Assembly: GCA_903842575.1 (NCBI GenBank)
Contig: CAIMMM010000144.1
Coordinates: 1 to 64,000, forward strand
Direction of reading: 5' to 3'
DNA: 64,000 bases
Source: an uncultured Bacteroidota bacterium
GTDB lineage: Bacteria; Bacteroidota; Bacteroidia; Flavobacteriales; Flavobacteriaceae
In this document: positions 1 to 64,000 of the stretch, in pieces
Layout of the letters: each line of letters begins with the position of its first letter
How positions within the stretch are numbered: the stretch's first letter is position 1
Made by a program: the position numbers and the translations under genes
Notes under the pieces: generated by a model
The model's database searches: none
Seen by the model: only the letters and a program-made list of their open reading frames with translations
What the model was told of the DNA's origin: nothing

Positions 1-30
1 TGATTAACAAATAACATACGAGAAAGATAA

Positions 31-51
31 GATCAGGACAACCTGATTTTT
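31..51 (+). terminator. weak intrinsic terminator of an upstream gene
   Basis: A 6-bp stem ATCAGG/CCTGAT with a 4-base ACAA loop is followed by TTTT. It probably ends a gene lying left of the window and separates it from the GH65 gene. The stem is short, so confidence is moderate. Confidence 0.45.
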
Positions 52-91
52 AAATGTCAATAACCCGTTGAAAAATAATTAAATTACACAA

Positions 92-2395
92 ATGAACCAG
101 GATTATATAAAACCAGACAATTGGTCCATCATTGAAGAAGGATTTGATGCAGAAAGTGTAAAATCGTCTGAAAGTCTTTTTAGCATTGGAAACGGCGCTA
201 TGGGACAACGCGCGAATTTTGAAGAAAATTATAGTGGGGAAACCTTTCAAGGAAGTTATATTGCTGGAATATATTACCCCGATAAAACCAAAGTGGGTTG
301 GTGGAAAAACGGTTATCCCGAATATTTTGCCAAAGTACTAAATGCCCCAAATTGGATTGGAATTGACATTGAAATCAATGGTGAAAACCTTGATTTAGCC
401 AATTGTAAAACCGTAAACAATTTTCGTCGCGAACTCAACATGAAAGAAGGTTGGTACAGCCGCTCCTTTGAAGCAACTTTACAAAACGGAACGGAAATTT
501 CGGTAAATGTTCTTCGTTTTCTATCGCTTGATTTAGATGAAGTTGGTCTTATCAATTATGAAATCACACCTTTAAATAAGGAAACAAAAATTATTTACAA
601 ACCCTATATTGATGCCGGAGTTCACAATGAAGATGCCAATTGGGAAGAAAAATTTTGGGAGCCATTGGATGTGAAAAACAATGGCAATCAGGCATTTGTA
701 ACGGCAAGAACATTTAAAACGCATTTTATTGCCACTACTTTTATGCACAATGTCATTTTGTTAAATGACAAAAATCAAAATGTAACTCCAGAAAAAGTAG
801 AATCCAACAAAGAGAAAATTCAATTTGAATATACTGTAAATGTGCCTAAAGGAGAAAAAGCATCTCTTCAAAAAATTGGAGGTTATGCTGTTTCTTTAAA
901 TCACGAAAACACACAAGTCGGAGCGGAAAACAGTATTAAAACTGCTCTAGCAAAAGGATACAATCAATTATTTCATGATCAAATTACAGCTTGGGCAAAA
1001 ATTTGGGAAATGTCAGACATTACTATTGATGGTGATGTGAAAGCACAACAAGGTATTCGTTTTAATATTTTTCAGTTGAACCAAACTTATTTGGGAAAGG
1101 ATTCTCGACTAAATATTGGTCCAAAAGGATTCACTGGGGAAAAATATGGGGGATCAACTTATTGGGATACGGAAGCGTATTGCATCCCTTTTTATATGGC
1201 AACAAAAGACCAACAAGTTGCAAGAAATCTGTTGACTTATCGTTACAATCAATTGGACAAAGCCATTGAAAATGCTGCCAAACTAGGATTCAACAATGGC
1301 GCTGCTTTATATCCAATGGTTACCATGAACGGCGAAGAATGCCACAACGAATGGGAAATTACATTTGAGGAAATTCACCGAAATGGCGCTATTGCATTTG
1401 CTATTTTTAACTACTATCGATTCACTGGAGATTATAGTTACATTCCCGAAAAAGGATTAGAAGTTTTAATTGGGATTGCTCGTTTTTGGCATCAAAGAGC
1501 CAACTTTTCTACACACAAAAATCAATACATGATTTTGGGGGTAACAGGTCCAAATGAATATGAAAATAACGTAAATAATAATTTTTACACCAACTATATT
1601 GCTAAATGGTGCATAGATTATGCTCATGCACAAATCCAAAAAGTATCATTAGAATATCCTTCAGACCATAAACGAATCATTGAAAAAATAAAATTATCGG
1701 ATGCAGAATTAAAAGATTGGAAAAAGGTTGCCGATAATATGTATTTCCCTTATTCGGAAGAACATCAAATCTACTTGCAGCAAGACGGATTTTTAGATAA
1801 AGAATTAGTACGAGTTGCCGATTTGGACAAAAGCCAAAGACCTATTAACCAAAAATGGTCGTGGGACAGAATTTTACGTTCCCCTTATATCAAACAAGCC
1901 GATGTTTTGCAATGTTTTTACTTCTTTGAAGACCATTTTTCCAAAGAAGAACTGAAACGAAATTTTGAATTTTACGAATCTTTTACCGTTCACGAAAGTT
2001 CGCTTTCTCCTTGTGTACACTCTATTCAAGCTGCCGTTTTGGACAAAATGGATATGGCTTATACATTTTATCTAAGAACATCTCGTTTGGATTTGGATGA
2101 TTATAATAAAGAGGTAGAAGAAGGCTGCCATATTACCTCCATGGCAGGAACATGGATGAGCATTGTAGAAGGATTTGGAGGCATGCGCGTTAAAAATGAC
2201 GCGCTACATTTCTCTCCAAAAATCCCCGAAGAATGGAATGGTTATTCTTTTAAAATTAACTTTAGAAACCAACTTTTAAAAGTTAGCATACAAAAAAACG
2301 AAACTACATTCTCACTAGAAGGAAACAAAGAAATTTCGGTTTTTGTAAATGGAAAAGAAGTTTTAGTAGAACCAAATAGTTTGGTAACCGTGTAA
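92..2395 (+). CDS. GH65 family disaccharide phosphorylase (maltose phosphorylase-like)
   Basis: Likely cytoplasmic inverting phosphorylase that splits maltose or a related alpha-glucoside with phosphate into beta-glucose 1-phosphate and glucose. No signal peptide is present. The 767-residue length fits the family. The block at residues 412-432 (MNGEECHNEWEITFEEIH) matches the conserved GH65 catalytic region carrying the general-acid Glu, and the C-terminal 60 residues look like the usual beta-sandwich cap. It is the first gene of an alpha-glucan cluster, but a terminator separates it from the following GH13 gene. A beta-phosphoglucomutase would be the expected partner and is not in view. Substrate (maltose, kojibiose, trehalose) cannot be fixed from sequence; the adjacent amylases favour maltose. 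Confidence 0.9.
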   Translation: MNQDYIKPDNWSIIEEGFDAESVKSSESLFSIGNGAMGQRANFEENYSGETFQGSYIAGIYYPDKTKVGWWKNGYPEYFAKVLNAPNWIGIDIEINGENLDLANCKTVNNFRRELNMKEGWYSRSFEATLQNGTEISVNVLRFLSLDLDEVGLINYEITPLNKETKIIYKPYIDAGVHNEDANWEEKFWEPLDVKNNGNQAFVTARTFKTHFIATTFMHNVILLNDKNQNVTPEKVESNKEKIQFEYTVNVPKGEKASLQKIGGYAVSLNHENTQVGAENSIKTALAKGYNQLFHDQITAWAKIWEMSDITIDGDVKAQQGIRFNIFQLNQTYLGKDSRLNIGPKGFTGEKYGGSTYWDTEAYCIPFYMATKDQQVARNLLTYRYNQLDKAIENAAKLGFNNGAALYPMVTMNGEECHNEWEITFEEIHRNGAIAFAIFNYYRFTGDYSYIPEKGLEVLIGIARFWHQRANFSTHKNQYMILGVTGPNEYENNVNNNFYTNYIAKWCIDYAHAQIQKVSLEYPSDHKRIIEKIKLSDAELKDWKKVADNMYFPYSEEHQIYLQQDGFLDKELVRVADLDKSQRPINQKWSWDRILRSPYIKQADVLQCFYFFEDHFSKEELKRNFEFYESFTVHESSLSPCVHSIQAAVLDKMDMAYTFYLRTSRLDLDDYNKEVEEGCHITSMAGTWMSIVEGFGGMRVKNDALHFSPKIPEEWNGYSFKINFRNQLLKVSIQKNETTFSLEGNKEISVFVNGKEVLVEPNSLVTV

Positions 2396-2409
2396 TTAAA
2401 CAATCAAAC

Positions 2410-2440
2410 CCTTTCGGAATAAATCTGAAAGGTTTTTTTA
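2410..2440 (+). terminator. intrinsic terminator after GH65 gene
   Basis: CCTTTCGG pairs with CTGAAAGG (one G-T wobble) around a 7-base loop, followed by seven T. It lies in the 59-base gap before the GH13 gene, so it could reduce or uncouple downstream transcription. Confidence 0.75.
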
Positions 2441-2454
2441 TTTATAACAAAAAA

Positions 2455-4290
2455 ATGAAAAAAATAATCTTCTTTCTACTGATTTCTATTTCTTGTTTTT
2501 CACAAGTTGATAAAATGGAACCTCCATTTTGGTTCGCAGGAATGACCAATCCCAAAGTTCAAATTATGTTCTACGGAAAAAATATTGCGCAAAACGAGGT
2601 AACGGTTTCTAACAGTATTGTCATTTCTGGCATTCAAAAAACCGAAAACCCCAACTACCTTTTCGTAACGATTGACACCAAAAATGTAGCCGCTCAGGAG
2701 TTTGTTTTTTCCTTTTCAAAAAATAAAAAAGTGGCCTTTACCAAAAATTACTCTTTAAAACAAAGAAGAGTCAATTCCCGCTTTCGTGAAAGCTACGACA
2801 GTTCCGATATGATTTATTTAATTATGTCTGATCGGTTTGCCAATGGAAATCCCAACAACGACAGTGATGCTTCCGTAACCGAAAAAGAAAACCGCAGTTT
2901 GCCCGGAGGAAGACATGGTGGCGACATTGAAGGAATGATTAAAAATTTAGATTACATCCACGAATTAGGAGCAACAGCCGTTTGGGCAACACCTCTTTGT
3001 GAAGACAATGATGAAAGATATTCTTACCATGGTTATGGTCAATCCGACGTTTATAAAATTGATCCAAGATACGGAACTAATGAAGACTATCTGAAAATGA
3101 GTCAGGAACTGCATAAAAAAAACATGAAAAACATCATGGATTATGTAACCAATCACTGGGGTTGGCAACATTGGATGATAAAAGATTTACCAACCTATGA
3201 TTGGATACATCAATTTCCTGCTTTTACCCAATCCAATTATCGAATGACCACTCAATTTGATACAAATGCTTCCAAAATTGACACTGAAAATTGTATGGAT
3301 GGATGGTTTGTAAAATCCATGCCCGATTTAAATCAATCCAATCCTTTATTACTAAATTATATCACGCAAAATGCCATTTGGTGGATAGAATATGCCGATT
3401 TGGATGGATTCCGAGTAGATACTTATTCGTATAATGATAAAGAAGGTATTGCCAAATGGACCAAAGCCATCACCGATGAATATCCTCATTTCAACATTGT
3501 TGGAGAAGTTTGGATGCACGACCAGGCTCAAATGGCTTATTGGCAAAAAGACAGTAAAATTGGCGCTATAGAAAGTTATAATTCCAATTTACCAAGTGTA
3601 ATGGACTTCACCTTACACGATGCATTGAGCTCAGTTTTCAATGAAGACAAGGCTGCCTGGGACAAAGGAATGATTAAAATATATGACAATTTCACCAATG
3701 ATTTTCTGTATCCGAATATCAATAATATGTTGGTGTTTGCCGAAAACCATGATACCATGCGTTTCAATGAAATTTACAAAAGCGATTTCCAAAAATACCA
3801 AATGGCGATGACCTTAATTGCGACCATTCGGGGGATTCCGCAATTGTATTACGGTTCCGAAATTGGAATGACTGGTAATAAAGACAAAAGTGGCGATGCC
3901 GATATTCGTAAAGATTTCCCTGGCGGTTGGAATGGAGATGCCAACAATGCGTTTACCAAAGTAGGACGTACTGCCGAGCAACAAAATTATTTTGATTTTA
4001 CTTCAAAACTTTTTACTTGGAGAAAAAATAAAGACGTGATTCATTCTGGGAAAATGATGCACTACATTCCCGAAAATAATGTTTATGTCTATTTCCGTTA
4101 TAATGAAAGTGAAACTGTAATGGTCGTCATCAACAACAGCACCGAGAAACAAACATTCAAAACCAATCGGTTTAAAGAACGTATTCAAAACTTTACTTCA
4201 GGAAAAAATATTTTGTCAAATAATTCCATTGATTTAAAAAATGAAATTTCGATAGAAGGGAAATCCGTTTTGGTATTAGAATTAAAATAG
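2455..4290 (+). CDS. GH13 alpha-amylase / neopullulanase-like (SusA-like), exported
   Basis: Glycoside hydrolase that should cut alpha-1,4-glucans or maltodextrins in the periplasm. A signal peptide ends near residue 16 (ISCFSQ). An N-terminal immunoglobulin-like domain of the cyclomaltodextrinase type (about 18-110) precedes the catalytic barrel. The three catalytic acids are visible: Asp322 in DGFRVDTYSY, Glu351 in IVGEVW and Asp433 in FAENHDTMR. A beta-sandwich closes the C-terminus. The next gene starts 4 bases after the stop, so GH13, GH31 and the second GH13 form one transcription unit. The role resembles SusA of Bacteroides, but no SusC/SusD genes are adjacent. Confidence 0.9.
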   Translation: MKKIIFFLLISISCFSQVDKMEPPFWFAGMTNPKVQIMFYGKNIAQNEVTVSNSIVISGIQKTENPNYLFVTIDTKNVAAQEFVFSFSKNKKVAFTKNYSLKQRRVNSRFRESYDSSDMIYLIMSDRFANGNPNNDSDASVTEKENRSLPGGRHGGDIEGMIKNLDYIHELGATAVWATPLCEDNDERYSYHGYGQSDVYKIDPRYGTNEDYLKMSQELHKKNMKNIMDYVTNHWGWQHWMIKDLPTYDWIHQFPAFTQSNYRMTTQFDTNASKIDTENCMDGWFVKSMPDLNQSNPLLLNYITQNAIWWIEYADLDGFRVDTYSYNDKEGIAKWTKAITDEYPHFNIVGEVWMHDQAQMAYWQKDSKIGAIESYNSNLPSVMDFTLHDALSSVFNEDKAAWDKGMIKIYDNFTNDFLYPNINNMLVFAENHDTMRFNEIYKSDFQKYQMAMTLIATIRGIPQLYYGSEIGMTGNKDKSGDADIRKDFPGGWNGDANNAFTKVGRTAEQQNYFDFTSKLFTWRKNKDVIHSGKMMHYIPENNVYVYFRYNESETVMVVINNSTEKQTFKTNRFKERIQNFTSGKNILSNNSIDLKNEISIEGKSVLVLELK

Positions 4291-4294
4291 AAAA

Positions 4295-6661
4295 ATGAAA
4301 AAATTACTTTTATTATTACTTGTAACTACTGTTTCATTTGCACAAAATGCAAATAGAAAATATATTTCACATTTATGGAAGAGCGATGTCCTAGAGATAA
4401 AAACTTCCGACGGGAATTATATAATCAAACCGTATTCTGAAAAAATTGTCGAAACGTCTTTTATTCCAAATAATGATAAAATTTTCAATCCAATTTCTCA
4501 TGCTATTGTAAAAACCCCTGAAAAAATAAAAGCAACATTTACAGAAGGTAAAAATTCCTTCATGCTACAAACAGGTAAAATAACAGTCATTATTGACAAG
4601 TCACCTTTTAGAATTTCTTATATAAAAAATGGCGAATTCTTTTTATCCGAAAAGAACGGCTACACAAAAAAAGATTCAACCGAAGTTATCGATTTCAATA
4701 TTACTCCCGATGAAGTTTTGTATGGTGGTGGCGCTCGTGCTTTGGGAATGAACCGTCGTGGAAACCGTCTGCAATTATACAATCGGGCGCATTATGGTTA
4801 TGAAACTAAAGCCGAATTGATGAATTTTTGTATTCCACTAGTGATGTCTTCCAAATTGTATGCAGTCCATTTTGACAATGCTGCTATTGGCTATTTGGAT
4901 TTGGACAGTAAAAAAGATAATACGTTGGCTTACGAAACCATTTCGGGAAGAAAAACTTACCAAGTAATTGTGGGTAATGATTGGAATGATTTGATTTCTA
5001 ATTATACGGAATTAACTGGAAAACAACCCTTGCCAGCACGCTGGACATTGGGTAATTTCTCGAGCCGTTTTGGGTATCATTCGCAAGAAGATGTAGAAAA
5101 AACCATCCGCAAATTTGAAGAAAATCAAATCCCTGTAGACGCTATAATTTTGGATTTATACTGGTTTGGGAAATCCATAAAAGGGACGATGGGAAATTTA
5201 GAATGGGACAAAGACAACTTCCCAAATCCAGATAAAATGATAGCCGATTTGAATGCAAAAGGGATTAAAACGGTATTAATTACCGAACCTTTTATTCTAA
5301 CAACTTCCTCCAAATGGCAAGAAGCTGTAGATAAAAAAGTATTGGTTACTGATAAATCAGGTAAAGCCTGCACTTGGGATTTTTACTTTGGCAATACAAG
5401 TGTGGTCGATATTTTCAAGCCCGAAGGAAAAGATTGGTTTTGGAATGTGTACAAACGATTAATCAATCAAGGAGTTGGCGGACTTTGGGGTGATTTGGGG
5501 GAACCCGAAGTTTTTCCTTCCAAAGTCATCACTGCGGGCGGCAAAGCCGATGAAGTACACAACATTTATGGTCACAATTGGGCAAAGCTTGTAGCTGATG
5601 GTTATAAAAAAGATTTTCCCAATCAACGCCCTTTTATCTTGATGCGTTCCGGATATTCGGGTTCACAGCGTTTTGGGATGATTCCGTGGAGTGGTGATGT
5701 GAGCAGAAGTTGGGGCGGATTACAATCGCAAATGGAAATTGCTTTACAAATGGGCATGCAAGGCATGGCTTATATGCACTCGGATTTAGGCGGATTTGCC
5801 GGCGATTATTTCGACAATGAGCTGTATTTGCGTTGGTTGCAATACGGCGTTTTCCAACCTGTATTTCGTCCGCATGCGCAGGAAGAAGTAGCTTCGGAAG
5901 TGGCCAATAAAGATATCGTGACCAAAGCTAAAGCCAAAAAACTAGTAGAATTGCGTTATCAAATGCTGCCTTATAATTACACTCTTGCATTCGATAATAA
6001 TCAAAAAGGAACGCCATTAATGCGTCCGCTATTCTTTGAAGAGCCTAACAATTTAAGATTGCAAACCGATAGCGAAACCTATCTTTGGGGAAATGACTTT
6101 TTAGTAACTCCAATTACCAAAGCAGCGGTGACTTCAACCGAAATCTATTTCCCAAAAAGCAATAATTGGTTTGATTTTTTTTCCGCAGAAAAACATACTG
6201 CAGGTTCAACTGCAACCATTAAAGTAGAAGAAGATCATATTCCGGTTTTTGTGCGTGGCGGCAGTTTTATACCAATGATTAAAACTATTCAAAACACTTC
6301 GAAATATTCTTTAGAAAATTTTGAGTTGCATTTCTATTTTGATGAAACCGTTGCGAATTCCATCGGAAAAGTCTATAACGATGATGGACTAACGCCAAAT
6401 GATTTTGAAAAAGGAGCTTATGAAATTTTAAAATTTAAAAGTACTAATAAAGACAACGTTTTGACTATAAATTTAAACACTGAAATTGGAAAAAATTATC
6501 AAGCTACTAACAAAAATGTATCCTTGCAAATCCACAACATAAAACCAAAACGGATTTTTGTAGACGGAAAAGAAATGATATATAAAACATTTCAAGAACC
6601 ACTTCAAGTAACCGTTTCTTGGGAAAAAGGAAAAAGTAAAGAAATAAAAATTCAATATTAA
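4295..6661 (+). CDS. GH31 alpha-glucosidase, exported
   Basis: Retaining exo-acting alpha-glucosidase that releases glucose from the non-reducing ends of maltodextrins. The signal peptide (MKKLLLLLLVTTVSFAQ) predicts a periplasmic or surface enzyme. The GH31 nucleophile is Asp400 in GGLWGDLGEPE and the acid/base is Asp468 in PWSGDVSRSWGG. An N-terminal galactose-mutarotase-like domain precedes the barrel, and beta-domains follow it. It is packed between two GH13 genes with 4-base and 1-base gaps. GH31 members also include xylosidases and transglucosidases, but this neighbourhood favours alpha-glucosidase. Confidence 0.92.
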   Translation: MKKLLLLLLVTTVSFAQNANRKYISHLWKSDVLEIKTSDGNYIIKPYSEKIVETSFIPNNDKIFNPISHAIVKTPEKIKATFTEGKNSFMLQTGKITVIIDKSPFRISYIKNGEFFLSEKNGYTKKDSTEVIDFNITPDEVLYGGGARALGMNRRGNRLQLYNRAHYGYETKAELMNFCIPLVMSSKLYAVHFDNAAIGYLDLDSKKDNTLAYETISGRKTYQVIVGNDWNDLISNYTELTGKQPLPARWTLGNFSSRFGYHSQEDVEKTIRKFEENQIPVDAIILDLYWFGKSIKGTMGNLEWDKDNFPNPDKMIADLNAKGIKTVLITEPFILTTSSKWQEAVDKKVLVTDKSGKACTWDFYFGNTSVVDIFKPEGKDWFWNVYKRLINQGVGGLWGDLGEPEVFPSKVITAGGKADEVHNIYGHNWAKLVADGYKKDFPNQRPFILMRSGYSGSQRFGMIPWSGDVSRSWGGLQSQMEIALQMGMQGMAYMHSDLGGFAGDYFDNELYLRWLQYGVFQPVFRPHAQEEVASEVANKDIVTKAKAKKLVELRYQMLPYNYTLAFDNNQKGTPLMRPLFFEEPNNLRLQTDSETYLWGNDFLVTPITKAAVTSTEIYFPKSNNWFDFFSAEKHTAGSTATIKVEEDHIPVFVRGGSFIPMIKTIQNTSKYSLENFELHFYFDETVANSIGKVYNDDGLTPNDFEKGAYEILKFKSTNKDNVLTINLNTEIGKNYQATNKNVSLQIHNIKPKRIFVDGKEMIYKTFQEPLQVTVSWEKGKSKEIKIQY

Positions 6662-6662
6662 A

Positions 6663-8327
6663 ATGAAAAAAAGCATCCTCTTTTCAGTATTATCTTTAAC
6701 CATGCTTTTTTCAAGTTGTTCGGCTACAAAAATGAAAAACACAACAGAAACTTCGAAAGCTCCTTTTGTTTGGGAAGGGGCAAACTTATATTTTTTAATG
6801 ACTGACCGATTTAAGGATGGCAATCCAACCAAACAAACCTATTTAAACCGAACTAAATCGGCAGCAAAATTGCGTGGTTTTGAAGGCGGAAATATCAAAG
6901 GAATTATCCAAAAAATTGACGAGGGATATTTCGAAAAACTTGGGATAAATGCTATTTGGCTTACACCAATTGTAGAACAAATTCACGATGGTGTTGATGA
7001 AGGAACCGGCTTAACCTATGGATTTCATGGGTATTGGACACGAGATTGGACCACATTGGATCCAAATTTTGGAACGAAAGAAGATTTAGCCAATTTGGTA
7101 ACCAAAGCGCACGCCAAAGGAATCCGAATTTTACTCGATGGTGTTATCAATCACACTGGTCCAGTAACTGATGTGGATACGGTATGGCCCAACGATTGGG
7201 TAAGAACGGGGCCGCAATGCGATTATAAAAATTACGAAAATACCACCGCATGTACCTTAGTAAAAAACCTTCCCGATGTTTTAACTGAAAGCAATAATAA
7301 TGTGGAAGTTCCGGCTTTTCTTGTCGAAAAATGGAAAAAAGAAGGACGCTATGAAAAAGAAATGGGTTCGCTGGATGCCTTCTTTATAAGAACCGGTTAT
7401 CCAAGAGCCCCAAAATATTATATTATTAAATGGCTTACGGATTATATACTAGAATTCGGAATTGATGGTTACCGAGCCGATACTGTGAAGCACGTTGACG
7501 AAACCGTTTGGGCAGATTTCAAAACCCAATGTGAGTATGCTTTTGCCACATGGAAAAAAAATAATCCAACAAAAGTCCTGGACAACAATTCTTTTTATAC
7601 GGTTGCCGAAGTCTATAATTATGGCATTAGCAAAGGACAGCTTTTTGATTTCCCTGATAAAACCGTAAATTATTATGCGCATGGATTCAACAACATGATT
7701 AATTTTGAATTCAAATGGGATGCTAAAAAAGATTATGAAGCTCTTTTTTCAAGCTATTCAGATAAACTTCACAATGAACTAAAAGGCTTTAGTGTTTTGA
7801 ATTATATTTCCTCACATGATGACGGTTCCCCATTTGACGGGAAGCGTGAAAAAGGCATTGAAGCCGGAACGAAATTACTGCTTTCGCCAGGAATTGCTCA
7901 AGTCTATTATGGTGATGAAAGTGATCGTTCATTAGTAATAGAAGGCACAAATGGCGATGCAACCTTGCGTTCCTTTATGAATTGGGAAGCCATAAATAAA
8001 GATGCAAAAACGCAAAAAACATTGCTTCATTGGCAAAAATTGGGGCAATTTAGACAAAATCATCCAGCAGTTGGAGTAGGAATTCACAAAGAAATTTCTG
8101 AGAAGCCTTATGTGTTCAGCAGGGAATATTCCAATGGAAATTATACCAACAATGTGGTTATTGGTTTGGATTTGCCAATTGGTAAAAAGGAAATTTCTGT
8201 GGGAACTATATTCAAAAATGGAGACAAAGTAAAAGACGCATATTCTGGAAATACAACTATTGTTGAGAATGGCAAAGTAAGTATTGATAGCCCATTTGAT
8301 ATTATTTTATTAGAATTGAATAATTAA
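6663..8327 (+). CDS. GH13 alpha-amylase lipoprotein
   Basis: Probable surface or periplasmic amylase lipoprotein. The signal peptide ends in a lipobox (MLFSSC, Cys at residue 19), so it is membrane anchored like SusG. The catalytic residues are Asp273 (GYRADTVKH), Glu316 (TVAEVYNYG) and Asp386 (SSHDDGS). It starts one base after the GH31 stop and ends before a strong terminator, making it the last gene of the unit. The stretch around residues 170-240, rich in Cys and Asn and including NDWVRTGPQCDYKNY, looks like an insertion in the barrel (domain B) and may bind calcium. It could be a maltogenic or general alpha-amylase. Confidence 0.9.
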   Translation: MKKSILFSVLSLTMLFSSCSATKMKNTTETSKAPFVWEGANLYFLMTDRFKDGNPTKQTYLNRTKSAAKLRGFEGGNIKGIIQKIDEGYFEKLGINAIWLTPIVEQIHDGVDEGTGLTYGFHGYWTRDWTTLDPNFGTKEDLANLVTKAHAKGIRILLDGVINHTGPVTDVDTVWPNDWVRTGPQCDYKNYENTTACTLVKNLPDVLTESNNNVEVPAFLVEKWKKEGRYEKEMGSLDAFFIRTGYPRAPKYYIIKWLTDYILEFGIDGYRADTVKHVDETVWADFKTQCEYAFATWKKNNPTKVLDNNSFYTVAEVYNYGISKGQLFDFPDKTVNYYAHGFNNMINFEFKWDAKKDYEALFSSYSDKLHNELKGFSVLNYISSHDDGSPFDGKREKGIEAGTKLLLSPGIAQVYYGDESDRSLVIEGTNGDATLRSFMNWEAINKDAKTQKTLLHWQKLGQFRQNHPAVGVGIHKEISEKPYVFSREYSNGNYTNNVVIGLDLPIGKKEISVGTIFKNGDKVKDAYSGNTTIVENGKVSIDSPFDIILLELNN

Positions 8328-8345
8328 TTTCAAATATTAATCACA

Positions 8346-8377
8346 AAAACGCCTTTAGAAATGAAGGCGTTTTTTTA
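8346..8377 (+). terminator. intrinsic terminator of the amylase operon
   Basis: AACGCCTT/AAGGCGTT stem followed by eight T, 20 bases after the last GH13 gene. Confidence 0.85.
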
Positions 8378-8398
8378 TGTTTACACTTTCTTAAATCA

Positions 8399-9091
8399 AT
8401 GACTAAAATCCTCAAAATAGGACATCGTGGCGCCAAAGGATATGCTCCCGAAAACACCTTATTGGCTTTTCAAAAAGCTATTGACATGGGCGTTGATGGG
8501 ATTGAATTGGATGTGCATATAAGTTTGGATGGAGCCATTATGGTAATTCATGACCCAACTATTGACGACACCACCAATGGAAAAGGAGCAGTAAATAAAC
8601 TATCTTTACAGGAAATACAATCGTTTGTGATTAATGAAACACATGACGGAAGAATCCCAACTTTAGAAGAAGTTTTTGATTTGGTTAACCAGCGATTTTT
8701 TATCAATATAGAATTGAAAAATTATGAAACTACTGAAAGTGTTGTGGCATTAATTGAAAAATATGTTTCAGAAAAAAAATGGGAATACACTGATTTTATA
8801 GTTTCAAGTTTCGATTGGAATGCGCTGCAACAAGTATGCTTTTTGAATGATGAAATCCCAATTGGTGTTTTAACAGCAACCAATTTAGACTTAGCCATTG
8901 CTTTCGCAAAATTCATAAAAGCCAAATCCATTCATCCCTACTTTCATTTGCTGACAAAAGAGAATACATTATTAATGCAGAAAAAAGGATTTGAAATTTA
9001 TACATGGACTGTTAATGAAATTGAAGACATTCACAAGATTAAATTATTAAATCCAAACGGAATCATCACCGATTTCCCCGATAGAATATGA
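8399..9091 (+). CDS. glycerophosphodiester phosphodiesterase (GDPD family)
   Basis: Hydrolyses glycerophosphodiesters to glycerol 3-phosphate and an alcohol. At 230 residues without a signal peptide it fits the short cytoplasmic GDPD (UgpQ-like) form. The family signature is intact: GHRGAKGYAPENT with His9, metal ligands Glu36 and Asp38 in ELDVH, and His51 in VIHDP. The last four bases (ATGA) overlap the start of the next flavoprotein gene, so the two are translationally coupled. No reason for the pairing is evident. Confidence 0.9.
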   Translation: MTKILKIGHRGAKGYAPENTLLAFQKAIDMGVDGIELDVHISLDGAIMVIHDPTIDDTTNGKGAVNKLSLQEIQSFVINETHDGRIPTLEEVFDLVNQRFFINIELKNYETTESVVALIEKYVSEKKWEYTDFIVSSFDWNALQQVCFLNDEIPIGVLTATNLDLAIAFAKFIKAKSIHPYFHLLTKENTLLMQKKGFEIYTWTVNEIEDIHKIKLLNPNGIITDFPDRI

Positions 9092-10302
9092 AACAAAATT
9101 TCGATATTATCATTGTTGGCGGAGGTGCTGCCGGATTTTTTACCGCCATCAATATTGTGGAGAAAAATCCGAAATTGAAAGTGGCCATTTTGGAACGCGG
9201 CCAGGAAGTTTTGACCAAAGTCAGGATTTCCGGTGGCGGAAGATGCAATGTGACTCATGCTTGTTTTGTACCCAATGATTTGGTAAAGTTTTATCCTCGT
9301 GGCGAAAAAGAATTGCGTGGGCCTTTCCACCAATTTTGTTCAGGAGATACTATTGAGTGGTTTGAGAAACATGGTGTTGAACTCAAAATTGAAGACGATG
9401 GGAGAATGTTTCCCATTTCCAATTCATCACAAACCATCATCGATTGTTTTTTAAATGCCACCCACAAACTTGGGATTCAAGTCCTAACAGGACAAAGTGT
9501 GCAATCTATTTTCAAAGCAACCGATTATTGGAAAGTGGAAACCAATCATGAAACTTTTGCCTGTCGGAAGTTAATTATGACAACAGGAAGCAATCCGAAA
9601 ATTTGGGAAATGCTTGAAAACATTGGGCATACAATTGTTCCAGCTGTGCCTTCCTTATTTACATTTAATATTAAAGATGCGCGCATCAAAGAATTGATGG
9701 GCGTTTCGGCAATGGCAACTGTAAAAGTAAAAGAAACTAAACTAGCAGCAACTGGACCATTATTAATCACCCATTGGGGAATGAGTGGCCCCGGGATTTT
9801 AAGGCTTTCGGCTTGGGGCGCTCGAATTTTAGCCGAGAAAAACTATCAATTTACCCTAATAGTCAATTGGCTCAACGAAATGACTTTTGAGGAAGTAGCT
9901 TTGCAATTAAAAGATTTAAAAATTGAACATTCCAAAAAAGCCGTTTCCAAAAAATCACCTTTTGAATTCCCCAACCGATTGTGGGAAAGTCTGGTTTTGG
10001 CTTCCGAGATTTCAGAAGAAACCAAATGGGCTGATTTAAATAAAAATCAATTGCAAAATTTGGCAAATCAATTGACAAGCGGACAATTTCAAGTGAATGG
10101 GAAAAGCACTTTCAAAGAAGAATTTGTTACCGCTGGCGGAATTGATTTAAAGGAAATCAACTTCAAAACGATGGAAAGTAAATTACATGAGAATTTATAT
10201 TTTGCTGGTGAAATAGTCAATATTGATGCGATAACAGGCGGCTTTAATTTTCAAAATGCGTGGACGAGTGGGTTTATTGTGGCGCACACAATTACGGAAT
10301 AA
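9088..10302 (+). CDS. HI0933/YhiN-family FAD-dependent oxidoreductase
   Basis: Flavoprotein of the HI0933 (YhiN/BaiN-like) family. The dinucleotide-binding motif VGGGAAGFF lies at residues 10-18, RISGGGRCNVTHA follows at about 46-58, and the C-terminal FAD contact AGEIVNIDAITGGFNFQNAW is present. Its length (404) matches the family. The start codon overlaps the GDPD stop (ATGA). The physiological substrate of most members is unknown, so no reaction is assigned. Confidence 0.88.
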   Translation: MKQNFDIIIVGGGAAGFFTAINIVEKNPKLKVAILERGQEVLTKVRISGGGRCNVTHACFVPNDLVKFYPRGEKELRGPFHQFCSGDTIEWFEKHGVELKIEDDGRMFPISNSSQTIIDCFLNATHKLGIQVLTGQSVQSIFKATDYWKVETNHETFACRKLIMTTGSNPKIWEMLENIGHTIVPAVPSLFTFNIKDARIKELMGVSAMATVKVKETKLAATGPLLITHWGMSGPGILRLSAWGARILAEKNYQFTLIVNWLNEMTFEEVALQLKDLKIEHSKKAVSKKSPFEFPNRLWESLVLASEISEETKWADLNKNQLQNLANQLTSGQFQVNGKSTFKEEFVTAGGIDLKEINFKTMESKLHENLYFAGEIVNIDAITGGFNFQNAWTSGFIVAHTITE

Positions 10303-10317
10303 TACTTGTATTTTGCA

Positions 10318-10347
10318 TTGCAGTTTGCTCAAAATCAAGTATATTTG
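10318..10347 (+). promoter_or_regulatory. Bacteroidota-type promoter of T9SS gene 10367
   Basis: TTG at 10318-10320, a 19-base spacer and TATATTTG at 10340-10347 match the flavobacterial -33/-7 consensus. It begins 16 bases after the previous stop codon. Confidence 0.75.
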
Positions 10348-10366
10348 GCTTGCTAAAACCAAACCC

Positions 10367-12679
10367 ATGAAAAAAGCGCTACTCCTCTTCTTTTTCTTTT
10401 TGAGTGTAACCCTTCATGCGCAACCTCCCGGAATGCTTCCCGATTATTCGCTTTGCGATAACGATGCCAATCCAAATGATGGTTTTACCACTTTTGATTT
10501 AAGCTCAAACCTTGCAATAGTTTTATCCGGTTTGGATCCGGCTACTACTACTATCACTTTTCATCCCTCGGGTACCGATGCTTCAAATAACACTAATGTT
10601 ATTGCAAATCCTTCCTCTTATATTAATAGTATTCCCAATTTGCAACTTATAGGAATTCGGATAGTGGATAACACTACCAGCCAAGTTTATTTATCAGGGA
10701 TGAATCTTGTTGTTGTTCCACTACCAATAGCGAATCCGGGACAATTGACTTTTTGTGATCCGATGGAATTGGCGATATATTACTTACCCCAAGCTGATCC
10801 ACAAATTACAGGTGGAGCTGTAGGTTTTACTGTAACTTACTATGAAACTCTTGTTGATGCAGAAATAGGAAGTAATCCTGCTGGTCCGACATACATTCCA
10901 TTAATCAATCCAGGTCAACAAGTGTTATACGCCAGAGTTCAAAATGCAGTAACAGGTTGTTATTCGATTTCGACATTAACACTAAACACACAAAATTGTG
11001 GTGGTTGTCCTACTCCTACTAACTTAGTGGCAAGCCAAATTACGGATACCAGTTTCGCATTAAGCTGGACTGCTGGCGGACCTGTTGGTTATTCTCTCGC
11101 GTGTTTAGTGCCAATGGGAGTGCAACCATCTGATGCTTTTGCAATAGTAACTTCGGGAACCCCTGGCCCCTATATTTTTACAGGATTAACCGCAAATGCT
11201 TGTTATTCGGTATATGTAAAAACAGTTTGTAGCCCCACTTCCAGTAGTCAATGGTCTGCCTCATTAACTATTTGCATGCCTGACTGTGCCAACAACGGTA
11301 ACTGTTCCCAAGCTTTAGTACTGACTGCTTTTTTAGACAGTAACAACAATGGTGTAAAAGATACTGGAGAAGTGAACTTTAATAATGGCAATTTTGTCTA
11401 TCAAATAAATGATTCCGGAGTAAATTTATATGGAAATAGTAATGACGGTTCCTATTATATCTTTGAAGCCAATCCGGGAAATTCTTATGACATCAGTTTT
11501 GCAGTAAATACTGCGTTAGGCGCTTATTATACTTCATCTGTTTCACATAACAATATTACGCTTCCTAACGGAAGCGGCGCCAATACTTTATATTTTCCTA
11601 TTGTAAATATTCAATCTAATATTGATGCTCGTGTGAATCTTTATCCTTCAGGGCAACCCCGACCGGGATTTGACTATGGCAATATAATCTATTATCAAAA
11701 TAATGGTTCACAAACAATAGCTAGTGGAACGCTGACGTTTACTAAAGATTCAAATCTCAGCATCACCTCCATTTCTCAAACAGGAACAACTCCTACAAGT
11801 ACTGGTTTTACCTATGACTTTACTAATTTAGCTCCTTTTGAGGTTAGATATATCAATGTAAATTTAACAGTACCCACTATACCAACGGTAAACCTAGGAG
11901 ATTTGCTAACCAATACCGTTACTGTTCAAATAAACAATGACGCAGATATTGCTAACAACACGGCAACATTGTCCCAAGTAGTTGTTGGTTCTTATGATCC
12001 AAATGAGAAAAGTGAGTCGCATGGAGGTAAAATTGGATTGGATACTTTTACCAACAATGATTATTTGTATTACACAATCAATTTCGAAAATACGGGAACG
12101 GCTAGTGCCGAATTTATCCGTGTGGAAGACACTCTTGATGCTGGCTTGGATGAAAATACTTTTGAAATGATGAATGCCAGTCACCTGGTAAATACCAGAC
12201 GGGAAGGGAATCAATTGACTTGGCATTTTTACACTATTAATTTACCACCAACAGTAACCAATCCTAATGACAGCCATGGTTATGTGTATTTTAGAATAAA
12301 ACCAAGAGCAGGCTATGTTGTTGGCGATATTATTCCAAACACCGCTTCCATTTATTTTGATTATAATCCGGCAATTTTGACCAATACTTTCAATACGGAA
12401 CTTTTTGCAACTTTAGGAAACGCCCATTTTGATTCAAGTAATTTTGTGATTTCTCCTAATCCGGCAAATACTACTGTTCAAATTAATTTGCAGAACACGT
12501 CTGAAACTATTGACAGTATTTTATTAACCGATGTTCTTGGAAAAACCATTAGAAGAATAAATAATGCATCAAGTAATCAAAATACTATTGATGTTTCTGA
12601 TGTGTCACAGGGTGTTTATTTTATAACAATTACCACTGAAAACAATTTAAAACAAGTGAAAAAATTAGTTATTGAATAA
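10367..12679 (+). CDS. T9SS type A sorted surface protein with Fn3 domain
   Basis: Secreted protein of unknown binding function, 770 residues. The start was moved 37 codons into the open frame to ATG 10367, because that gives a normal signal peptide (FLSVTLHAQ) and lies just after a good promoter. Order: signal; extracellular beta domain with repeated NxFDLSS-like text; Fn3 domain (about 214-310); SdrD-like segment from about 317 (FLDSNNNGVKDTGE); conserved SYDPNEK module from about 542 (DUF7619-type); T9SS type A domain (about 692-770) with SPNPANTTV and a KKLVIE end. It is paralogous over its C-terminal half to the genes at 12831 and 32525. Adhesion is a reasonable guess, not shown. Confidence 0.88.
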   Translation: MKKALLLFFFFLSVTLHAQPPGMLPDYSLCDNDANPNDGFTTFDLSSNLAIVLSGLDPATTTITFHPSGTDASNNTNVIANPSSYINSIPNLQLIGIRIVDNTTSQVYLSGMNLVVVPLPIANPGQLTFCDPMELAIYYLPQADPQITGGAVGFTVTYYETLVDAEIGSNPAGPTYIPLINPGQQVLYARVQNAVTGCYSISTLTLNTQNCGGCPTPTNLVASQITDTSFALSWTAGGPVGYSLACLVPMGVQPSDAFAIVTSGTPGPYIFTGLTANACYSVYVKTVCSPTSSSQWSASLTICMPDCANNGNCSQALVLTAFLDSNNNGVKDTGEVNFNNGNFVYQINDSGVNLYGNSNDGSYYIFEANPGNSYDISFAVNTALGAYYTSSVSHNNITLPNGSGANTLYFPIVNIQSNIDARVNLYPSGQPRPGFDYGNIIYYQNNGSQTIASGTLTFTKDSNLSITSISQTGTTPTSTGFTYDFTNLAPFEVRYINVNLTVPTIPTVNLGDLLTNTVTVQINNDADIANNTATLSQVVVGSYDPNEKSESHGGKIGLDTFTNNDYLYYTINFENTGTASAEFIRVEDTLDAGLDENTFEMMNASHLVNTRREGNQLTWHFYTINLPPTVTNPNDSHGYVYFRIKPRAGYVVGDIIPNTASIYFDYNPAILTNTFNTELFATLGNAHFDSSNFVISPNPANTTVQINLQNTSETIDSILLTDVLGKTIRRINNASSNQNTIDVSDVSQGVYFITITTENNLKQVKKLVIE

Positions 12680-12706
12680 CATACTAAAACCATAATTCCA
12701 TATCCT

Positions 12707-12728
12707 AAATCCTGATTCGTCAGGATTT
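12707..12728 (+). terminator. hairpin terminator with TTCG loop
   Basis: Perfect 9-bp stem AAATCCTGA/TCAGGATTT closed by a TTCG tetraloop, 27 bases after the stop. The following T-run is interrupted (ATTTATTGATTT), so efficiency is uncertain. Confidence 0.6.
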
Positions 12729-12799
12729 ATTGATTTAGTCAAGTTTAAAAAGGTGCATTAAAAAAAATTCTTTTTTTATTAAGTAATTCAAAATCAATG

Positions 12800-12807
12800 T
12801 ATATTTG
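12800..12807 (+). promoter_or_regulatory. -7 element of T9SS gene 12831
   Basis: TATATTTG, 23 bases before the ATG. Its surroundings (CAAAATCAATGTATATTTGG) nearly copy those of the promoter at 10340 (CAAAATCAAGTATATTTGG). No clear TTG sits at the -33 distance. Confidence 0.6.
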
Positions 12808-12830
12808 GAAGTCAAAAAAATCAAACCAAT

Positions 12831-15800
12831 ATGAAAAAACCATTACTTTTAATCATTCTTGCCGTTTTTGGAATTGTAAATACAGTGAATTCACAAGTTG
12901 TTTGCGGCAGTGTTTTTACCGATCCCCTTGGACCTAATACAAATTATGCGAATTCAACAGATTACACTGTAACCATTTGTCCTACTATTCCAGGAGAAGT
13001 TGTTACCGTTACTTTCACTTCCTTTAATACCGAGGCAACTTGGGATGGATTATATGTTTTTGATGGAAATTCTATCACCTCCCCTCAAATTGCGAGTGCA
13101 AATCTAGCTGGAAATGTACCTGGCGGATTAGCAGGTTCCTATTGGGGTACAACAATTCCAGGTCCTTTTACTTCATCCGACCCAAGCGGTTGTTTGACTT
13201 TTAGATTTAGAAGTGATACCTCCGTAAATTTAGCGGGTTGGATTGCCAATGTTACGTGTAATGCAATGGCAACATGTTTCGCTCCCACATCATTTAACTT
13301 GTCTGGGATAACTGCTAATTCTTCTTTTTTAAGTTGGGCAAACAATACTAATGCTTCTAGTTGGGAAGTGATTGTATTACCTTGTGGCACTAGTCCAACA
13401 GCAACTTCAACAGGAGTAATAACTAGTACTAATTCTTCTGCGATAACCGAATTAAATTCTGGGACTTGTTATAATGCTTTTATAAGAACTATTTGCTCTG
13501 ATACGGATACTAGCAATTGGTCAGCTGCTACTTCTTTTACCACTATCACTACTTGTCCAACAATAACGGTAACAACGGCAACGGCAATAACACCCAATTC
13601 GGTAACCTATGGCTGGACAAATAACAGTAATGCGACAAGCTGGGAAGTTTATGCTGTACCTTGTGGAATTGCGGCTCCAACAGCCACTACCCCTGGAATT
13701 ATTACCACTTCAAATCCATATATATTCACTGGCTTAAACCCATTAACCTGTTATAATCTATATGTTAGAGCTATTTGTTCCGCAACAGATGTAAGTGTTT
13801 GGTCGGTAGCAAGAACAATAACCACTGTTGCGCTACCTCCAACATGTGGGGGTGTTTTTACCGATCCTGCAGGCGCAACGGTAAATTATGCTAACAGTAC
13901 TGATTCAACCGTAACGATTTGCTCAACAGTTCCTGGCGATTTTGTTACCGTTACTTTCACGGCTTTTAATACAGAAGCATCATGGGATGGATTGTATGTT
14001 TTTGATGGAAATTCCATAACATCCCCTCAAATAGCAAGTGCCAATCCAGCTTCAAATGTCCCTGGCGGTTTAGCGGGTTCCTACTGGGGAACAACAATTC
14101 CAGGCCCATTTACTTCTAGTGATCCGAGTGGTTGTTTAACATTCCGCTTTAGAAGTGATGCCTCGGTTAATAATCCGGGTTGGGTTGCCAATGTAACGTG
14201 CGGACCACCTCCGACCTGTCTTCAACCGACAGCATTAACTGCTTCCGGAATAACAACGAATTCTGTAACTTTTGGATGGGTCAATACTAGTTCAACTACA
14301 AGTTGGGAAGTTCTTGCTTTGCCATGTGGAAGTGTAGCTCCAACAGCAACATCTGTTGGGATATTGACAACATCTAATCCATTTGTTATTTCCGAATTAA
14401 ATCCATTAATGTGTTATAATTTATATGTTAGAGCCGCTTGTTCTTCTACGGACAGTAGTCTTTGGGCCGGTCCAATATCTGCAACTACTTTATATGCACC
14501 ACCTGTTTGTGGTGGTGTTTTTTCTGATCCACAAGGAATAGCTGCCAATTATGCGAACAATTCCGATTCAACTGTAACTATTTGCTCTGCTGTTGTTGGA
14601 GAAATTGTTACGGTAACTTTTACTTCTTTTAATACGGAAACAAATTGGGATGCCCTATATGTTTTTGACGGAGATAGTATTAATTCTCCTCAAATTGCCA
14701 GTACCAATGCGGCAGCCAATGTTCCTGGAGGACTTGCTGGAGGATTTTGGGGAACCACCATTCCAGGCCCCTTTACATCTTCCGATGCTACAGGTTGTTT
14801 AACTTTCAGATTCCGAAGCGATGCTTCCATTAATAATCCGGGATGGATTGCAAATGTTACGTGTAGTCCACCACCAACCTGTCCTAAACCATCAGCATTA
14901 CTAACCTCTGGAGGCACTATAAATTCAGTGGTTTTGGGATGGACCAATAATAGTTCGGCTACTAGTTGGGAAATACTTACGCTACCTTGTGGAAGTCCTG
15001 CTCCGAGTGCAGCAACTACCGGCGGCATTATTACTTCTTCAAATCCATACACGATTACAGGATTAACCGACGGAACTTGTTATGACATTTATGTCAGAGC
15101 TATTTGTTCAGATACCGACATTAGTCTTTGGTCAGTAAAAATTTCGTTTACCACACTTCTTATACCGCCTGTTTGTGGAGGAAATTATACGGATACCGGC
15201 GGAACAGGAAATTATTCGCCTAATGCTGATTCATCTGTTACGATATGTCCATCAATTCCAGGCGAAGTGGTAACGGTAACTTTTTCAGCCTTTAATACCG
15301 AAGCAAACGCAGATGCCCTATATGTTTTTGATGGAGATTCGATTGCCTCTCCACAAATTGCAAGTTCCAATACCGGTGCAAATGTACCCGGTGGCTTTAC
15401 CGGAGGATATTGGGGAACAACCATACCCGGCCCATTTACATCAAGCGATCCAAGTGGTTGTTTGACTTTTAGATTTAGAAGTAATGGCACCATTAATAAT
15501 TTGGGTTGGGCGTCCACCGTTACTTGCGCTCCCGATTCGGATAAAATTTTATTAGTAGCATTTGTTGACCAAAACAATAACGGCACTAAAGAACCCAACG
15601 AAAGTTTATATGCAAATGGCTCTTTTGTTTACCAACAAAATAATGTTGGTAATTATTCAAATGCTTATTCTCCAACAGGTCGTTACGCTTTATATGATGC
15701 AATCCCAGTAAACACTTATGATTTTACTTATGCAGTTCAAACGGAATATGCGCCTTATTATAGTTCAGGCACTACGGCTTTTAATGACATTTCAATACCT

Positions 15801-16913
15801 GTAGGTAGCGGAACACAAATTTTATATTTTCCTATTACGCTAACGCAAACGTATAATGACATATCCATTACTATTGCTCCTATAAGCGGTCCAAGACCGG
15901 GCCTTACTTATATCAATAGAATTATTTACAAAAACCTTGGTATCGCTGCGGCATCAGGAACGCTTACTTTTGTAAAACCAACGCCAGTTGCCATTATCAA
16001 CATAAGCCAAGTAGGAACTGTAGCCAATGCCACAGGTTTTACGTATGCTTACACCGGTTTGTTACCCAATGAAACGCGTTATATTGACGTTACGATGTCG
16101 GTTCCATCACTTCCAACGGTTGCTGTAAATCAATTACTAACCGCTACGGCGAGTAGTACTGTTCCAGCTGATGACATTAATTCGGTTAATAATGCAACAA
16201 GTAACTCTCAAATCATTCTCAATTCGTATGATCCAAATGATAAGATGGAATCCCATGGAGATAAAATACCGTTCAGCACTTTTAGTCCAGACGATTATTT
16301 GTACTATACCATTCGTTTTCAAAATAACGGAAATGCCAATGCAATTGATGTGAATGTTGAAGATGTTTTAAACGCCAAAATTGACGAAGCAAGTATTCGT
16401 ATGATTAGTGCAAGTCATAACTACACCATGACGCGAATTAATAATACTATAGCTTGGGAATTTAAGAACATTCAACTCGTACCTGCAACCGTTAGTCCTG
16501 AATTGAGTAAGGGGTTTGTGTTTTTTAAAGTGAAACTAAACCCTGGATTTGTTGCTGGAGATATCATTCCAAATAATGCCTCCATCATTTTTGATGCTAA
16601 CCCAGCGATTGTAACCAATACTTTTAATACCAAGTTTACAACTACGTTAAGCAATCAAAATTTTGAATTGGGAGATTTTATTATGTATCCAAATCCTGCG
16701 GATAGCAATGTGCATATTAGTCTGAAAAATTCAAATGAAAGAATTGAAAGTCTTACGATTACAGATATTCTAGGCAAGACCATTAAAAACATCAAAAACA
16801 TAGCAGCAAGTGAAGTCAATGTGGATGTTTCTAATTTTACAACAGGAGTTTATTTTGTAGTAATAACATCAGAAAACAATCTAAAACTTGTTAAAAAATT
16901 AGTCGTTCAGTAA
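12831..16913 (+). CDS. large T9SS surface protein with CUB and Fn3 repeats
   Basis: Secreted 1360-residue multidomain protein. Order: signal peptide (to about residue 22), CUB-like domain 25-143, two Fn3 domains 148-338, CUB 339-459, Fn3 463-558, CUB 561-680, Fn3 684-778, CUB 783-900, SdrD-like segment from about 902 (FVDQNNNGTKEPNES), SYDPNDK (DUF7619-type) module 1132-1270, and T9SS type A sorting domain 1286-1360 (YPNPADSNV, ending KKLVVQ). CUB units share WDGLYVFDG-like, WGTTIPGPFTSSD and GCLTFRFRSD blocks. It should be exported by the Por secretion system and anchored at the surface. CUB and Fn3 domains usually bind proteins or glycans; the ligand is unknown. A second gene with the same tail precedes it. 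Confidence 0.9.
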   Translation: MKKPLLLIILAVFGIVNTVNSQVVCGSVFTDPLGPNTNYANSTDYTVTICPTIPGEVVTVTFTSFNTEATWDGLYVFDGNSITSPQIASANLAGNVPGGLAGSYWGTTIPGPFTSSDPSGCLTFRFRSDTSVNLAGWIANVTCNAMATCFAPTSFNLSGITANSSFLSWANNTNASSWEVIVLPCGTSPTATSTGVITSTNSSAITELNSGTCYNAFIRTICSDTDTSNWSAATSFTTITTCPTITVTTATAITPNSVTYGWTNNSNATSWEVYAVPCGIAAPTATTPGIITTSNPYIFTGLNPLTCYNLYVRAICSATDVSVWSVARTITTVALPPTCGGVFTDPAGATVNYANSTDSTVTICSTVPGDFVTVTFTAFNTEASWDGLYVFDGNSITSPQIASANPASNVPGGLAGSYWGTTIPGPFTSSDPSGCLTFRFRSDASVNNPGWVANVTCGPPPTCLQPTALTASGITTNSVTFGWVNTSSTTSWEVLALPCGSVAPTATSVGILTTSNPFVISELNPLMCYNLYVRAACSSTDSSLWAGPISATTLYAPPVCGGVFSDPQGIAANYANNSDSTVTICSAVVGEIVTVTFTSFNTETNWDALYVFDGDSINSPQIASTNAAANVPGGLAGGFWGTTIPGPFTSSDATGCLTFRFRSDASINNPGWIANVTCSPPPTCPKPSALLTSGGTINSVVLGWTNNSSATSWEILTLPCGSPAPSAATTGGIITSSNPYTITGLTDGTCYDIYVRAICSDTDISLWSVKISFTTLLIPPVCGGNYTDTGGTGNYSPNADSSVTICPSIPGEVVTVTFSAFNTEANADALYVFDGDSIASPQIASSNTGANVPGGFTGGYWGTTIPGPFTSSDPSGCLTFRFRSNGTINNLGWASTVTCAPDSDKILLVAFVDQNNNGTKEPNESLYANGSFVYQQNNVGNYSNAYSPTGRYALYDAIPVNTYDFTYAVQTEYAPYYSSGTTAFNDISIPVGSGTQILYFPITLTQTYNDISITIAPISGPRPGLTYINRIIYKNLGIAAASGTLTFVKPTPVAIINISQVGTVANATGFTYAYTGLLPNETRYIDVTMSVPSLPTVAVNQLLTATASSTVPADDINSVNNATSNSQIILNSYDPNDKMESHGDKIPFSTFSPDDYLYYTIRFQNNGNANAIDVNVEDVLNAKIDEASIRMISASHNYTMTRINNTIAWEFKNIQLVPATVSPELSKGFVFFKVKLNPGFVAGDIIPNNASIIFDANPAIVTNTFNTKFTTTLSNQNFELGDFIMYPNPADSNVHISLKNSNERIESLTITDILGKTIKNIKNIAASEVNVDVSNFTTGVYFVVITSENNLKLVKKLVVQ
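12901..15535 (+). repeat. tandem CUB-Fn3 coding modules
   Basis: Four CUB-coding units begin near 12901, 13842, 14507 and 15173. The last two intervals are about 665-666 bases (CUB plus one Fn3); the first is about 941 because it carries two Fn3 units. The protein text is better conserved than the codons, so this is an old duplication under selection, not a recent slippage array. Confidence 0.8.
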
Positions 16914-16930
16914 AGCTGCATTAGCTTCAA

Positions 16931-16963
16931 AAAAAATTCCCGAGTTAATCGGGAATTTTTTTT
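16931..16963. terminator. bidirectional terminator between T9SS gene and TspO gene
   Basis: Perfect 9-bp stem AATTCCCGA/TCGGGAATT, with A-run before and T-run after, between convergent genes. Its right end reaches the TspO stop codon. Confidence 0.85.
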
Positions 16964-17438
16964 ATCTGTTCAGCCACCAAATACTCGCATTGAGAATGGT
17001 TGCAAAACTAACCCAAGCTAAATAAGGCAACAATAATAAGCTGGCAATTTTATCGATTTTTTTGAATTGGGTATACGTCTCAAAAATCATCAGCCATAGT
17101 ATAACAATCTCAACCAATGATAATAATGGATTGTGTAATCCAAAGAACAAATAAGACCAAAGTGCATTCAATGCCAATTGAATAGTAAAAAAAATAAGTG
17201 CTTTTTTAACCAATTCTTTTTCAAAATCGATGCGGTTCCAAACCATTCCGGTGGCAATTCCCATCATGATATAAAGCATAGACCAAACCGGTGCAAAAAT
17301 CCAATTGGGTGGATTAAAAACAGGTTTAACCAAAGTAGGATACCAATTTGCAATACTATCCCGAGTGACTAATCCTGAAAAATAACCCACTACCAAACAA
17401 GTAACGGCAACGGTTGCAATTCTTAAATATTTCTGCAT
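16962..17438 (-). CDS. TspO/MBR family membrane protein
   Basis: Five-helix membrane protein related to the peripheral benzodiazepine receptor; bacterial members bind tetrapyrroles and influence stress responses. The 158 residues show five hydrophobic segments and the family block NPPNWIFAPVWSMLYIMMG (residues about 43-61). It is divergent from the mevalonate cluster and convergent with the T9SS gene, so it is probably monocistronic. A porphyrin-related role is known for the family only; nothing local confirms it. Confidence 0.9.
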   Translation of the reverse strand: MQKYLRIATVAVTCLVVGYFSGLVTRDSIANWYPTLVKPVFNPPNWIFAPVWSMLYIMMGIATGMVWNRIDFEKELVKKALIFFTIQLALNALWSYLFFGLHNPLLSLVEIVILWLMIFETYTQFKKIDKIASLLLLPYLAWVSFATILNASIWWLNR

Positions 17439-17461
17439 TTTGATAAAATTTTAATGAAAGC

Positions 17462-17469
17462 CAAATATA
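17462..17469 (-). promoter_or_regulatory. -7 element of the TspO gene
   Basis: TATATTTG on the minus strand, 23 bases before the ATG. No matching TTG at the usual distance. Confidence 0.5.
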
Positions 17470-17502
17470 CTAAATGATCAATCAATGTTTTTATAAAAAA
17501 AG

Positions 17503-17510
17503 TATCTTTG
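17503..17510 (+). promoter_or_regulatory. -7 element of the mvaD transcript
   Basis: TATCTTTG, 49 bases before the mvaD ATG, fits TAnnTTTG. The upstream -33 element is weak. Confidence 0.55.
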
Positions 17511-17559
17511 TCACTTGAGACCTTTGGCTCGAACTGAACGAAGTTAAAATTTAAATACT

Positions 17560-18672
17560 ATGCTTTCTGAAAAGGATTTTATTTCAAAACCATATTTACT
17601 CACCGTTGAAAAAGGAAACTTCGAGTGGAGCGCACCAAGTAATATTGCTCTAGTGAAATATTGGGGAAAGAAACCCAATCAGATTCCCGCCAATCCTTCA
17701 ATAAGTTTTACATTAAATAACTGCAAAACGATTACCAAATTGGGGTTCAAGAAAAAAACCTCATCGATTGTACTTGGCGAGACCAAAGAGAAATTTTCCT
17801 TTGATTTTCTTTTTGAAGGTAAACCCAAGGAAGATTTTAAACCTAAAATTCAGAAATTTTTCGAACGTATTAGTGTGTATTGTTTTTTTTTAAAAGACTA
17901 TCATTTCACTATTGATACACAAAATACGTTTCCACACAGTTCAGGAATTGCTTCTTCGGCTTCCGGAATGGCTGCTTTAGCGATGAATATTATGAGTTTG
18001 GAGAAAGCATTAAATCCAAAAATGACGGAGAATTATTTCTATCAAAAAGCGTCTTTCCTGGCGCGATTAGGTTCTGGAAGTGCTTGCAGAAGTGTAAAAG
18101 GGAATATCGTTGTTTGGGGGAAACATGGCGAAATTAAAAACAGTTCGAATTTATTTGGAATCGAATTTCCCACTGTCATTCATAAAAACTTCGATAACTA
18201 TCAAGACACCATTTTATTAGTTGACAAAGGAGAAAAGCAGGTTTCGAGTACGGTTGGGCATGATTTAATGTACAATCATCCCTTTGCTAAGCAACGATTT
18301 GAACAAGCTCATCACAATTTATCGAGTATAAAAACGGTTTTAGAAACTGGAAATTTAGAAGCTTTTATCGAAATTGTAGAAAGCGAAGCACTAACACTTC
18401 ACGCTATGATGATGACTTCGACGCCCTATTTTATTTTGATGAAACCCAACACTTTGGAAATCATTACCAAAATTTGGAAATTTAGAACTGAAACGCAAAT
18501 TCCGGTTTGTTTTACACTGGATGCAGGAGCAAACGTACATATTTTATATCCCGAAAACGTTAGCGGAGCCACATTGCAATTTATTAAGGACGAATTAGTT
18601 GGCTATTGTCAAAATGGTCTGTATATTTGTGATGAAATTGGAAAAGGCAGTCAATTGATAATTGATAATTAA
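17560..18672 (+). CDS. mvaD: diphosphomevalonate decarboxylase
   Basis: Cytoplasmic enzyme that converts mevalonate 5-diphosphate to isopentenyl diphosphate using ATP. The N-terminal block (APSNIALVKYWGK, about residues 26-38) and the GHMP glycine/serine loop (PHSSGIASSASGMAAL, about 128-143) are diagnostic, and DAGANVH near the C-terminus matches the family. A length of 370 is slightly longer than the eukaryotic core start. The next gene, a mevalonate-type kinase, begins 2 bases after the stop, and a prenyltransferase follows, so this is a mevalonate-route isoprenoid operon. Confidence 0.93.
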   Translation: MLSEKDFISKPYLLTVEKGNFEWSAPSNIALVKYWGKKPNQIPANPSISFTLNNCKTITKLGFKKKTSSIVLGETKEKFSFDFLFEGKPKEDFKPKIQKFFERISVYCFFLKDYHFTIDTQNTFPHSSGIASSASGMAALAMNIMSLEKALNPKMTENYFYQKASFLARLGSGSACRSVKGNIVVWGKHGEIKNSSNLFGIEFPTVIHKNFDNYQDTILLVDKGEKQVSSTVGHDLMYNHPFAKQRFEQAHHNLSSIKTVLETGNLEAFIEIVESEALTLHAMMMTSTPYFILMKPNTLEIITKIWKFRTETQIPVCFTLDAGANVHILYPENVSGATLQFIKDELVGYCQNGLYICDEIGKGSQLIIDN

Positions 18673-18674
18673 AT

Positions 18675-19613
18675 ATGAAAGGACCCTTATTTTACTCAAA
18701 AATTCTTCTCTTTGGAGAATACGGAATTATAAAAGATTCGAAAGGTTTATCCATCCCTTATAATTTTTACAATGGCGCTTTAAAAGTGGATGAAAATCCA
18801 TCTGAAGAAGCTAAAAAATCAAATGCAAGTTTACGGAAATTTGTTTCTTATTTAGAACAATTAGAGAAAGACCAATCCGAATTGGTGACTTTCAACATCG
18901 ACGTTTTAAAAGCAGACATTGAAAGAGGTATGCATTTTGACTCTAGTATTCCGCAAGGTTATGGCGTTGGAAGTAGCGGCGCACTGGTAGCTGCAATTTA
19001 CGATAAATATGCCGATAATAAAATTACCGTTCTTGAGAATTTAACCCGTGAAAAATTGTTGCATTTAAAAACAATTTTTTCTCAAATGGAATCTTTTTTC
19101 CATGGGAAAAGTTCCGGTTTAGATCCTTTAAACAGTTATTTAAGCATTCCTATTCTTATCAATTCCAAAGACAATATTGAAGCTACTGGAATTCCTTCAC
19201 AAAGCACTAATGGTAAAGGCGCAGTCTTTTTGTTAGACTCTGGAATTGTGGGCGAAACTGCTCCAATGGTGACTATTTTTATGGAGAATTTGAAAGACCA
19301 AGGTTTCCGTACCATGTTAAAAACACAGTTTATCAAGCATACCGACGCTTGTGTTGAAAACTTCCTTGGCGGCGATATGAAGGCGCTTTTTGAAAATACC
19401 AAAAAACTTTCAAAAGTAGTTTTAAGCAATTTCAAACCCATGATTCCAGAAGCGTTTCATGGAATTTGGCAACGAGGGATTGACACCAACGATTACTATC
19501 TTAAACTTTGTGGTTCGGGCGGCGGTGGTTACATACTTGGCTTCACCGAAGATTTGGAAAAAGCAAGACAATCTCTTAAAGATTACAAACTAGAAGTGGT
19601 TTACCATTTTTAA
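18675..19613 (+). CDS. GHMP kinase, mevalonate kinase-like
   Basis: ATP-dependent small-molecule kinase, most likely mevalonate kinase. The GHMP nucleotide loop reads PQGYGVGSSGALVAA (about residues 93-107). The N-terminal YSKILLFGEYGII corresponds to the KxxLxGEY/H block of mevalonate and phosphomevalonate kinases, and the C-terminal KLCGSGGGGYILGF to motif 3. It lies 2 bases after mvaD. Phosphomevalonate kinase cannot be ruled out from sequence, but the flavobacterial neighbour order favours mevalonate kinase. Confidence 0.82.
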   Translation: MKGPLFYSKILLFGEYGIIKDSKGLSIPYNFYNGALKVDENPSEEAKKSNASLRKFVSYLEQLEKDQSELVTFNIDVLKADIERGMHFDSSIPQGYGVGSSGALVAAIYDKYADNKITVLENLTREKLLHLKTIFSQMESFFHGKSSGLDPLNSYLSIPILINSKDNIEATGIPSQSTNGKGAVFLLDSGIVGETAPMVTIFMENLKDQGFRTMLKTQFIKHTDACVENFLGGDMKALFENTKKLSKVVLSNFKPMIPEAFHGIWQRGIDTNDYYLKLCGSGGGGYILGFTEDLEKARQSLKDYKLEVVYHF

Positions 19614-19668
19614 TAATATATCTGTCCCCCTTAGTGCAACAGAAGGGCTAATTCAATAAAACTCAAAA

Positions 19669-20586
19669 ATGCTTAGCAGAAAAAACAAACTTCTCGTAAT
19701 GAAAATTATCAGTTTGTTTTCTGTAGTTCGAGGTTATAATATTCCCGTAATTGTGTTGGCACAATATCTTTCCTCTATTTTTATTTTGGCTCCCGAGAAA
19801 AGAGCGCTATGGGTATTACTCGATTTTAATTTATTTATTATTGTCCTCGTTTCCAGTTTAACTATTGCGTCGGGATACATTATTAATAATTTTTATGACA
19901 GCAAAAAGGATTTAATTAATCGTCCCAACAAATCAAAACTAGATAGATTGGTGAGTCAAAGGACAAAATTGAATGTATACTTTACTCTGAATTTTATTGT
20001 AGCAATACTTGCCTGTTTTGTTTCCTTGCGGGCGGTTTTATTTTTCTCGACTTATATTTTCCTAATTTGGTTTTATTCTCATAAACTAAAAAAAATAGTA
20101 TTAATTGGGAATCTTACCGCTTCTTTTCTTGCAGTACTCCCGTTTTTTGCCATTTTATTGTATTATAAAAATTTGTATCCTCAAATTTTTGCGCACGCTA
20201 CTTTCCTTTTTCTCTTGCTTCTCATTCGAGAAATGATTAAGGATTTGGAAAACATTAAAGGAGACATTGCCAATGATTATCAAACCATTCCAGTAATTTT
20301 TGGCGAAATTTTTTCTAAAAAAATAATTACCTTTTTAACCATTTCAACCATAATTCCAGTGTATTTTCTTGTGGATATATACGAAGTGGGCTATATGGAT
20401 ATTTATTTTTACATTAGTTTAATAGTGCTTATATTTTTTCTTTCTTTACTATGGAAATCCTATGATAAATTGTCCTATTTAAAACTTCATAATATCCTTA
20501 AATTTCTTGTAGTTTCGGGTGTTTTTTGCATCGTCCTTATTAATCCCGAAGTGCTCATTCATGGAAAAATATTGTTAAAATTATAA
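19669..20586 (+). CDS. UbiA-family prenyltransferase, geranylgeranylglycerol-phosphate geranylgeranyltransferase-like
   Basis: Integral membrane prenyltransferase with 305 residues and about eight or nine hydrophobic segments. The two UbiA Asp-rich motifs are present: NNFYDSKKD (about residues 75-83) and KDLENIKGD (about 190-198). Members with this appearance in Flavobacteriia are annotated as geranylgeranylglycerol-phosphate geranylgeranyltransferase, the enzyme adding the second prenyl chain in archaeal ether lipids. Its place 55 bases after the mevalonate kinase gene ties it to isoprenoid supply. A menaquinone or heme O prenyltransferase role is possible; the substrate is not certain. Confidence 0.75.
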   Translation: MLSRKNKLLVMKIISLFSVVRGYNIPVIVLAQYLSSIFILAPEKRALWVLLDFNLFIIVLVSSLTIASGYIINNFYDSKKDLINRPNKSKLDRLVSQRTKLNVYFTLNFIVAILACFVSLRAVLFFSTYIFLIWFYSHKLKKIVLIGNLTASFLAVLPFFAILLYYKNLYPQIFAHATFLFLLLLIREMIKDLENIKGDIANDYQTIPVIFGEIFSKKIITFLTISTIIPVYFLVDIYEVGYMDIYFYISLIVLIFFLSLLWKSYDKLSYLKLHNILKFLVVSGVFCIVLINPEVLIHGKILLKL

Positions 20587-20661
20587 GCTGCTTTTCATTT
20601 TATTGAAATAATAACAGCCCATTATCAATTATCCATTGTCAATTATCAGTTCAAGAAACGC

Positions 20662-20669
20662 TATCTTTG
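20662..20669 (+). promoter_or_regulatory. -7 element of the pseudouridine synthase gene
   Basis: TATCTTTG 18 bases before the ATG. The direct repeat TCAATTATC occurs twice just upstream. A TTG at 20636-20638 is 23 bases away, at the long end for a -33 element. Confidence 0.55.
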
Positions 20670-20687
20670 CCAAAATTTTAGAATATT

Positions 20688-21608
20688 ATGAATAATAAGG
20701 AAGGCAATAATAAACGAAGTGGCTCAAGACCAAACAGTTCTAGACCTAGTTCGAATAAGCCAAAACCTGCCATGGCAAAACGTGCGCAAGGTCCGAAAAA
20801 AGAAAAACCAACTCGAACAAGCGGGAAAAAAATTGAAGCTGCAACTACCGATAAAGTAGAAAAAAAACCAAATCAAGCGCCAAAAAGACCAAAAGTGGCA
20901 GATGAAATTAGGTTGAATAAATACATTGCAAATTCTGGTGCTTGTTCTCGTCGTGATGCAGATATTTACATCCAATCGGGGAATGTGAAAGTAAACGGGA
21001 TTCCTGTTACTGAAATGGGATATATGGTAAAACCTGGCGATGTGGTTAACTTTGATGGGGCTACTTTGACACCAGAAAGGAAAGAATATATTTTGTTAAA
21101 CAAACCTAAAAACTTTACCACAGCATTGGACGAAGGGCAAGAATATCGTAACGTGTTAGAATTGGTAAAAGGGTCAACTACTGCAAAAATTGGGGCAGTT
21201 GGCAGAATGGACAAAAACACTACTGGCCTTTTGTTGTTTACCAATGACACCGATATGATTCGAAAGTTTACGTTACCGAATCAAAAATCTTCAAAAATTT
21301 ACCAAGTTTCATTGGATAAAAATTTGAAATTTGAAGATTTAGAAAAAATGAGCAAAGGTCTTGTTTTAGATGGCCACAGAGTACATATTGAAGAAGTTAC
21401 TTATATTGAAAACGAAGCTAAAAGTGAAATTGGTATAAAATTAAAATCGGCCAACGTAAAAGTTGTCCGTAATATTTTTGAGCATTTTAGTTATGATGTT
21501 TTGAGAATTGACCGTGTTGCATTTGCTGGTTTGACAAAGAAAAATTTACCTCGTGGCAATTGGCGTTTCTTAACAGAGCAAGAAATTATCAATTTGAAAA
21601 ACGTATAA
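20688..21608 (+). CDS. RsuA/RluB-family rRNA pseudouridine synthase
   Basis: Converts a uridine in rRNA to pseudouridine. A Lys/Pro/Ser-rich disordered N-terminus (1-72) is followed by an S4 RNA-binding domain (about 73-130, IRLNKYIANSGACSRRDAD) and the catalytic domain with Asp175 in GRMDKNTTGLL. This pattern fits RluB/RsuA-type enzymes; the basic tail is common in Bacteroidota members and may help bind RNA. The target position (23S U2605 for RluB) is inferred only. The gene has its own promoter and terminator. Confidence 0.88.
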   Translation: MNNKEGNNKRSGSRPNSSRPSSNKPKPAMAKRAQGPKKEKPTRTSGKKIEAATTDKVEKKPNQAPKRPKVADEIRLNKYIANSGACSRRDADIYIQSGNVKVNGIPVTEMGYMVKPGDVVNFDGATLTPERKEYILLNKPKNFTTALDEGQEYRNVLELVKGSTTAKIGAVGRMDKNTTGLLLFTNDTDMIRKFTLPNQKSSKIYQVSLDKNLKFEDLEKMSKGLVLDGHRVHIEEVTYIENEAKSEIGIKLKSANVKVVRNIFEHFSYDVLRIDRVAFAGLTKKNLPRGNWRFLTEQEIINLKNV

Positions 21609-21625
21609 AATAAATTAAACCATTG

Positions 21626-21658
21626 AAATCCCATTTGATATACCGAATGGGATTTTTC
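21626..21658 (+). terminator. intrinsic terminator after the pseudouridine synthase
   Basis: Stem AAATCCCATT/AATGGGATTT with a 10-base loop, followed by a short T-rich run (TTTTTCTATT). Confidence 0.75.
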
Positions 21659-21674
21659 TATTATAACACAAAAC

Positions 21675-22037
21675 ATGACACCCGAAAAAAATTTATCTAT
21701 TGCGCATCTTTGGTTTGAAGCATTTAACGCACACAACTTAGAAAAATTGTTGTCTCTTTATGATGATGATGCTCAGCACTATAGTCCAAAATTAAAAACA
21801 AGACTCCCAGAAACCAAAGGTTTTGTAACTGGCAAAGAAGCCTTGCGTTCTTGGTGGAAAGATTCCTTTGATCGATTACCAACCTTACATTATAAAGTAA
21901 CTTCGTTAACATCCAATTCCGACAGGGTTTTTATGGAATATATTAGAACCGTTGTAGAAGAGGAAGATATCCTAGTTGCCGAAATTCTAGAAATTAGAGA
22001 AGAAAAAATAATTGCTTCTCGCGTATATCATGGATAA
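21675..22037 (+). CDS. NTF2-like / SnoaL-type protein
   Basis: Small 120-residue cytoplasmic protein with the NTF2-like alpha-beta cone pattern: an N-terminal helix (WFEAFNAHNLEKLLSLYDDDAQHYS), an RSWWKDSFDRLPTLHYKV segment and closing strands. Such domains serve as hydrolases, isomerases or ligand carriers. No catalytic set is obvious, so no reaction is given. It follows a terminator with only 16 bases between, and may have a weak promoter of its own. Confidence 0.72.
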   Translation: MTPEKNLSIAHLWFEAFNAHNLEKLLSLYDDDAQHYSPKLKTRLPETKGFVTGKEALRSWWKDSFDRLPTLHYKVTSLTSNSDRVFMEYIRTVVEEEDILVAEILEIREEKIIASRVYHG

Positions 22038-22093
22038 ATTATTTTTTCATTAACAAACCAATTCAATAGTTTTACCAAATAAACCAATTAATT

Positions 22094-23860
22094 ATGAAAA
22101 AAACATTTGCTATTTTGACAATTATTTTAATGTCTTTGCTATTTATTAATTGTAAAAAAGAAAATAAATCACAAGATTTTTCAGCAATAACTAAAGGTTA
22201 TTTTGATAAAAAAAATGAGTTAGACCCATTGGGAGCAACACAATCTGGTCAAAATGAATATAACGATAAGTTTGTATATGACATGACCGATTCGTATCGC
22301 AAAAAGCAAGCTGACTTTTTTAATAAGTATGAAAAAGAATTAGCATCAGTCGATACCATGAAATTGTCAGCTGAAGAAAAAAATAGTTTCGACATCATTA
22401 AATGGGAAACTGGAATTGGGAAACAATTATTAAAACAAAACGCCAATTTAATGCCTTTCCAACAGTTTTGGGGAATGCATTTAACAATGGGACAATATGC
22501 TGGCGGGGCGAGTGGACAGCCTTTTAAAACTGAGAAAGATTATACGAACTTCCTAAAAAGATTGGATTTATATTCCGTTTGGGTGGACTCTGCTATAGTT
22601 TACATGAAAAAGGGAATTCAAAAAGGTATTATTTTACCAAAATCTTTGACCGAAAAAGTAATTCCGCAATTTGCCGATATGCCGACACCAAAAGTTGAAG
22701 ATAATTTATTCTATTCTTCCTTAAAATTAATGCCAAGTACATTCTCTGATGGTGTAAAGAAGGATTTAACAGCAAAATATACTGCGATGATTAACGACAA
22801 ATTAGTTCCGCAATATAAAAAAATGACCCGTTTCTTAAAAGAGGAATACCTTCCGGCTTCAAGAACAACAAGCGGAATTGGCAGTTTGCCAAATGGCAAA
22901 GAGTTATATGCCATTTATGTAAAACAATGGACCACTACTACTATGACTCCAGAAGAAATTCACAATCTTGGATTAAGCGAAGTAGCGCGTATCAAACAAG
23001 AAATGGAAAAAGTAAAAACGCAAGTGGGCTTTAAAGGAACTTTACGCGAATTTTTTGAAGACGTTAAAAACAAACCCGAATTAAAACCTTTCAAAAAACC
23101 GGAAGAGGTAATTGCCAATTTTGAAACCATTTATCAAAAGATAAAACCCAATGTAAACAAGCTTTTTGCATTGCAACCCAAAACAAAATTTGAAATTAGA
23201 AGGACAGAAGCATTTAGAGAAAAAACCTCAAGTGCCGAATACAATCAAGGAACTGCTGACGGAACAAGACCTGGTATTTTTTATGTGCCTATTCCAGATG
23301 TAGCCAATTATAATATCTATGGCGATGAAGATTTATTCCTTCACGAAGCTATTCCAGGACACCATTTTCAATTATCCTTACAACAAGAAAATGCAGCTTT
23401 ACCCAATTTTAGAAAATTTATTTGGTTTGGTGCTTATGGTGAAGGATGGGCAATGTACACCGAAAGTTTAGGAAAAGAATTGGGTTTATATACCGATCCT
23501 TATCAATATTTTGGGATGCTTGGCAACGAAATGCATCGTGCCGTTCGATTGGTTGTCGACACAGGTCTTCATTCAAAAGGATGGACAAGAGAACAAGCAA
23601 TCAAATATTCATTGGAAAATGAAGCAAAAAGCGAAGCAAGTATTATTTCCGAAATAGAACGGTATATGGCCATTCCAGGACAGGCCTTATCTTATAAAAT
23701 TGGCCAATTGAAAATCAGCCAATTGCGTAAAAAAGCCGAATCAAAAATGGGTGATAAATTTGATATCAAGATGTTTCATGAGAAAGTTCTTGAATCAGGA
23801 GTTATGCCTTTAGCATTATTAGAAAAGAAAATAAACGCTTGGATTGCAAGCAGCAAATAA
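22094..23860 (+). CDS. DUF885 family putative metallopeptidase, lipoprotein
   Basis: Exported lipoprotein of 588 residues: signal peptide and lipobox LLFINC, with the acylated Cys near residue 17. The DUF885 core contains a zinc-peptidase-like motif, H417-E418-AIPG-H423-H424, and a downstream Glu-rich helix (GEGWAMYTESLG) typical of the family. DUF885 members are predicted gluzincin-type peptidases, but few have been characterised. It lies alone between an NTF2-like gene and a convergent gene of unknown function. A role in periplasmic peptide breakdown is inferred. Confidence 0.83.
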   Translation: MKKTFAILTIILMSLLFINCKKENKSQDFSAITKGYFDKKNELDPLGATQSGQNEYNDKFVYDMTDSYRKKQADFFNKYEKELASVDTMKLSAEEKNSFDIIKWETGIGKQLLKQNANLMPFQQFWGMHLTMGQYAGGASGQPFKTEKDYTNFLKRLDLYSVWVDSAIVYMKKGIQKGIILPKSLTEKVIPQFADMPTPKVEDNLFYSSLKLMPSTFSDGVKKDLTAKYTAMINDKLVPQYKKMTRFLKEEYLPASRTTSGIGSLPNGKELYAIYVKQWTTTTMTPEEIHNLGLSEVARIKQEMEKVKTQVGFKGTLREFFEDVKNKPELKPFKKPEEVIANFETIYQKIKPNVNKLFALQPKTKFEIRRTEAFREKTSSAEYNQGTADGTRPGIFYVPIPDVANYNIYGDEDLFLHEAIPGHHFQLSLQQENAALPNFRKFIWFGAYGEGWAMYTESLGKELGLYTDPYQYFGMLGNEMHRAVRLVVDTGLHSKGWTREQAIKYSLENEAKSEASIISEIERYMAIPGQALSYKIGQLKISQLRKKAESKMGDKFDIKMFHEKVLESGVMPLALLEKKINAWIASSK

Positions 23861-23917
23861 AAATACCTCAAAATAAGGGATGCTTTTATGGAAATACCAA
23901 TGGAGATGCGCTAATAA

Positions 23918-24664
23918 TTATTGGCTTTTCATGTCAATTGGCTTGCCATTAACATCAAAATATTCATAACTGTATTTTAATTTTCCTTCTATTTCTTCAA
24001 TAATGACATGCATTTGATAGAAACCCTGATTCCATTCTACTATCAAATGGTACTCATAATCCCCTACTCCAAAGCTATTTGGCAAAGTGCTTGAATACGC
24101 TAATCTTCTTGTCATTAAAGGCAATGTGTTGATTTCGAAATTTTCATAGGTTCCAATTTCGGAATTATCAATGGTTGGATCATCTGAATTTCCAATCACC
24201 TTGCTTTTCTTTTTAATGTCTTTTGGATCGTTATAGATATCTTTCACTGAAAATATCACATCATGCAGGGAGCTTTTGCCCACATTGAATACATAAAAAC
24301 GAAGCTGATGGGAATACATGAGTTTATGTACTTTTTTACCTTTTTTAACGGTTTCTGTATCATCATCACTTCTACTCAAATCCGTATCTGTAATTTCAAC
24401 CACAGGAAAATTATGATCTAGAAATTTGACGTAACCAACTTGCCCTTCTGCATTTAATTGGGAATCAATAACCGAAATTTTCTTAATTACCTCTAAGTTT
24501 AATAAATCAATATTCTTTTTGGCAAGGTCTAATTCCATTTTGGCTTTCGATTCTCTAGCATTAGCATTAATATTCCCTTTATATAAAAATACAACTGAAA
24601 TACCAAGTAACAAAAAACCAAGTAGAGTCATAATAACTGTAACCATAAGCGCTTTCTTTTTCAT
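23918..24664 (-). CDS. unknown single-pass membrane protein
   Basis: Not recognised. The 248 residues start with a Lys-rich segment, one transmembrane helix (about 8-28), then a charged segment likely to form a coiled coil (about 35-70, ESKAKMELDLAKKNIDLLN). The rest is a beta-rich, probably periplasmic domain with GDYEYHLIVEWNQGFYQMHV near the end. There is no lipobox and no sorting domain. It is convergent with the DUF885 gene and followed upstream by tRNA-Leu on the same strand. Base composition is like that of its neighbours. Confidence 0.65.
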   Translation of the reverse strand: MKKKALMVTVIMTLLGFLLLGISVVFLYKGNINANARESKAKMELDLAKKNIDLLNLEVIKKISVIDSQLNAEGQVGYVKFLDHNFPVVEITDTDLSRSDDDTETVKKGKKVHKLMYSHQLRFYVFNVGKSSLHDVIFSVKDIYNDPKDIKKKSKVIGNSDDPTIDNSEIGTYENFEINTLPLMTRRLAYSSTLPNSFGVGDYEYHLIVEWNQGFYQMHVIIEEIEGKLKYSYEYFDVNGKPIDMKSQ

Positions 24665-24840
24665 TTAAAATTGTTTGGGAGTAGTAATAAGCATACTATT
24701 AGTTAATCCTAAATACATTAGTCCAAAGTAATGCTATTTTTAACAAGATTAAAAGAGCTATTTTTTGAACATGTGAACAAGTTTATTAACTAAAAAAAGA
24801 GAATATTTAAGGCAAAAAGAAAATGGTTGGGCAACTCTTA

Positions 24841-24883
24841 AAAAGAAAAAACGCAAATTCTTAATTTATTAAGGATTTGCGTT
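24841..24883 (-). terminator. terminator of tRNA-Leu
   Basis: Long hairpin with arms AAACGCAAAT and TTTGCGTTT; on the minus strand it is followed by TTTTTCTTTT. It lies 9 bases after the tRNA 3' end. Confidence 0.75.
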
Positions 24884-24891
24884 TCTAAAAG

Positions 24892-24973
24892 TGCGGGTAA
24901 TAGGACTCGAACCTACACGCCTTGCGGCACCAGATCCTAAGTCTGGCATGTCTACCAATTTCACCATACCCGC
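24892..24973 (-). tRNA. tRNA-Leu (anticodon TAG)
   Basis: On the minus strand the acceptor stem GCGGGTA/TACCCGC, anticodon arm CCAGA-CTTAGGA-TCTGG, a short variable arm and T arm with GGTTCGAGTCC fold as a leucine tRNA. The anticodon reads TAG, which decodes CTN leucine codons. The CCA end is not encoded. It occupies most of the 24665-25126 gap between protein genes; the remainder of that gap (24665-24840) holds no gene that I can support. Confidence 0.93.
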
Positions 24974-24986
24974 AAAATTGTGTGTG

Positions 24987-25016
24987 CAAATATAAAGATA
25001 ATTATGACCCATGCAA
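24987..25016 (-). promoter_or_regulatory. promoter of tRNA-Leu
   Basis: Minus-strand TTG (25014-25016), 19-base spacer and TATATTTG (24987-24994), ending 13 bases before the tRNA 5' end. A textbook Bacteroidota promoter. Confidence 0.8.
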
Positions 25017-25094
25017 AATTAATATTTATTTATTTTAAGAACTGGCGAAGCAATTATGAATTACGATTTATCGATTTTTTCTAACCCTTTTTTG

Positions 25095-25102
25095 TATTTT
25101 TG
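25095..25102 (+). promoter_or_regulatory. -7 element of the dipeptidase gene
   Basis: TATTTTTG 24 bases before the ATG. The -33 position holds only a T-rich run. Confidence 0.45.
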
Positions 25103-25126
25103 ACATTATTAATTATTTAACTATAC

Positions 25127-26515
25127 ATGGACAACATAAAAAATTACGTTCAAAACAATAAAGAACGATTCATCAACGAATTAATCGAATTGCTAAAAAT
25201 CCCTTCTGTAAGTGCCGACAGTGCTTATGCTCAAGATGTTATTGATACCGCTAGCGCCGTAAAAAACAGTTTAGAAAAAGCCGGTTGTGATTTTGTTGAA
25301 ATTTGCGAAACACCTGGTTACCCAATTGTTTATGGAGAACATATCATTGACAAAGATTTACCAACGGTTTTGGTTTACGGACATTATGATGTGCAGCCAC
25401 CAGATCCAATGGAACTTTGGACTTCTCCTCCTTTTGAACCCATAATTAAAGTTACCGATATTCACCCCGAAGGCGCCATCTTTGCCCGAGGTGCCTGTGA
25501 TGATAAAGGCCAAATGTATATGCATGTGAAAGCATTTGAATACATGATTGCTAATAATTGTCTGCCCTGCAATGTGAAATTCATGATTGAAGGGGAAGAA
25601 GAAGTGGGCTCCAAAAGCTTATGTTGGTTTGTGGAACGCAACCAAGAGAAACTAAGTTGTGATGTAATTTTAATTTCCGATACGGGAATGATTTCCAACC
25701 AACAACCTTCTATAACTACTGGTTTGAGAGGACTTAGTTATGTTGAAGTAGAAGTTACAGGTCCCAACAGAGATTTGCATTCCGGATTATATGGCGGCGC
25801 AGTGGCAAATCCTATCAATATTTTAGCAAAAATGATTGCCTCACTTCATGATGAAAATAATCATGTTACCATTCCTGGTTTCTATGACAATGTGGAGGAA
25901 TTATCATTGGAAGAAAGAGCTGAAATGGCAAAAGCGCCATTTAAACTTGACGATTATAAAAAAGCATTAGCCCTAAATGATGTTTATGGCGAAAAAGGGT
26001 ATGTAACCAATGAAAGAAACTCCATCCGTCCAACATTAGATGTTAACGGCATTTGGGGTGGTTACACCGGCGAAGGTGCCAAAACTGTTATTGCCAGTAA
26101 AGCATCGGCCAAAATATCCATGCGCTTGGTTCCTAATCAAGACTGGGAAGCTATTACGGAATTATTCACCAACCATTTTATAAGTATTGCTCCGAGCGGT
26201 GTTACCGTAAAAGTAAAACCGCATCACGGCGGACAAGGTTATGTAACCCCTATAGACAGTATTGGTTACAAAGCAGCGAATATGGCCTACACCGAAACGT
26301 TTGGAATTCCAGCAATTCCGGTGCGTTCCGGCGGAAGTATTCCTATAGTAGCTTTGTTTGAAAAAGAATTAAAAAGCAAAACAATCCTCATGGGATTTGG
26401 TTTGGATAGTGACGCCATTCACTCGCCAAACGAACATTTTGGAATTTTCAATTACTTAAAAGGAATTGAAACGATTCCGTTGTTTTATAAATATTTTGTG
26501 GAACTGAGCAAGTAA
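25127..26515 (+). CDS. M20-family dipeptidase
   Basis: Zinc-dependent dipeptidase of the M20/M25/M40 group, 462 residues, cytoplasmic (no signal peptide). Metal ligands and catalytic residues are visible: His86 and Asp88 in VYGHYDVQPPDP, the bridging Asp in RGACDDKGQ (about 125), Glu157-159 in EGEEEVGS, and the late His in DAIHSPNEHFG. The lid/dimerisation domain lies at about 195-345. It likely hydrolyses small peptides such as carnosine-type dipeptides. It has its own promoter and shares a bidirectional terminator with the convergent MmcQ/YjbR gene. Confidence 0.92.
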   Translation: MDNIKNYVQNNKERFINELIELLKIPSVSADSAYAQDVIDTASAVKNSLEKAGCDFVEICETPGYPIVYGEHIIDKDLPTVLVYGHYDVQPPDPMELWTSPPFEPIIKVTDIHPEGAIFARGACDDKGQMYMHVKAFEYMIANNCLPCNVKFMIEGEEEVGSKSLCWFVERNQEKLSCDVILISDTGMISNQQPSITTGLRGLSYVEVEVTGPNRDLHSGLYGGAVANPINILAKMIASLHDENNHVTIPGFYDNVEELSLEERAEMAKAPFKLDDYKKALALNDVYGEKGYVTNERNSIRPTLDVNGIWGGYTGEGAKTVIASKASAKISMRLVPNQDWEAITELFTNHFISIAPSGVTVKVKPHHGGQGYVTPIDSIGYKAANMAYTETFGIPAIPVRSGGSIPIVALFEKELKSKTILMGFGLDSDAIHSPNEHFGIFNYLKGIETIPLFYKYFVELSK

Positions 26516-26540
26516 TTTTTAGAACACAATTATCAATAAC

Positions 26541-26566
26541 AAAAGGAAGCTAATCGGCTTCCTTTT
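26541..26566. terminator. bidirectional terminator, dipeptidase / MmcQ
   Basis: Stem AAAAGGAAGC/GCTTCCTTTT around a 6-base loop. It overlaps the stop codon of the minus-strand gene (26550-26552). Confidence 0.8.
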
Positions 26567-26921
26567 CCATTTCTAACTGAGCTCTTTTAGTCAAGCTTTT
26601 GAATATTAAATCATAGGAATGGTTTATTAATTCAAATATCATCTTGTCGGAAACATCGCTATTGCAATCAATGGTATTCCAATGAATTTTACTCATGTGA
26701 TAGCCCGGATTTATGGCTTCAAATTCTTCTCGAAGTGTGGATGCTTTTTCAGGATCGCATTTTAAATTGAGGGATGGCGTTCCTTTTTCCCATTCTTTAA
26801 TGGAAGTCAGGCAAAACATTTTTGCCCCTACTTTAAGAACCAAAGTATCCTCGTCAAAAGGAAAATGTTCGGTAACCCCTTTTTTTGAAAGGCAATATTC
26901 ATGAAATTGTTGAATATTCAT
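26550..26921 (-). CDS. MmcQ/YjbR family protein
   Basis: Small 123-residue protein with the CyaY-like fold of the MmcQ/YjbR family, sometimes described as DNA-binding. Family text includes KGVTEHFPFDEDTLVLKVGAKMF, LNLKCDPE and PGYHMSKIHWNTI. Function is not known. It is the last gene of a minus-strand run, 5 bases after the GNAT gene, and its stop lies inside the terminator hairpin. Confidence 0.85.
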   Translation of the reverse strand: MNIQQFHEYCLSKKGVTEHFPFDEDTLVLKVGAKMFCLTSIKEWEKGTPSLNLKCDPEKASTLREEFEAINPGYHMSKIHWNTIDCNSDVSDKMIFELINHSYDLIFKSLTKRAQLEMEKEAD

Positions 26922-26926
26922 CCGTT

Positions 26927-27328
26927 TTATTTTATTACTTTCTCCATCATTTTTTCTGGATGTGCCAACGCGGTAAACCCAAATTTTTCATATAAAAAAT
27001 GAGCGTCAGACGTGGCCAACCGCCATATTTTAACTTGTTGCAATTGCGGCTCAGCCATCATCGCATCAATTAGAATGGATGAATATCCTTTCCCTTGGTG
27101 TTTTTCATCAATAAAAACATCCATTAGATACGCAAAAACCACATAATCCGTTACGACGCGAGCAAATCCAATTTGTTTTTCGTCCAAATAAATCCCAAAA
27201 CAAAACGAAGCATCAATAGTGATTTGCACCTCTTCAATAGTTCGTGCAGCAGCCCAATAAATATCCTTCAAGAAATTTTGAATAAACAAAACGTCAAGTT
27301 TGGATTTATCTGTTGAAACGGTTATCAT
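26927..27328 (-). CDS. GNAT family N-acetyltransferase
   Basis: 133-residue acetyl-CoA-dependent acetyltransferase. Motif A is visible as VFIDEKHQGKGYSSILIDAMM (acetyl-CoA pyrophosphate loop KGYSS), followed by LATSDAHFLYEKFGF, the typical motif B region. The substrate is unknown. The start overlaps the end of the cyclase gene by 4 bases (ATGA), indicating translational coupling. Confidence 0.88.
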   Translation of the reverse strand: MITVSTDKSKLDVLFIQNFLKDIYWAAARTIEEVQITIDASFCFGIYLDEKQIGFARVVTDYVVFAYLMDVFIDEKHQGKGYSSILIDAMMAEPQLQQVKIWRLATSDAHFLYEKFGFTALAHPEKMMEKVIK

Positions 27329-28086
27329 AGTTGGTACAAAATCGGTTTACTTGGAGAAGCATCATTTTCAAACGAAGCAATTTGCAGATTCAAAATATAA
27401 CTCCCATCGTTTACCTCATCGTTTACAAAAATCATTTCGGTAATCGTGCAATATAACCGTGCATCGTCATTTAATTCATTGACGTCTTTCACATTCCAAA
27501 AAGCTTTGTGTGCCAACAATTTTCCCTCGTCTTCTTCCCTGTCCACGCTTGGCAAATCTATTAGCAAATGTTGGATTCCGATTTCCCGTATGAATGTTGC
27601 GGCATCTTCAGCCAAATAAGGCGGGTTGGTTTTGGAATAATTTTTATGCCTTTTTGATTCTAAATTGGGCAGTGTTCTGATGATGATAGCCTCCGTGGTT
27701 TTCCCTTTTAGATTTTCTTCTATTTGCCGTTTTGTGATAATCAAATCACCCTTTATTTTTTCAGGTTCAATGGAAATCAATTCTGCAGTAAAGAAAAATT
27801 GTATCAAACATTGATTAATACTATAAAATTCTTTGGTAATGTGACCTAAACACTCCGTATGTGTTCCATGCCCGTGAGGATTAAAGAAAATGTTATTGAA
27901 ATTAGTTGAGCCCCCTTTTTTCACGCTTCCAATCCAATCGCCAAAAACGACGGGTTCTATTGCTGGTTTTTCAATGTACCACGCGATTGGGTTATCATCG
28001 GTGTTGGATAAAGGAATGGAAATATCAATGGGTTTTGATAAGTCGATTTGAAAATCTTGATTTTTATATGATAGTGTAGTTTTCAA
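27325..28086 (-). CDS. cyclase family protein (kynurenine formamidase-like)
   Basis: Metal-dependent hydrolase-like protein of the cyclase family, 253 residues. The HxGTHxE-type metal motif appears as HGHGTHTECLGH (about residues 72-83), with a later LLIDLPSVDREEDEG segment. The family includes kynurenine formamidases and isatin hydrolases. The canonical first His-x-Gly-Thr-His-x-Asp is here Glu (HTE), so the exact substrate is open. It lies between hemW and GNAT with tight spacing. Confidence 0.8.
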   Translation of the reverse strand: MKTTLSYKNQDFQIDLSKPIDISIPLSNTDDNPIAWYIEKPAIEPVVFGDWIGSVKKGGSTNFNNIFFNPHGHGTHTECLGHITKEFYSINQCLIQFFFTAELISIEPEKIKGDLIITKRQIEENLKGKTTEAIIIRTLPNLESKRHKNYSKTNPPYLAEDAATFIREIGIQHLLIDLPSVDREEDEGKLLAHKAFWNVKDVNELNDDARLYCTITEMIFVNDEVNDGSYILNLQIASFENDASPSKPILYQL

Positions 28087-28096
28087 TGAGATGATT

Positions 28097-29230
28097 TTAC
28101 TCCAAATTTAACAAAAACAAATCACTGGCAATTCCATCACTCAAAAACTTTCCTTTTTTAGTTGGTTTTAGTATTCCTTTTTCAATGTAAAGCAAATCAT
28201 CAAGCAGCAACTTTTGAGATTGGTTCATTAAATAGTTCAAATAGGTTTCTCCAAATTCTTTTTCTATTCTAACTAATGAAACGCCCCAAATCGTTCGTAA
28301 ACCGGTCATGATGTACTCGTTATACCGATCGGTTATTGTTAAAACTTCTGTTTCTGATGGTAACTTATTTTCTGCTATTGCCTTTAAATAAATCGTGTTA
28401 TTTGACACATTCCAACTTCGAGAAATACCATTGTAACTGTGGGCCGAAGGTCCAATTCCGATGTATTTTTTACCCAACCAATAACTGGAATTGTTTTTGG
28501 AAAAATAAGTTGATTTTCCAAAATTGGATAATTCGTAATGTATAAAGCCGTTTGCTTCTAATTTATCCACTAACAACTGAAAGTGTTGCTGAGCAACGTC
28601 ATCATCAGGTTGTGGAATAATTCCTTTTTGAATAAAGGTGTGCAAAGCTGTTTTTGGTTCCACCGTTAAAGCATAACTTGATATATGAGGAATTTGAAAA
28701 GATAAAGCGGTTTCAATGTTTTGCAACCATTTTTCGTTACCCATTCCTGGAATTCCATATATCAAATCGATGGAAATATTGTCGAAATAATGAGTGGCAA
28801 ATTCCAAACACTCTCTGGCTTCTGTCGCGTTATGAGCCCGATTCATCATCTTCAAATCGTCTTCAAAGAAAGATTGGATTCCAATGCTTAATCGGTTGAT
28901 TTGGTTGTTGGATAATTCGATAATTCGTTGTTGGGTTAAATCATCCGGATTAGCTTCTACTGTGATTTCTGGATTATCGACAACATTGTAATTAGAAAAA
29001 ACAGTGTCAATTAGCAACTTCAAATCTGAAATATCTAAAATACTTGGCGTGCCTCCTCCAAAATAAATTGTCTCCACAACCTCATCTTGAAACTCACTTT
29101 TACGCATTTGAATTTCTTTAGCCAAAGCTAAAATCATCGCATCTTTCTTTTTCAAAGAAGTCGAAAAATGAAAGTCGCAGTAATGACAAGCTTGTTTGCA
29201 GAAAGGAATATGGATGTAGATGCCTGACAT
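28097..29230 (-). CDS. hemW: radical SAM heme chaperone HemW
   Basis: Radical SAM protein of the HemN/HemW group, 377 residues. The 4Fe-4S motif is Cys11-xxx-Cys15-xx-Cys18 in IPFCKQACHYCDF. FGGGTPS, EANPDDLT, GIQSFF and NNSSYWLGKKYIGIGPSAH are present; the last is the HemW-type block in place of the coproporphyrinogen oxidase tail. HemW transfers heme to target proteins and does not oxidise coproporphyrinogen. It is 10 bases upstream of the cyclase gene and 61 bases downstream of ruvC. Confidence 0.88.
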   Translation of the reverse strand: MSGIYIHIPFCKQACHYCDFHFSTSLKKKDAMILALAKEIQMRKSEFQDEVVETIYFGGGTPSILDISDLKLLIDTVFSNYNVVDNPEITVEANPDDLTQQRIIELSNNQINRLSIGIQSFFEDDLKMMNRAHNATEARECLEFATHYFDNISIDLIYGIPGMGNEKWLQNIETALSFQIPHISSYALTVEPKTALHTFIQKGIIPQPDDDVAQQHFQLLVDKLEANGFIHYELSNFGKSTYFSKNNSSYWLGKKYIGIGPSAHSYNGISRSWNVSNNTIYLKAIAENKLPSETEVLTITDRYNEYIMTGLRTIWGVSLVRIEKEFGETYLNYLMNQSQKLLLDDLLYIEKGILKPTKKGKFLSDGIASDLFLLNLE

Positions 29231-29267
29231 AATTTAGTTTAAAGTCACAGCCGTAGATCGCAGTGCT

Positions 29268-29293
29268 GAGACTGAGAACTGAGACTGAAAACT
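29268..29293. repeat. 13-base tandem repeat at the end of ruvC
   Basis: GAGACTGAGAACT and GAGACTGAAAACT stand head to tail (12 of 13 identical) and run into the ruvC stop codon. They occupy part of the ruvC-hemW gap. Confidence 0.75.
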
Positions 29294-29846
29294 ATTTTTT
29301 TACTCGTTCTTCATTTTGTTTCACAAAAGCATCCCAACCCGTGTAGCTTTTCTCTCCTGTTACTTTTCCGGAGTTAAAAAAGTGACAAACTGCTGCTGCC
29401 AAGCCATCGGTGGAATCTAGGTTTTTTGGCAACTCCTTCAATCCCAAAAGTTGTTGAAGCATTTTGGCCACTTGTTCTTTACTGGCGTTTCCATTTCCAG
29501 TTATGGCCATTTTTATTTTCTTGGGTTCGTATTCGGTAATGGGAATATCTCTGGAAAGTCCTGCCGCCATTGCCACACCTTGGGCTCTTCCCAATTTCAA
29601 CATCGATTGAACATTTTTCCCGAAAAAAGGAGCTTCAATAGCAATTTCATCGGGGTTGTGGGTATCTATGAGTTCAATGGTTCGTTCAAAAATGATTTTT
29701 AATTTTTGATAATGATTGTCATATTTGGACAATTGCAGCTCGTTTAATTGAATAAACTCCATTTTCTTATTGACCACTTTAATCAAACCAAAACCCATTA
29801 TGGTGGTTCCTGGATCAATTCCTAATATGATGCGTTCGTTTGCCAA
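29292..29846 (-). CDS. ruvC: crossover junction endodeoxyribonuclease RuvC
   Basis: Holliday-junction resolvase that cuts four-way DNA junctions with RuvAB. The acidic residues are visible: the first Asp in GIDPGTT, Glu in IEAPFFG, and the C-terminal Asp pair in [12 protein letters not shown] place the start at TTG 29846, giving [14 protein letters not shown], because it matches the usual short N-terminus and follows an A-rich stretch; a longer form from TTG 29870 would add 8 residues and overlap the divergent gene. No ATG start exists. It is divergent from the flippase-like gene. Confidence 0.85.
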
Positions 29847-29869
29847 TTTTAATTTGTTATTTTGCAACA

Positions 29870-30793
29870 ATGATTACAATTCCTCACAAAGCTAAACAAT
29901 TCGGTGTTTTTATAATCAAACTTTTGATTGTTATTGCTGCATTTTATTTTATCTATGATCAATTGGCTACTAATGACAAATTGGATTGGGCAAAATTTTC
30001 GGCATTAGTCAAAGAGAAGCAATCGGTTTTGGGTATTTTATTTTTGCTTTCTTTTAGTTTTGTTAACCGTTTTTTAGAAATTTTAAAATGGCAAAATTTA
30101 GTTTCCTTCATCAAGCCCATTGCTATTGGGGAGGCTACAAAACAAGTTCTTGGCGCTTTGACGGCAGGCATTTTTACGCCAAATGGACTGGGTGAATATG
30201 CAGGAAAAGCTTTGTTTTATGAGAAAACAAAAACAAAAAAAATTCTTTTTTTAAACCTCATCTGCAACGGCATTCAACTGATTTTAACTATTGCCTTTGG
30301 CACAATTGGGTTATGGTTTTTAGGTTATAGGTTTTGGGCTTTACTTATATTGCTTTTGGCTTTTGGCTTTTGGCTTTTGGCTTTTGGCTCCAAAAAAATT
30401 AAAATTAAAGGGTATTCCATCGAAAAATTGATTCAAAAAATCAACGAGATACCTAAGTTAATTCATAAAAAGAATATCCTTTTGGGGGTTTGTCGCTATT
30501 TGGTTTTTTCTCATCAGTACTATTTTTTATTTCTCGCTTTTGATGTAGATTTACCCTATATAATTATAATGGCCAATATCACTGCCGTTTACTTTTTAGC
30601 ATCCTCATTACCGAGTTTTCAGTTTTTGGACTTTGCAGTAAAGGGGAGTGTTGCAATGTTTTTCTTTGGAAAACTTGGCGTTAACGAATGGATTATCGTC
30701 TTTATAAGTACACTTATGTGGTTATTAAATGTTGTTATCCCAGTTATTATCGGAAGTTATTTTGTCTTAAAATTTAAACCAAAATGGAACTAA
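29870..30793 (+). CDS. lysylphosphatidylglycerol synthase/flippase-type TM protein
   Basis: Polytopic membrane protein of 308 residues with about seven or eight hydrophobic segments, of the UPF0104 / aminoacyl-phosphatidylglycerol flippase (MprF N-terminal) type. Family text includes [36 protein letters not shown] and the [16 protein letters not shown] region. No synthase domain follows. The start ATG 29870 was preferred to an upstream TTG at 29840. It overlaps the following GT2 gene by 10 bases. A 7-base repeat array inside the gene (30352-30386) encodes a [12 protein letters not shown] segment. A role in lipid translocation is inferred. Confidence 0.78.
30352..30386 (+). repeat. heptanucleotide array GCTTTTG x5 within coding sequence
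   Basis: Five perfect, head-to-tail 7-base units inside the flippase-like gene. Because 7 is not a multiple of 3, gain or loss of one unit would shift the reading frame. Confidence 0.9.
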
Positions 30794-31926
30794 TTACAAT
30801 AATTTTTTATTTGATTTTAGTAGTTTATTGTTTTTTTATCCTCCAATTAATTTATGGATTTGATAAAATTAAATCTTTTGTAAGCACAAATCAAAAACCA
30901 AAAACCGCCTTTTCCATCGTGGTTCCTTTTAGGAATGAAGCCAAGAATTTGCCGAAGCTTTTACAGTCTTTTTCAAAATTAAATTATCCCCATGAGTTCA
31001 TTGAAATTATCATGGTGGATGATTTCTCAACAGATACTTCGGAACGAATTTGTATTCAATGGCGTATGAATCATGATCATCTTGACACAACGCTTTTGGA
31101 AAATCTTAGACTCTCCAATTCTCCGAAAAAAGATGCTATTGGAAGAGCCATGCCCATTGCAAAACACGACTGGATAATCACTACCGATGCCGATTGCATA
31201 GTAAATGAAAATTGGCTGATGACCTTAGATAATTTTATTCAACAAAATAAAAGTATTGAAATGGTTGTGGGTTCTGTTGTGTATAAAACAAAGAACAACT
31301 GGTTTCACCAATTCCAACAAATGGATTTGTTGAGTTTACAAGGAGCTACCATTGGCAGCTTTGGGATTGGAAAACCCTTTATGTGCAATGGCGCTAATTT
31401 TTCTTATACCAAAAAGCTGTTTCGTGAGCTTAATGGTTTTGGAGGTAACTTTGAAATGGCTAGTGGCGATGATGTTTTTCTATTACAAAAAGCAATAGCC
31501 AAAGTTCCCGAAAAAGTACATTATTTAAAAAATGCCAACGTTATCGTCAAAACAAAACCCGAAAACGATTTGCACGCGCTTTTTATGCAACGCGTACGTT
31601 GGGCGAGTAAAACTTCAAGTTATAAAGGCGTTTATCCTAAAATGTTGGCCTTTGTGGTTTTATTGATGAATTTGAGTTTGGTTATTGTTTGCCTATCTAC
31701 TCCATTCCATGAAACACCTATTGGGTTTCGGAATTTGGTCTTTGCCTTTTTGATTAAATACTGTGTTGATTATATTTTGCTTTTCAAAACCAACAGCTAT
31801 TTACGCAATGGTGCTTTTTTATTGCCTTTGGCTAGTAGTTTAATTTACCCCTTCTTTTGTAGTTGGGTGGGGATTTATTCTTTGTTTGGCCATTTTACTT
31901 GGAAACAGAGAAGTTTTAAAAAATAA
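30784..31926 (+). CDS. GT2-family glycosyltransferase, membrane bound
   Basis: Inverting glycosyltransferase with a GT-A fold: FSIVVPFRNEAKNL at about residue 40, VDDFSTD, the DxD-type TTDADC at about 135, and QRVRW (QxxRW motif, about 275). One N-terminal and about three C-terminal hydrophobic segments anchor it in the membrane. The 10-base overlap with the flippase-like gene indicates an operon, which suggests joint work on a lipid-linked or envelope glycan. The donor and acceptor sugars cannot be told. Confidence 0.87.
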   Translation: MELITIIFYLILVVYCFFILQLIYGFDKIKSFVSTNQKPKTAFSIVVPFRNEAKNLPKLLQSFSKLNYPHEFIEIIMVDDFSTDTSERICIQWRMNHDHLDTTLLENLRLSNSPKKDAIGRAMPIAKHDWIITTDADCIVNENWLMTLDNFIQQNKSIEMVVGSVVYKTKNNWFHQFQQMDLLSLQGATIGSFGIGKPFMCNGANFSYTKKLFRELNGFGGNFEMASGDDVFLLQKAIAKVPEKVHYLKNANVIVKTKPENDLHALFMQRVRWASKTSSYKGVYPKMLAFVVLLMNLSLVIVCLSTPFHETPIGFRNLVFAFLIKYCVDYILLFKTNSYLRNGAFLLPLASSLIYPFFCSWVGIYSLFGHFTWKQRSFKK

Positions 31927-31929
31927 AAA

Positions 31930-32406
31930 TTATTCTCTTTTTAATATTACGGGTAAAACAAATTGTGTTTTCACCGGAATTCCTCTTTTAATGGCCGGAT
32001 TAATTTTTGGAAAATCAACCAATCTAGCTTTAAGAATACTATCAATTTTTATGGTATCATAGGCAACCGTATCCTTTGGAAATTGGGGTTCAAATTGCAA
32101 ACTAGCATTTGGAAAAATTGTGACTTTTACTTCAATGGTGTCTATTAGCGGATATAGCGTAGTAAGACTATCTATCCCTATCTTTTGTTGAATGGTGTTG
32201 GTTAGAAACTCAAAAAAACATTGTTCTCGTTGGGATTTATCCGTCAGTTTTTCACATTCCAATACCGATGGATATTCGTCTACTTTATCCCAATTGATTG
32301 CCTTCATTTGTTTTTCCAGCAAGTCCTTTTCAGAGGGCACTTTCTTCTCAAAGTATTGACAAGAAATGCAAAGAAAAAGGGAGAATAAAGCGATGGCTTT
32401 TTTCAT
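31930..32406 (-). CDS. lipoprotein with TonB C-terminal-like domain
   Basis: 158 residues with a lipobox (FLCISC, Cys16). After a Lys/Asp/Glu-rich linker (about 20-85), the second half resembles the TonB/energy-transducer C-terminal fold: ARLVDFPKINPAIKRGIPVKTQFVLPVIL. It has no N-terminal transmembrane helix or Pro-rich spacer, so it is not a standard energy transducer. It lies 4 bases from the end of the convergent GT2 gene. Function unknown. Confidence 0.65.
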   Translation of the reverse strand: MKKAIALFSLFLCISCQYFEKKVPSEKDLLEKQMKAINWDKVDEYPSVLECEKLTDKSQREQCFFEFLTNTIQQKIGIDSLTTLYPLIDTIEVKVTIFPNASLQFEPQFPKDTVAYDTIKIDSILKARLVDFPKINPAIKRGIPVKTQFVLPVILKRE

Positions 32407-32470
32407 GAATGGTTACAACGTTTATTTTTTCAAAAATAGGAAATTATATTCAGTGAAAATCAGGTTTGTC

Positions 32471-32508
32471 CCAAAAAAGAAAGACCTCCAAAATTTGGAG
32501 GTCTTTTA
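32471..32508 (-). terminator. terminator of the T9SS gene 32525
   Basis: Strong stem AAAGACCTCC/GGAGGTCTTT with a 7-base loop; on the minus strand it is followed by CTTTTTT. Confidence 0.85.
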
Positions 32509-32524
32509 TATTAATTCATTGGAT

Positions 32525-35500
32525 TTAATCTACAATTAGTTTTTTAATAACTTTCAAGTTATTGTCTGTTGTTACTTCCAATAAATACAGCCCTTTTGAA
32601 ACAGTTGACAAATCAATAGTTTCAGTAACAATAGCACTCGTTGGTTTTTTACTAAAAATCAATTTCCCTAAAACATCATAAACGGCAATATTTGAAATCG
32701 AGTTGGCATTGTTTTTTAATGAAACGGTTACCGCATCACTAACCGGATTTGGATAGAAAATAAAATCGCCATTTTCAAATTCACTTACTGACAATTGGGC
32801 TACAAATTCGGTATTGAAAGTGTTAGTTACAATTGCTGGATTAAAATCAAAATAGATGGAAGAGGTGTTAGGAATAATGTCCCCAACAGCATAACCTGGT
32901 TTTGGTTTTACACTAAACGTTACATATCCTTTACCGGTATTTGTATTTGCAATGGAAACTGGCAATTGTATATTATCAAATTTCCAATTCAAATTATTAG
33001 CGATTCTATCCATAACATAAGGATGACTTGTGCTAATCATTCGGATAGAAGTTTCGTCTAATTTAGCATCTAAAACATCATTTACTCTAACATTGATAGC
33101 GCTTGCCGTTCCCGAGTTTTCAAATCGGATGGTATAATAAAGGTAATCACTAGCCGTAAAACTTGAAAATAGAATACGCTCTCCATGGGATTCCATTTTA
33201 TCATTTGGATCATACGAACCCATAATGATTTGACAGGATGTGGCGTTATTATTAGCAGGAACAATATCACCCGCTAATGGTGCAATAGAAGCCGTGTTGG
33301 TCAAATAGTTGCCAATGGTGACTGTAGGAATACTTGGAACTTGCATCGTTACAGTCATTGTTCGTATTTCAAATGGCAATAAATTTGTGAAATCATATGT
33401 AAATCCAGTTGCAGTAGCAGTCGTTCCCAATTGTGTGTTTGCTGTGATAGTTACCAAAGCATCTTTATTGAAAGTTACGGTTCCAGAAGCTACTGTTTGA
33501 TTGCCAAAATTGGTGTAAACAATTTTATTATTATAGGTAAAGCCTGGTCGAGGTGCATTTACAGGTACAATAGCAACAGCCAAATCATTATAGCTTTGAG
33601 TAACTGTGATTGGGAAATTATAGGTTTGCATTCCTACGCCCACAACCACATGCAAATTGCTATAGGAAGCGGTTGTTATCCCATAAGAGGCTGCATAATT
33701 TGGATCAATGGTGTAACTAACATTATACGAATTAGAAGCATTAGTATCATAAATATTATAAACCCCAGATGGAGCAATAATATTATGAACGTTGCCATTA
33801 CTATTTACTTCGTAGCTAAATTGTCCCAACGGGAAATTTTGTTCTCCGCTATCCTGACTTCCATTATTGTTAACGTCTAAGAAAGCATTTAGCCTCAAAC
33901 CAGAGCAATCAATAGTTCCTCCTCCAAGATTGGTTTGAATTATTTTTATTAAACCGGAGGAATTACTAAAATTGGTAACCATGATTAAATAATATTGACC
34001 TGTAACTGCGTTGGGAATTGATGCATTTTCTACTGGGGCAGCAGAATAGCTACAAGACACCACATTATTTAAAAGCTGTCCACCAGTACATGGCGTTACA
34101 GGATTCGTAAATGGCCCATAAACAATATAATCTACATCAAGATTATTATAATTTGGCGCATTATTTCCTTGACTAATTTGCAAGTTTATTGTTCCCGAAA
34201 CACTAACAGGTAAATAGAACCATGTTGGATTTGGCGTTGTTCCCAAACAATTTGCCGCCCCAGAACTTTGAATATTGACTGTGTTCGCAAAGGGTACTCC
34301 TAAAGAATTACAAAGAGAATTTGCCTGCCCGCAAGTATATGCAACATTACAATTGGCATAAGCAACAGCTTGGAAAGTATAAATAATATCACATGAATTA
34401 GGCACAATTTCTCTAACAAAAATAGCAGTGACTTGTGATTGTATTCCCACTGTAAATACAGTAGGATTAGCAATTGGCACTACTTGATTTTGAGCATTTG
34501 CTAAACTTGTGTAATATTCAAATGAATTTGTAGAATTGATTTGCGCTTGAATTGCAGTCAGATTAAAAATGACAACAGTGTCATTATTATCATCGCATTG
34601 CGTCATATTGCTTAATGTTGTAACCATATTCAAAACCGTTTCCACAATAATGGCAAAGGGTAAAACTTGGTATTCTTGTGTGTTATTATTTTCTAGTCTA
34701 GCATAAATAACTTGTGAGCCACTGTTTATACAATATGGAGAAATCAATGCGTTTAAATCATTATCAGCATCAACTTGAGATAAATGATAGGTAATAGTGT
34801 AATCCGCTTGATTTAAATTACCATAAATAGGTATATCATTGTCTTGTAAATTAAAACAGGCTTGTCCGTTACTTAAACAAGTACTTAAATTACTTGGCTG
34901 ACCCCCTTGAATTGTACAAGCCACTGTTGAAAAAGTAGTTTGAACCCAAGTACTCAAATTAACTGAATTACAAAAAGTTCTAATATAAACATCATAAGAG
35001 GTGCCGCAATTTAAATCATTAATAGTATATGGACTTGACTGCGCATAATAAGCTGTACTTGCATTTGTTGGCGCTGGACTCCCAGCAGGAGCAATATAAA
35101 TTGAAGATTGAGTTATTGCATCTGAATTATTCCAACTTAAAACTACAGAATTTTGCGCAGCATTGTATGCAAAATTTGTTGGTGGTAAGCAACTACTTCC
35201 ACAAGAAGCAACATATAATGAAACTAAGGCAATACTTGAACACCCTGTTTGATAATTTTCAACCGTATAATATAAATTTTGACCGTTTGAAGCAACGTAA
35301 CTCGGATTAATTATTGAGTTGCTTTGATTCTGAGCATCGGACAAACTTTGATAATAAGTAACTGACATAGTATTTGGAGTTCCTTGTGCCGTTTGCAATA
35401 TCTGATTTGAAATTAAATTAAGATCCACCAATGTTATACCGTCAGTACTGATATTGTCGTTATCGCAAAAAGTATAACTTATATTTTGAGCATTTGGAGC

Positions 35501-35836
35501 AAGATTTACAGTTAAAGTATAGCTTGTAAATTGAACTTGAGTTGTAACTGTATTTACAACCCTAACGTATATCGTTTGAGGATTCGTAATATTAGTGTAG
35601 TTATTTGGTAACGGATTAACGCCCGTTTGAGCATCTGTTTCAGTTTCATGATGGGTAACAACCAAGTTGGTATTGTTGCCAATAATTTCAAAGGTAATTT
35701 CCTGCATATAGAATAATGCAATACCATCGCTATTATCATCACATACTGTGTTGAATTGTGAAGGCTGGTTTAATACTTGTGAAAAAGTAACGACGCTTGT
35801 GAAAAGCAAGACCAATAGAAGTAATAGTTTTTTCAT
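32525..35836 (-). CDS. large T9SS type A surface protein (third paralogue)
   Basis: Secreted 1103-residue protein. A signal peptide (MKKLLLLLVLLFTSVVTFSQ) is followed by beta-rich repeats with CDDNSDG/CDDNNDTVVIFNL text, an Fn3 domain (about 219-310), a Cys-rich domain (about 495-640, with QANSLCNSLGVPFANTV), an SdrD-like segment (about 645, FLDVNNNGSQDSGEQNF), an SYDPNDK (DUF7619-type) module from about 874, and a T9SS type A sorting domain (YPNPVSDAV, ending KKLIVD). The last 450 residues resemble the proteins at 10367 and 12831. The Asp/Asn-rich CDDNSDG text could bind calcium. Adhesin-like; ligand unknown. Confidence 0.9.
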   Translation of the reverse strand: MKKLLLLLVLLFTSVVTFSQVLNQPSQFNTVCDDNSDGIALFYMQEITFEIIGNNTNLVVTHHETETDAQTGVNPLPNNYTNITNPQTIYVRVVNTVTTQVQFTSYTLTVNLAPNAQNISYTFCDNDNISTDGITLVDLNLISNQILQTAQGTPNTMSVTYYQSLSDAQNQSNSIINPSYVASNGQNLYYTVENYQTGCSSIALVSLYVASCGSSCLPPTNFAYNAAQNSVVLSWNNSDAITQSSIYIAPAGSPAPTNASTAYYAQSSPYTINDLNCGTSYDVYIRTFCNSVNLSTWVQTTFSTVACTIQGGQPSNLSTCLSNGQACFNLQDNDIPIYGNLNQADYTITYHLSQVDADNDLNALISPYCINSGSQVIYARLENNNTQEYQVLPFAIIVETVLNMVTTLSNMTQCDDNNDTVVIFNLTAIQAQINSTNSFEYYTSLANAQNQVVPIANPTVFTVGIQSQVTAIFVREIVPNSCDIIYTFQAVAYANCNVAYTCGQANSLCNSLGVPFANTVNIQSSGAANCLGTTPNPTWFYLPVSVSGTINLQISQGNNAPNYNNLDVDYIVYGPFTNPVTPCTGGQLLNNVVSCSYSAAPVENASIPNAVTGQYYLIMVTNFSNSSGLIKIIQTNLGGGTIDCSGLRLNAFLDVNNNGSQDSGEQNFPLGQFSYEVNSNGNVHNIIAPSGVYNIYDTNASNSYNVSYTIDPNYAASYGITTASYSNLHVVVGVGMQTYNFPITVTQSYNDLAVAIVPVNAPRPGFTYNNKIVYTNFGNQTVASGTVTFNKDALVTITANTQLGTTATATGFTYDFTNLLPFEIRTMTVTMQVPSIPTVTIGNYLTNTASIAPLAGDIVPANNNATSCQIIMGSYDPNDKMESHGERILFSSFTASDYLYYTIRFENSGTASAINVRVNDVLDAKLDETSIRMISTSHPYVMDRIANNLNWKFDNIQLPVSIANTNTGKGYVTFSVKPKPGYAVGDIIPNTSSIYFDFNPAIVTNTFNTEFVAQLSVSEFENGDFIFYPNPVSDAVTVSLKNNANSISNIAVYDVLGKLIFSKKPTSAIVTETIDLSTVSKGLYLLEVTTDNNLKVIKKLIVD

Positions 35837-35924
35837 ATTGTATAGTTTGATAGATTGATTTTTGTTTGTAAAAGCGATGCAATATACAAATTCTCAATAG
35901 ATTAAAAAAAATAACTTGCTTAAA

Positions 35925-35960
35925 AGCAAAAAAGCCATCCACAATAAAGTGGAAAGCTTT
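35925..35960 (-). terminator. distal terminator of the tRNA-Asp trailer
   Basis: On the minus strand an imperfect stem AAAGC-CCAC/GTGG-GGCTTT is followed by TTTTTTGCTTTT. It lies 170 bases after tRNA-Asp and 90 bases before the T9SS start, so it could end a longer tRNA-Asp transcript or an unrecognised small RNA. Confidence 0.55.
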
Positions 35961-35963
35961 TCA

Positions 35964-36007
35964 TTGGTCTAACTACTAAACCGAGTCACGCTTTACAAGG
36001 GCGTGAC
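35964..36007 (-). other. GTCACGC hairpin joined to a tRNA-Asp-like 5' fragment
   Basis: Minus strand: stem GTCACGC/GCGTGAC, then CGGTTTAGTAGTT, which matches 11 of 12 bases of the start of the adjacent tRNA-Asp (GGTTTGGTAGTT). The same GTCACGC arm recurs in the hairpin at 36091. It may be the relic of a duplicated tRNA or part of a structured trailer. No ORF is present. Confidence 0.45.
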
Positions 36008-36090
36008 AAACAACACAACTATTTTAAATGCCTCACTGAACTTATAATTTTCCTATGTGTTCGGCGAATGCATTGCATTTGCTTTTTTGG

Positions 36091-36122
36091 GCAAAAAAGT
36101 CACGCTTTTCAGCGTGACTTTT
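36091..36122 (-). terminator. proximal hairpin terminator of tRNA-Asp
   Basis: 12-bp perfect stem (AAAAGTCACGCT/AGCGTGACTTTT) with a 4-base loop, followed on the minus strand by TT and GCCC. It begins 10 bases after the tRNA 3' end. Confidence 0.7.
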
Positions 36123-36132
36123 CCCAATTTCG

Positions 36133-36206
36133 CGGTCTGGACGGGACTCGAACCCGCGACCCCATGCGTGACAGGCATGTATTCTAACCAACTGAACTAC
36201 CAAACC
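36133..36206 (-). tRNA. tRNA-Asp (anticodon GTC)
   Basis: Minus-strand cloverleaf of 74 bases: acceptor GGTTTGG/CCAGACC (one wobble), D arm with AGTTGGTTAGA, anticodon arm ATGCC-TGTCACG-CAT region with anticodon GTC, T arm CGCGGGTTCGAGTCCCG, discriminator G. No CCA is encoded. It lies in the 35837-36291 gap, the second interval over 300 bases without a protein gene. Confidence 0.93.
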
Positions 36207-36224
36207 TCTGCGTTATTGCGGTTG

Positions 36225-36254
36225 CAAATATACAACCGTTTTCGTTATCTGCAA
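36225..36254 (-). promoter_or_regulatory. promoter of tRNA-Asp
   Basis: Minus-strand TTG (36252-36254), 19-base spacer, TATATTTG (36225-36232), 18 bases before the tRNA. Identical in layout to the tRNA-Leu promoter. Confidence 0.82.
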
Positions 36255-36291
36255 CTTTTTTTTCTAAAAAATAAACGCGTTTTTGAACTTA

Positions 36292-37218
36292 TTATCCAAA
36301 CATTTGTTTCTCAACAAGGTATGTGGTTAAAATCTTTTCAAAACTATCAGCAACAGCAACAGGAACGTACTTAATTTTGTTTTGAGCACAAGTCAAAGCA
36401 AGGGTTTTGAAATATTCATTTACTCTTTTTTCATATTCTGCTTTTACATTGTCGGCAAAAATATTAATTTCTTCTCCTGTTTCAACATCAATAAACTTAC
36501 GAGGTGCGTTGTCGAAATCGAAATTAATTTCTGTTTTTTTATCAATAACATGAAACACAACTACTTTATGTTTGTTATGTTTTAAATGTTGTAATGCATT
36601 AAAAAGTTCCTCTTGTTTACCCAATTGAAACATATCTGTAAACAAAATTATCATAGAACGGCGATGGATTTTCTCGGCAATTTGATGTAAAAAAGTAATC
36701 GTATCAGTGCTTTTAGTTTGCTTAGGATTTTCTAAAAGGTTTTCCAACCTATTTAATATCATCCGATGATGACGATCACTACCTTTTTCGGGCGCATAAT
36801 ATTCATAGGAGTCGGAGTAAACACTTAACCCAACAGCATCGCGTTGTTTCTTCAATAAATTCATTAAAACCGCAGAAGCTAAAACAGAAAAACCAATTTT
36901 ATTATGGAAAAAAGGCTCGTCATTTTTTAACTTTGGATAATGCATGGACGAAGAATTGTCAAGGATTAAATGACAACGAAGATTGGTTTCTTCTTCGTAT
37001 TTTTTGGTATAAAGTCTGTCCGTTTTGGCAAATAATTTCCAATCTATATGTTTGGTGCTTTCGCCAATATTATAGGTTTTATGTTCTGCAAATTCAGCGG
37101 AAAATCCATGAAAAGGAGATTTATGCATGCCTGAAATAAACCCTTCCACCACTTGATTGGCAAGCAATTCAAGGTGTTGAAAACTGGATATTTTTTCTAT
37201 TTGTTCTTCTATCTTCAT
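36292..37218 (-). CDS. DUF58 domain protein
   Basis: 308 residues. The start was moved 17 codons downstream of the longest frame to ATG 37218 (MKIEEQIEKISSFQHLELLA), because homologues begin like this and a -7 element lies inside the longer form. The DUF58 signature is clear: FSAEFAEHKTYNIGESTKHIDWKLFAKTDRLYTKKYEEE at about residues 38-76, followed by a von Willebrand A-like domain with LDNSSSMHYP (MIDAS-like DxSxS) at about 83-92. DUF58 proteins normally partner with MoxR ATPases and batA/batB genes; none is visible next to it. Function unknown. Confidence 0.88.
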   Translation of the reverse strand: MKIEEQIEKISSFQHLELLANQVVEGFISGMHKSPFHGFSAEFAEHKTYNIGESTKHIDWKLFAKTDRLYTKKYEEETNLRCHLILDNSSSMHYPKLKNDEPFFHNKIGFSVLASAVLMNLLKKQRDAVGLSVYSDSYEYYAPEKGSDRHHRMILNRLENLLENPKQTKSTDTITFLHQIAEKIHRRSMIILFTDMFQLGKQEELFNALQHLKHNKHKVVVFHVIDKKTEINFDFDNAPRKFIDVETGEEINIFADNVKAEYEKRVNEYFKTLALTCAQNKIKYVPVAVADSFEKILTTYLVEKQMFG

Positions 37219-37222
37219 AATC

Positions 37223-37230
37223 CAAAGATA
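37223..37230 (-). promoter_or_regulatory. -7 element directly before the DUF58 start
   Basis: TATCTTTG ends only 4 bases before the ATG, so the message may be leaderless. No clear -33 TTG. Confidence 0.5.
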
Positions 37231-37305
37231 AATTGAAAATTTGAATTTTTTAAAATAAAAAAGGACCAACTTCCGTCAGGCCTCACTATTATTTTGAATA
37301 ATGGA

Positions 37306-37623
37306 TTACAAAAGGGCATCAATAGCATCAGTGTAGGTTTTCTTTGGAGAAACACCTACTTGTCTTCCTACTACTTCTCCATTTTGGAATATTAAAACAG
37401 TTGGAATATTACGAACGCCATATTTAGCTGCAAATTCTTGGTTTGCGTCAACATCTACTTTTCCAACTACCGCTTTCCCTTCGTATTCGGTTGCTACTTC
37501 ATCAATAACTGGCCCAACCATTCTACATGGTCCACACCAAGCTGCCCAAAAATCTACTACTACTGGTTTATTTGATTTTAAAACTACTTCGTCAAAAGTA
37601 GCATCTGTTATTGCTAATGCCAT
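37306..37623 (-). CDS. trxA: thioredoxin
   Basis: Disulfide reductase of 105 residues with the classic active site Trp-Cys30-Gly-Pro-Cys33 (AAWCGPCRMVGP), the cis-Pro loop NIPTVLIFQNGE, and the usual length of a cytoplasmic thioredoxin. It lies alone between dnaE and the DUF58 gene and has its own -7 element. A general electron donor role (ribonucleotide reductase, methionine sulfoxide reductases) is known for the family. Confidence 0.95.
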   Translation of the reverse strand: MALAITDATFDEVVLKSNKPVVVDFWAAWCGPCRMVGPVIDEVATEYEGKAVVGKVDVDANQEFAAKYGVRNIPTVLIFQNGEVVGRQVGVSPKKTYTDAIDALL

Positions 37624-37655
37624 ATTTCTATATTTTATGTTGTTAAATTCTTGGA

Positions 37656-37663
37656 CAAAATTA
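37656..37663 (-). promoter_or_regulatory. -7 element of trxA
   Basis: TAATTTTG on the minus strand, 32 bases before the ATG; no good TTG upstream. Confidence 0.45.
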
Positions 37664-37732
37664 AGTGTTTTATTTGTATTTTAGACACTCTAAAATCAGT
37701 TTTGATTATTTAGTTATTGCCAGAGCTAATGC

Positions 37733-40700
37733 TTAGTTTAATTTGAAATCCAAATCCATTTTTTTCAACTCCACTAATAATTCATTTGAAATTTTAATTT
37801 TTAATTTTCGGCTAGGCATTTCTATTCTGGTAATCACTTTGGTTTCTTCAATGTCTTTTAAAACAATTGTTTGTGGGTTTTCATCTTCCAAAACATCTCC
37901 GTTTTCATCTAGTACTACTTCATCAACTTCTATAGGAATCGCTTCTGCTTGTATTTGAATTTTTTCGGTTTCAGAAACTTCAAATAATACTTGATTTTCT
38001 CCTTTATTCTTTTGAAAAACGGCATTCAATTGTTGGATTAAATCATTATTCAAATGCTTAATATCTAACTTCACTACTAACTTTTTAGCAAATGTTTTTA
38101 GTACATCTTGTAATGATTGAACTATTAAAAACTGTATTCTCGGATCGGATTTTTTGCCTGTTTCCTTATTTATCCACCCATCTTTTATATTAATTTTAAT
38201 ATATACGAAATGATTTTGTCCTAAAAAATGGCGAAACTTTAAATAGTCTTCATCAAAAATTCTAAATTCAAAACTTTCATCATAACCTTCAAGAATAAAG
38301 ATTGCCCACCCTTTTCCGTTTTTAGCAGTTCGATGTTGAACGTTGGTTACAATTCCTCCAAAAGCGAGGTTTTTCCCAATATATTGTTGTAAATTTTTCA
38401 ATGTTTCTAATTTAGAATTACAGAAATACTGCATTTCAAATTTAAAATCGTCCAGCGGATGCCCCGATATATAAATACCAACAACTTCTTTTTCTTTGGC
38501 TAATTTTTCCATCGTGCTCCAATCCTCACAAGGTGGTACAATAGGTTCCGCAATTTGCACATCACTGGCTTCTCCAAATAAACTTACTTGTGAGGAGTTT
38601 TCGTTTTCCTGAAATTTTGAACCGTATCGAATCGCTTTTTCTAGAAAAGTTATTCCCTCGCCTTCAATATGAAAATATTGTGCTCTAGTTGTTCCTTGGA
38701 AGGAATCGAAACCCCCAGCCAATGCTAAGCTTTCGAATGCTTTTTTATTGGCAGCACGCAAGTCTATTCGCTTGGCTAAATCAAAAATAGATTTGTAGTT
38801 GGATTCTTTTCGGTTTTCCACTATTGTTTGAACGGCCGCATTTCCAACTCCTTTTACAGCTCCAATTCCAAAACGAACTGCATAATCATCGTTTACTGTG
38901 AATTTATAAAAACTTTCATTCACATCGGGTCCCAAAACTTTTAAACCCATGCGTTTGCATTCTTCCATAAAAAAAGAAACCTGTTTAATATCGCTCATGT
39001 TATTGGACAGAACAGCTGCCATATATTCGGCTGGATAATTGGCTTTCAAATAGGCAGTTTGATAAGCAATCCATGCGTAACAAGTAGAATGCGACTTGTT
39101 AAAGGCATATTCAGCAAAGGCTTCCCAATCTTTCCAAATTTTTTCCAATTTATCTTCAGCATGGCCTTTTGACACAGCTTGAGCGATAAATTTAGGCTTC
39201 ATTTTATCGAGTATGTCACGCTGTTTCTTTCCCATTGCTTTTCGCAAAACATCGGCATCCCCTTTTGAAAAATCAGCCAATTTTTGAGACAAAAGCATTA
39301 CTTGTTCTTGATATACTGTAATTCCATAGGTGTCTTTCAGCAAATCTTCGCAAACATCAAGGTCGTATTCTATAGGTTCTTCCCCGTTTTTCCGTTTGAT
39401 AAAACTAGGAATATAGGCAATTGGTCCTGGACGATATAAAGCATTCATGGCAATTAAATCATTAAAGACTGTTGGTTTTAATTCCCTTAAATATTTTTGC
39501 ATTCCGGCACTTTCATACTGAAAAATACCTACAGTTTCTCCACGTTGAAAAAGCGCATAGGTCTTTAAATCATCAATAGGAAATTCGTCAGGATTGATGT
39601 CAATTCCACTTCGGTATTTCACCAATTTTACGGTGTCTTTAATTAAAGTCAATGTTTTTAAACCTAAGAAATCCATTTTCAATAATCCGGCACTTTCCAC
39701 TACGGAGTTATCAAATTGGGTGACATACAAATCACTGTCTTTGGCAGTTGCCACGGGGACAAAATTGGTAATGTCACTTGGTGTAATAATCACTCCGCAG
39801 GCATGAATACCCGTATTCCGAAGATTGCCTTCGAGGATTTGAGCTTGTTGAATAGTTTCGCTACTTAAATCATCACCGCTATTTATGGCAATTAATTCTT
39901 TTATTTTTTCGAAATCTTCTTGTCGTAGTACCTTTTTAATTTCAGGTTCCGAATCGCTTAAAAAACGAGACAAATTCCATTTTGAAGGTATTAAATTAGG
40001 TATTAATTTGGCAATTTTATCGGCCTCAAAAAGCGGCAAATCCAAAACTCTGGCTGTGTCACGAATGGCTGATTTGGCGGCCATTGTACCATAGGTAATA
40101 ATTTGTGCTACCTGTTTTGAACCGTATTTTTCAATCACATAATCCATTACTTTACTTCTTCCCTCATCATCAAAATCGATATCAATATCGGGTAATGAAA
40201 CTCGATCAGGATTTAGAAAACGCTCAAAAAGCAAATTGTATAACAAAGGGTCAATATTGGTTATTCCCAAGCAATAAGCCACGACAGAACCCGCAGCAGA
40301 ACCACGACCTGGACCAACAGAAACATCCATCCTTCTTGCGGCAGCAATAAAATCTTGCACAATTAAAAAATATCCAGGATAACCTGAATTCTCAATTGTT
40401 AGCAATTCAAAGTCAATTCGCTCTTGAATTTCTGGTGTAATTTCAGTGTACCTTTTGTTGGCCCCAATAAATGTAAGTTCTTTTAGATAGGCATTTTCCC
40501 CACGTTTGCCTCCGTCAGTTTCATCTTCAGGAAGTAGAAAAATTTGGGGAATTTCAAATTTCGGCAACAAAACTTCCCGTGCCAAATCATAAATCTCAAC
40601 CTTGTCTACAATTTCTTGAATATTAGCAATGGCTTCAGGCAAATTTTTGAATAATTGTTTCATTTCGTCTCCCGATTTGAAATAATATTCTTGATTTGGC

Positions 40701-42253
40701 AAACCATAACGATATCCGCGACCCCGCCCTATTGGTGTTGTTTGCTTTTCTCCATCTCGAACGCAAAGTAAAATATCATGCGCGTTGGAATTCTCTTTGT
40801 CTATATAAAAAGTGTTGTTTGTGGCAACAATCTTCACTTCATGTTTTTTTGCCAAAGAAATTAATCCTTCATTTACCCGATTTTCATCTTCTTGATTGTG
40901 ACGCATCACTTCAATATATAAATCACCTCCAAAAGTTTTTTTCCACCAAAGCAAACTTTCTTCCGCCTGATTTTCGCCTAAGTTTAAAATTTTACTTGGA
41001 ATTTCACCATATAAATTCCCTGACAAAACAATTAAATCTTCTTTGTATTTTTCGATAACACTTCTATCAATTCTTGGCACATAATAAAATCCTTCTGTAT
41101 GAGCTAAAGAAGACATTTTGGCTAAATTATGATAGCCTTTCTTGGTTTTAGCGAGGAATACAATTTGATAGCCATTGTCTTTTCTAGTTTTATCTTTGTG
41201 GTCCTCACAAACAAAAAACTCACAACCTACTATAGGTTTTATAATAGTTTCAGATAATGTTTCTCCATTTTCAATGGCGACTTTATTTTTGGCTTCAACC
41301 GATTTATTGTGATATAAAATATCCCGTACAAAATGGAAAGCTCCCATCAAATTGGCATGATCGGTTATTGCTACAGCAGGCATTTTTTGCTTTATCGTTG
41401 CTTTTACTAAAGCTGCTACACTGATGGTAGATTGCAAAACCGAAAACTGGGTATGATTATGCAAGTGCACAAAATCGGTTTCAATAAGAACTTGCTTATT
41501 CTCATCCTTTGTTTCATCTGTAATTGGCTCCGTTTTTTTACCTCCTAATTGCTGGCGGATTTTATCGGAAGCTTCTTTTAAGTTGATATGTTGCAATCCT
41601 ATAAGTTGGATTGGTTTAGGGTTTTTTAATTGAAACGCCTCAAAATACTCTTGTTCAACTTCCAGTTCTTTTTTGGCAAAAACTTCGGTTCGAATTAATT
41701 CAAAAAAGCATCGTGTCGTTGCTTCAACATCGGCAGTGGCATTGTGAGCTTCCCCAAAAGGAACATTAAAAAGATATTGATGTAATTCGGTAAGTGTTGG
41801 CAATTTGAATTTTCCACCACGCCCACCAGGCAATTTTAATAAGGAAGCGGTAATTTCGGTGCAAGTGTCCAAAATAGGCATAGTGCTCATAGGACTTTCA
41901 ATACCCAATCGATAAAATTCACAACCCATTATATTGATGTCAAAACCGAGGTTCTGGCCTACAATAAATTTAGTTTTTGATAAAGAAATGTTGAATTTTG
42001 CTAAAACTTCGGATAAAGAAATCCCTTCTGCCTCTGCTAATTCGGTAGAGATTCCATGAATTCTCTCGGCATCATACGGAACATTAAAACCTTCTGGTTT
42101 CACCAAGTAATCTTGATGCTCAATGAGTTTCCCCATTTCATCATGCAATTGCCAAGCTATTTGAATACAACGAGGCCAATTGTTGGTATCAGTAATGGGT
42201 GCGTCCCAACGTTTAGGTAATCCAGTGGTTTCGGTATCGAATATTAGGTACAT
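37733..42253 (-). CDS. dnaE: DNA polymerase III alpha subunit with N-terminal proofreading exonuclease
   Basis: Replicative polymerase, 1506 residues, longer than the roughly 1160 of Escherichia coli DnaE because of an N-terminal DnaQ-like exonuclease domain (1-200): Exo I DTETTG (Asp6, Glu8), Exo II GQNLGFDINIM, Exo III HNATADVEAT. The PHP domain follows (HLHNHTQFSVLQ near 264). The polymerase core carries PGRGSAAGSVVAYCLG and the catalytic PDIDIDFDD near residue 690. Helix-hairpin-helix and OB domains (GGIVTNVQHRTAKNGKGWAI) end the protein. The fusion is usual in Flavobacteriia and may supply epsilon activity in cis. A promoter and a short 14-base repeat precede it. Confidence 0.95.
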   Translation of the reverse strand: MYLIFDTETTGLPKRWDAPITDTNNWPRCIQIAWQLHDEMGKLIEHQDYLVKPEGFNVPYDAERIHGISTELAEAEGISLSEVLAKFNISLSKTKFIVGQNLGFDINIMGCEFYRLGIESPMSTMPILDTCTEITASLLKLPGGRGGKFKLPTLTELHQYLFNVPFGEAHNATADVEATTRCFFELIRTEVFAKKELEVEQEYFEAFQLKNPKPIQLIGLQHINLKEASDKIRQQLGGKKTEPITDETKDENKQVLIETDFVHLHNHTQFSVLQSTISVAALVKATIKQKMPAVAITDHANLMGAFHFVRDILYHNKSVEAKNKVAIENGETLSETIIKPIVGCEFFVCEDHKDKTRKDNGYQIVFLAKTKKGYHNLAKMSSLAHTEGFYYVPRIDRSVIEKYKEDLIVLSGNLYGEIPSKILNLGENQAEESLLWWKKTFGGDLYIEVMRHNQEDENRVNEGLISLAKKHEVKIVATNNTFYIDKENSNAHDILLCVRDGEKQTTPIGRGRGYRYGLPNQEYYFKSGDEMKQLFKNLPEAIANIQEIVDKVEIYDLAREVLLPKFEIPQIFLLPEDETDGGKRGENAYLKELTFIGANKRYTEITPEIQERIDFELLTIENSGYPGYFLIVQDFIAAARRMDVSVGPGRGSAAGSVVAYCLGITNIDPLLYNLLFERFLNPDRVSLPDIDIDFDDEGRSKVMDYVIEKYGSKQVAQIITYGTMAAKSAIRDTARVLDLPLFEADKIAKLIPNLIPSKWNLSRFLSDSEPEIKKVLRQEDFEKIKELIAINSGDDLSSETIQQAQILEGNLRNTGIHACGVIITPSDITNFVPVATAKDSDLYVTQFDNSVVESAGLLKMDFLGLKTLTLIKDTVKLVKYRSGIDINPDEFPIDDLKTYALFQRGETVGIFQYESAGMQKYLRELKPTVFNDLIAMNALYRPGPIAYIPSFIKRKNGEEPIEYDLDVCEDLLKDTYGITVYQEQVMLLSQKLADFSKGDADVLRKAMGKKQRDILDKMKPKFIAQAVSKGHAEDKLEKIWKDWEAFAEYAFNKSHSTCYAWIAYQTAYLKANYPAEYMAAVLSNNMSDIKQVSFFMEECKRMGLKVLGPDVNESFYKFTVNDDYAVRFGIGAVKGVGNAAVQTIVENRKESNYKSIFDLAKRIDLRAANKKAFESLALAGGFDSFQGTTRAQYFHIEGEGITFLEKAIRYGSKFQENENSSQVSLFGEASDVQIAEPIVPPCEDWSTMEKLAKEKEVVGIYISGHPLDDFKFEMQYFCNSKLETLKNLQQYIGKNLAFGGIVTNVQHRTAKNGKGWAIFILEGYDESFEFRIFDEDYLKFRHFLGQNHFVYIKINIKDGWINKETGKKSDPRIQFLIVQSLQDVLKTFAKKLVVKLDIKHLNNDLIQQLNAVFQKNKGENQVLFEVSETEKIQIQAEAIPIEVDEVVLDENGDVLEDENPQTIVLKDIEETKVITRIEMPSRKLKIKISNELLVELKKMDLDFKLN

Positions 42254-42260
42254 TTCTTAA

Positions 42261-42288
42261 GGCATTAGGCAAAAGGCATTAGCCAAAA
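42261..42288. repeat. 14-base tandem repeat in the dnaE leader
   Basis: GGCATTAGGCAAAA and GGCATTAGCCAAAA (13 of 14 identical) lie 8 bases before the dnaE ATG, inside the predicted 5' UTR. Each half-unit resembles the GCTTTTG heptamer found at 30352. Confidence 0.8.
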
Positions 42289-42307
42289 GCAGCAGTTTTG
42301 ATAAAAA

Positions 42308-42338
42308 CAAAAATACATCTTCATCCTTTAGAAATCAA
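42308..42338 (-). promoter_or_regulatory. dnaE promoter
   Basis: Minus-strand TTG (42336-42338), 20-base spacer, TATTTTTG (42308-42315). Predicts a leader of about 50 bases that includes the 14-base repeat. Confidence 0.65.
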
Positions 42339-42353
42339 TTATAGTTATTAACA

Positions 42354-42400
42354 AAAAAACCATTCAAAAATCGAAAAATTCAATTTTTGAATGGTTTATA
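42354..42400. terminator. terminator of the RRM protein gene
   Basis: Arms ACCATTCAAAAA and TTTTTGAATGGT form an 11-14 bp stem around a 13-base loop, with A-run to the left (T-run on the minus strand). Confidence 0.75.
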
Positions 42401-42445
42401 TTTGATAAATTAATCTAAAAAATTAATTTAATCTAAAGCTGATAA

Positions 42446-42805
42446 TTAATATCCTCCTCTGTTTCCTCCGCGGTCATTTCCACCACGACTGTTTCCTCCA
42501 CCATAACCTCCACGGTCATTTCCACCACGGCTGTTGTTGTTGAAAGATCTTCTTTCTCCTTCTGGTTTTGGTTCTGATTTATTTACTACAATAGCACGAC
42601 CATCAACTGATGCGCCATTAAGTTCATTAATTGCTTTTTCAGCTTCTTCGTCATTTTCCATTTCAACAAAACCGAATCCTTTACTTCTTCCAGTAAATTT
42701 ATCTGTAATAATTTTAACGGAATTAACCGTTCCATAAGCCTCAAAAGACTCTCTTAAATCTGCTTCGTCAATACTGAACGGAAGACTTCCAACAAAAATA
42801 TTCAT
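42446..42805 (-). CDS. RRM RNA-binding protein with Gly/Arg-rich tail
   Basis: 119 residues. One RNA-recognition motif (1-80) has RNP2 IFVGSL (3-8) and RNP1 KGFGFVEM (about 43-50). The tail (about 90-119) is rich in Gly, Arg and Asn in RGGNDRGGYGGGNSRGG repeats, like cold-inducible RNA-binding proteins of cyanobacteria and Bacteroidota. It probably binds single-stranded RNA and may help RNA folding at low temperature; cold induction is not shown here. It has its own -7 element and terminator. Confidence 0.9.
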   Translation of the reverse strand: MNIFVGSLPFSIDEADLRESFEAYGTVNSVKIITDKFTGRSKGFGFVEMENDEEAEKAINELNGASVDGRAIVVNKSEPKPEGERRSFNNNSRGGNDRGGYGGGNSRGGNDRGGNRGGY

Positions 42806-42828
42806 ATTTTATTTTTAAAATTTGATGA

Positions 42829-42836
42829 CAAAGGTA
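42829..42836 (-). promoter_or_regulatory. -7 element of the RRM gene
   Basis: TACCTTTG, 23 bases before the ATG; -33 region unclear. A short leader typical of Bacteroidota. Confidence 0.55.
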
Positions 42837-42923
42837 AGATAAATAAAATGTAATCACGTAAAAAATAACACTTTATTAATAATACTAGCAAAAAATTGAT
42901 TTGAGTAGTGATTTTATTTTGTT

Positions 42924-43628
42924 TTATAAGGAAGGATATATTTGCACTTTATAAAAAGCACCATATTGATAATTCAAAATTGGGCCGCCCGCAGGGTTGT
43001 TGTTTGCATTTAAAGCGTTAAATTTAAATGTTCCTGAAACTGTCTGATTGATATCATCATATTCCGTAATTACAATTTGACCACCATTAGAAACTTTAAA
43101 TCTACAAACTCCATTTCCTCCCGTTACAGTAATCAAATCGCCAGAAATATACCCATTACCACCACTAACAACTAAAACTTTCGTCACAACTCCGGAACTA
43201 TTCACAGTAATAGCTACAGTAAGCCCGCTCCCCGATCCTCCTGTCGTTGCAATAGAAGACCCATTGCTATAACCTGAACCGCCAGAAAGAAGATATACCC
43301 CAAAAGCGGGGCCTGGGACAGCAAGCGTTTCGTAAAGCAAGTCTATCCCGTTAAGACTAGAAGTGTAAATTGCTTTATTATTATTGTTGGCTGTTCCTAA
43401 AAGATAAGTTCCAACCGCAGTGCTATTGGTGTTTAAATCCAACTCTTCCAATTGAGTTAATCCCTTAATTGATAAAGTTCCGGTCGAAGAAATATAAGCT
43501 CTAGCATCATTAGCTCTCCAAAAAACATCATCTTTTAATCCTTGAAAACCAGGAGTGTTAAATTTTACATCTTCTTGACATGAAGAAAACATAACAGCAA
43601 TTACAATAAAGGACAAAAACTTTTTCAT
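42924..43628 (-). CDS. DUF6252-like lipoprotein with Gly-rich insert
   Basis: 234 residues with a lipobox (VMFSSC, Cys17). The first part (FKVWRANDARAYISSTG-like region, about 33-80) and the last part (TVSGTFKFNAL...PILNYQYGAFYKVQI) fit the DUF6252-type lipoproteins found in Flavobacterium. Between them, at about 108-175, is a Gly/Ser/Thr-rich block with two GGSGY/GGNGY units (LLSGGSGYSNGSSI, VSGGNGYISGDLIT). Such units occur in phage tail and adhesin proteins. Function unknown. No neighbour suggests a role. Confidence 0.62.
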   Translation of the reverse strand: MKKFLSFIVIAVMFSSCQEDVKFNTPGFQGLKDDVFWRANDARAYISSTGTLSIKGLTQLEELDLNTNSTAVGTYLLGTANNNNKAIYTSSLNGIDLLYETLAVPGPAFGVYLLSGGSGYSNGSSIATTGGSGSGLTVAITVNSSGVVTKVLVVSGGNGYISGDLITVTGGNGVCRFKVSNGGQIVITEYDDINQTVSGTFKFNALNANNNPAGGPILNYQYGAFYKVQIYPSL

Positions 43629-43770
43629 TTAATTTAATTTTACTTCACAAAAATAGGTTATTAAACGAAAAATACTAAATTATTTTGAAAAAATAACGTT
43701 AAAATTAGCTTCACTAAACTATCCATATTCAAAAACATGCATTATAAATAGTTTGTATATTAAAAAAATG

Positions 43771-43778
43771 TATCTTTG
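43771..43778 (+). promoter_or_regulatory. -7 element of the rpsP operon
   Basis: TATCTTTG, 49 bases before rpsP. A TTG at 43753-43755 is 15 bases upstream, shorter than usual. Confidence 0.55.
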
Positions 43779-43793
43779 CACCCTTAATTAATC

Positions 43794-43808
43794 GAGGTCG
43801 AGTACCTC
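43794..43808 (+). promoter_or_regulatory. small hairpin in the rpsP leader
   Basis: GAGGT/ACCTC stem around CGAGT in the leader, 19 bases before the rpsP start. It might affect translation, but only the stem is seen; no ligand or binding site is recognised. Confidence 0.35.
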
Positions 43809-43827
43809 AAAATTTAATCAAAAGATT

Positions 43828-44550
43828 ATGTCAGTAAAAATTAGATTACAAAGACACGGTAAAAAACAAAAACCTTTTTACTGGATCGTAGCAGCTGATG
43901 CTCGTTCAAAAAGAGATGGTAAATACCTTGAAAAATTAGGAACTTACAATCCAAACACCAATCCTGCAACTATTGAATTAAACCTTGACCAAGCGGTACA
44001 ATGGTTACACAATGGTGCTCAACCAACCGATACGGCTAAAGCAATTCTTTCTTATAAAGGAGCGTTGTTGAAACATCACCTTGATGGTGGCGTTCGTAAA
44101 GGAGCTTTAACGCAAGATCAAGCAGATGCAAAATTAGCAACTTGGTTGGAATCTAAAGCTGGAAAAGTTGATTCTAAAAAAGAAGGATTAACAAAAGCGC
44201 AAGCGGATGCCAAAGTAAAAGCTTTAAAAGCTGAGAAAGCAGCAAACGAAAAACGTGCAAATGCCGCTATTGAAGCTGCAAAAGTAGAAGAAGTTGCTGA
44301 AGTGATTACAGAAGAAGCTCCTGCAGAAGAAGCAGTTGCTGAAACTGAAGAAACTACTGAAGCTGTTGCCGAAGTTGCTACTGAAGAAGTAGTTGCCGAG
44401 GAAGCTCCTGAGGTTGTTGCTGAAGTTGCTACTGAAGAAGTAGTTGCTGAAGAAGCTCCAGAAGCTGATGTTGTGGAAGAAGTAGTTGCGGAAGTTACTA
44501 CAGAAGAAGCTCCAGCTGCAGAAGAAGCAAGCGAAGAAACAGAAGCTTAA
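43828..44550 (+). CDS. rpsP: 30S ribosomal protein S16 with acidic C-terminal extension
   Basis: Residues 1-80 (MSVKIRLQRHGKKQKPFYWI) are the S16 core. The gene continues for 160 more residues: a Lys/Ala-rich alpha-helical stretch (90-155) and then a Glu/Ala/Val-rich acidic tail (about 155-240) containing a 17-residue duplication (EVATEEVVAEEAPE text). S16 is essential for 30S assembly; the tail is unlike E. coli S16 (82 residues) and is a Bacteroidota feature. rimM and trmN6 follow, so this is a ribosome and tRNA maturation operon. Confidence 0.95.
   Translation: MSVKIRLQRHGKKQKPFYWIVAADARSKRDGKYLEKLGTYNPNTNPATIELNLDQAVQWLHNGAQPTDTAKAILSYKGALLKHHLDGGVRKGALTQDQADAKLATWLESKAGKVDSKKEGLTKAQADAKVKALKAEKAANEKRANAAIEAAKVEEVAEVITEEAPAEEAVAETEETTEAVAEVATEEVVAEEAPEVVAEVATEEVVAEEAPEADVVEEVVAEVTTEEAPAAEEASEETEA
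44371..44459 (+). repeat. 51-base tandem repeat in the S16 acidic tail
   Basis: Copies start at 44371 and 44422 (51 bases = 17 codons apart) and differ at only two positions over 38 bases. In-frame, so copy-number change would preserve the reading frame. Confidence 0.85.
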
Positions 44551-44562
44551 TTCGTTGCGATA

Positions 44563-45087
44563 ATGCGTAAAGAAGAATGTTTCTATCTTGGCAAAATCGC
44601 TAAAAAATTTAGTTTCAAAGGGGAAGTCCTTATCTATTTAGATACCGACGAACCCGAATTATATGAAAATATGGAATCAGTATTTGTTGAATTCAACAAT
44701 AATCTGGTTCCATTTTTTATTGAGAATAGTTCGCTACATAAAAACGATTTCCTACGTGTTCGTTTTGAAGATGTAAACAATGAAGAGGAAGCCGATAAAA
44801 TTTTAGGATTGCCCGTCTATCTTCCTTTGCAACTGTTGCCAAAACTCACAGGCGACAAATTTTATTTCCACGAAGTTATTGGCTTTAAAGTAGAAGACAA
44901 ACGATTGGGTTTCGTGGGTGAAATTCAATCCATAAACGACAGTTCTGCCCAACCTCTTTTTGAAGTTTTAAATGGAGATGTTGAAATTCTTATTCCAATG
45001 ATTGATCATTTCCTAGTAAAAATTGATAGAGAGAACAAGAAGGTAATGATGGATTTACCAGAGGGTTTAATCGAAATGTACCTTTAA
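44563..45087 (+). CDS. rimM: 16S rRNA processing protein RimM
   Basis: 174 residues, starting 12 bases after rpsP. RimM helps mature the head of the 30S subunit near S19 and S13. The N-terminal beta-barrel begins CFYLGKIAKKFSFKGEVLI, and the PRC-barrel domain contains FYFHEVIGFKVEDKRLGFVGEI and LIPMIDHFLVKIDRENKKV. The length is normal. It is encoded in the usual rpsP-rimM order. Confidence 0.95.
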   Translation: MRKEECFYLGKIAKKFSFKGEVLIYLDTDEPELYENMESVFVEFNNNLVPFFIENSSLHKNDFLRVRFEDVNNEEEADKILGLPVYLPLQLLPKLTGDKFYFHEVIGFKVEDKRLGFVGEIQSINDSSAQPLFEVLNGDVEILIPMIDHFLVKIDRENKKVMMDLPEGLIEMYL

Positions 45088-45093
45088 TTTATT

Positions 45094-45801
45094 TTGTTTC
45101 AGTTCAAAAAATTTGCTGCAAACCAAGACAAATGCGCCATGAAAATTGGCACCGATGGCGTTTTGCTTGGCGCCTGGACACCCATTGAAAACAATCCCTA
45201 TTCCATTTTGGATATTGGTGCTGGAACGGGAATTTTGTCTTTAATGTTAGCGCAAAGAAGTAATGCCGAACAAATTGACGCCATTGAAATTGACGAAGAA
45301 GCCTACGAACAATGTGTCGAAAATTTTGAAAACTCCCCATGGTCGGACCGATTGTTTTGTTTTCATGCGGGTTTGGATGAATTTGTGGAAGAACCAGAAG
45401 ATGAATATGATTTAATTATTTCCAATCCTCCTTTTTATTCCGAAGATTACAAAACAGAAAGCGAACAACGCGACATGGCTCGTTTTCAAGACGCCTTGCC
45501 TTTTGAAGATTTAATTGAAGCCGCTTCGCTTTTGCTTTCAGAAAACGGCATTTTCACTGTTATTATTCCATTCAAAGAAGAGGAAAAATTTATTGCTTTG
45601 TCCAAAACGTTTGATTTGTTTCCTTTAAAAATTACCCGTGTTAAAGGAACACCAACTACCAAAATCAAAAGAAGTCTATTGGCGTTTTCTTTTACCAAAA
45701 AAACTAACTTCCCAATCGATGAACTCATCATCGAAACAGCTCGCCATCAATATACTGAAGATTACATTGCTTTGACAAAAGATTTTTATTTGAAGATGTA
45801 A
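45094..45801 (+). CDS. tRNA1(Val) adenine-37 N6-methyltransferase-like (TrmN6/YfiC)
   Basis: 235 residues, SAM-dependent. Motif I is LDIGAGTGILSLM (about residues 44-56), and the N6-adenine motif is SNPPFYSED (about 109-117). The N-terminal KKFAANQDKCAMKIGTDGVLLGAW is typical of YfiC/TrmN6 methyltransferases of tRNA1(Val). The start is TTG 45094 (the first ATG would cut into this conserved block). It is 6 bases after rimM. RlmF-like alternatives fit less well. Confidence 0.85.
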   Translation: MFQFKKFAANQDKCAMKIGTDGVLLGAWTPIENNPYSILDIGAGTGILSLMLAQRSNAEQIDAIEIDEEAYEQCVENFENSPWSDRLFCFHAGLDEFVEEPEDEYDLIISNPPFYSEDYKTESEQRDMARFQDALPFEDLIEAASLLLSENGIFTVIIPFKEEEKFIALSKTFDLFPLKITRVKGTPTTKIKRSLLAFSFTKKTNFPIDELIIETARHQYTEDYIALTKDFYLKM

Positions 45802-45905
45802 TACTTCTCGTCACTATTTTAAAAAAATCACAATTAACAATTCTTTATTACTAAAGGAAAAGGAAAGCTATAATTTAGAACCTTACAATCTAAAAGCCTA
45901 TAGTA

Positions 45906-46649
45906 TTGAAGCAAAATTTACTCCTCTTATCCTTCCTTTTTAGTGCTTACTTTGGCTTTTCACAAACCGAAAAACTGATTCACGGCAAAGTCTTATCCGG
46001 AGAACTTTCTTTGAAGGATATTGACATCGTAAACATGAATTCTAAAATAACAACGTCTACCGATAGCAATGGCAATTTCAGCATTCTTGCCAAAGTAGAT
46101 GACGCCCTTTTTATCCTTTCAAAAGAGCATACCGACATAAAAATTAAGCTGACACAAAAGGAATTGGACAAAAACAATTTGATTATTCCTTTAGAAAAAA
46201 AACCAATTGAACTCGAGGAAGTTGAAATAAATAATAAAATTAAAGTTAGACCCATAATCACTCAAGCCGATTTAGATGCAATAAAACTTGCCAAACAAGC
46301 AAGTCAACCAAAAGTGCTGAATGTTTACACAGGAGAAATTGAAAATGGTATTGATTTTATTCGGCTAGGCAAAGATTTTATCGGCTTATTCAAAAATAAA
46401 GACAAAATCAAAACCAAAAAATCGTTACCTTCAATCGAATTTAAAGATTATATCCACGCTACTTTTAACGAAGATTTCTTTACCAAAAAATTAAAATTAA
46501 ACCCCGATGAGATTGAGTTGTTTCTTTCTTTTTGCGAAGTGGATTCTAAAGCTAAAACAATTGTTGAGCATAAGGATGAATTTGAAACTATGGATTTTTT
46601 AATTTCAAAAAAAGAAGATTTCAAAAAACTAAACAGCTCCAATAAATAA
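45906..46649 (+). CDS. secreted protein with carboxypeptidase-like regulatory domain
   Basis: 247 residues; apparent start TTG 45906, since no ATG precedes the signal peptide (LLLLSFLFSAYFGFSQ). Residues about 20-100 resemble the CarboxypepD regulatory / CNA-B-like beta-sandwich found at the N-terminus of TonB receptors (LIHGKVLSGELSLKDIDIVNM, STDSNGNFSIL). The remaining 140 residues are Lys-rich and lack recognisable domains. It is not a receptor: no plug or barrel follows. Function unknown; small secreted binding role is a guess. Confidence 0.68.
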   Translation: MKQNLLLLSFLFSAYFGFSQTEKLIHGKVLSGELSLKDIDIVNMNSKITTSTDSNGNFSILAKVDDALFILSKEHTDIKIKLTQKELDKNNLIIPLEKKPIELEEVEINNKIKVRPIITQADLDAIKLAKQASQPKVLNVYTGEIENGIDFIRLGKDFIGLFKNKDKIKTKKSLPSIEFKDYIHATFNEDFFTKKLKLNPDEIELFLSFCEVDSKAKTIVEHKDEFETMDFLISKKEDFKKLNSSNK

Positions 46650-46660
46650 CACTTGTTCAT

Positions 46661-46690
46661 TTGTTTCTAAAGATAGTTTGCCTAAATTTG
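46661..46690 (+). promoter_or_regulatory. promoter of the acyl-CoA dehydrogenase gene
   Basis: TTG (46661-46663), 19-base spacer, TAAATTTG (46683-46690), 30 bases before the ATG. Confidence 0.75.
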
Positions 46691-46720
46691 CAAACGTTTT
46701 CGTAAACCAAAACATACCGT

Positions 46721-47899
46721 ATGAAACCAGATTTATTTCAAGCTCCCGATTATTACAACTTAGATGATTTACTAACAGAGGAACATAAATTAGTGCGTGA
46801 TTCCGCTCGTGCATGGGTAAAACGTGAAGTTTCCCCAATCATTGAAGACTATGCACAACGTGCCGAATTCCCTAAACAAATTATCAAAGGTTTGGGAGAA
46901 ATTGGTGGTTTTGGGCCTTATATTCCAGAAGAATATGGTGGTGCCGGTTTAGACCAAATATCCTATGGTTTAATCATGCAAGAAATAGAGCGTGGTGATT
47001 CAGGCGTTCGTTCTACCTCATCGGTGCAATCCTCTTTGGTGATGTATCCGATTTGGAAATTCGGAACCGAAGAGCAACGTCAAAAATATTTGCCGAAATT
47101 AGCCACCGGTGAATTCATGGGCTGTTTCGGATTAACAGAGCCCGATCATGGTTCGAATCCAAGCGGTATGACGACCAACTTCAAAGACATGGGTGACCAT
47201 TATTTGTTGAATGGTGCTAAAATGTGGATCTCCAATGCCCCTTTTGCAGATGTTGCCGTAGTTTGGGCAAAAAACGAAGAAGGAAGAATCCACGGATTAA
47301 TAGTAGAAAGAGGAATGGCAGGATTTACCACGCCAGAAACCCATAATAAATGGTCGCTTCGTGCGTCATCCACTGGAGAATTAATTTTTGATAACGTAAA
47401 AGTTCCAAAAGAAAACCTGATGCCTGGAAAATCGGGATTGGGAGCGCCAATGCAATGTTTGGATTCAGCACGTTACGGAATTGCCTGGGGTGCTATAGGT
47501 GCTGCAATGGATTGTTATGATACGGCTTTGCGCTATGCAAAAGAGCGTATTCAATTTGGTAAACCGATTGCTTCTTTTCAATTGCAACAAAAAAAATTAG
47601 CCGAAATGATTACCGAAATTACCAAGGCACAATTACTCACTTGGCGATTGGGCGTTTTGAGAAATGAAGGAAAAGCTACTACAGCACAAATTTCCATGGC
47701 AAAAAGAAACAACGTAGATATGGCCATTCACATTGCTCGTGAAGCGCGGCAAATGTTAGGCGGAATGGGAATTACAGGAGAATATTCTATTATGCGTCAT
47801 AGTATGAATTTAGAAAGTGTAATTACCTATGAAGGAACTCACGACATTCACTTGTTGATTACAGGCGCTGATATTACAGGAATTTCGGCTTTTAAATAA
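46721..47899 (+). CDS. acyl-CoA dehydrogenase, glutaryl-CoA dehydrogenase-like
   Basis: 392-residue FAD enzyme that oxidises an acyl-CoA thioester. FGLTEPDHGSNPSGM and KMWISNAPFADVAVVWAK are the FAD-binding blocks; catalytic base Glu371 lies in YEGTHDIHLLI, as in glutaryl-CoA dehydrogenases. The N-terminal LDDLLTEEHKLVRDSARAW supports this subgroup. It acts in lysine/tryptophan breakdown or general beta-oxidation. It stands alone with promoter and bidirectional terminator; no electron-transfer flavoprotein gene is adjacent. An isovaleryl- or short-chain acyl-CoA role cannot be excluded. Confidence 0.88.
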   Translation: MKPDLFQAPDYYNLDDLLTEEHKLVRDSARAWVKREVSPIIEDYAQRAEFPKQIIKGLGEIGGFGPYIPEEYGGAGLDQISYGLIMQEIERGDSGVRSTSSVQSSLVMYPIWKFGTEEQRQKYLPKLATGEFMGCFGLTEPDHGSNPSGMTTNFKDMGDHYLLNGAKMWISNAPFADVAVVWAKNEEGRIHGLIVERGMAGFTTPETHNKWSLRASSTGELIFDNVKVPKENLMPGKSGLGAPMQCLDSARYGIAWGAIGAAMDCYDTALRYAKERIQFGKPIASFQLQQKKLAEMITEITKAQLLTWRLGVLRNEGKATTAQISMAKRNNVDMAIHIAREARQMLGGMGITGEYSIMRHSMNLESVITYEGTHDIHLLITGADITGISAFK

Positions 47900-47920
47900 G
47901 TAAAAAAATAAAGATAATTT

Positions 47921-47950
47921 AAAAGCTTCTCAAATTGAGAAGCTTTTTTT
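47921..47950. terminator. bidirectional terminator, acyl-CoA dehydrogenase / ferredoxin
   Basis: AAAGCTTCTC/GAGAAGCTTT stem with a 5-base loop and an A-run/T-run on either side, between convergent genes. Confidence 0.85.
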
Positions 47951-48278
47951 ATTCAGGCGCTAACTCAAGTTCCAATCCATCCAAATCTTGGGTAATATGA
48001 ATTTGGCAACCCAATCGGCTGTTTTCTTTTACGTGAAAGGCTTCCGAAAGCATAGCTTCTTCATCATCATTCTTTTCGGGCATTGCAACTTCATTTAAAA
48101 TATAACATTGACAAGAAGCGCACATGGCCATTCCTCCACAAATCCCTATTGTTCCTTCGGGAGCTAGTTCATACGCACGAACTAATTCCATGATATTCAT
48201 ATTCATGTCGGTTGGTGCTTGTACTTCGTGCTGTACTCCTTCTCGATCCGTAATTTTTATGGTAATGTCTTGAGGCAT
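47949..48278 (-). CDS. 2Fe-2S ferredoxin, adrenodoxin type
   Basis: 109-residue electron carrier. The cluster ligands are Cys47, Cys53, Cys56 (CGGMAMCASC) and Cys91 (RLGCQI), the C-x5-C-x2-C...C pattern of adrenodoxin/ISC-type ferredoxins. It lies 20 bases after nifU-like and downstream of the Mrp gene, so it is part of an iron-sulfur unit and probably gives electrons to Fe-S assembly. Its end meets the terminator at 47921. Confidence 0.92.
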   Translation of the reverse strand: MPQDITIKITDREGVQHEVQAPTDMNMNIMELVRAYELAPEGTIGICGGMAMCASCQCYILNEVAMPEKNDDEEAMLSEAFHVKENSRLGCQIHITQDLDGLELELAPE

Positions 48279-48298
48279 TTTATAGGATACAAAAATTA

Positions 48299-48538
48299 TT
48301 AAGCAATATTTTCAACGGTTTCTATTTGTGGCGCATACCTTTTTATAGTGGTTTCTACACCTGCTTTTAATGTCATTTGGTTGACGCTACAGTCTGTACA
48401 AGCCCCTTTAAAACGCACTTTTACATGTTTTTTATCTTCTATTGAAACCAAAGAAATATCACCACCGTCTGAATTTAAAAACGGTCTGATTTCTTCTAAT
48501 GCTTTTTCGATGTTTAAGGTCAATTCTTCGTTTGTCAT
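48299..48538 (-). CDS. NifU C-terminal domain iron-sulfur scaffold protein
   Basis: 79 residues; the NifU-type domain only. The CxxC pair is Cys47 and Cys50 (GACTDCSVNQMTLK), which carries a labile Fe-S cluster for transfer. LNSDGGDISLVSIEDKKHVKVRFKG is the usual NfuA/NifU body. It starts 1 base after the Mrp stop and is followed by ferredoxin, forming an Fe-S maturation operon. No IscU-like domain is fused. Confidence 0.92.
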   Translation of the reverse strand: MTNEELTLNIEKALEEIRPFLNSDGGDISLVSIEDKKHVKVRFKGACTDCSVNQMTLKAGVETTIKRYAPQIETVENIA

Positions 48539-48539
48539 T

Positions 48540-49673
48540 TTACTTTCCTTCTACAGCAGCACATCCAGCCATTGTTGTTATTTTGATAGCTTCCGTTGGC
48601 GCAAGAGTTTCATTTCTTTTCACCGTTTCTGCTACGACATTCCGTGTGATTTCTTCAAAGACTTTTTCTAAAGGCGAAGCTGTTTGCAATGCTGCCGGCC
48701 GGCCGTAATCTCCTGCTTCGCGAATGCTTTGTACTAAGGGTACTTCTCCTAAAAAAGGAACTCCTAAATCTTCTGCAAGATTTTTTGCGCCTTCTTTTCC
48801 AAAAATATAATATTTGTTATTCGGTAATTCTTCGGGGGTGAAATAGGCCATGTTTTCAATAATTCCTAATACCGGAACATTGATGCTTTCCGACATAAAC
48901 ATGGAAACGCCTTTTTTGGCATCGGATAAAGCCACTGCTTGCGGGGTACTCACTATAACTGCTCCTGTTATGGGTAATGATTGCATAATGGACAAATGAA
49001 TATCACCTGTTCCTGGCGGCAAATCGATTAGCATAAAATCCAATTCGCCCCAATCGGCATCAAAAATCATTTGGTTTAAAGCTTTAGAAGCCATAGGTCC
49101 ACGCCAAATTACTGCCTGACTTGGTGCTGTAAAGAACCCAATGGAAAGTATTTTAATCTCATAACTTTCAACGGGTTTCATTTTGGATTTTCCGTTGACT
49201 TCAATAGAAATTGGTTTTTCGTTTTCAACGTCAAACATGATGGGCATGGATGGCCCATAAATATCGGCATCCAAAACACCTACTGAAAAGCCCATTTTTG
49301 CTAACGTTACAGCCAAGTTTGCTGTCACGGTAGATTTTCCAACACCACCTTTTCCAGAAGCTATGGCTATTATATTTCTCATTCCGGGAATGGCTTTCCC
49401 TTTTATTTGATTCGGGTTTTCTGCCGCTTCTACTTTGATATTCACTTTTACCTTTGCTTCAGGAGAAAATTGTTCATGTATAAGTTTTTTAATATCGTCT
49501 TCAGCTCGTTTTTTGATATGCATAGCGGGTGTATGCAATACCAAATCCACTACCACTTCATCTCCAAAAGTAAGCACATTGGTAACGGCGCCACTTTCCA
49601 CCATATTTTTTCCTTCGCCAGCAATAGTTATGGTTTCTAATGCTTTGAGAATTTCTTTTCTATCTAATTTCAT
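48540..49673 (-). CDS. Mrp/ApbC (NBP35-family) iron-sulfur carrier ATPase
   Basis: 377 residues. An N-terminal MIP18/DUF59 domain (1-80) precedes the P-loop NTPase domain with deviant Walker A SGKGGVGKST (107-115) and LDADIYGPSMP. Mrp binds and delivers Fe-S clusters. The position where most ApbC/Mrp proteins have the bridging CxxC (NM-F-CPHC-) reads IENMAYFTPEELPNNKYYIFG, so the Cys pair is missing; this is the form found in Bacteroidota. Cys residues remain near the C-terminus (MAGCAAVEGK). It heads the unit with NifU-like and ferredoxin genes. Confidence 0.92.
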   Translation of the reverse strand: MKLDRKEILKALETITIAGEGKNMVESGAVTNVLTFGDEVVVDLVLHTPAMHIKKRAEDDIKKLIHEQFSPEAKVKVNIKVEAAENPNQIKGKAIPGMRNIIAIASGKGGVGKSTVTANLAVTLAKMGFSVGVLDADIYGPSMPIMFDVENEKPISIEVNGKSKMKPVESYEIKILSIGFFTAPSQAVIWRGPMASKALNQMIFDADWGELDFMLIDLPPGTGDIHLSIMQSLPITGAVIVSTPQAVALSDAKKGVSMFMSESINVPVLGIIENMAYFTPEELPNNKYYIFGKEGAKNLAEDLGVPFLGEVPLVQSIREAGDYGRPAALQTASPLEKVFEEITRNVVAETVKRNETLAPTEAIKITTMAGCAAVEGK

Positions 49674-49746
49674 CTCGTATATGTACTATTAACCATTGAT
49701 GGATTATAGCGATTTAATTATATTTATTTAAACTAATTTTAGATTG

Positions 49747-49775
49747 CAAAGATAATAGGAATTGTTATGAAACAA
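49747..49775 (-). promoter_or_regulatory. promoter of the Mrp-NifU-ferredoxin operon
   Basis: Minus-strand TTG (49773-49775), 18-base spacer and TATCTTTG (49747-49754). Leader of about 70 bases. Confidence 0.7.
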
Positions 49776-49851
49776 TAGGGAAAGGATTGAAAATGTTTTA
49801 GAAAATATGAAGGAAGATTGCTTCACCTGTTCGCTGCACTCGTATAATTAT

Positions 49852-50175
49852 TTACATATTCATTTTTGGCATCCAAAAGTGTTTTTCAAAATCTATAATT
49901 TGATTATCAACTACAACAACTCCCTCATTTTCTAAAAGTTGCTGCATTAAATTAGTACCATCAAAATGGTGTTTTCCTGTCAATAATCCTTTTCGGTTGA
50001 CTACTCGGTGAGCGGGAACATCTTCCATATTATGACAAGAATTCATTGCCCAACCTACCATTCTAGCAGAGCGAGCGGTTCCCAATGCTTTGGCAATGGC
50101 ACCATAGGATGTGACTTTTCCTTCTGGAATTTGTCGTGCTATTTTATATACTCTTTCAAAGAAATTGTCTTCCAT
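49852..50175 (-). CDS. alkyltransferase-like protein (ATL), MGMT family
   Basis: 107 residues, equal to the C-terminal DNA-binding domain of O6-alkylguanine-DNA methyltransferase. The active-site PCHR is replaced: VPAHRVVN at about residues 53-60, with Ala55 in place of the acceptor Cys. ATL proteins bind alkylated guanine and hand it to nucleotide-excision repair instead of reversing it. GKVTSYGAIAKALGTARSARMVGWAM is the helix-turn-helix and Arg finger region. It follows the LysE-type gene by 1 base. Confidence 0.88.
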   Translation of the reverse strand: MEDNFFERVYKIARQIPEGKVTSYGAIAKALGTARSARMVGWAMNSCHNMEDVPAHRVVNRKGLLTGKHHFDGTNLMQQLLENEGVVVVDNQIIDFEKHFWMPKMNM

Positions 50176-50176
50176 A

Positions 50177-50812
50177 TTAATAATAATATTTCAAAACATT
50201 GACTAAGGTAATCAAAGCAACAATTCCTGTAATAATCCCGATAATAGCATTCATATTGCTTACAAAATAATCGGTTTTTGATTTCATTCGGTTGAAGAAA
50301 ACCACGTAACAATAAAAAACAAGGAAAGACCCGAAAACTGTTCCGAAAACAAAATTAAAAATAGAAAAAGTGTCAAATGAAAAAATCTTAAACGAAGCTA
50401 AAGTTACACTAACAAATACATAATAAGGTATTGGAAAAAAGTTAATAGCTGAAATCAACATGCCGATGAAGAAACGACTTTTTTTGCTTTTAATATGAAG
50501 TGCGGTATCGTGTGTAGAAATTGGTTTTTTAGCAAATCCTAAAAAATAAACAGACAGTGCAGTGAAAATAATTAAACCAATCTCGCGAAGTAAAACAACA
50601 ACTTCATTATGTTTATTAATATATTGCGCAAAGAGCAGTGAAATATAGGTTTGAAAAAAAATAATAACCAAGGCACCAAAAACAAAAAGCATGGCGCGAT
50701 TTCTACCATCGTTTACGCTAGTTTTTGCTGCGGTCATATTAATTAATCCCGGAGGAAAAATTCCAATAACAGCTGCCGTAAAGCCAGATAAAAAGGAAAT
50801 AAAAAAAGTCAT
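50177..50812 (-). CDS. LysE-family amino acid exporter
   Basis: 211-residue membrane protein with about six hydrophobic helices. FLSGFTAAVIGIFPPGLINMTAAKTSVNDGRNRAM at the N-terminus is typical of LysE/RhtB exporters (conserved PGP-like loop before helix 2). It would export amino acids or related small molecules from the cytoplasm. It lies directly between trmB and the ATL gene with no gaps, so the three are cotranscribed. Confidence 0.85.
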   Translation of the reverse strand: MTFFISFLSGFTAAVIGIFPPGLINMTAAKTSVNDGRNRAMLFVFGALVIIFFQTYISLLFAQYINKHNEVVVLLREIGLIIFTALSVYFLGFAKKPISTHDTALHIKSKKSRFFIGMLISAINFFPIPYYVFVSVTLASFKIFSFDTFSIFNFVFGTVFGSFLVFYCYVVFFNRMKSKTDYFVSNMNAIIGIITGIVALITLVNVLKYYY

Positions 50813-51487
50813 TTATTTGATTTTGAAACGAATATAAGTAATTGCTTTGTTTATTTCTAAATATTGGTTCTCATAAAATGTTTGAATGGCCGTAACTTCT
50901 TCTGGGGAACCTTCATTTTTATATACATTATGATTAGCATAAAGAACTTCATGCCCTTCGCCGTGAAGTAATCCTAAGGTATAACCGTGCATAAATTCAC
51001 TATCCGTTTTTAGGTTGACAATTCCATCGGGTTTTAGAATTTTTTTATACAATTGCAAAAACTCCGAGTTGGTCATTCGGTGTTTGGTGCGCTTGTATTT
51101 TATTTGCGGATCGGGGAACGTAATCCAAATTTCGTCTACTTCATTTTTACCAAACACATAGTCAATTAACTCTATTTGTGTTCGGACAAACGCCACATTA
51201 TGCATTCCGGTTTCGGTAGCGGTTTTTGCACCACGCCAAAAACGAGCGCCTTTTATATCAATTCCGACAAAGTTTTTATTTGGATGTTTTTCAGCCAAAC
51301 CAATCGAATACTCACCTTTCCCGCAACCTAATTCTAAAATTAACGGATGTTCATTTTTGAAAAAATTGGAATTCCATTTGCCCTTTAAAGGAAATTCTCC
51401 TGAAACTACTTCTTCTCTCGTTGGTTGGAAAACATTCGTAAATGTTTCGTTTTCTTTAAATCGTATTAATTTATTCTTACTTCCCAC
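50813..51487 (-). CDS. trmB: tRNA (guanine-46-N7)-methyltransferase
   Basis: 224 residues. SAM motif LELGCGKGEYSIGLA (about 52-66) and the TrmB catalytic block WITFPDPQIKYKRTKHRM (about 121-138). It adds m7G46 in the variable loop of tRNAs. It is the first gene of the trmB-LysE-ATL unit, with the next start immediately after its stop. Confidence 0.95.
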   Translation of the reverse strand: MGSKNKLIRFKENETFTNVFQPTREEVVSGEFPLKGKWNSNFFKNEHPLILELGCGKGEYSIGLAEKHPNKNFVGIDIKGARFWRGAKTATETGMHNVAFVRTQIELIDYVFGKNEVDEIWITFPDPQIKYKRTKHRMTNSEFLQLYKKILKPDGIVNLKTDSEFMHGYTLGLLHGEGHEVLYANHNVYKNEGSPEEVTAIQTFYENQYLEINKAITYIRFKIK

Positions 51488-51574
51488 AAATTTAATTTTT
51501 TGGTAAAATTAAGGAAATATAAAACAAGACAAATGTTTTTACATTGCAACTTGATAATTATGTAAATTCACCTC

Positions 51575-52639
51575 ATGGAATCACCAAAAAAGAACATACT
51601 CGTTGCGCCATTAAATTGGGGTTTAGGCCATGCCACCCGTTGTATTCCTATTGTTAGAGAGCTTGAAAAAAATGGATATTTTCCTATTTTGGCTTCCGAT
51701 GGAGTGGCATTAAAAATGCTTCAAAAAGAATTTCCTCATTTGTTAACCTTGGAATTGCCTTCCTATAATATTGAATACGCTAAGAAAGGAGAAGACTTTA
51801 AATGGAAATTGATAAAAAATAGCCCCAAAATGATTGAGGCAATTTTTCAAGAAAAGAAAATGGTGAAGCAGTGGGTAATCGATTTTAAACTACATGGCAT
51901 TATTTCGGATAATCGATTGGGTGTGTACAGCAAAAAAGTTCCAAGTGTTTTTATTACCCATCAATTGAATGTTTTGTCGGGGAAAACTACTTGGATTTCA
52001 AGTAAACTACACCAACATTTTATCAAAAAATATACTGAGTGTTGGGTTCCCGATTTCATAGAAATACCTAATTTGACTGGTAAATTGGGCCACTTGAAGA
52101 ACACTAATTTAAACCTCAACTATATTGGTCCCTTAAGCCGATTGGAAAAAAAAGAATTGCCAATAAAATATGATTTGATGGTGCTGCTTTCTGGTCCAGA
52201 ACCACAACGAACTTTATTGGAACAAAAATTAAAAAACGATGTGAAACTCTTTCAAGGAAAGGTCGTTTTTATAAAAGGCATTCTGGAAGAAAAACAAAAA
52301 ATGGAGCAATTTGAAAATTGTACTTATTACAATTTCATGACTTCTGCGGAACTTGAACAGACGTTTAATGAAAGTGAAAAGATATTGTGCCGCTCGGGAT
52401 ATACAACGGTTATGGATTTAGCAAAACTCCATAAAAAAGCGTTTTTTATTCCAACTCCAGGACAATTTGAACAAGAATATTTAGCCAAAAAATATAGAAA
52501 AGATGGATTAGTCCCATTTGCAAATCAAGATGATTTTAAAATTGAAAATCTTTATGAAATTCCATTATATAAAGGATTACCACAAAGTAAAAATGAAATA
52601 GATTGGAAGCAATTATTCTTGCTTTTCAAGAGTGAATGA
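51575..52639 (+). CDS. MurG/GT28-like glycosyltransferase
   Basis: 354 residues; a GT-B glycosyltransferase. The N-terminal block ILVAPLNWGLGHATRCIPIVREL has the GxGH glycine loop, and the C-terminal CRSGYTTVMDLAKLHKKAFFIPTPGQFEQEYLAKK is the nucleotide-sugar site typical of the GT28 / UDP-glycosyltransferase group (RxGYxT, PTPGQxEQ). The substrate is unknown; not peptidoglycan MurG itself. It is divergent from trmB and its 3' end overlaps the convergent kinase gene by 27 bases. Confidence 0.82.
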   Translation: MESPKKNILVAPLNWGLGHATRCIPIVRELEKNGYFPILASDGVALKMLQKEFPHLLTLELPSYNIEYAKKGEDFKWKLIKNSPKMIEAIFQEKKMVKQWVIDFKLHGIISDNRLGVYSKKVPSVFITHQLNVLSGKTTWISSKLHQHFIKKYTECWVPDFIEIPNLTGKLGHLKNTNLNLNYIGPLSRLEKKELPIKYDLMVLLSGPEPQRTLLEQKLKNDVKLFQGKVVFIKGILEEKQKMEQFENCTYYNFMTSAELEQTFNESEKILCRSGYTTVMDLAKLHKKAFFIPTPGQFEQEYLAKKYRKDGLVPFANQDDFKIENLYEIPLYKGLPQSKNEIDWKQLFLLFKSE

Positions 52640-53656
52640 AAATTCGGAACCTTTTCCAAATTCACTTTCAATATAAATTTTTTCTTGGTGGGCTTCTATG
52701 ATATGCTTTACAATAGAAAGCCCAAGTCCGGAACCTCCTTCACTTCGAGCGCCACTTTTGTCTACTCGAAAAAAGCGTTCAAACAATCGGGGGATATTGT
52801 GCTTTTCAATTCCTTCTCCATTATCTCGAATGCGAACAATGATTTTATTCTTGACTAAATCCTCAATGGTAACTTCAGTAGTTCCATTTTCTTTTCCATA
52901 TTTGATGGAATTCATGATTAAATTGGTCAATATTTGTTGGATTTTTTCTTTGTCAGCAAAAACCTTTATGGGTTTAGTATATTTCCTATCGAACATTAGA
53001 ATAATATTTTTTTTATCGGCTTTCATTTCGAGCAAATCAAAAACATTTTGAATTAAATCAACAATGTCAAAATTTGAAAAATCAAGATTTAAATCACCGA
53101 TTTCAAGCTTGGTTATCATATCTAAATCTTCCACGATATAAATCAATCTTTCCACACCTTTTTCAGCTCTTTCAAGGTATTTTTTTCTAATTTTTTTATC
53201 ATCCATAGCCCCATCCAAGAGAGTAGAAAGGTAACCTTGAACAGTAAATAAGGGTGTTTTTAATTCGTGTGAAACATTACCAAGAAATTCTCGACGGTAT
53301 TCTTCCCGTACCTTAAGTGTTTCTATTTCTAATTTTTTGTCAGTAGCAAATTTCTTAACCTCTTTAGTCAAAGTCGCCATGTCTGTAGTAATAGGCTGGC
53401 TTCTAAAAGAACTAGACTCTAAAAGCGAGACGTCGTCATATATTTTTTTTACACCTCTATAAATGAATCGTTCAACACGATACTGTATAACAAAAAAAGA
53501 AAAAATATAAATTGAAGTTGCAAAAGTTAAACAGAAAAACAATGATAATTGTCTAAAAAAGTATAGGTATATTACCAAAAACCCTAGAGAATACAAGGTA
53601 ATATATAATGCGGAAATCGATGCAAAACCGTATGTTTTTTTATAGTTTATTGACAT
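52613..53656 (-). CDS. membrane sensor histidine kinase, PhoR-like
   Basis: 347 residues. Two N-terminal transmembrane helices (about 12-58) with a very short periplasmic loop, then HisKA with phospho-acceptor His130 (GNVSHELKTPL) and the HATPase domain: N-box NLIMNSIKYGKENG, G1 DNGEGI, F-box RLFERFFRVD and G2 GGSGLGLSIV. No PAS domain is seen. Lacking a large sensor domain, it probably senses through membrane partners, as PhoR does. It begins immediately after the response regulator stop (TAAATG). The tail overlaps the convergent glycosyltransferase by 27 bases. Confidence 0.92.
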   Translation of the reverse strand: MSINYKKTYGFASISALYITLYSLGFLVIYLYFFRQLSLFFCLTFATSIYIFSFFVIQYRVERFIYRGVKKIYDDVSLLESSSFRSQPITTDMATLTKEVKKFATDKKLEIETLKVREEYRREFLGNVSHELKTPLFTVQGYLSTLLDGAMDDKKIRKKYLERAEKGVERLIYIVEDLDMITKLEIGDLNLDFSNFDIVDLIQNVFDLLEMKADKKNIILMFDRKYTKPIKVFADKEKIQQILTNLIMNSIKYGKENGTTEVTIEDLVKNKIIVRIRDNGEGIEKHNIPRLFERFFRVDKSGARSEGGSGLGLSIVKHIIEAHQEKIYIESEFGKGSEFSFTLEKQE

Positions 53657-54340
53657 TTACACTTCAATCTTATAACCAATTCCTTTAATGGTTTTGAATA
53701 AATCATCTCCTATTTTTTCACGAAGTTTTCTAATGTGAACATCAATGGTTCTTCCCCCTACAACAACTTCATTCCCCCAAACTTTATCCAGAATTTCTTC
53801 TCTTTTAAATACTTTACCCGGTTTTGAAGCCAGTAAATAGAACAATTCAAATTCTTTTCGTGGGAGACGAATTTCTACTCCATCTTTCACAATTTTATAT
53901 TCTTCCCGATTGATTTCTATTCCCGACACATTGAGTGTTTCGGAATTTTGCTCTTCTGATTTTAATCGTCGTAACAATGCTTTTACTTTACTAACCAATA
54001 ATTTTGGTTTGATGGGCTTTGTAATGTAATCATCGGCGCCAGCATCAAACCCAGCAACTTGAGAGTAGTCTTCACTTCTTGCTGTTAAAAAAGTAATAAT
54101 AACATTGCTCAACTCTGGTATTTTTCTAATATTTTCACAAGCTTCCATGCCATCCATTTCAGGCATCATGACATCCATAATTATTAGTTGTGGCAATTCT
54201 TTTTTAGCTTTAATAATGGCTTCTTTTCCATTAGAAGCAGTAACAATTTGATAGCCTTCTTGGGAGAGATTGTACCCTACTATTTCTAGAACATCTTGCT
54301 CATCATCGACCAATAAAATTTTTATGTTTTTTTTTTTCAT
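53657..54340 (-). CDS. OmpR/PhoB-family response regulator
   Basis: 227 residues; start moved to ATG 54340 (MKKKNIKILLVDDEQ), 16 codons inside the longest frame, to fit the family. The receiver domain has Asp12/Asp13, phospho-acceptor Asp56 (IIMDVMMP) and the Thr/Lys switch, and the winged-helix DNA-binding domain ends with GGRTIDVHIRKLREKIGDDLFKTIKGIGYKIEV. Coupled to the PhoR-like kinase downstream. It is divergent from the TonB-dependent receptor, whose promoter region it shares, so it may control that gene. An A11 tract follows the start codon. Confidence 0.93.
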   Translation of the reverse strand: MKKKNIKILLVDDEQDVLEIVGYNLSQEGYQIVTASNGKEAIIKAKKELPQLIIMDVMMPEMDGMEACENIRKIPELSNVIITFLTARSEDYSQVAGFDAGADDYITKPIKPKLLVSKVKALLRRLKSEEQNSETLNVSGIEINREEYKIVKDGVEIRLPRKEFELFYLLASKPGKVFKREEILDKVWGNEVVVGGRTIDVHIRKLREKIGDDLFKTIKGIGYKIEV

Positions 54341-54402
54341 GTGGGACACTATTAGGTGTTTCGGGATGTAAAGGTAAAGATAATACAAAACGAAACCACT
54401 TC

Positions 54403-54467
54403 TTAACTATTATTTAATGTGTTAACCATTTGATAAAGATTTATGTACCAAATGCTAATGTACAAAT
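54403..54467. promoter_or_regulatory. candidate operator repeats between response regulator and receptor
   Basis: TTAACTAT (54403) and TTAACCAT (54422) are 19 bases apart, and TGTACCAAAT (54444) and TGTACAAAT (54459) are 15 apart. They lie upstream of the receptor promoter in the divergent gap of 181 bases. Whether the response regulator binds them is inference. Confidence 0.4.
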
Positions 54468-54471
54468 AACC

Positions 54472-54499
54472 TTGACTTTACAAAGCGGTGGTTTCTTTG
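54472..54499 (+). promoter_or_regulatory. promoter of the TonB-dependent receptor
   Basis: TTG (54472-54474), 17-base spacer, TTTCTTTG (54492-54499), one mismatch to TAnnTTTG, 22 bases before the ATG. Confidence 0.55.
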
Positions 54500-54521
54500 C
54501 AATAAATTAACACAACGCTTT

Positions 54522-57272
54522 ATGAGATTTAAATTATCGTTACTTGTATTATTAATAAGCACATTAGGTTTTTCCCAAAACAAAGGGACTATAACAGGTT
54601 TATTAAGTGACAAAGAATCAAATAATCAACCTTTACCCTTTGCTAATGCAGTAATAAAAGGAACAACAATTGGAACAGCAACGGATGAAACTGGAAAATA
54701 TACTTTTACTGTTGCGCCTGGGGTGTATATAATTCAATTTAGTTTTATAGGTTATGAAAATGTAGAAGAAAAAGTTACTGTTGTAGCTGGAGAAACAATT
54801 ACTATTAATAAAACATTAGGATCAGGAGGTTACCAATTAAAAGACGTTGTGGTTCAAAGTAATGGAAACAGAGAAAAAGAAACGGCATTATTGTCAGAAC
54901 AAAAAAAAGCAGTTGAAATAAAACAAAGTATTGGGGCACAAGAAATGTCAAGAAAAGGGATTAGTGATGTAGCTACTGCCATTACAAAAACAACTGGAAT
55001 CACTAAACAAGAAGGTTCTGGAAATATTTTTGTTAGAGGATTAGGCGACAGATACAATTCGACAACCATGAATGGATTACCAATTCCATCGCAAGATCCT
55101 GAAAAGAAAAATTTAAATTTAGAAATATTCTCTACCGATATTGTAGAGTCTGTTTCAATTGATAAAGTATATAGCAGTAAATTATTCGGTGATTTTGCTG
55201 GAGGAAATATTGATATTATTTCTAAAGATTATAAAGGAAAAGGATTTTTAAAGCTAGATATTGGTTCAAAAGTCAATACCAATGCACTTGCTGAAGATAA
55301 TTTTAAATTACAAAAAGGATACAACAGTTTTGGATTTGGAACTGCTACAATTCCGAGTGAGCCTTTAACTTCTTATGGATTTAATACCTTACAATTAGAG
55401 AGTCAAAATCCTATTGCAGGTTCATTTGGTATTTCTGGAGGGAAATCATTTGAAATAGGGGAAAAAGGGAAATTAAGTCTTTTTGGAACCGCAAGCTATA
55501 GCAATGAATACGAGTCCATTACTGATGGCAGTATAAAAAGTGTTAATGGAGCTGGCGTGATTGCAAAAGACTTTGAGGAATATACTAGAATGAGCTATAA
55601 TACTAATTTTACGGCAATGGTAAATGCAGCCTATAAAATTAATGCGAATAACAAAATTAATTTTAACACCGTTTTTATTAATACTTCTTCACTTTCCAAA
55701 AGAGATTATACAGGTTATTTTGTAGACGGAGCTGAAGACAATAATGGTTTCATCCGAAGAAATAAATATGAAAAAAATGCCCTTTGGATTAATCAATTAT
55801 TAGGTGATCATAAGTTAACAGAACGCTCAAAATTCAATTGGGGAATATCTTATAACACCATTACCGGAGACCAACCAGATAGAACACAAAATGTTTTTAA
55901 TAAATATCCGCAAGGCTACATTCTTTTATCACAATCGGCAGCAAACAACCATAGATATTTCCAAAAATTGGAAGAGAATGAATTGGCTGCCAATCTTTCT
56001 GTAGATTATAAATTTAGAAAAACTGCTGATGGTGATTACAAAGGTAAATTCACTTTAGGATATTCTGCGAGAATAAAACATAGGGATTTTGAGGCAACCC
56101 AATTTAATTTCAAATCAAACAATGATCACTTAGCAGATGTTGTTGATATCAACAACTTAGACTTGTTTTTCAATCAGCAAAATTATGCTAATGGTTTCTT
56201 CGAAATTTCAACATTCCGCGGCGCTAGTTCTGCCCCAAATGCAACAAAACCACAATATTACAAAGGTGATTTGTTTGTTAACGGGGGCTATTTAAATACC
56301 GAATATAAATTTAACAGCAAATTGACTGCCTTCTTAGGTTTAAGAACCGAATATTTATTGCAAAAAACAAAATGGAACACTTCATTAGCTCCATCAGGTG
56401 ATAAAGCAAAATTGGATAAAATTGCTTTTTTACCAAGCTTAACAATGAAGTATGAATTGAACGAAAAACAAAATCTTCGATTTGGGTTTAGTAAAACGTA
56501 CACATTTCCTCAGTTTAAAGAAAGTGTGCCGTTTATTTATGAAGAAGTAGATGAAACAAAATTTGGTAATCCAGATTTGTATGAGTCTGACGACTACAAT
56601 TTGGATCTTAAATGGGAAATGTTCCCGAAAAGTGAAGAATTAATTTCGTTTACTGCTTTTGGAAAATACATTCAAAATCCAATCAACGAAGTAACTATTG
56701 TTTCTTCAACCAATGATGTTTCGTTCATAAATACAGGAGATTATGGATATGTTGCTGGAGCCGAAGCCGAATACAGAAAATTACTTTTCAATTATGGTGA
56801 AATCAATGCAAACAAACTTTCTGCGGGTATAAATTTTTCTTATTTATACAGCAATCAAGAACTGAGTTCTACTAAGGTAATCAAGGAAACCGATTTTAAT
56901 GTGGCGTTTACCGATAAAGAAAGCCGGTTAACTGGAGCCTCTGATTTATTATTAAATGCTGATATTTCATTCTTAAAAGAGTGGAATAATAAAGAAAGTA
57001 ACCTGAACTCCACTTTGGCATTTACCCAATTTTCAGACAGGGTATATTCTCTCGGAACTAACGGAAGGGGAAATCAAATTGACAAAGCATTTGGTTCTTT
57101 AGATTTCATAACTAAAGTAAAATTAAGTAAGCGTTTAGGATTTGGATTTGTCGCAAAAAATATTTTAAACCCTGCTATTGAAAGAGTTCAGGAAAACAGC
57201 AATGGTGATGTAACCGTTCTATCATACAAAAAAGGAATAACTGCAAGTTTAGGAATCAACTATCAATTCTAA
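54522..57272 (+). CDS. TonB-dependent outer-membrane receptor
   Basis: 916 residues. Signal peptide (MRFKLSLLVLLISTLGFS), then a carboxypeptidase-like regulatory domain (about 22-105, GTITGLLSDKESNNQPLPFANAVIKG), a plug domain (about 140-225, with NIFVRGLGDRYNSTTMNGLPIPSQDP and GDFAGGNIDIISKD) and a 22-stranded barrel ending IGINYQF-like with a terminal Phe. Substrate is unknown. Its divergent neighbour is a PhoB-like regulator and the next gene downstream is a beta-helix lipoprotein, suggesting a two-component-controlled uptake unit. A SusD partner is absent. Confidence 0.93.
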   Translation: MRFKLSLLVLLISTLGFSQNKGTITGLLSDKESNNQPLPFANAVIKGTTIGTATDETGKYTFTVAPGVYIIQFSFIGYENVEEKVTVVAGETITINKTLGSGGYQLKDVVVQSNGNREKETALLSEQKKAVEIKQSIGAQEMSRKGISDVATAITKTTGITKQEGSGNIFVRGLGDRYNSTTMNGLPIPSQDPEKKNLNLEIFSTDIVESVSIDKVYSSKLFGDFAGGNIDIISKDYKGKGFLKLDIGSKVNTNALAEDNFKLQKGYNSFGFGTATIPSEPLTSYGFNTLQLESQNPIAGSFGISGGKSFEIGEKGKLSLFGTASYSNEYESITDGSIKSVNGAGVIAKDFEEYTRMSYNTNFTAMVNAAYKINANNKINFNTVFINTSSLSKRDYTGYFVDGAEDNNGFIRRNKYEKNALWINQLLGDHKLTERSKFNWGISYNTITGDQPDRTQNVFNKYPQGYILLSQSAANNHRYFQKLEENELAANLSVDYKFRKTADGDYKGKFTLGYSARIKHRDFEATQFNFKSNNDHLADVVDINNLDLFFNQQNYANGFFEISTFRGASSAPNATKPQYYKGDLFVNGGYLNTEYKFNSKLTAFLGLRTEYLLQKTKWNTSLAPSGDKAKLDKIAFLPSLTMKYELNEKQNLRFGFSKTYTFPQFKESVPFIYEEVDETKFGNPDLYESDDYNLDLKWEMFPKSEELISFTAFGKYIQNPINEVTIVSSTNDVSFINTGDYGYVAGAEAEYRKLLFNYGEINANKLSAGINFSYLYSNQELSSTKVIKETDFNVAFTDKESRLTGASDLLLNADISFLKEWNNKESNLNSTLAFTQFSDRVYSLGTNGRGNQIDKAFGSLDFITKVKLSKRLGFGFVAKNILNPAIERVQENSNGDVTVLSYKKGITASLGINYQF

Positions 57273-57291
57273 AATACATTAAAATCATATT

Positions 57292-57324
57292 AAAAAAGAG
57301 CAATTATTACAATTGCTCTTTTTT
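57292..57324 (+). terminator. terminator of the TonB-dependent receptor
   Basis: AAAGAGCAATT/AATTGCTCTTT stem with a 5-base loop and T-run, 20 bases after the receptor stop. Confidence 0.8.
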
Positions 57325-57338
57325 ATTTCCCTTTTTCC

Positions 57339-57355
57339 TTAACATTAGTAACATT
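57339..57355 (+). promoter_or_regulatory. TTAACATT/GTAACATT direct repeat upstream of the lipoprotein
   Basis: Two 8-base near-copies spaced 9 bases apart (TTAACATTA, GTAACATTC), about 120 bases before the ATG at 57475. The second is identical to part of the repeat at 59118-59128. Regulator binding is conjecture. Confidence 0.3.
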
Positions 57356-57474
57356 CTAGTAATCTTAAATTAGAGTTTTAATAAACTAACAATCATGTTT
57401 GCTTAACGTTCAAAATAATAATATGAACCAAATTTGTACCAACAAAATAACTATAAATTTTATTTAAAAAAAAA

Positions 57475-58647
57475 ATGAAAAAATCAATCGTAAAATTATT
57501 TGGCCTTTTAACTATCATTGGTAGTTTATTTACAAGTTGTTCGTCTTCGGATAGTGGTCCATCGTCAACATTTGTTGTAGATGCAAACAATTTTCAAGGA
57601 ACTATTAACGATGGTGAAGTTGTACTTAATGCAAGCACCGTTTACACATTAACTGGAGCAATTAAAATTGCAGACGGAGCAACTTTAACTATTCCTGCAG
57701 GAACAGTAATTGAAGCATCTGGCGGAACTTCTTCCTATATAGCTGTAGAGCAAGGAGGAAAAATATATGTAAATGGTACTGCTTCAAATCCTGTAATTAT
57801 GACAAGTGCTAATACTGTAAAAACCCCTGGAGATTGGGGTGGATTAGTAATTTGTGGAAGAGCACCAATCAATGATGTTTCTGGTGGGACATCAACAGCA
57901 CAATCGGAAGTTGCCGATTTGACTTATGGTGGAATAATTGCTAATGATAATTCGGGTTCTATTAGATATTTAAGAATTGAATATACAGGTGCTAATTTTA
58001 GCGCAGTAAAAGAATTTAACGGGGTTTCTCTTTTTGGAGTTGGATCAGGAACTACATTCGAATATGTTCAGTGTTATCATGGTGCTGATGATGGTTTTGA
58101 ATTTTTTGGAGGAACTGTGAATACTTCAAACTTGGTTTCTTTTGGAAATGAAGATGACCAATTTGACTGGACTGAAGGTTGGAATGGAACCAATACAAAT
58201 TGGTATGGAAAAGAAGCTTTTGGCAAAGGAAACAGAGGAATAGAAGCAGATAATTATGAGCTTGGCTTCGCAAATACTCCAATTGCAAATCCTTCAATTA
58301 CAAACTTAACTTTGGTTGGTCCTGGAAGCACAGCAGATGCTGTTGTATATGCTGAAAATGACGGACTTAAATTAAGAAGAGGAACTAGAGGAATTTTTTC
58401 AAATGTTCACTTAAGTGGATGGAAAGTTGGTTTTAATGTTGAACATGACGAAACAATTGCAGGAGTTGGAACAGCTCTAAAAGCTACAAACGTTACTTAT
58501 GTTGATGTTGCAACAAACACAAAAGGCAAAAACACAGCTGGCATTGCCACTGATGTTACTGCTGTAGCTACAGCAGGTACTGCGACCGGAGCTGGAAATG
58601 GCGCTGCTGCTCCAACATGGACAACTGGCTGGACATTAGGATTATAA
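57475..58647 (+). CDS. lipoprotein with parallel beta-helix-like domain
   Basis: 390 residues. Lipobox Thr-Ser-Cys (SLFTSC, Cys about 22). The body is a series of short strands with Gly/Asn/Val/Ile text: GAIKIADGATLTIPAGTVIEA, GGKIYVNGTASNPVIMTSANT, WGGLVICGRAPIN, as in right-handed beta-helix proteins of Bacteroidota. It is a probable outer-membrane, surface-exposed lipoprotein associated with the TonB receptor upstream. Automatic annotation sometimes calls homologues multidrug transporters; nothing here supports that. Function unknown; a substrate-binding or scaffold role is inferred. Confidence 0.72.
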   Translation: MKKSIVKLFGLLTIIGSLFTSCSSSDSGPSSTFVVDANNFQGTINDGEVVLNASTVYTLTGAIKIADGATLTIPAGTVIEASGGTSSYIAVEQGGKIYVNGTASNPVIMTSANTVKTPGDWGGLVICGRAPINDVSGGTSTAQSEVADLTYGGIIANDNSGSIRYLRIEYTGANFSAVKEFNGVSLFGVGSGTTFEYVQCYHGADDGFEFFGGTVNTSNLVSFGNEDDQFDWTEGWNGTNTNWYGKEAFGKGNRGIEADNYELGFANTPIANPSITNLTLVGPGSTADAVVYAENDGLKLRRGTRGIFSNVHLSGWKVGFNVEHDETIAGVGTALKATNVTYVDVATNTKGKNTAGIATDVTAVATAGTATGAGNGAAAPTWTTGWTLGL

Positions 58648-58660
58648 AAAATCATTTAAT

Positions 58661-58698
58661 AAAAAAAAGTTCGTCTAGAGATAGACGAACTTTTTTTA
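58661..58698. terminator. bidirectional terminator, lipoprotein / YwqK-like
   Basis: AAAGTTCGTCTA/TAGACGAACTTT 12-bp stem with a 4-base loop, long A-run and T-run, between convergent genes. Confidence 0.88.
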
Positions 58699-58717
58699 TT
58701 TGTCATTGCAAACAAAT

Positions 58718-59041
58718 CTAATTCTTAACAGCAACGGCATATTGATTGTTTGAAAAATCAACTTCTCTTACAGCAACATTGTCTGCAAAATAAATCCATT
58801 TTCCTGATTTAACACCATTTGAATATTCTGCAATAGAAGTTAATGAACCATTGACATCATAAGCCATCCATTTACCTTCTAATTTACCTTCTTTAAAATA
58901 TCCTACTTGCTGAATCGTACCATTATCATAATGGTAAGTTGCTTTAACCAATTGTCCTTCCGCTTCAAGAGTAGGTTTTTCATTTTGACCAAATCCAAAT
59001 CCAGTCATCAATATAGCTATTAATACAATAATATTTTTCAT
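58718..59041 (-). CDS. secreted YwqK/MORN-repeat-like protein
   Basis: 107 residues with a signal peptide (IAILMTGFGFGQ). Repeated units such as YHYDNGTIQQVGYFKEGKLEGKW and NGSLTSIAEYSNGVKSGKW match YwqK/MORN-type repeats, which form small beta-hairpin platforms; homologues are variously annotated as YwqK antitoxin-like or MORN proteins. Nothing nearby is a toxin, so I give no antitoxin role. It is convergent with the beta-helix lipoprotein, and its promoter region carries a TTAACAATT/GTAACATT pair 11 bases apart. Confidence 0.78.
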   Translation of the reverse strand: MKNIIVLIAILMTGFGFGQNEKPTLEAEGQLVKATYHYDNGTIQQVGYFKEGKLEGKWMAYDVNGSLTSIAEYSNGVKSGKWIYFADNVAVREVDFSNNQYAVAVKN

Positions 59042-59071
59042 AATTTGGGAGTTTTAATTATTATTACAGAA

Positions 59072-59079
59072 CAAATATA
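59072..59079 (-). promoter_or_regulatory. -7 element of the YwqK-like gene
   Basis: TATATTTG 30 bases before the ATG, but no TTG at the 17-20 base distance. A TTAACAATT/GTAACATT pair (59110-59128, 11-base spacing) sits 30-49 bases upstream, so the promoter could need an activator. Confidence 0.5.
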
Positions 59080-59274
59080 TGTATAAATTTACAATAAAAA
59101 AACTTTTTGTTAACAATTTAGTAACATTAACGTTTTTTAACACTTTGCTTTCATGCAAATATTTTTAAACTTAAAACTAAATTATGCTTTATTTTATACC
59201 AACTTGGTGTTAAATATTTTAAATTTGGTATAGTAATTGAAAACTTTTTGTAATTTTACAAAATCCAAATCTGA

Positions 59275-59613
59275 ATGATGGCTAAAAATTACTTTTATAT
59301 TGCACTTTTATTGTTTTCTTTTATTTCTTTCGGTAGCAATGCACAAGAAAACAAAACACAACCTAAAACACAAGACACTTCTATTGATGGCTTGAGTTTT
59401 TATCCTAATCCTGTGAGTAATGGCAAAATTTACATTACTTCAAAATCTTCCCTAGATAAAGAAATTGCCATTTTTGATGTGCTTGGTAAAAAAGTGCTAC
59501 AAACCCTTATAAATTCAAAAGAATTAAACATTGGCACAATTCCTCCTGGAGTTTATATCATCAAAATTCGCGAAGGCGAAGCTACCGCTACTAGAAAACT
59601 TATAGTCAGATAG
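59275..59613 (+). CDS. minimal T9SS type A protein (signal peptide plus sorting domain)
   Basis: 112 residues (or 111 from the second ATG). After a signal peptide (about 1-24, FISFGSNAQ) only 15 linker residues precede the T9SS type A sorting domain (FYPNPVSNGKIYITSKSSLDKEIAIF, ending RKLIVR). There is no cargo domain. It is closely similar to the C-terminus of the protein at 59718. It might saturate or test the sorting machinery, act as a decoy, or be a remnant; none is shown. The gene is intact with no frameshift. Confidence 0.8.
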   Translation: MMAKNYFYIALLLFSFISFGSNAQENKTQPKTQDTSIDGLSFYPNPVSNGKIYITSKSSLDKEIAIFDVLGKKVLQTLINSKELNIGTIPPGVYIIKIREGEATATRKLIVR

Positions 59614-59686
59614 TTAAGCATACTTATCATAATTTAATCATAACCTTTTTTTTACGTGCTTTTTTTTAACAATGAAAAATTGTTTG

Positions 59687-59694
59687 TATATTTG
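59687..59694 (+). promoter_or_regulatory. -7 element of T9SS gene 59718
   Basis: TATATTTG 23 bases before the ATG, typical spacing. -33 region T-rich. Confidence 0.55.
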
Positions 59695-59717
59695 TTGACT
59701 AATTAAATTTTAAAAAA

Positions 59718-61595
59718 ATGAAAAAACTTTACTCTTTATTATTACTAGCTGTAACCACAGTATCTTTTGGACAAATTTTCTCCGATAATTTAAACTACAC
59801 TGACGCTGCTTTATTAACTGATAATGGTTGGACTGCACATAGTGGCGGAACTACAAACCCAATTGATGTAGGCGCTTCTAATGGATTAACGTATACTGGA
59901 TATTCTGGGCTAACAGGTTATGAAGCAGCTGTTGAAGGGAATGCTGCGCTACTTGACCAGAATGGTCAAGATGTTAATAAAACTTTCCTAACTCCCGTTA
60001 CATCTGGAACTTTATACTATTCATTTCTAGTAAATGTTACTTCTGGCGATGCTGGTTATTTTACACATATAGGTACTTCAACAAATTTTGCTGCTAGAAT
60101 CTTTGTAAAACCTTCAACAACTTCTGGAAAGATTAATTTTGGAATTTCTAATACTGGCACGGCTTCTTTTGCTGCAGTTCCAACGGATTATGATTTAAAC
60201 ACAACCTACTTAATAATAGTGAAGTATGATGTTTCTACTACTGGTGCTGCTAGTATTTGGGTTAGATCAACAGGTATTCCGGCAACTGAAACTACCGCTG
60301 GGACACCAGAGCACACAACTTCAGGTTCAGGACAAGCTTCAATTAACGCTGTTTATTTACGTCAATACGTTGCAACACAAAACATTACTATTGATGGATT
60401 ATTGGTTTATGCAACATGGTTTGGAACAACTCCATGTTCATTAACATTAGGCAATGGAACTACAGCATGTAATGCTATAACTCCAGCAATTGATACTTAT
60501 AATGTGACTTTTGCCTATACTGGTGGAAATACCGGATCATACACTTTAGCTACTAACGCAGGTACAATAGGCGGAAACAATCCATCAACTACAGCTGCTG
60601 GAGATATTACAATATCTAACATTCCAGAAGGAACGAACGTAACTTTAACAGTTACTGGTGCTTGTTCTTTTTCAAAACTAGTAACAGCTCCTGAGTGTAA
60701 ACCTGTGAATGCATTGCCTTATAGTGAAGGCTTTCCTTATACAGTTGGTAACTCATTAGGATTAGAGCAAAAATGGACTAACGTAAATACTGGCGACAAT
60801 GTTGTAGTTAGTGCTGGTAGTTTAACTTATGCAGGCGTTACCTCAACAGGAGATTCAGTAACTTTTAATGGAGCTGGGATTGACTGTTTTACACCTTTTA
60901 CTGCAACTACAGCAGGTACGATTTATGCGGCATTTTTATTTAATGTAACTGAGTTACAAGGTGTAACTGATGGTAATTCTACTTATTTTGCAACTCTTAC
61001 CGATGATTTAAAAGGATTCAAGGGTAGATTATTTTTGAAAAGAACAGGGCCGACGTTCCAAATTGGTTTGGATGTTGCTTCAACAACAACAAATTTAGAT
61101 GGTAATCTAATAAATATTGGGGAAACGGTATACATCGTTATGGGGTATGACTTCACCTCTAATTTATTAGATGTTTGGATAAATCCTACTAATGGAGCAG
61201 CTCCAACTTTAGGGTTAGTTCCAGTAACGCCTTTTGCTAATTTAGGCGGATTTTTATTAAGACAAGATGCTGCTAACACAACGCCAACTATTGTTTTTGA
61301 CGAGTTGAGAGTAGTAACTTCTTTAGCTGATTTAGGATTGAATCTTAGTACAAAATCGAACACGATTACAGGACTTAATGTATATCCAAATCCTGTTACA
61401 AATGGCAAACTATATATTACTTCGGATAGCGGCGCTGATAAAACAGTAGTTATTTATGATATTCTAGGAAAACAAGTAATCAATACTACTGTAATGAATG
61501 ACGTAGTAAATGTTAGCGGATTAAACGCTGGTGTTTACATCGTTAAAATTACAGAAGCCGGAAATACAGCTACAAGAAAATTAATTATTAGATAA
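59718..61595 (+). CDS. T9SS type A sorted secreted protein
   Basis: 625 residues. Signal peptide (LLLAVTTVSFG), then two similar beta-sandwich domains (about 20-240 and 335-545): the first contains FSDNLNYTDAALLTDNGWTAHSGG, the second LPYSEGFPYTVGNSLGLEQKW, each followed by a YYSFLVNVTSGDAG / IYAAFLFNVTELQG segment. A Cys-rich linker lies between (about 240-330). The T9SS type A domain (about 545-625, VYPNPVTNGK, ending RKLIIR) directs it to the surface. Laminin-G/jelly-roll-like folds are plausible, so it may bind glycans; not shown. Confidence 0.88.
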   Translation: MKKLYSLLLLAVTTVSFGQIFSDNLNYTDAALLTDNGWTAHSGGTTNPIDVGASNGLTYTGYSGLTGYEAAVEGNAALLDQNGQDVNKTFLTPVTSGTLYYSFLVNVTSGDAGYFTHIGTSTNFAARIFVKPSTTSGKINFGISNTGTASFAAVPTDYDLNTTYLIIVKYDVSTTGAASIWVRSTGIPATETTAGTPEHTTSGSGQASINAVYLRQYVATQNITIDGLLVYATWFGTTPCSLTLGNGTTACNAITPAIDTYNVTFAYTGGNTGSYTLATNAGTIGGNNPSTTAAGDITISNIPEGTNVTLTVTGACSFSKLVTAPECKPVNALPYSEGFPYTVGNSLGLEQKWTNVNTGDNVVVSAGSLTYAGVTSTGDSVTFNGAGIDCFTPFTATTAGTIYAAFLFNVTELQGVTDGNSTYFATLTDDLKGFKGRLFLKRTGPTFQIGLDVASTTTNLDGNLINIGETVYIVMGYDFTSNLLDVWINPTNGAAPTLGLVPVTPFANLGGFLLRQDAANTTPTIVFDELRVVTSLADLGLNLSTKSNTITGLNVYPNPVTNGKLYITSDSGADKTVVIYDILGKQVINTTVMNDVVNVSGLNAGVYIVKITEAGNTATRKLIIR

Positions 61596-61615
61596 TTAAT
61601 TTCAAACAATAATTC

Positions 61616-61646
61616 AAAAGCTCCAATTCACGTTGGAGCTTTTTTA
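61616..61646 (+). terminator. terminator of T9SS gene 59718
   Basis: AAAGCTCCAA/TTGGAGCTTT stem with T6, 22 bases after the stop. Confidence 0.85.
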
Positions 61647-61654
61647 TTTTATAC

Positions 61655-61662
61655 TACTTTTG
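61655..61662 (+). promoter_or_regulatory. -7 element of the LuxE-like gene
   Basis: TACTTTTG ends 14 bases before TTG 61677, so the leader would be very short or absent. Confidence 0.5.
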
Positions 61663-61676
61663 TAAAAAAATTATTC

Positions 61677-62657
61677 TTGATTACTTCCCAGGACATATTC
61701 ACAATTTCTAGCCAAAAGCAATTTGAAAAAATAGCCTTGAAAGTTTTTCGTTATCAGCATGAAAACAATCTTGTTTATCAAGCGTTTTGTGATTTTTTGA
61801 AAGTGGAAAAAGGAAGTGTAAAATCTTTGGAGCAGATTCCTTTTTTACCCATACAGTTTTTCAAATCGCATGATGTTGTTTCTAACAACAACCCTATTCA
61901 AGAAACATTTGTTAGTAGCGGAACAACGGGAATGATAACTAGCAAACATTTAATTACCGATGTTTCGATTTATGCTGAAAGTTATAAAAAAGGCTTTTCC
62001 GAATTCTATGGCAACATAGAAGATTACGCCATTTTGGCTTTATTGCCTTCCTATTTAGAAAGGGAAGGTTCATCTTTGATTTATATGGTCAAAGATTTAA
62101 TTGCGCTTTCCAATAATCCAAATAGCGATTTTTATTTGAATGATTATGATGCATTAATTGAGAAACTTATTGCTTTAGACAACTCTGGACAAAATGTGCT
62201 TTTAATTGGAGTTACCTATGCATTATTGGTTTTAATCGAACAAAAACAGTTTAAATTGAAAAACACCATTATAATGGAAACTGGTGGCATGAAAGGAAAA
62301 CGTAAAGAAATCATACGCGAAGAATTACACGAAATACTTTGTAAAGGCTTTGGAGTTTCGAGCATTCATTCCGAATATGGCATGACCGAATTGTTATCAC
62401 AAGCGTATTCATTAGGCCATGGAATTTTTGAATGTCCCAATTGGATGAACATTCTTATTCGAGATACCGAAGACGCTATGTCTTATGTTACCTCTGGGAA
62501 AACTGGCGGTATGAATGTCATTGATTTGGCCAATATCAATTCGTGTTCCTTTATTGCCACACAGGATTTGGGCAAAAAATATCCTAACAATTCGTTTGAA
62601 GTATTGGGACGTTTTGATAATTCGGATATTCGCGGTTGTAATTTGATGGTGATATAA
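61677..62657 (+). CDS. LuxE-like acyl-protein synthetase / ANL-related acyltransferase
   Basis: 326 residues. The ANL-type phosphate loop appears as FVSSGTTGMITSKH (about 78-91) and the downstream motif as SEYGMTELLSQAY (about 235-247). This short form is the LuxE-type acyl-protein synthetase family, which activates a fatty acid as acyl-adenylate. Such genes occur in Bacteroidota near surface-polysaccharide or T9SS loci. The start is TTG 61677 (no earlier ATG). The substrate is unknown. Neighbours: T9SS gene upstream, an unknown secreted protein downstream. Confidence 0.75.
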   Translation: MITSQDIFTISSQKQFEKIALKVFRYQHENNLVYQAFCDFLKVEKGSVKSLEQIPFLPIQFFKSHDVVSNNNPIQETFVSSGTTGMITSKHLITDVSIYAESYKKGFSEFYGNIEDYAILALLPSYLEREGSSLIYMVKDLIALSNNPNSDFYLNDYDALIEKLIALDNSGQNVLLIGVTYALLVLIEQKQFKLKNTIIMETGGMKGKRKEIIREELHEILCKGFGVSSIHSEYGMTELLSQAYSLGHGIFECPNWMNILIRDTEDAMSYVTSGKTGGMNVIDLANINSCSFIATQDLGKKYPNNSFEVLGRFDNSDIRGCNLMVI

Positions 62658-62696
62658 TAGTGTTTACTTTTCTTCGTTATGTTATAAATCTAAACC

Positions 62697-63365
62697 ATGA
62701 AATACCTATTATTTTTAGTAATCTCATTTGCCACATTTGCTCAAAATAAAGCAATTAAACTAGAAATTGACTCCGTTGTCTCTGTCGATTCTATTCCAAC
62801 AGAAAGAACTTTTACCATCAATTATCATATTGAAAATTTAACAGACAAGGCAATATCATTCATTGTAAACACTCAAAATCTAATTCCGATAAATGTTGGT
62901 TCGCAGAAGCACAATTGCTATTACAAATTGTTTGAAGAAGAAAAACCAATTGAGATGAGTACCATTTTCAATAGCAATTTTAAAAGCCAAAAAAAAGAGC
63001 TTAAAACTTATGATAACCTTTCATTGGAAGAAGTTCAAAAAAAATCTATTGAAGAAACAGTAAAATATTTTTGGGAAGAAACCAACAAAAACCTAATGAA
63101 AAGCATTGTTAAGATGCTACCCAAAGAAACAAAAAGCTTTATAGTAAAACTATATTGGAATAAAGAACGCTATAGAAAAGAAGACGAATTTGAATTCTAT
63201 ATCGAAGAAAAAGCGCAACACTACATTGAGTTTTCGGTGAATTTATTACTCGAAGAATTTAAGGAAAAGCTAACAGAAGAACAATATGCCACCATTAAAA
63301 ATTACAAAACTTTCATCAAAGGCTGGTATACTTCTAACAAAGTCGCAATTGATTTTAGCGAATAA
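62697..63365 (+). CDS. unknown secreted protein
   Basis: Not recognised. 222 residues with a signal peptide (LLFLVISFATFAQ). The mature part begins with a beta-rich region (YHIENLTDKAISFIVN, about 45-60), like a small immunoglobulin-type domain, followed by a Lys/Glu-rich region likely to form helices (about 100-210). No sorting domain or lipobox. It is convergent with tyrS and 39 bases after the LuxE-like stop. Confidence 0.6.
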   Translation: MKYLLFLVISFATFAQNKAIKLEIDSVVSVDSIPTERTFTINYHIENLTDKAISFIVNTQNLIPINVGSQKHNCYYKLFEEEKPIEMSTIFNSNFKSQKKELKTYDNLSLEEVQKKSIEETVKYFWEETNKNLMKSIVKMLPKETKSFIVKLYWNKERYRKEDEFEFYIEEKAQHYIEFSVNLLLEEFKEKLTEEQYATIKNYKTFIKGWYTSNKVAIDFSE

Positions 63366-63390
63366 AAAAGGAACCTTAAGCTCCTTTTTA
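63364..63390. terminator. bidirectional terminator, secreted protein / tyrS
   Basis: AAAAAGGA/TCCTTTTT arms around ACCTTAAGC, between the convergent genes; its right end touches the tyrS stop. Confidence 0.7.
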
Positions 63391-64000
63391 TTATTTAACT
63401 CTTATCACAAAATAATTTTTCTTCCCGCTTTGCAGCAGCACAAACTGATCATTGATTAAATCATTTGTGGTCAACTTAAACTCTTCGGTGACTTTAGTTT
63501 TATTTACCGATATAGAATTGGCAGTTAAGGCACGTCTTGCTTCTCCATTGGATTTAAAAAAACCTGTCTTTTCATTTAAAACTGAAACAATATCAATTCC
63601 GTTTTCAATATCGCTTTTAGCAATTTCAGCTTGCGGAACTCCATCAAAAACCTCTAAAAAAGTAGCTTCGTCAAGATTTTTTAAATCATCGGATGTAGCA
63701 TTCCCAAACAAAATATTAGAAGCTTGAATGGCTTTTTCTAATTCTGCTGCACCGTGAACAAGTGTTGTGACTTCTTCGGCCAAACGTTTTTGTAACACCC
63801 GTAAATGAGGTGCTTCATGCTGTTCAGAAATCAAACTACCAATGGTATTCTTATCTAAAAAAGTGAAAATCTTGATGTATTTTTCGGCATCCACATCCGT
63901 AGTGTTTAACCAAAACTGGTAAAATTTATATACCGAAGTTTTATCGGCAGTAAGCCAAACATTGCCGCCTTCTGATTTCCCAAATTTTGAACCATCAGCT
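63391..64000 (-). CDS. tyrS: tyrosyl-tRNA synthetase, C-terminal part
   Basis: Partial: the frame continues past the window end. About 203 residues are visible. The class I signature KMSKS-type loop reads KFGKS in ADGSKFGKSEGGNVWL near the edge. Then comes the anticodon-binding helical region (VYKFYQFWLNTTDVDAEKYIKIFTF) and a C-terminal S4-like domain (EARRALTANSISVNKTKV) ending in FVLLQSGKKNYFVIRVK. It attaches tyrosine to tRNA-Tyr. The HIGH motif and start lie beyond 64000. Confidence 0.93.
   Translation of the reverse strand, partial: ADGSKFGKSEGGNVWLTADKTSVYKFYQFWLNTTDVDAEKYIKIFTFLDKNTIGSLISEQHEAPHLRVLQKRLAEEVTTLVHGAAELEKAIQASNILFGNATSDDLKNLDEATFLEVFDGVPQAEIAKSDIENGIDIVSVLNEKTGFFKSNGEARRALTANSISVNKTKVTEEFKLTTNDLINDQFVLLQSGKKNYFVIRVK

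Follow-up and report, generated by a model that had tools for sequence, protein, structure and literature searches.

A PhoBR-linked TonB-dependent receptor and beta-helix lipoprotein in an uncultured Flavobacteriaceae bacterium: a candidate phosphate-starvation outer-membrane unit

A Flavobacterium phosphate-starvation cluster of the kind described here is already published. In Flavobacterium johnsoniae the 'PhoBR operon', or PUSIV, spans Fjoh_0541-0546 (Fjoh_0541-0549), and low phosphate is reported to raise its TonB-dependent receptor (TBDT), its lipoprotein FII and PhoB by log2 values of 8.0, 9.9 and 3.1, respectively (PMC8115612). The same report relates the lipoproteins FI-FIII of F. johnsoniae to ElpS (31-36% identity over 50-54%). 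ElpS (CC0170) of Caulobacter crescentus is described as a lipoprotein made on phosphate starvation, encoded beside the TBDT CC0171; for the latter, constitutive expression, ElpS production that persisted after deletion of the TBDT, and no observed change in internal phosphate are reported, all three as data not shown (PMC2996285). We compare with these systems a locus in a window of 64,000 nucleotides (the whole stretch of DNA that was analysed) from an uncultured member of the Flavobacteriaceae, in which phoR-phoB are divergent from a TBDT gene that is followed by an FII-type lipoprotein gene. The counterparts named below are putative.

51575..52639, plus strand: glycosyltransferase (Glyco_tran_28_C), Fjoh_0541 counterpart by position and Pfam family
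52613..53656, minus strand: PhoR-like histidine kinase (HisKA and HATPase_c), Fjoh_0543 counterpart
53657..54343 (or 54340, by the ATG chosen), minus strand: PhoB-like response regulator (Response_reg and Trans_reg_C), Fjoh_0544 counterpart
54522..57272, plus strand: TBDT of 916 aa (CarboxypepD_reg-like domain, Plug and TonB_dep_Rec barrel), Fjoh_0545 counterpart
57475..58647, plus strand: lipoprotein of 390 aa, Cys22, candidate surface protein, beta-helix model, FII (Fjoh_0546) counterpart
59275..59613, plus strand: 112-aa protein with signal peptide and T9SS type A sorting domain, likely Fjoh_0547 counterpart, candidate member of the unit

Judged from gene order, domains and relatives rather than from direct comparison with F. 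johnsoniae sequences, this cluster is the syntenic counterpart of PUSIV. The glycosyltransferase gene is convergent with phoR and overlaps its 3' end by 27 bases, and a MORN_2 gene on the minus strand stands after the lipoprotein gene. The first-pass annotation, made from the sequence of the window, had proposed a PhoB/PhoR-like pair whose regulator diverges from the receptor across one 181-base gap; the Pfam domains confirm the pair, and the gene map confirms the gap, which measures 178 or 181 bases according to the phoB ATG chosen. Within its own genome the regulator scores highest against the PhoB model (215.6 bits, the next protein reaching 155.8), and it lies under the curated cut-offs of the NCBIfam PhoB model (216.2 vs 296.2 bits) and the Bacteroidales PhoB model (208.8 vs 270 bits). 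The kinase is likewise under the NCBIfam cut-offs for PnpS (239.7 vs 400 bits) and PhoR (232.2 vs 334.2 bits), with no Pfam domain listed beyond HisKA and HATPase_c. For the receptor there is one NCBIfam match, TIGR01782, at 121.8 bits under a cut-off of 310, and among solved-structure sequences its N-terminal part alone matched 9gbc. Its description as SusD-less holds, with all three SusD_RagB matches of the genome on other contigs and the lipoprotein lacking a Pfam match.

The gene arrangement of the locus is not due to chance, because phoB is divergent from the TBDT gene in 57 of 58 Flavobacterium-type loci (the remaining one, L049, is truncated at a contig end) and the TBDT gene precedes the lipoprotein gene in all 58; a match to the small T9SS protein lies 3' of the lipoprotein gene in 56 of them. 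Across 80 genome loci, which are the best 80 of 100 relatives and hence close ones, the TBDT gene is directly 5' of the lipoprotein gene in 79. Twelve plasmid loci were inspected from 21 records matched, and both proteins are adjacent in 11 of these, six of them Pseudomonadota; on Marinobacter pHL2708Z5 the lipoprotein is present with no TBDT match beside it. This conserved pairing, as a feature of gene order, favours a partner role for the lipoprotein. The first-pass annotation had offered the lipoprotein as a possible surface partner in place of SusD, to which its predicted fold, described below, bears no likeness.

Repeats of 11 bp are a mark of PhoB sites. The gap upstream of phoB and the TBDT gene carries a footprint with an 11-bp period across 58 sequences, which none of 2000 column permutations matched, and as a sequence pattern this fits tandem PhoB sites, as expected of a PhoB-controlled promoter region. 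The predicted elements of the gap and of the regions on either side of the lipoprotein gene are as follows.

54368..54376, minus strand: TAnnTTTAC, predicted -7 element of the phoBR promoter, conserved
54403..54481, strand not assigned: predicted PhoB operator array with conserved half-sites
54492..54500, plus strand: TTnCTTTGC, predicted -7 element of the TBDT promoter, conserved
57295..57321, plus strand: terminator-like hairpin, then a T-rich run, in the TBDT-lipoprotein intergenic region
57346..57363, plus strand: second PhoB-like box, TAGTAACATTCTAGTAAT, 5' of the lipoprotein gene, position kept in relatives
59108..59125, plus strand: PhoB-like box between the MORN_2 gene (minus) and the small T9SS gene (plus), with the top score in the window (22.6 bits)

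Within the putative operator array, the core box TGTTAACCATTTGATAAA occupies 54420-54437, TAA-type half-sites are conserved at 54423, 54434, 54456 and 54467, and a TTAC at 54478, all spaced by 11 bases or a multiple of it; the tandem direct repeats expected of a PhoB regulon thus stand before a candidate target promoter as a pattern conserved across relatives. The -7 elements were assigned on the Bacteroidota promoter form. On the lipoprotein side, the box is found at its fixed place in 44 of 54 loci vs 78 of 1080 shuffles (59 rows, minus five with fewer than 150 nt or ambiguous letters). Since a separate PhoB-like box and a hairpin, the latter from a simple script search that had no shuffle control, separate the two genes, the lipoprotein gene may well have its own promoter. 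This qualifies the earlier statement that the lipoprotein follows the receptor.

Scored by matrix, the gap site reaches 18.0 bits and barely exceeds the best matches of six shuffled windows (10.9-17.7), and the lipoprotein site, at 13.7 bits, is within that range and below an intragenic site at 62382 (14.7 bits). With a second matrix, built on 54456-54472, the window's own copy is absent from the best 14 matches. A genome-wide search with the pattern KTAACAWTTNNNTAAY gave eight matches vs five for the reversed control, hence no enrichment, with neighbours that are unremarkable by eye, and we therefore claim no regulon list; the pattern misses both sites of the window itself, in the gap and before the lipoprotein gene, which makes this genome-wide negative a weak one. 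For the strong box at 59108 the MORN_2 gene is the likelier target, and the same arrangement recurs in one relative, L031, at 23.7 bits. PhoB control of the small T9SS gene is not claimed, because in relatives as a group its box is not seen (median -1.6 vs -1.9 bits shuffled; at least 14 bits in two of 54 loci, the window and L085). Nor do we claim for the window a PhoB-like box before the glycosyltransferase gene, where the median is 6.2 vs 0.4 shuffled and none of 43 loci reaches 14 bits; a recurrent AGTTAATAATTTAGTAAT of 11.8 bits lies there in F. johnsoniae-like species. The box 5' of DUF47-pitA is weak (12.4 bits). Titles and abstracts found by literature search name no PhoB site in Flavobacterium, the term 'Pho box' is absent from PMC8115612, and in Bacteroides fragilis PhoB is reported to have shifted a pstC promoter fragment (PMC3547664).

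Gene order and conservation are observed in the window and in its relatives, and we propose, with a probability of about 0.62 for the reading as a whole, a phosphate-starvation outer-membrane unit in which PhoB controls a TBDT and a lipoprotein for uptake of a phosphorus-containing ligand. When phosphate is scarce, the kinase would activate the PhoB-like regulator, which would occupy the 11-bp repeats between phoB and the TBDT gene as well as the site at the lipoprotein promoter, giving a strong rise of TBDT and lipoprotein and a modest rise of the regulator itself. The lipoprotein, probably on the cell surface, would capture or process the ligand with its beta-helix, perhaps with its invariant acidic residues binding metal, and would pass it to the TBDT for import by TonB energy. 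Against this reading stand the sub-cut-off scores of kinase and regulator, the modest matrix scores and the lack of genome-wide enrichment, the Sphingobacterium loci in which no phoBR match accompanies the pair, and the Caulobacter observations on CC0171. The first-pass annotation had likewise seen a nutrient-responsive uptake unit with phosphate as candidate, and had named as refuting it no change under phosphate limitation together with no regulator binding in the gap; the strong low-phosphate induction in print for the F. johnsoniae counterpart speaks to the first point in its favour (PMC8115612), and on the second the gap has the conserved 11-bp footprint described above.

The structure model of the lipoprotein is a confident right-handed beta-helix (pLDDT 91) that aligns with the AlgG/AlgE beta-helices at a VIA-align Z of 23, so that the predicted fold agrees with the earlier description. 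Acidic residues after the lipoprotein Cys are a surface-export signal in Bacteroidota, and 69 of 79 lipoproteins carry at least two in the eight residues after the first Cys. In contrast, the claim that the lipoprotein has no characterised homologue was wrong, because FII is reported to be related to ElpS, and FI, FII and FIII of F. johnsoniae and ElpS are thus described relatives. ElpS itself suggests a different role, which we consider rather improbable, namely that the lipoprotein, exposed or released, boosts a secreted phosphatase, with the TBDT importing another compound or simply aiding display: ElpS overproduction is reported to raise extracellular phosphatase activity, ElpS being without such activity itself (PMC2996285), and hypothetical lipoproteins of this group are reported as abundant exoproteins under low phosphate (PMC8115612), but elpS deletion left phosphatase activity unchanged (PMC2996285), and the pairing of the lipoprotein with a single TBDT family across two phyla points to a shared task. 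Less likely again is an enzymatic role, as lyase, hydrolase or epimerase, in which the lipoprotein opens plant or algal polymers, so that bound phosphorus is freed and then imported by the TBDT. The fold matches include alginate epimerases, polygalacturonases, and pectate and alginate lyases, plant cell-wall targets were proposed by the F. johnsoniae authors (PMC8115612), and there are two invariant acidic clusters, DDGxE and NEDDxFDW. However, the 50 listed beta-helix matches, at 6-16% identity, include enzymes, adhesins and phage tailspikes alike and are therefore a weak guide to activity; a Foldseek search was empty at E 0.001, solved-structure sequences gave chance-level matches only, and the lipoprotein, although modelled with the beta-helix of polygalacturonases and pectate lyases, has no Pfam family and no Pfam enzyme family of that kind listed up to E 10. 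That the pair serves another nutrient, with an indirect phosphate link, is very unlikely: all 11 Sphingobacterium loci carry the pair and lack a phoBR match within the locus, and the pair adjoins type II secretion genes, an ElpS-type neighbourhood, in two alphaproteobacterial plasmids, but nitrogen and iron limitation are reported to repress the low-phosphate loci of unknown function in F. johnsoniae (PMC8115612), and phosphate genes stand near the pair on one plasmid from a separate phylum, Alteromonas pBGP9, where phoR, a phosphate-binding protein and a 2OG oxygenase are encoded ahead of it.

The phosphate-starvation uptake unit, which we thus prefer, bears on how Bacteroidota without a Pst system acquire scarce phosphorus. 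The genome has one PitA, and its only PstS-type (PBP) match adjoins genes that by eye are ExbB/ExbD/TonB-like; the surrounding 12 kb showed no recognisable pst transporter gene. To the published cluster the present analysis adds the conserved gap footprint, the second, lipoprotein-side site and the adjacency of the pair across genomes and plasmids.

Three known systems frame the locus. First, PUSIV shares with the window the glycosyltransferase, phoR, phoB, TBDT and FII lipoprotein genes in the same order; the window, on the other hand, lacks oprP between the glycosyltransferase gene and phoR, where the relative L044 has it, and carries a MORN_2 gene after the lipoprotein. Second, in ElpS/CC0171 a phosphate-starvation lipoprotein adjoins a TBDT, and the window and its relatives have a like adjacency (79 of 80 genome loci, 11 of the 12 inspected on plasmids), whereas elpS lies beside type II secretion genes rather than phoBR and its product is released type II-dependently. 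Tentatively, and on the unlikely side of even, the ElpS/FII beta-helix lipoproteins and this TBDT family may form a second, SusD-unlike, surface-capped TonB transporter for phosphorus compounds, common to Bacteroidota and Pseudomonadota (some Pseudomonadota having the beta-helix domain in two or three tandem copies) and working in Flavobacterium with the 112-aa stand-alone T9SS sorting domain. Finally, the SusC/SusD pairs (PUL), including PusCD1 and PusCD2 of F. johnsoniae, also combine a TBDT with a lipoprotein and have the carboxypeptidase-like N-terminal domain, whereas in the window no SusD_RagB lipoprotein stands beside the receptor, whose one NCBIfam match is TIGR01782, and the lipoprotein partner is instead a predicted beta-helix.

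The PhoR-like kinase, PhoB-like regulator, TonB-dependent receptor (TBDT) and lipoprotein form an instance of an already known cluster, and gene calls and domain matches confirm the positions and gene types that the first-pass annotation had given them; a MORN_2 gene and a small T9SS gene come after the lipoprotein:

52613–53656, minus strand, histidine kinase (PhoR-like)
53657–54343, minus strand, response regulator (PhoB-like)
54522–57272, divergent from the regulator, TBDT
57475–58647, same side of the gap as the receptor, lipoprotein, 390 residues
58718–59125, MORN_2 gene (minus strand), right after the lipoprotein, together with the PhoB-like box ahead of it
59275–59613, 112-residue protein, signal peptide and T9SS type A sorting domain

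The gap between regulator and TBDT is 178–181 bases. In this 2.67-Mb genome, whose closest named relatives are Flavobacterium, the regulator is the top match to the PhoB model by about 60 bits and scores under the model's curated cut-off. The same arrangement in F. johnsoniae is named the PhoBR operon or PUSIV (PMC8115612). In that study's expression table, whose FC column is taken here as log2, the low-phosphate values are 5.4 for Fjoh_0541 (glycosyltransferase), −1.3 for 0542 (OprP, not significant), 0.76 for 0543 (PhoR, not significant), 3.1 for 0544 (PhoB), 8.0 for 0545 (TBDT) and 9.9 for 0546 (the lipoprotein FII), and a further lipoprotein, Fjoh_0549, lies further along (PMC8115612); by analogy, the window unit may be induced likewise. 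Colony expansion is reported as unaltered without Fjoh_0546, as data not shown (PMC7807042). What we add over the published work is a sharper regulatory prediction and further cases of TBDT/lipoprotein pairing.

The lipoprotein is single-copy in its own genome. At E 1e-10 a relative occurs in 188 of the 199 genus genomes, although the weaker matches may be of the type of the F. johnsoniae lipoproteins FI and FIII and not FII; at E 1e-20 the order has one in 77 of its 148 genomes. Among the best 80 of 100 loci found, record title and relatedness place 58 in the Flavobacterium type (L031–L085, L088, L092, L093). All 58 have the TBDT immediately upstream of the lipoprotein, 57 have a divergent phoB and 57 have phoR; the small T9SS protein has a downstream match in 56, counting L092, where the match covers the sorting domain only, 1.7 kb off. 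Of the remaining 22 of these 80, 21 keep the TBDT, the exception being L108, which begins just ahead of the lipoprotein, and 10 keep phoBR. A phoBR match is absent from all 11 Sphingobacterium loci examined, and one Chryseobacterium locus (L104) has, by eye, apparently two tandem lipoprotein genes.

Several lines of evidence bear on regulation. First of all, the aligned gap of the 58 Flavobacterium-type sequences contains near-identical blocks, including the following conserved elements:

54423, 54434, 54456 and 54467, TAAC/TAAT half-sites
54478, TTAC
54492–54500, just ahead of the TBDT gene, TTnCTTTGC

TAnnTTTAC is conserved on the strand opposite to TTnCTTTGC. Read against promoter forms that we assume here, TTnCTTTGC would fit the −7 element of the TBDT promoter and TAnnTTTAC a phoB promoter element. 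Second, self-similarity of the gap profile is highest at an 11-base lag (0.485); permuted columns average 0.187 for the best lag of 8–13 and reach 0.485 in 0 of 2000 trials, a comparison that ignores kinship of the sequences. Third, with a weight matrix from 57 relatives, the window's gap site scores 18.0 bits against best hits of 10.9–17.7 in six shuffled windows, and its lipoprotein-upstream site reaches 13.7, below the 14.7 of an intragenic site at position 62382. With a second matrix (54456–54472), the top 14 hits do not include the copy in the window itself. Taken singly, the PhoB-like sites of the window thus score close to chance level, and it is conservation that carries the argument for them. 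The box pattern tried shows no genome-wide enrichment. The window's strongest PhoB-like box is upstream of the MORN_2 gene, and a weak one (12.4 bits) precedes a DUF47-pitA pair elsewhere in the genome (L134 3862).

Finally, a box precedes the lipoprotein:

57346–57363, sense strand, PhoB-like box, after a terminator-like hairpin

Lipoprotein upstream regions outscore shuffles (median 6.1 versus −0.2 bits), with 14 bits reached by 6 of 79 regions versus 1 of 237 shuffles. In 44 of 54 Flavobacterium-type rows, against 78 of 1080 shuffles, the top-scoring box lies in sense orientation 115–140 bases ahead of the ATG. Terminator-like hairpins occur in 49 of 70 TBDT–lipoprotein stretches (raw count). 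The regulator would bind these predicted sites.

Common control of the small T9SS gene with the lipoprotein is unsupported, since relatives as a group lack a PhoB-like box before it and 49 of 54 stretches have a terminator-like hairpin ahead of it (raw count); the window's own stretch starts after the MORN_2 gene and has no hairpin. The protein, hardly more than signal peptide and sorting domain, is likely the counterpart of Fjoh_0547, cited as a CTD protein of 112 residues that sprA and porV mutants secrete (PMC7712824). A 625-residue T9SS cargo protein follows (59718–61595), its sorting domain 51% identical to that of the 112-residue protein and perhaps a local copy. Among the 58 Flavobacterium-type loci, L031 alone shares with the window a MORN_2 gene after the lipoprotein; a MORN-type (YwqK) gene also follows it in a Parabacteroides plasmid record (L125).

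An AlphaFold2 model from 40 relatives (mean pLDDT 91.2; residues 1–26 below 50) predicts the lipoprotein to be a right-handed beta-helix, for which the best VIA-align matches include AlgG (Z 23.2, rmsd 2.7, 259 aligned) as well as AlgE modules and phage tailspikes, with low identity throughout. Its invariant residues cluster in DDGxEfFGG and NEDDxFDWTxGWxG...NRGxEADN and the mature protein has an acidic pI of 4.4, features that would suit metal-assisted ligand binding or catalysis. The lipoprotein would be displayed on the cell surface and form a complex with the TBDT, and the unit would capture and transport a ligand.

The pairing extends to other phyla. Lipoprotein homologues occur in 21 plasmid records (tblastn); at 11 of the 12 loci inspected (7 Pseudomonadota, 5 Bacteroidota) a TBDT homologue adjoins, which in L128 and L130 is recognisable over just part of its length, and Marinobacter is the single one of the 12 without a TBDT match beside the lipoprotein. 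The beta-helix region is present in two or three copies in the partners from Pseudoalteromonas (L119), Alteromonas and Indioceanicola; L119, L120 and L121 are the proteobacterial loci with such multi-copy relatives, all beside the receptor, and ExbB/ExbD-type genes lie near the pair in L119 and L121. Ahead of the Alteromonas pair lie phoR and the genes for a phosphate-binding protein and a 2OG oxygenase. FI, FII and FIII are described as related to Caulobacter ElpS and were modelled by those authors on polygalacturonase (PMC8115612); ElpS and its adjoining TBDT CC0171 are themselves described, and co-occurrence of their homologues was remarked as early as 2010 (PMC2996285). ElpS/CC0171 is reported beside type II secretion genes, and the Sphingomonas and Indioceanicola pairs likewise lie ahead of such genes.
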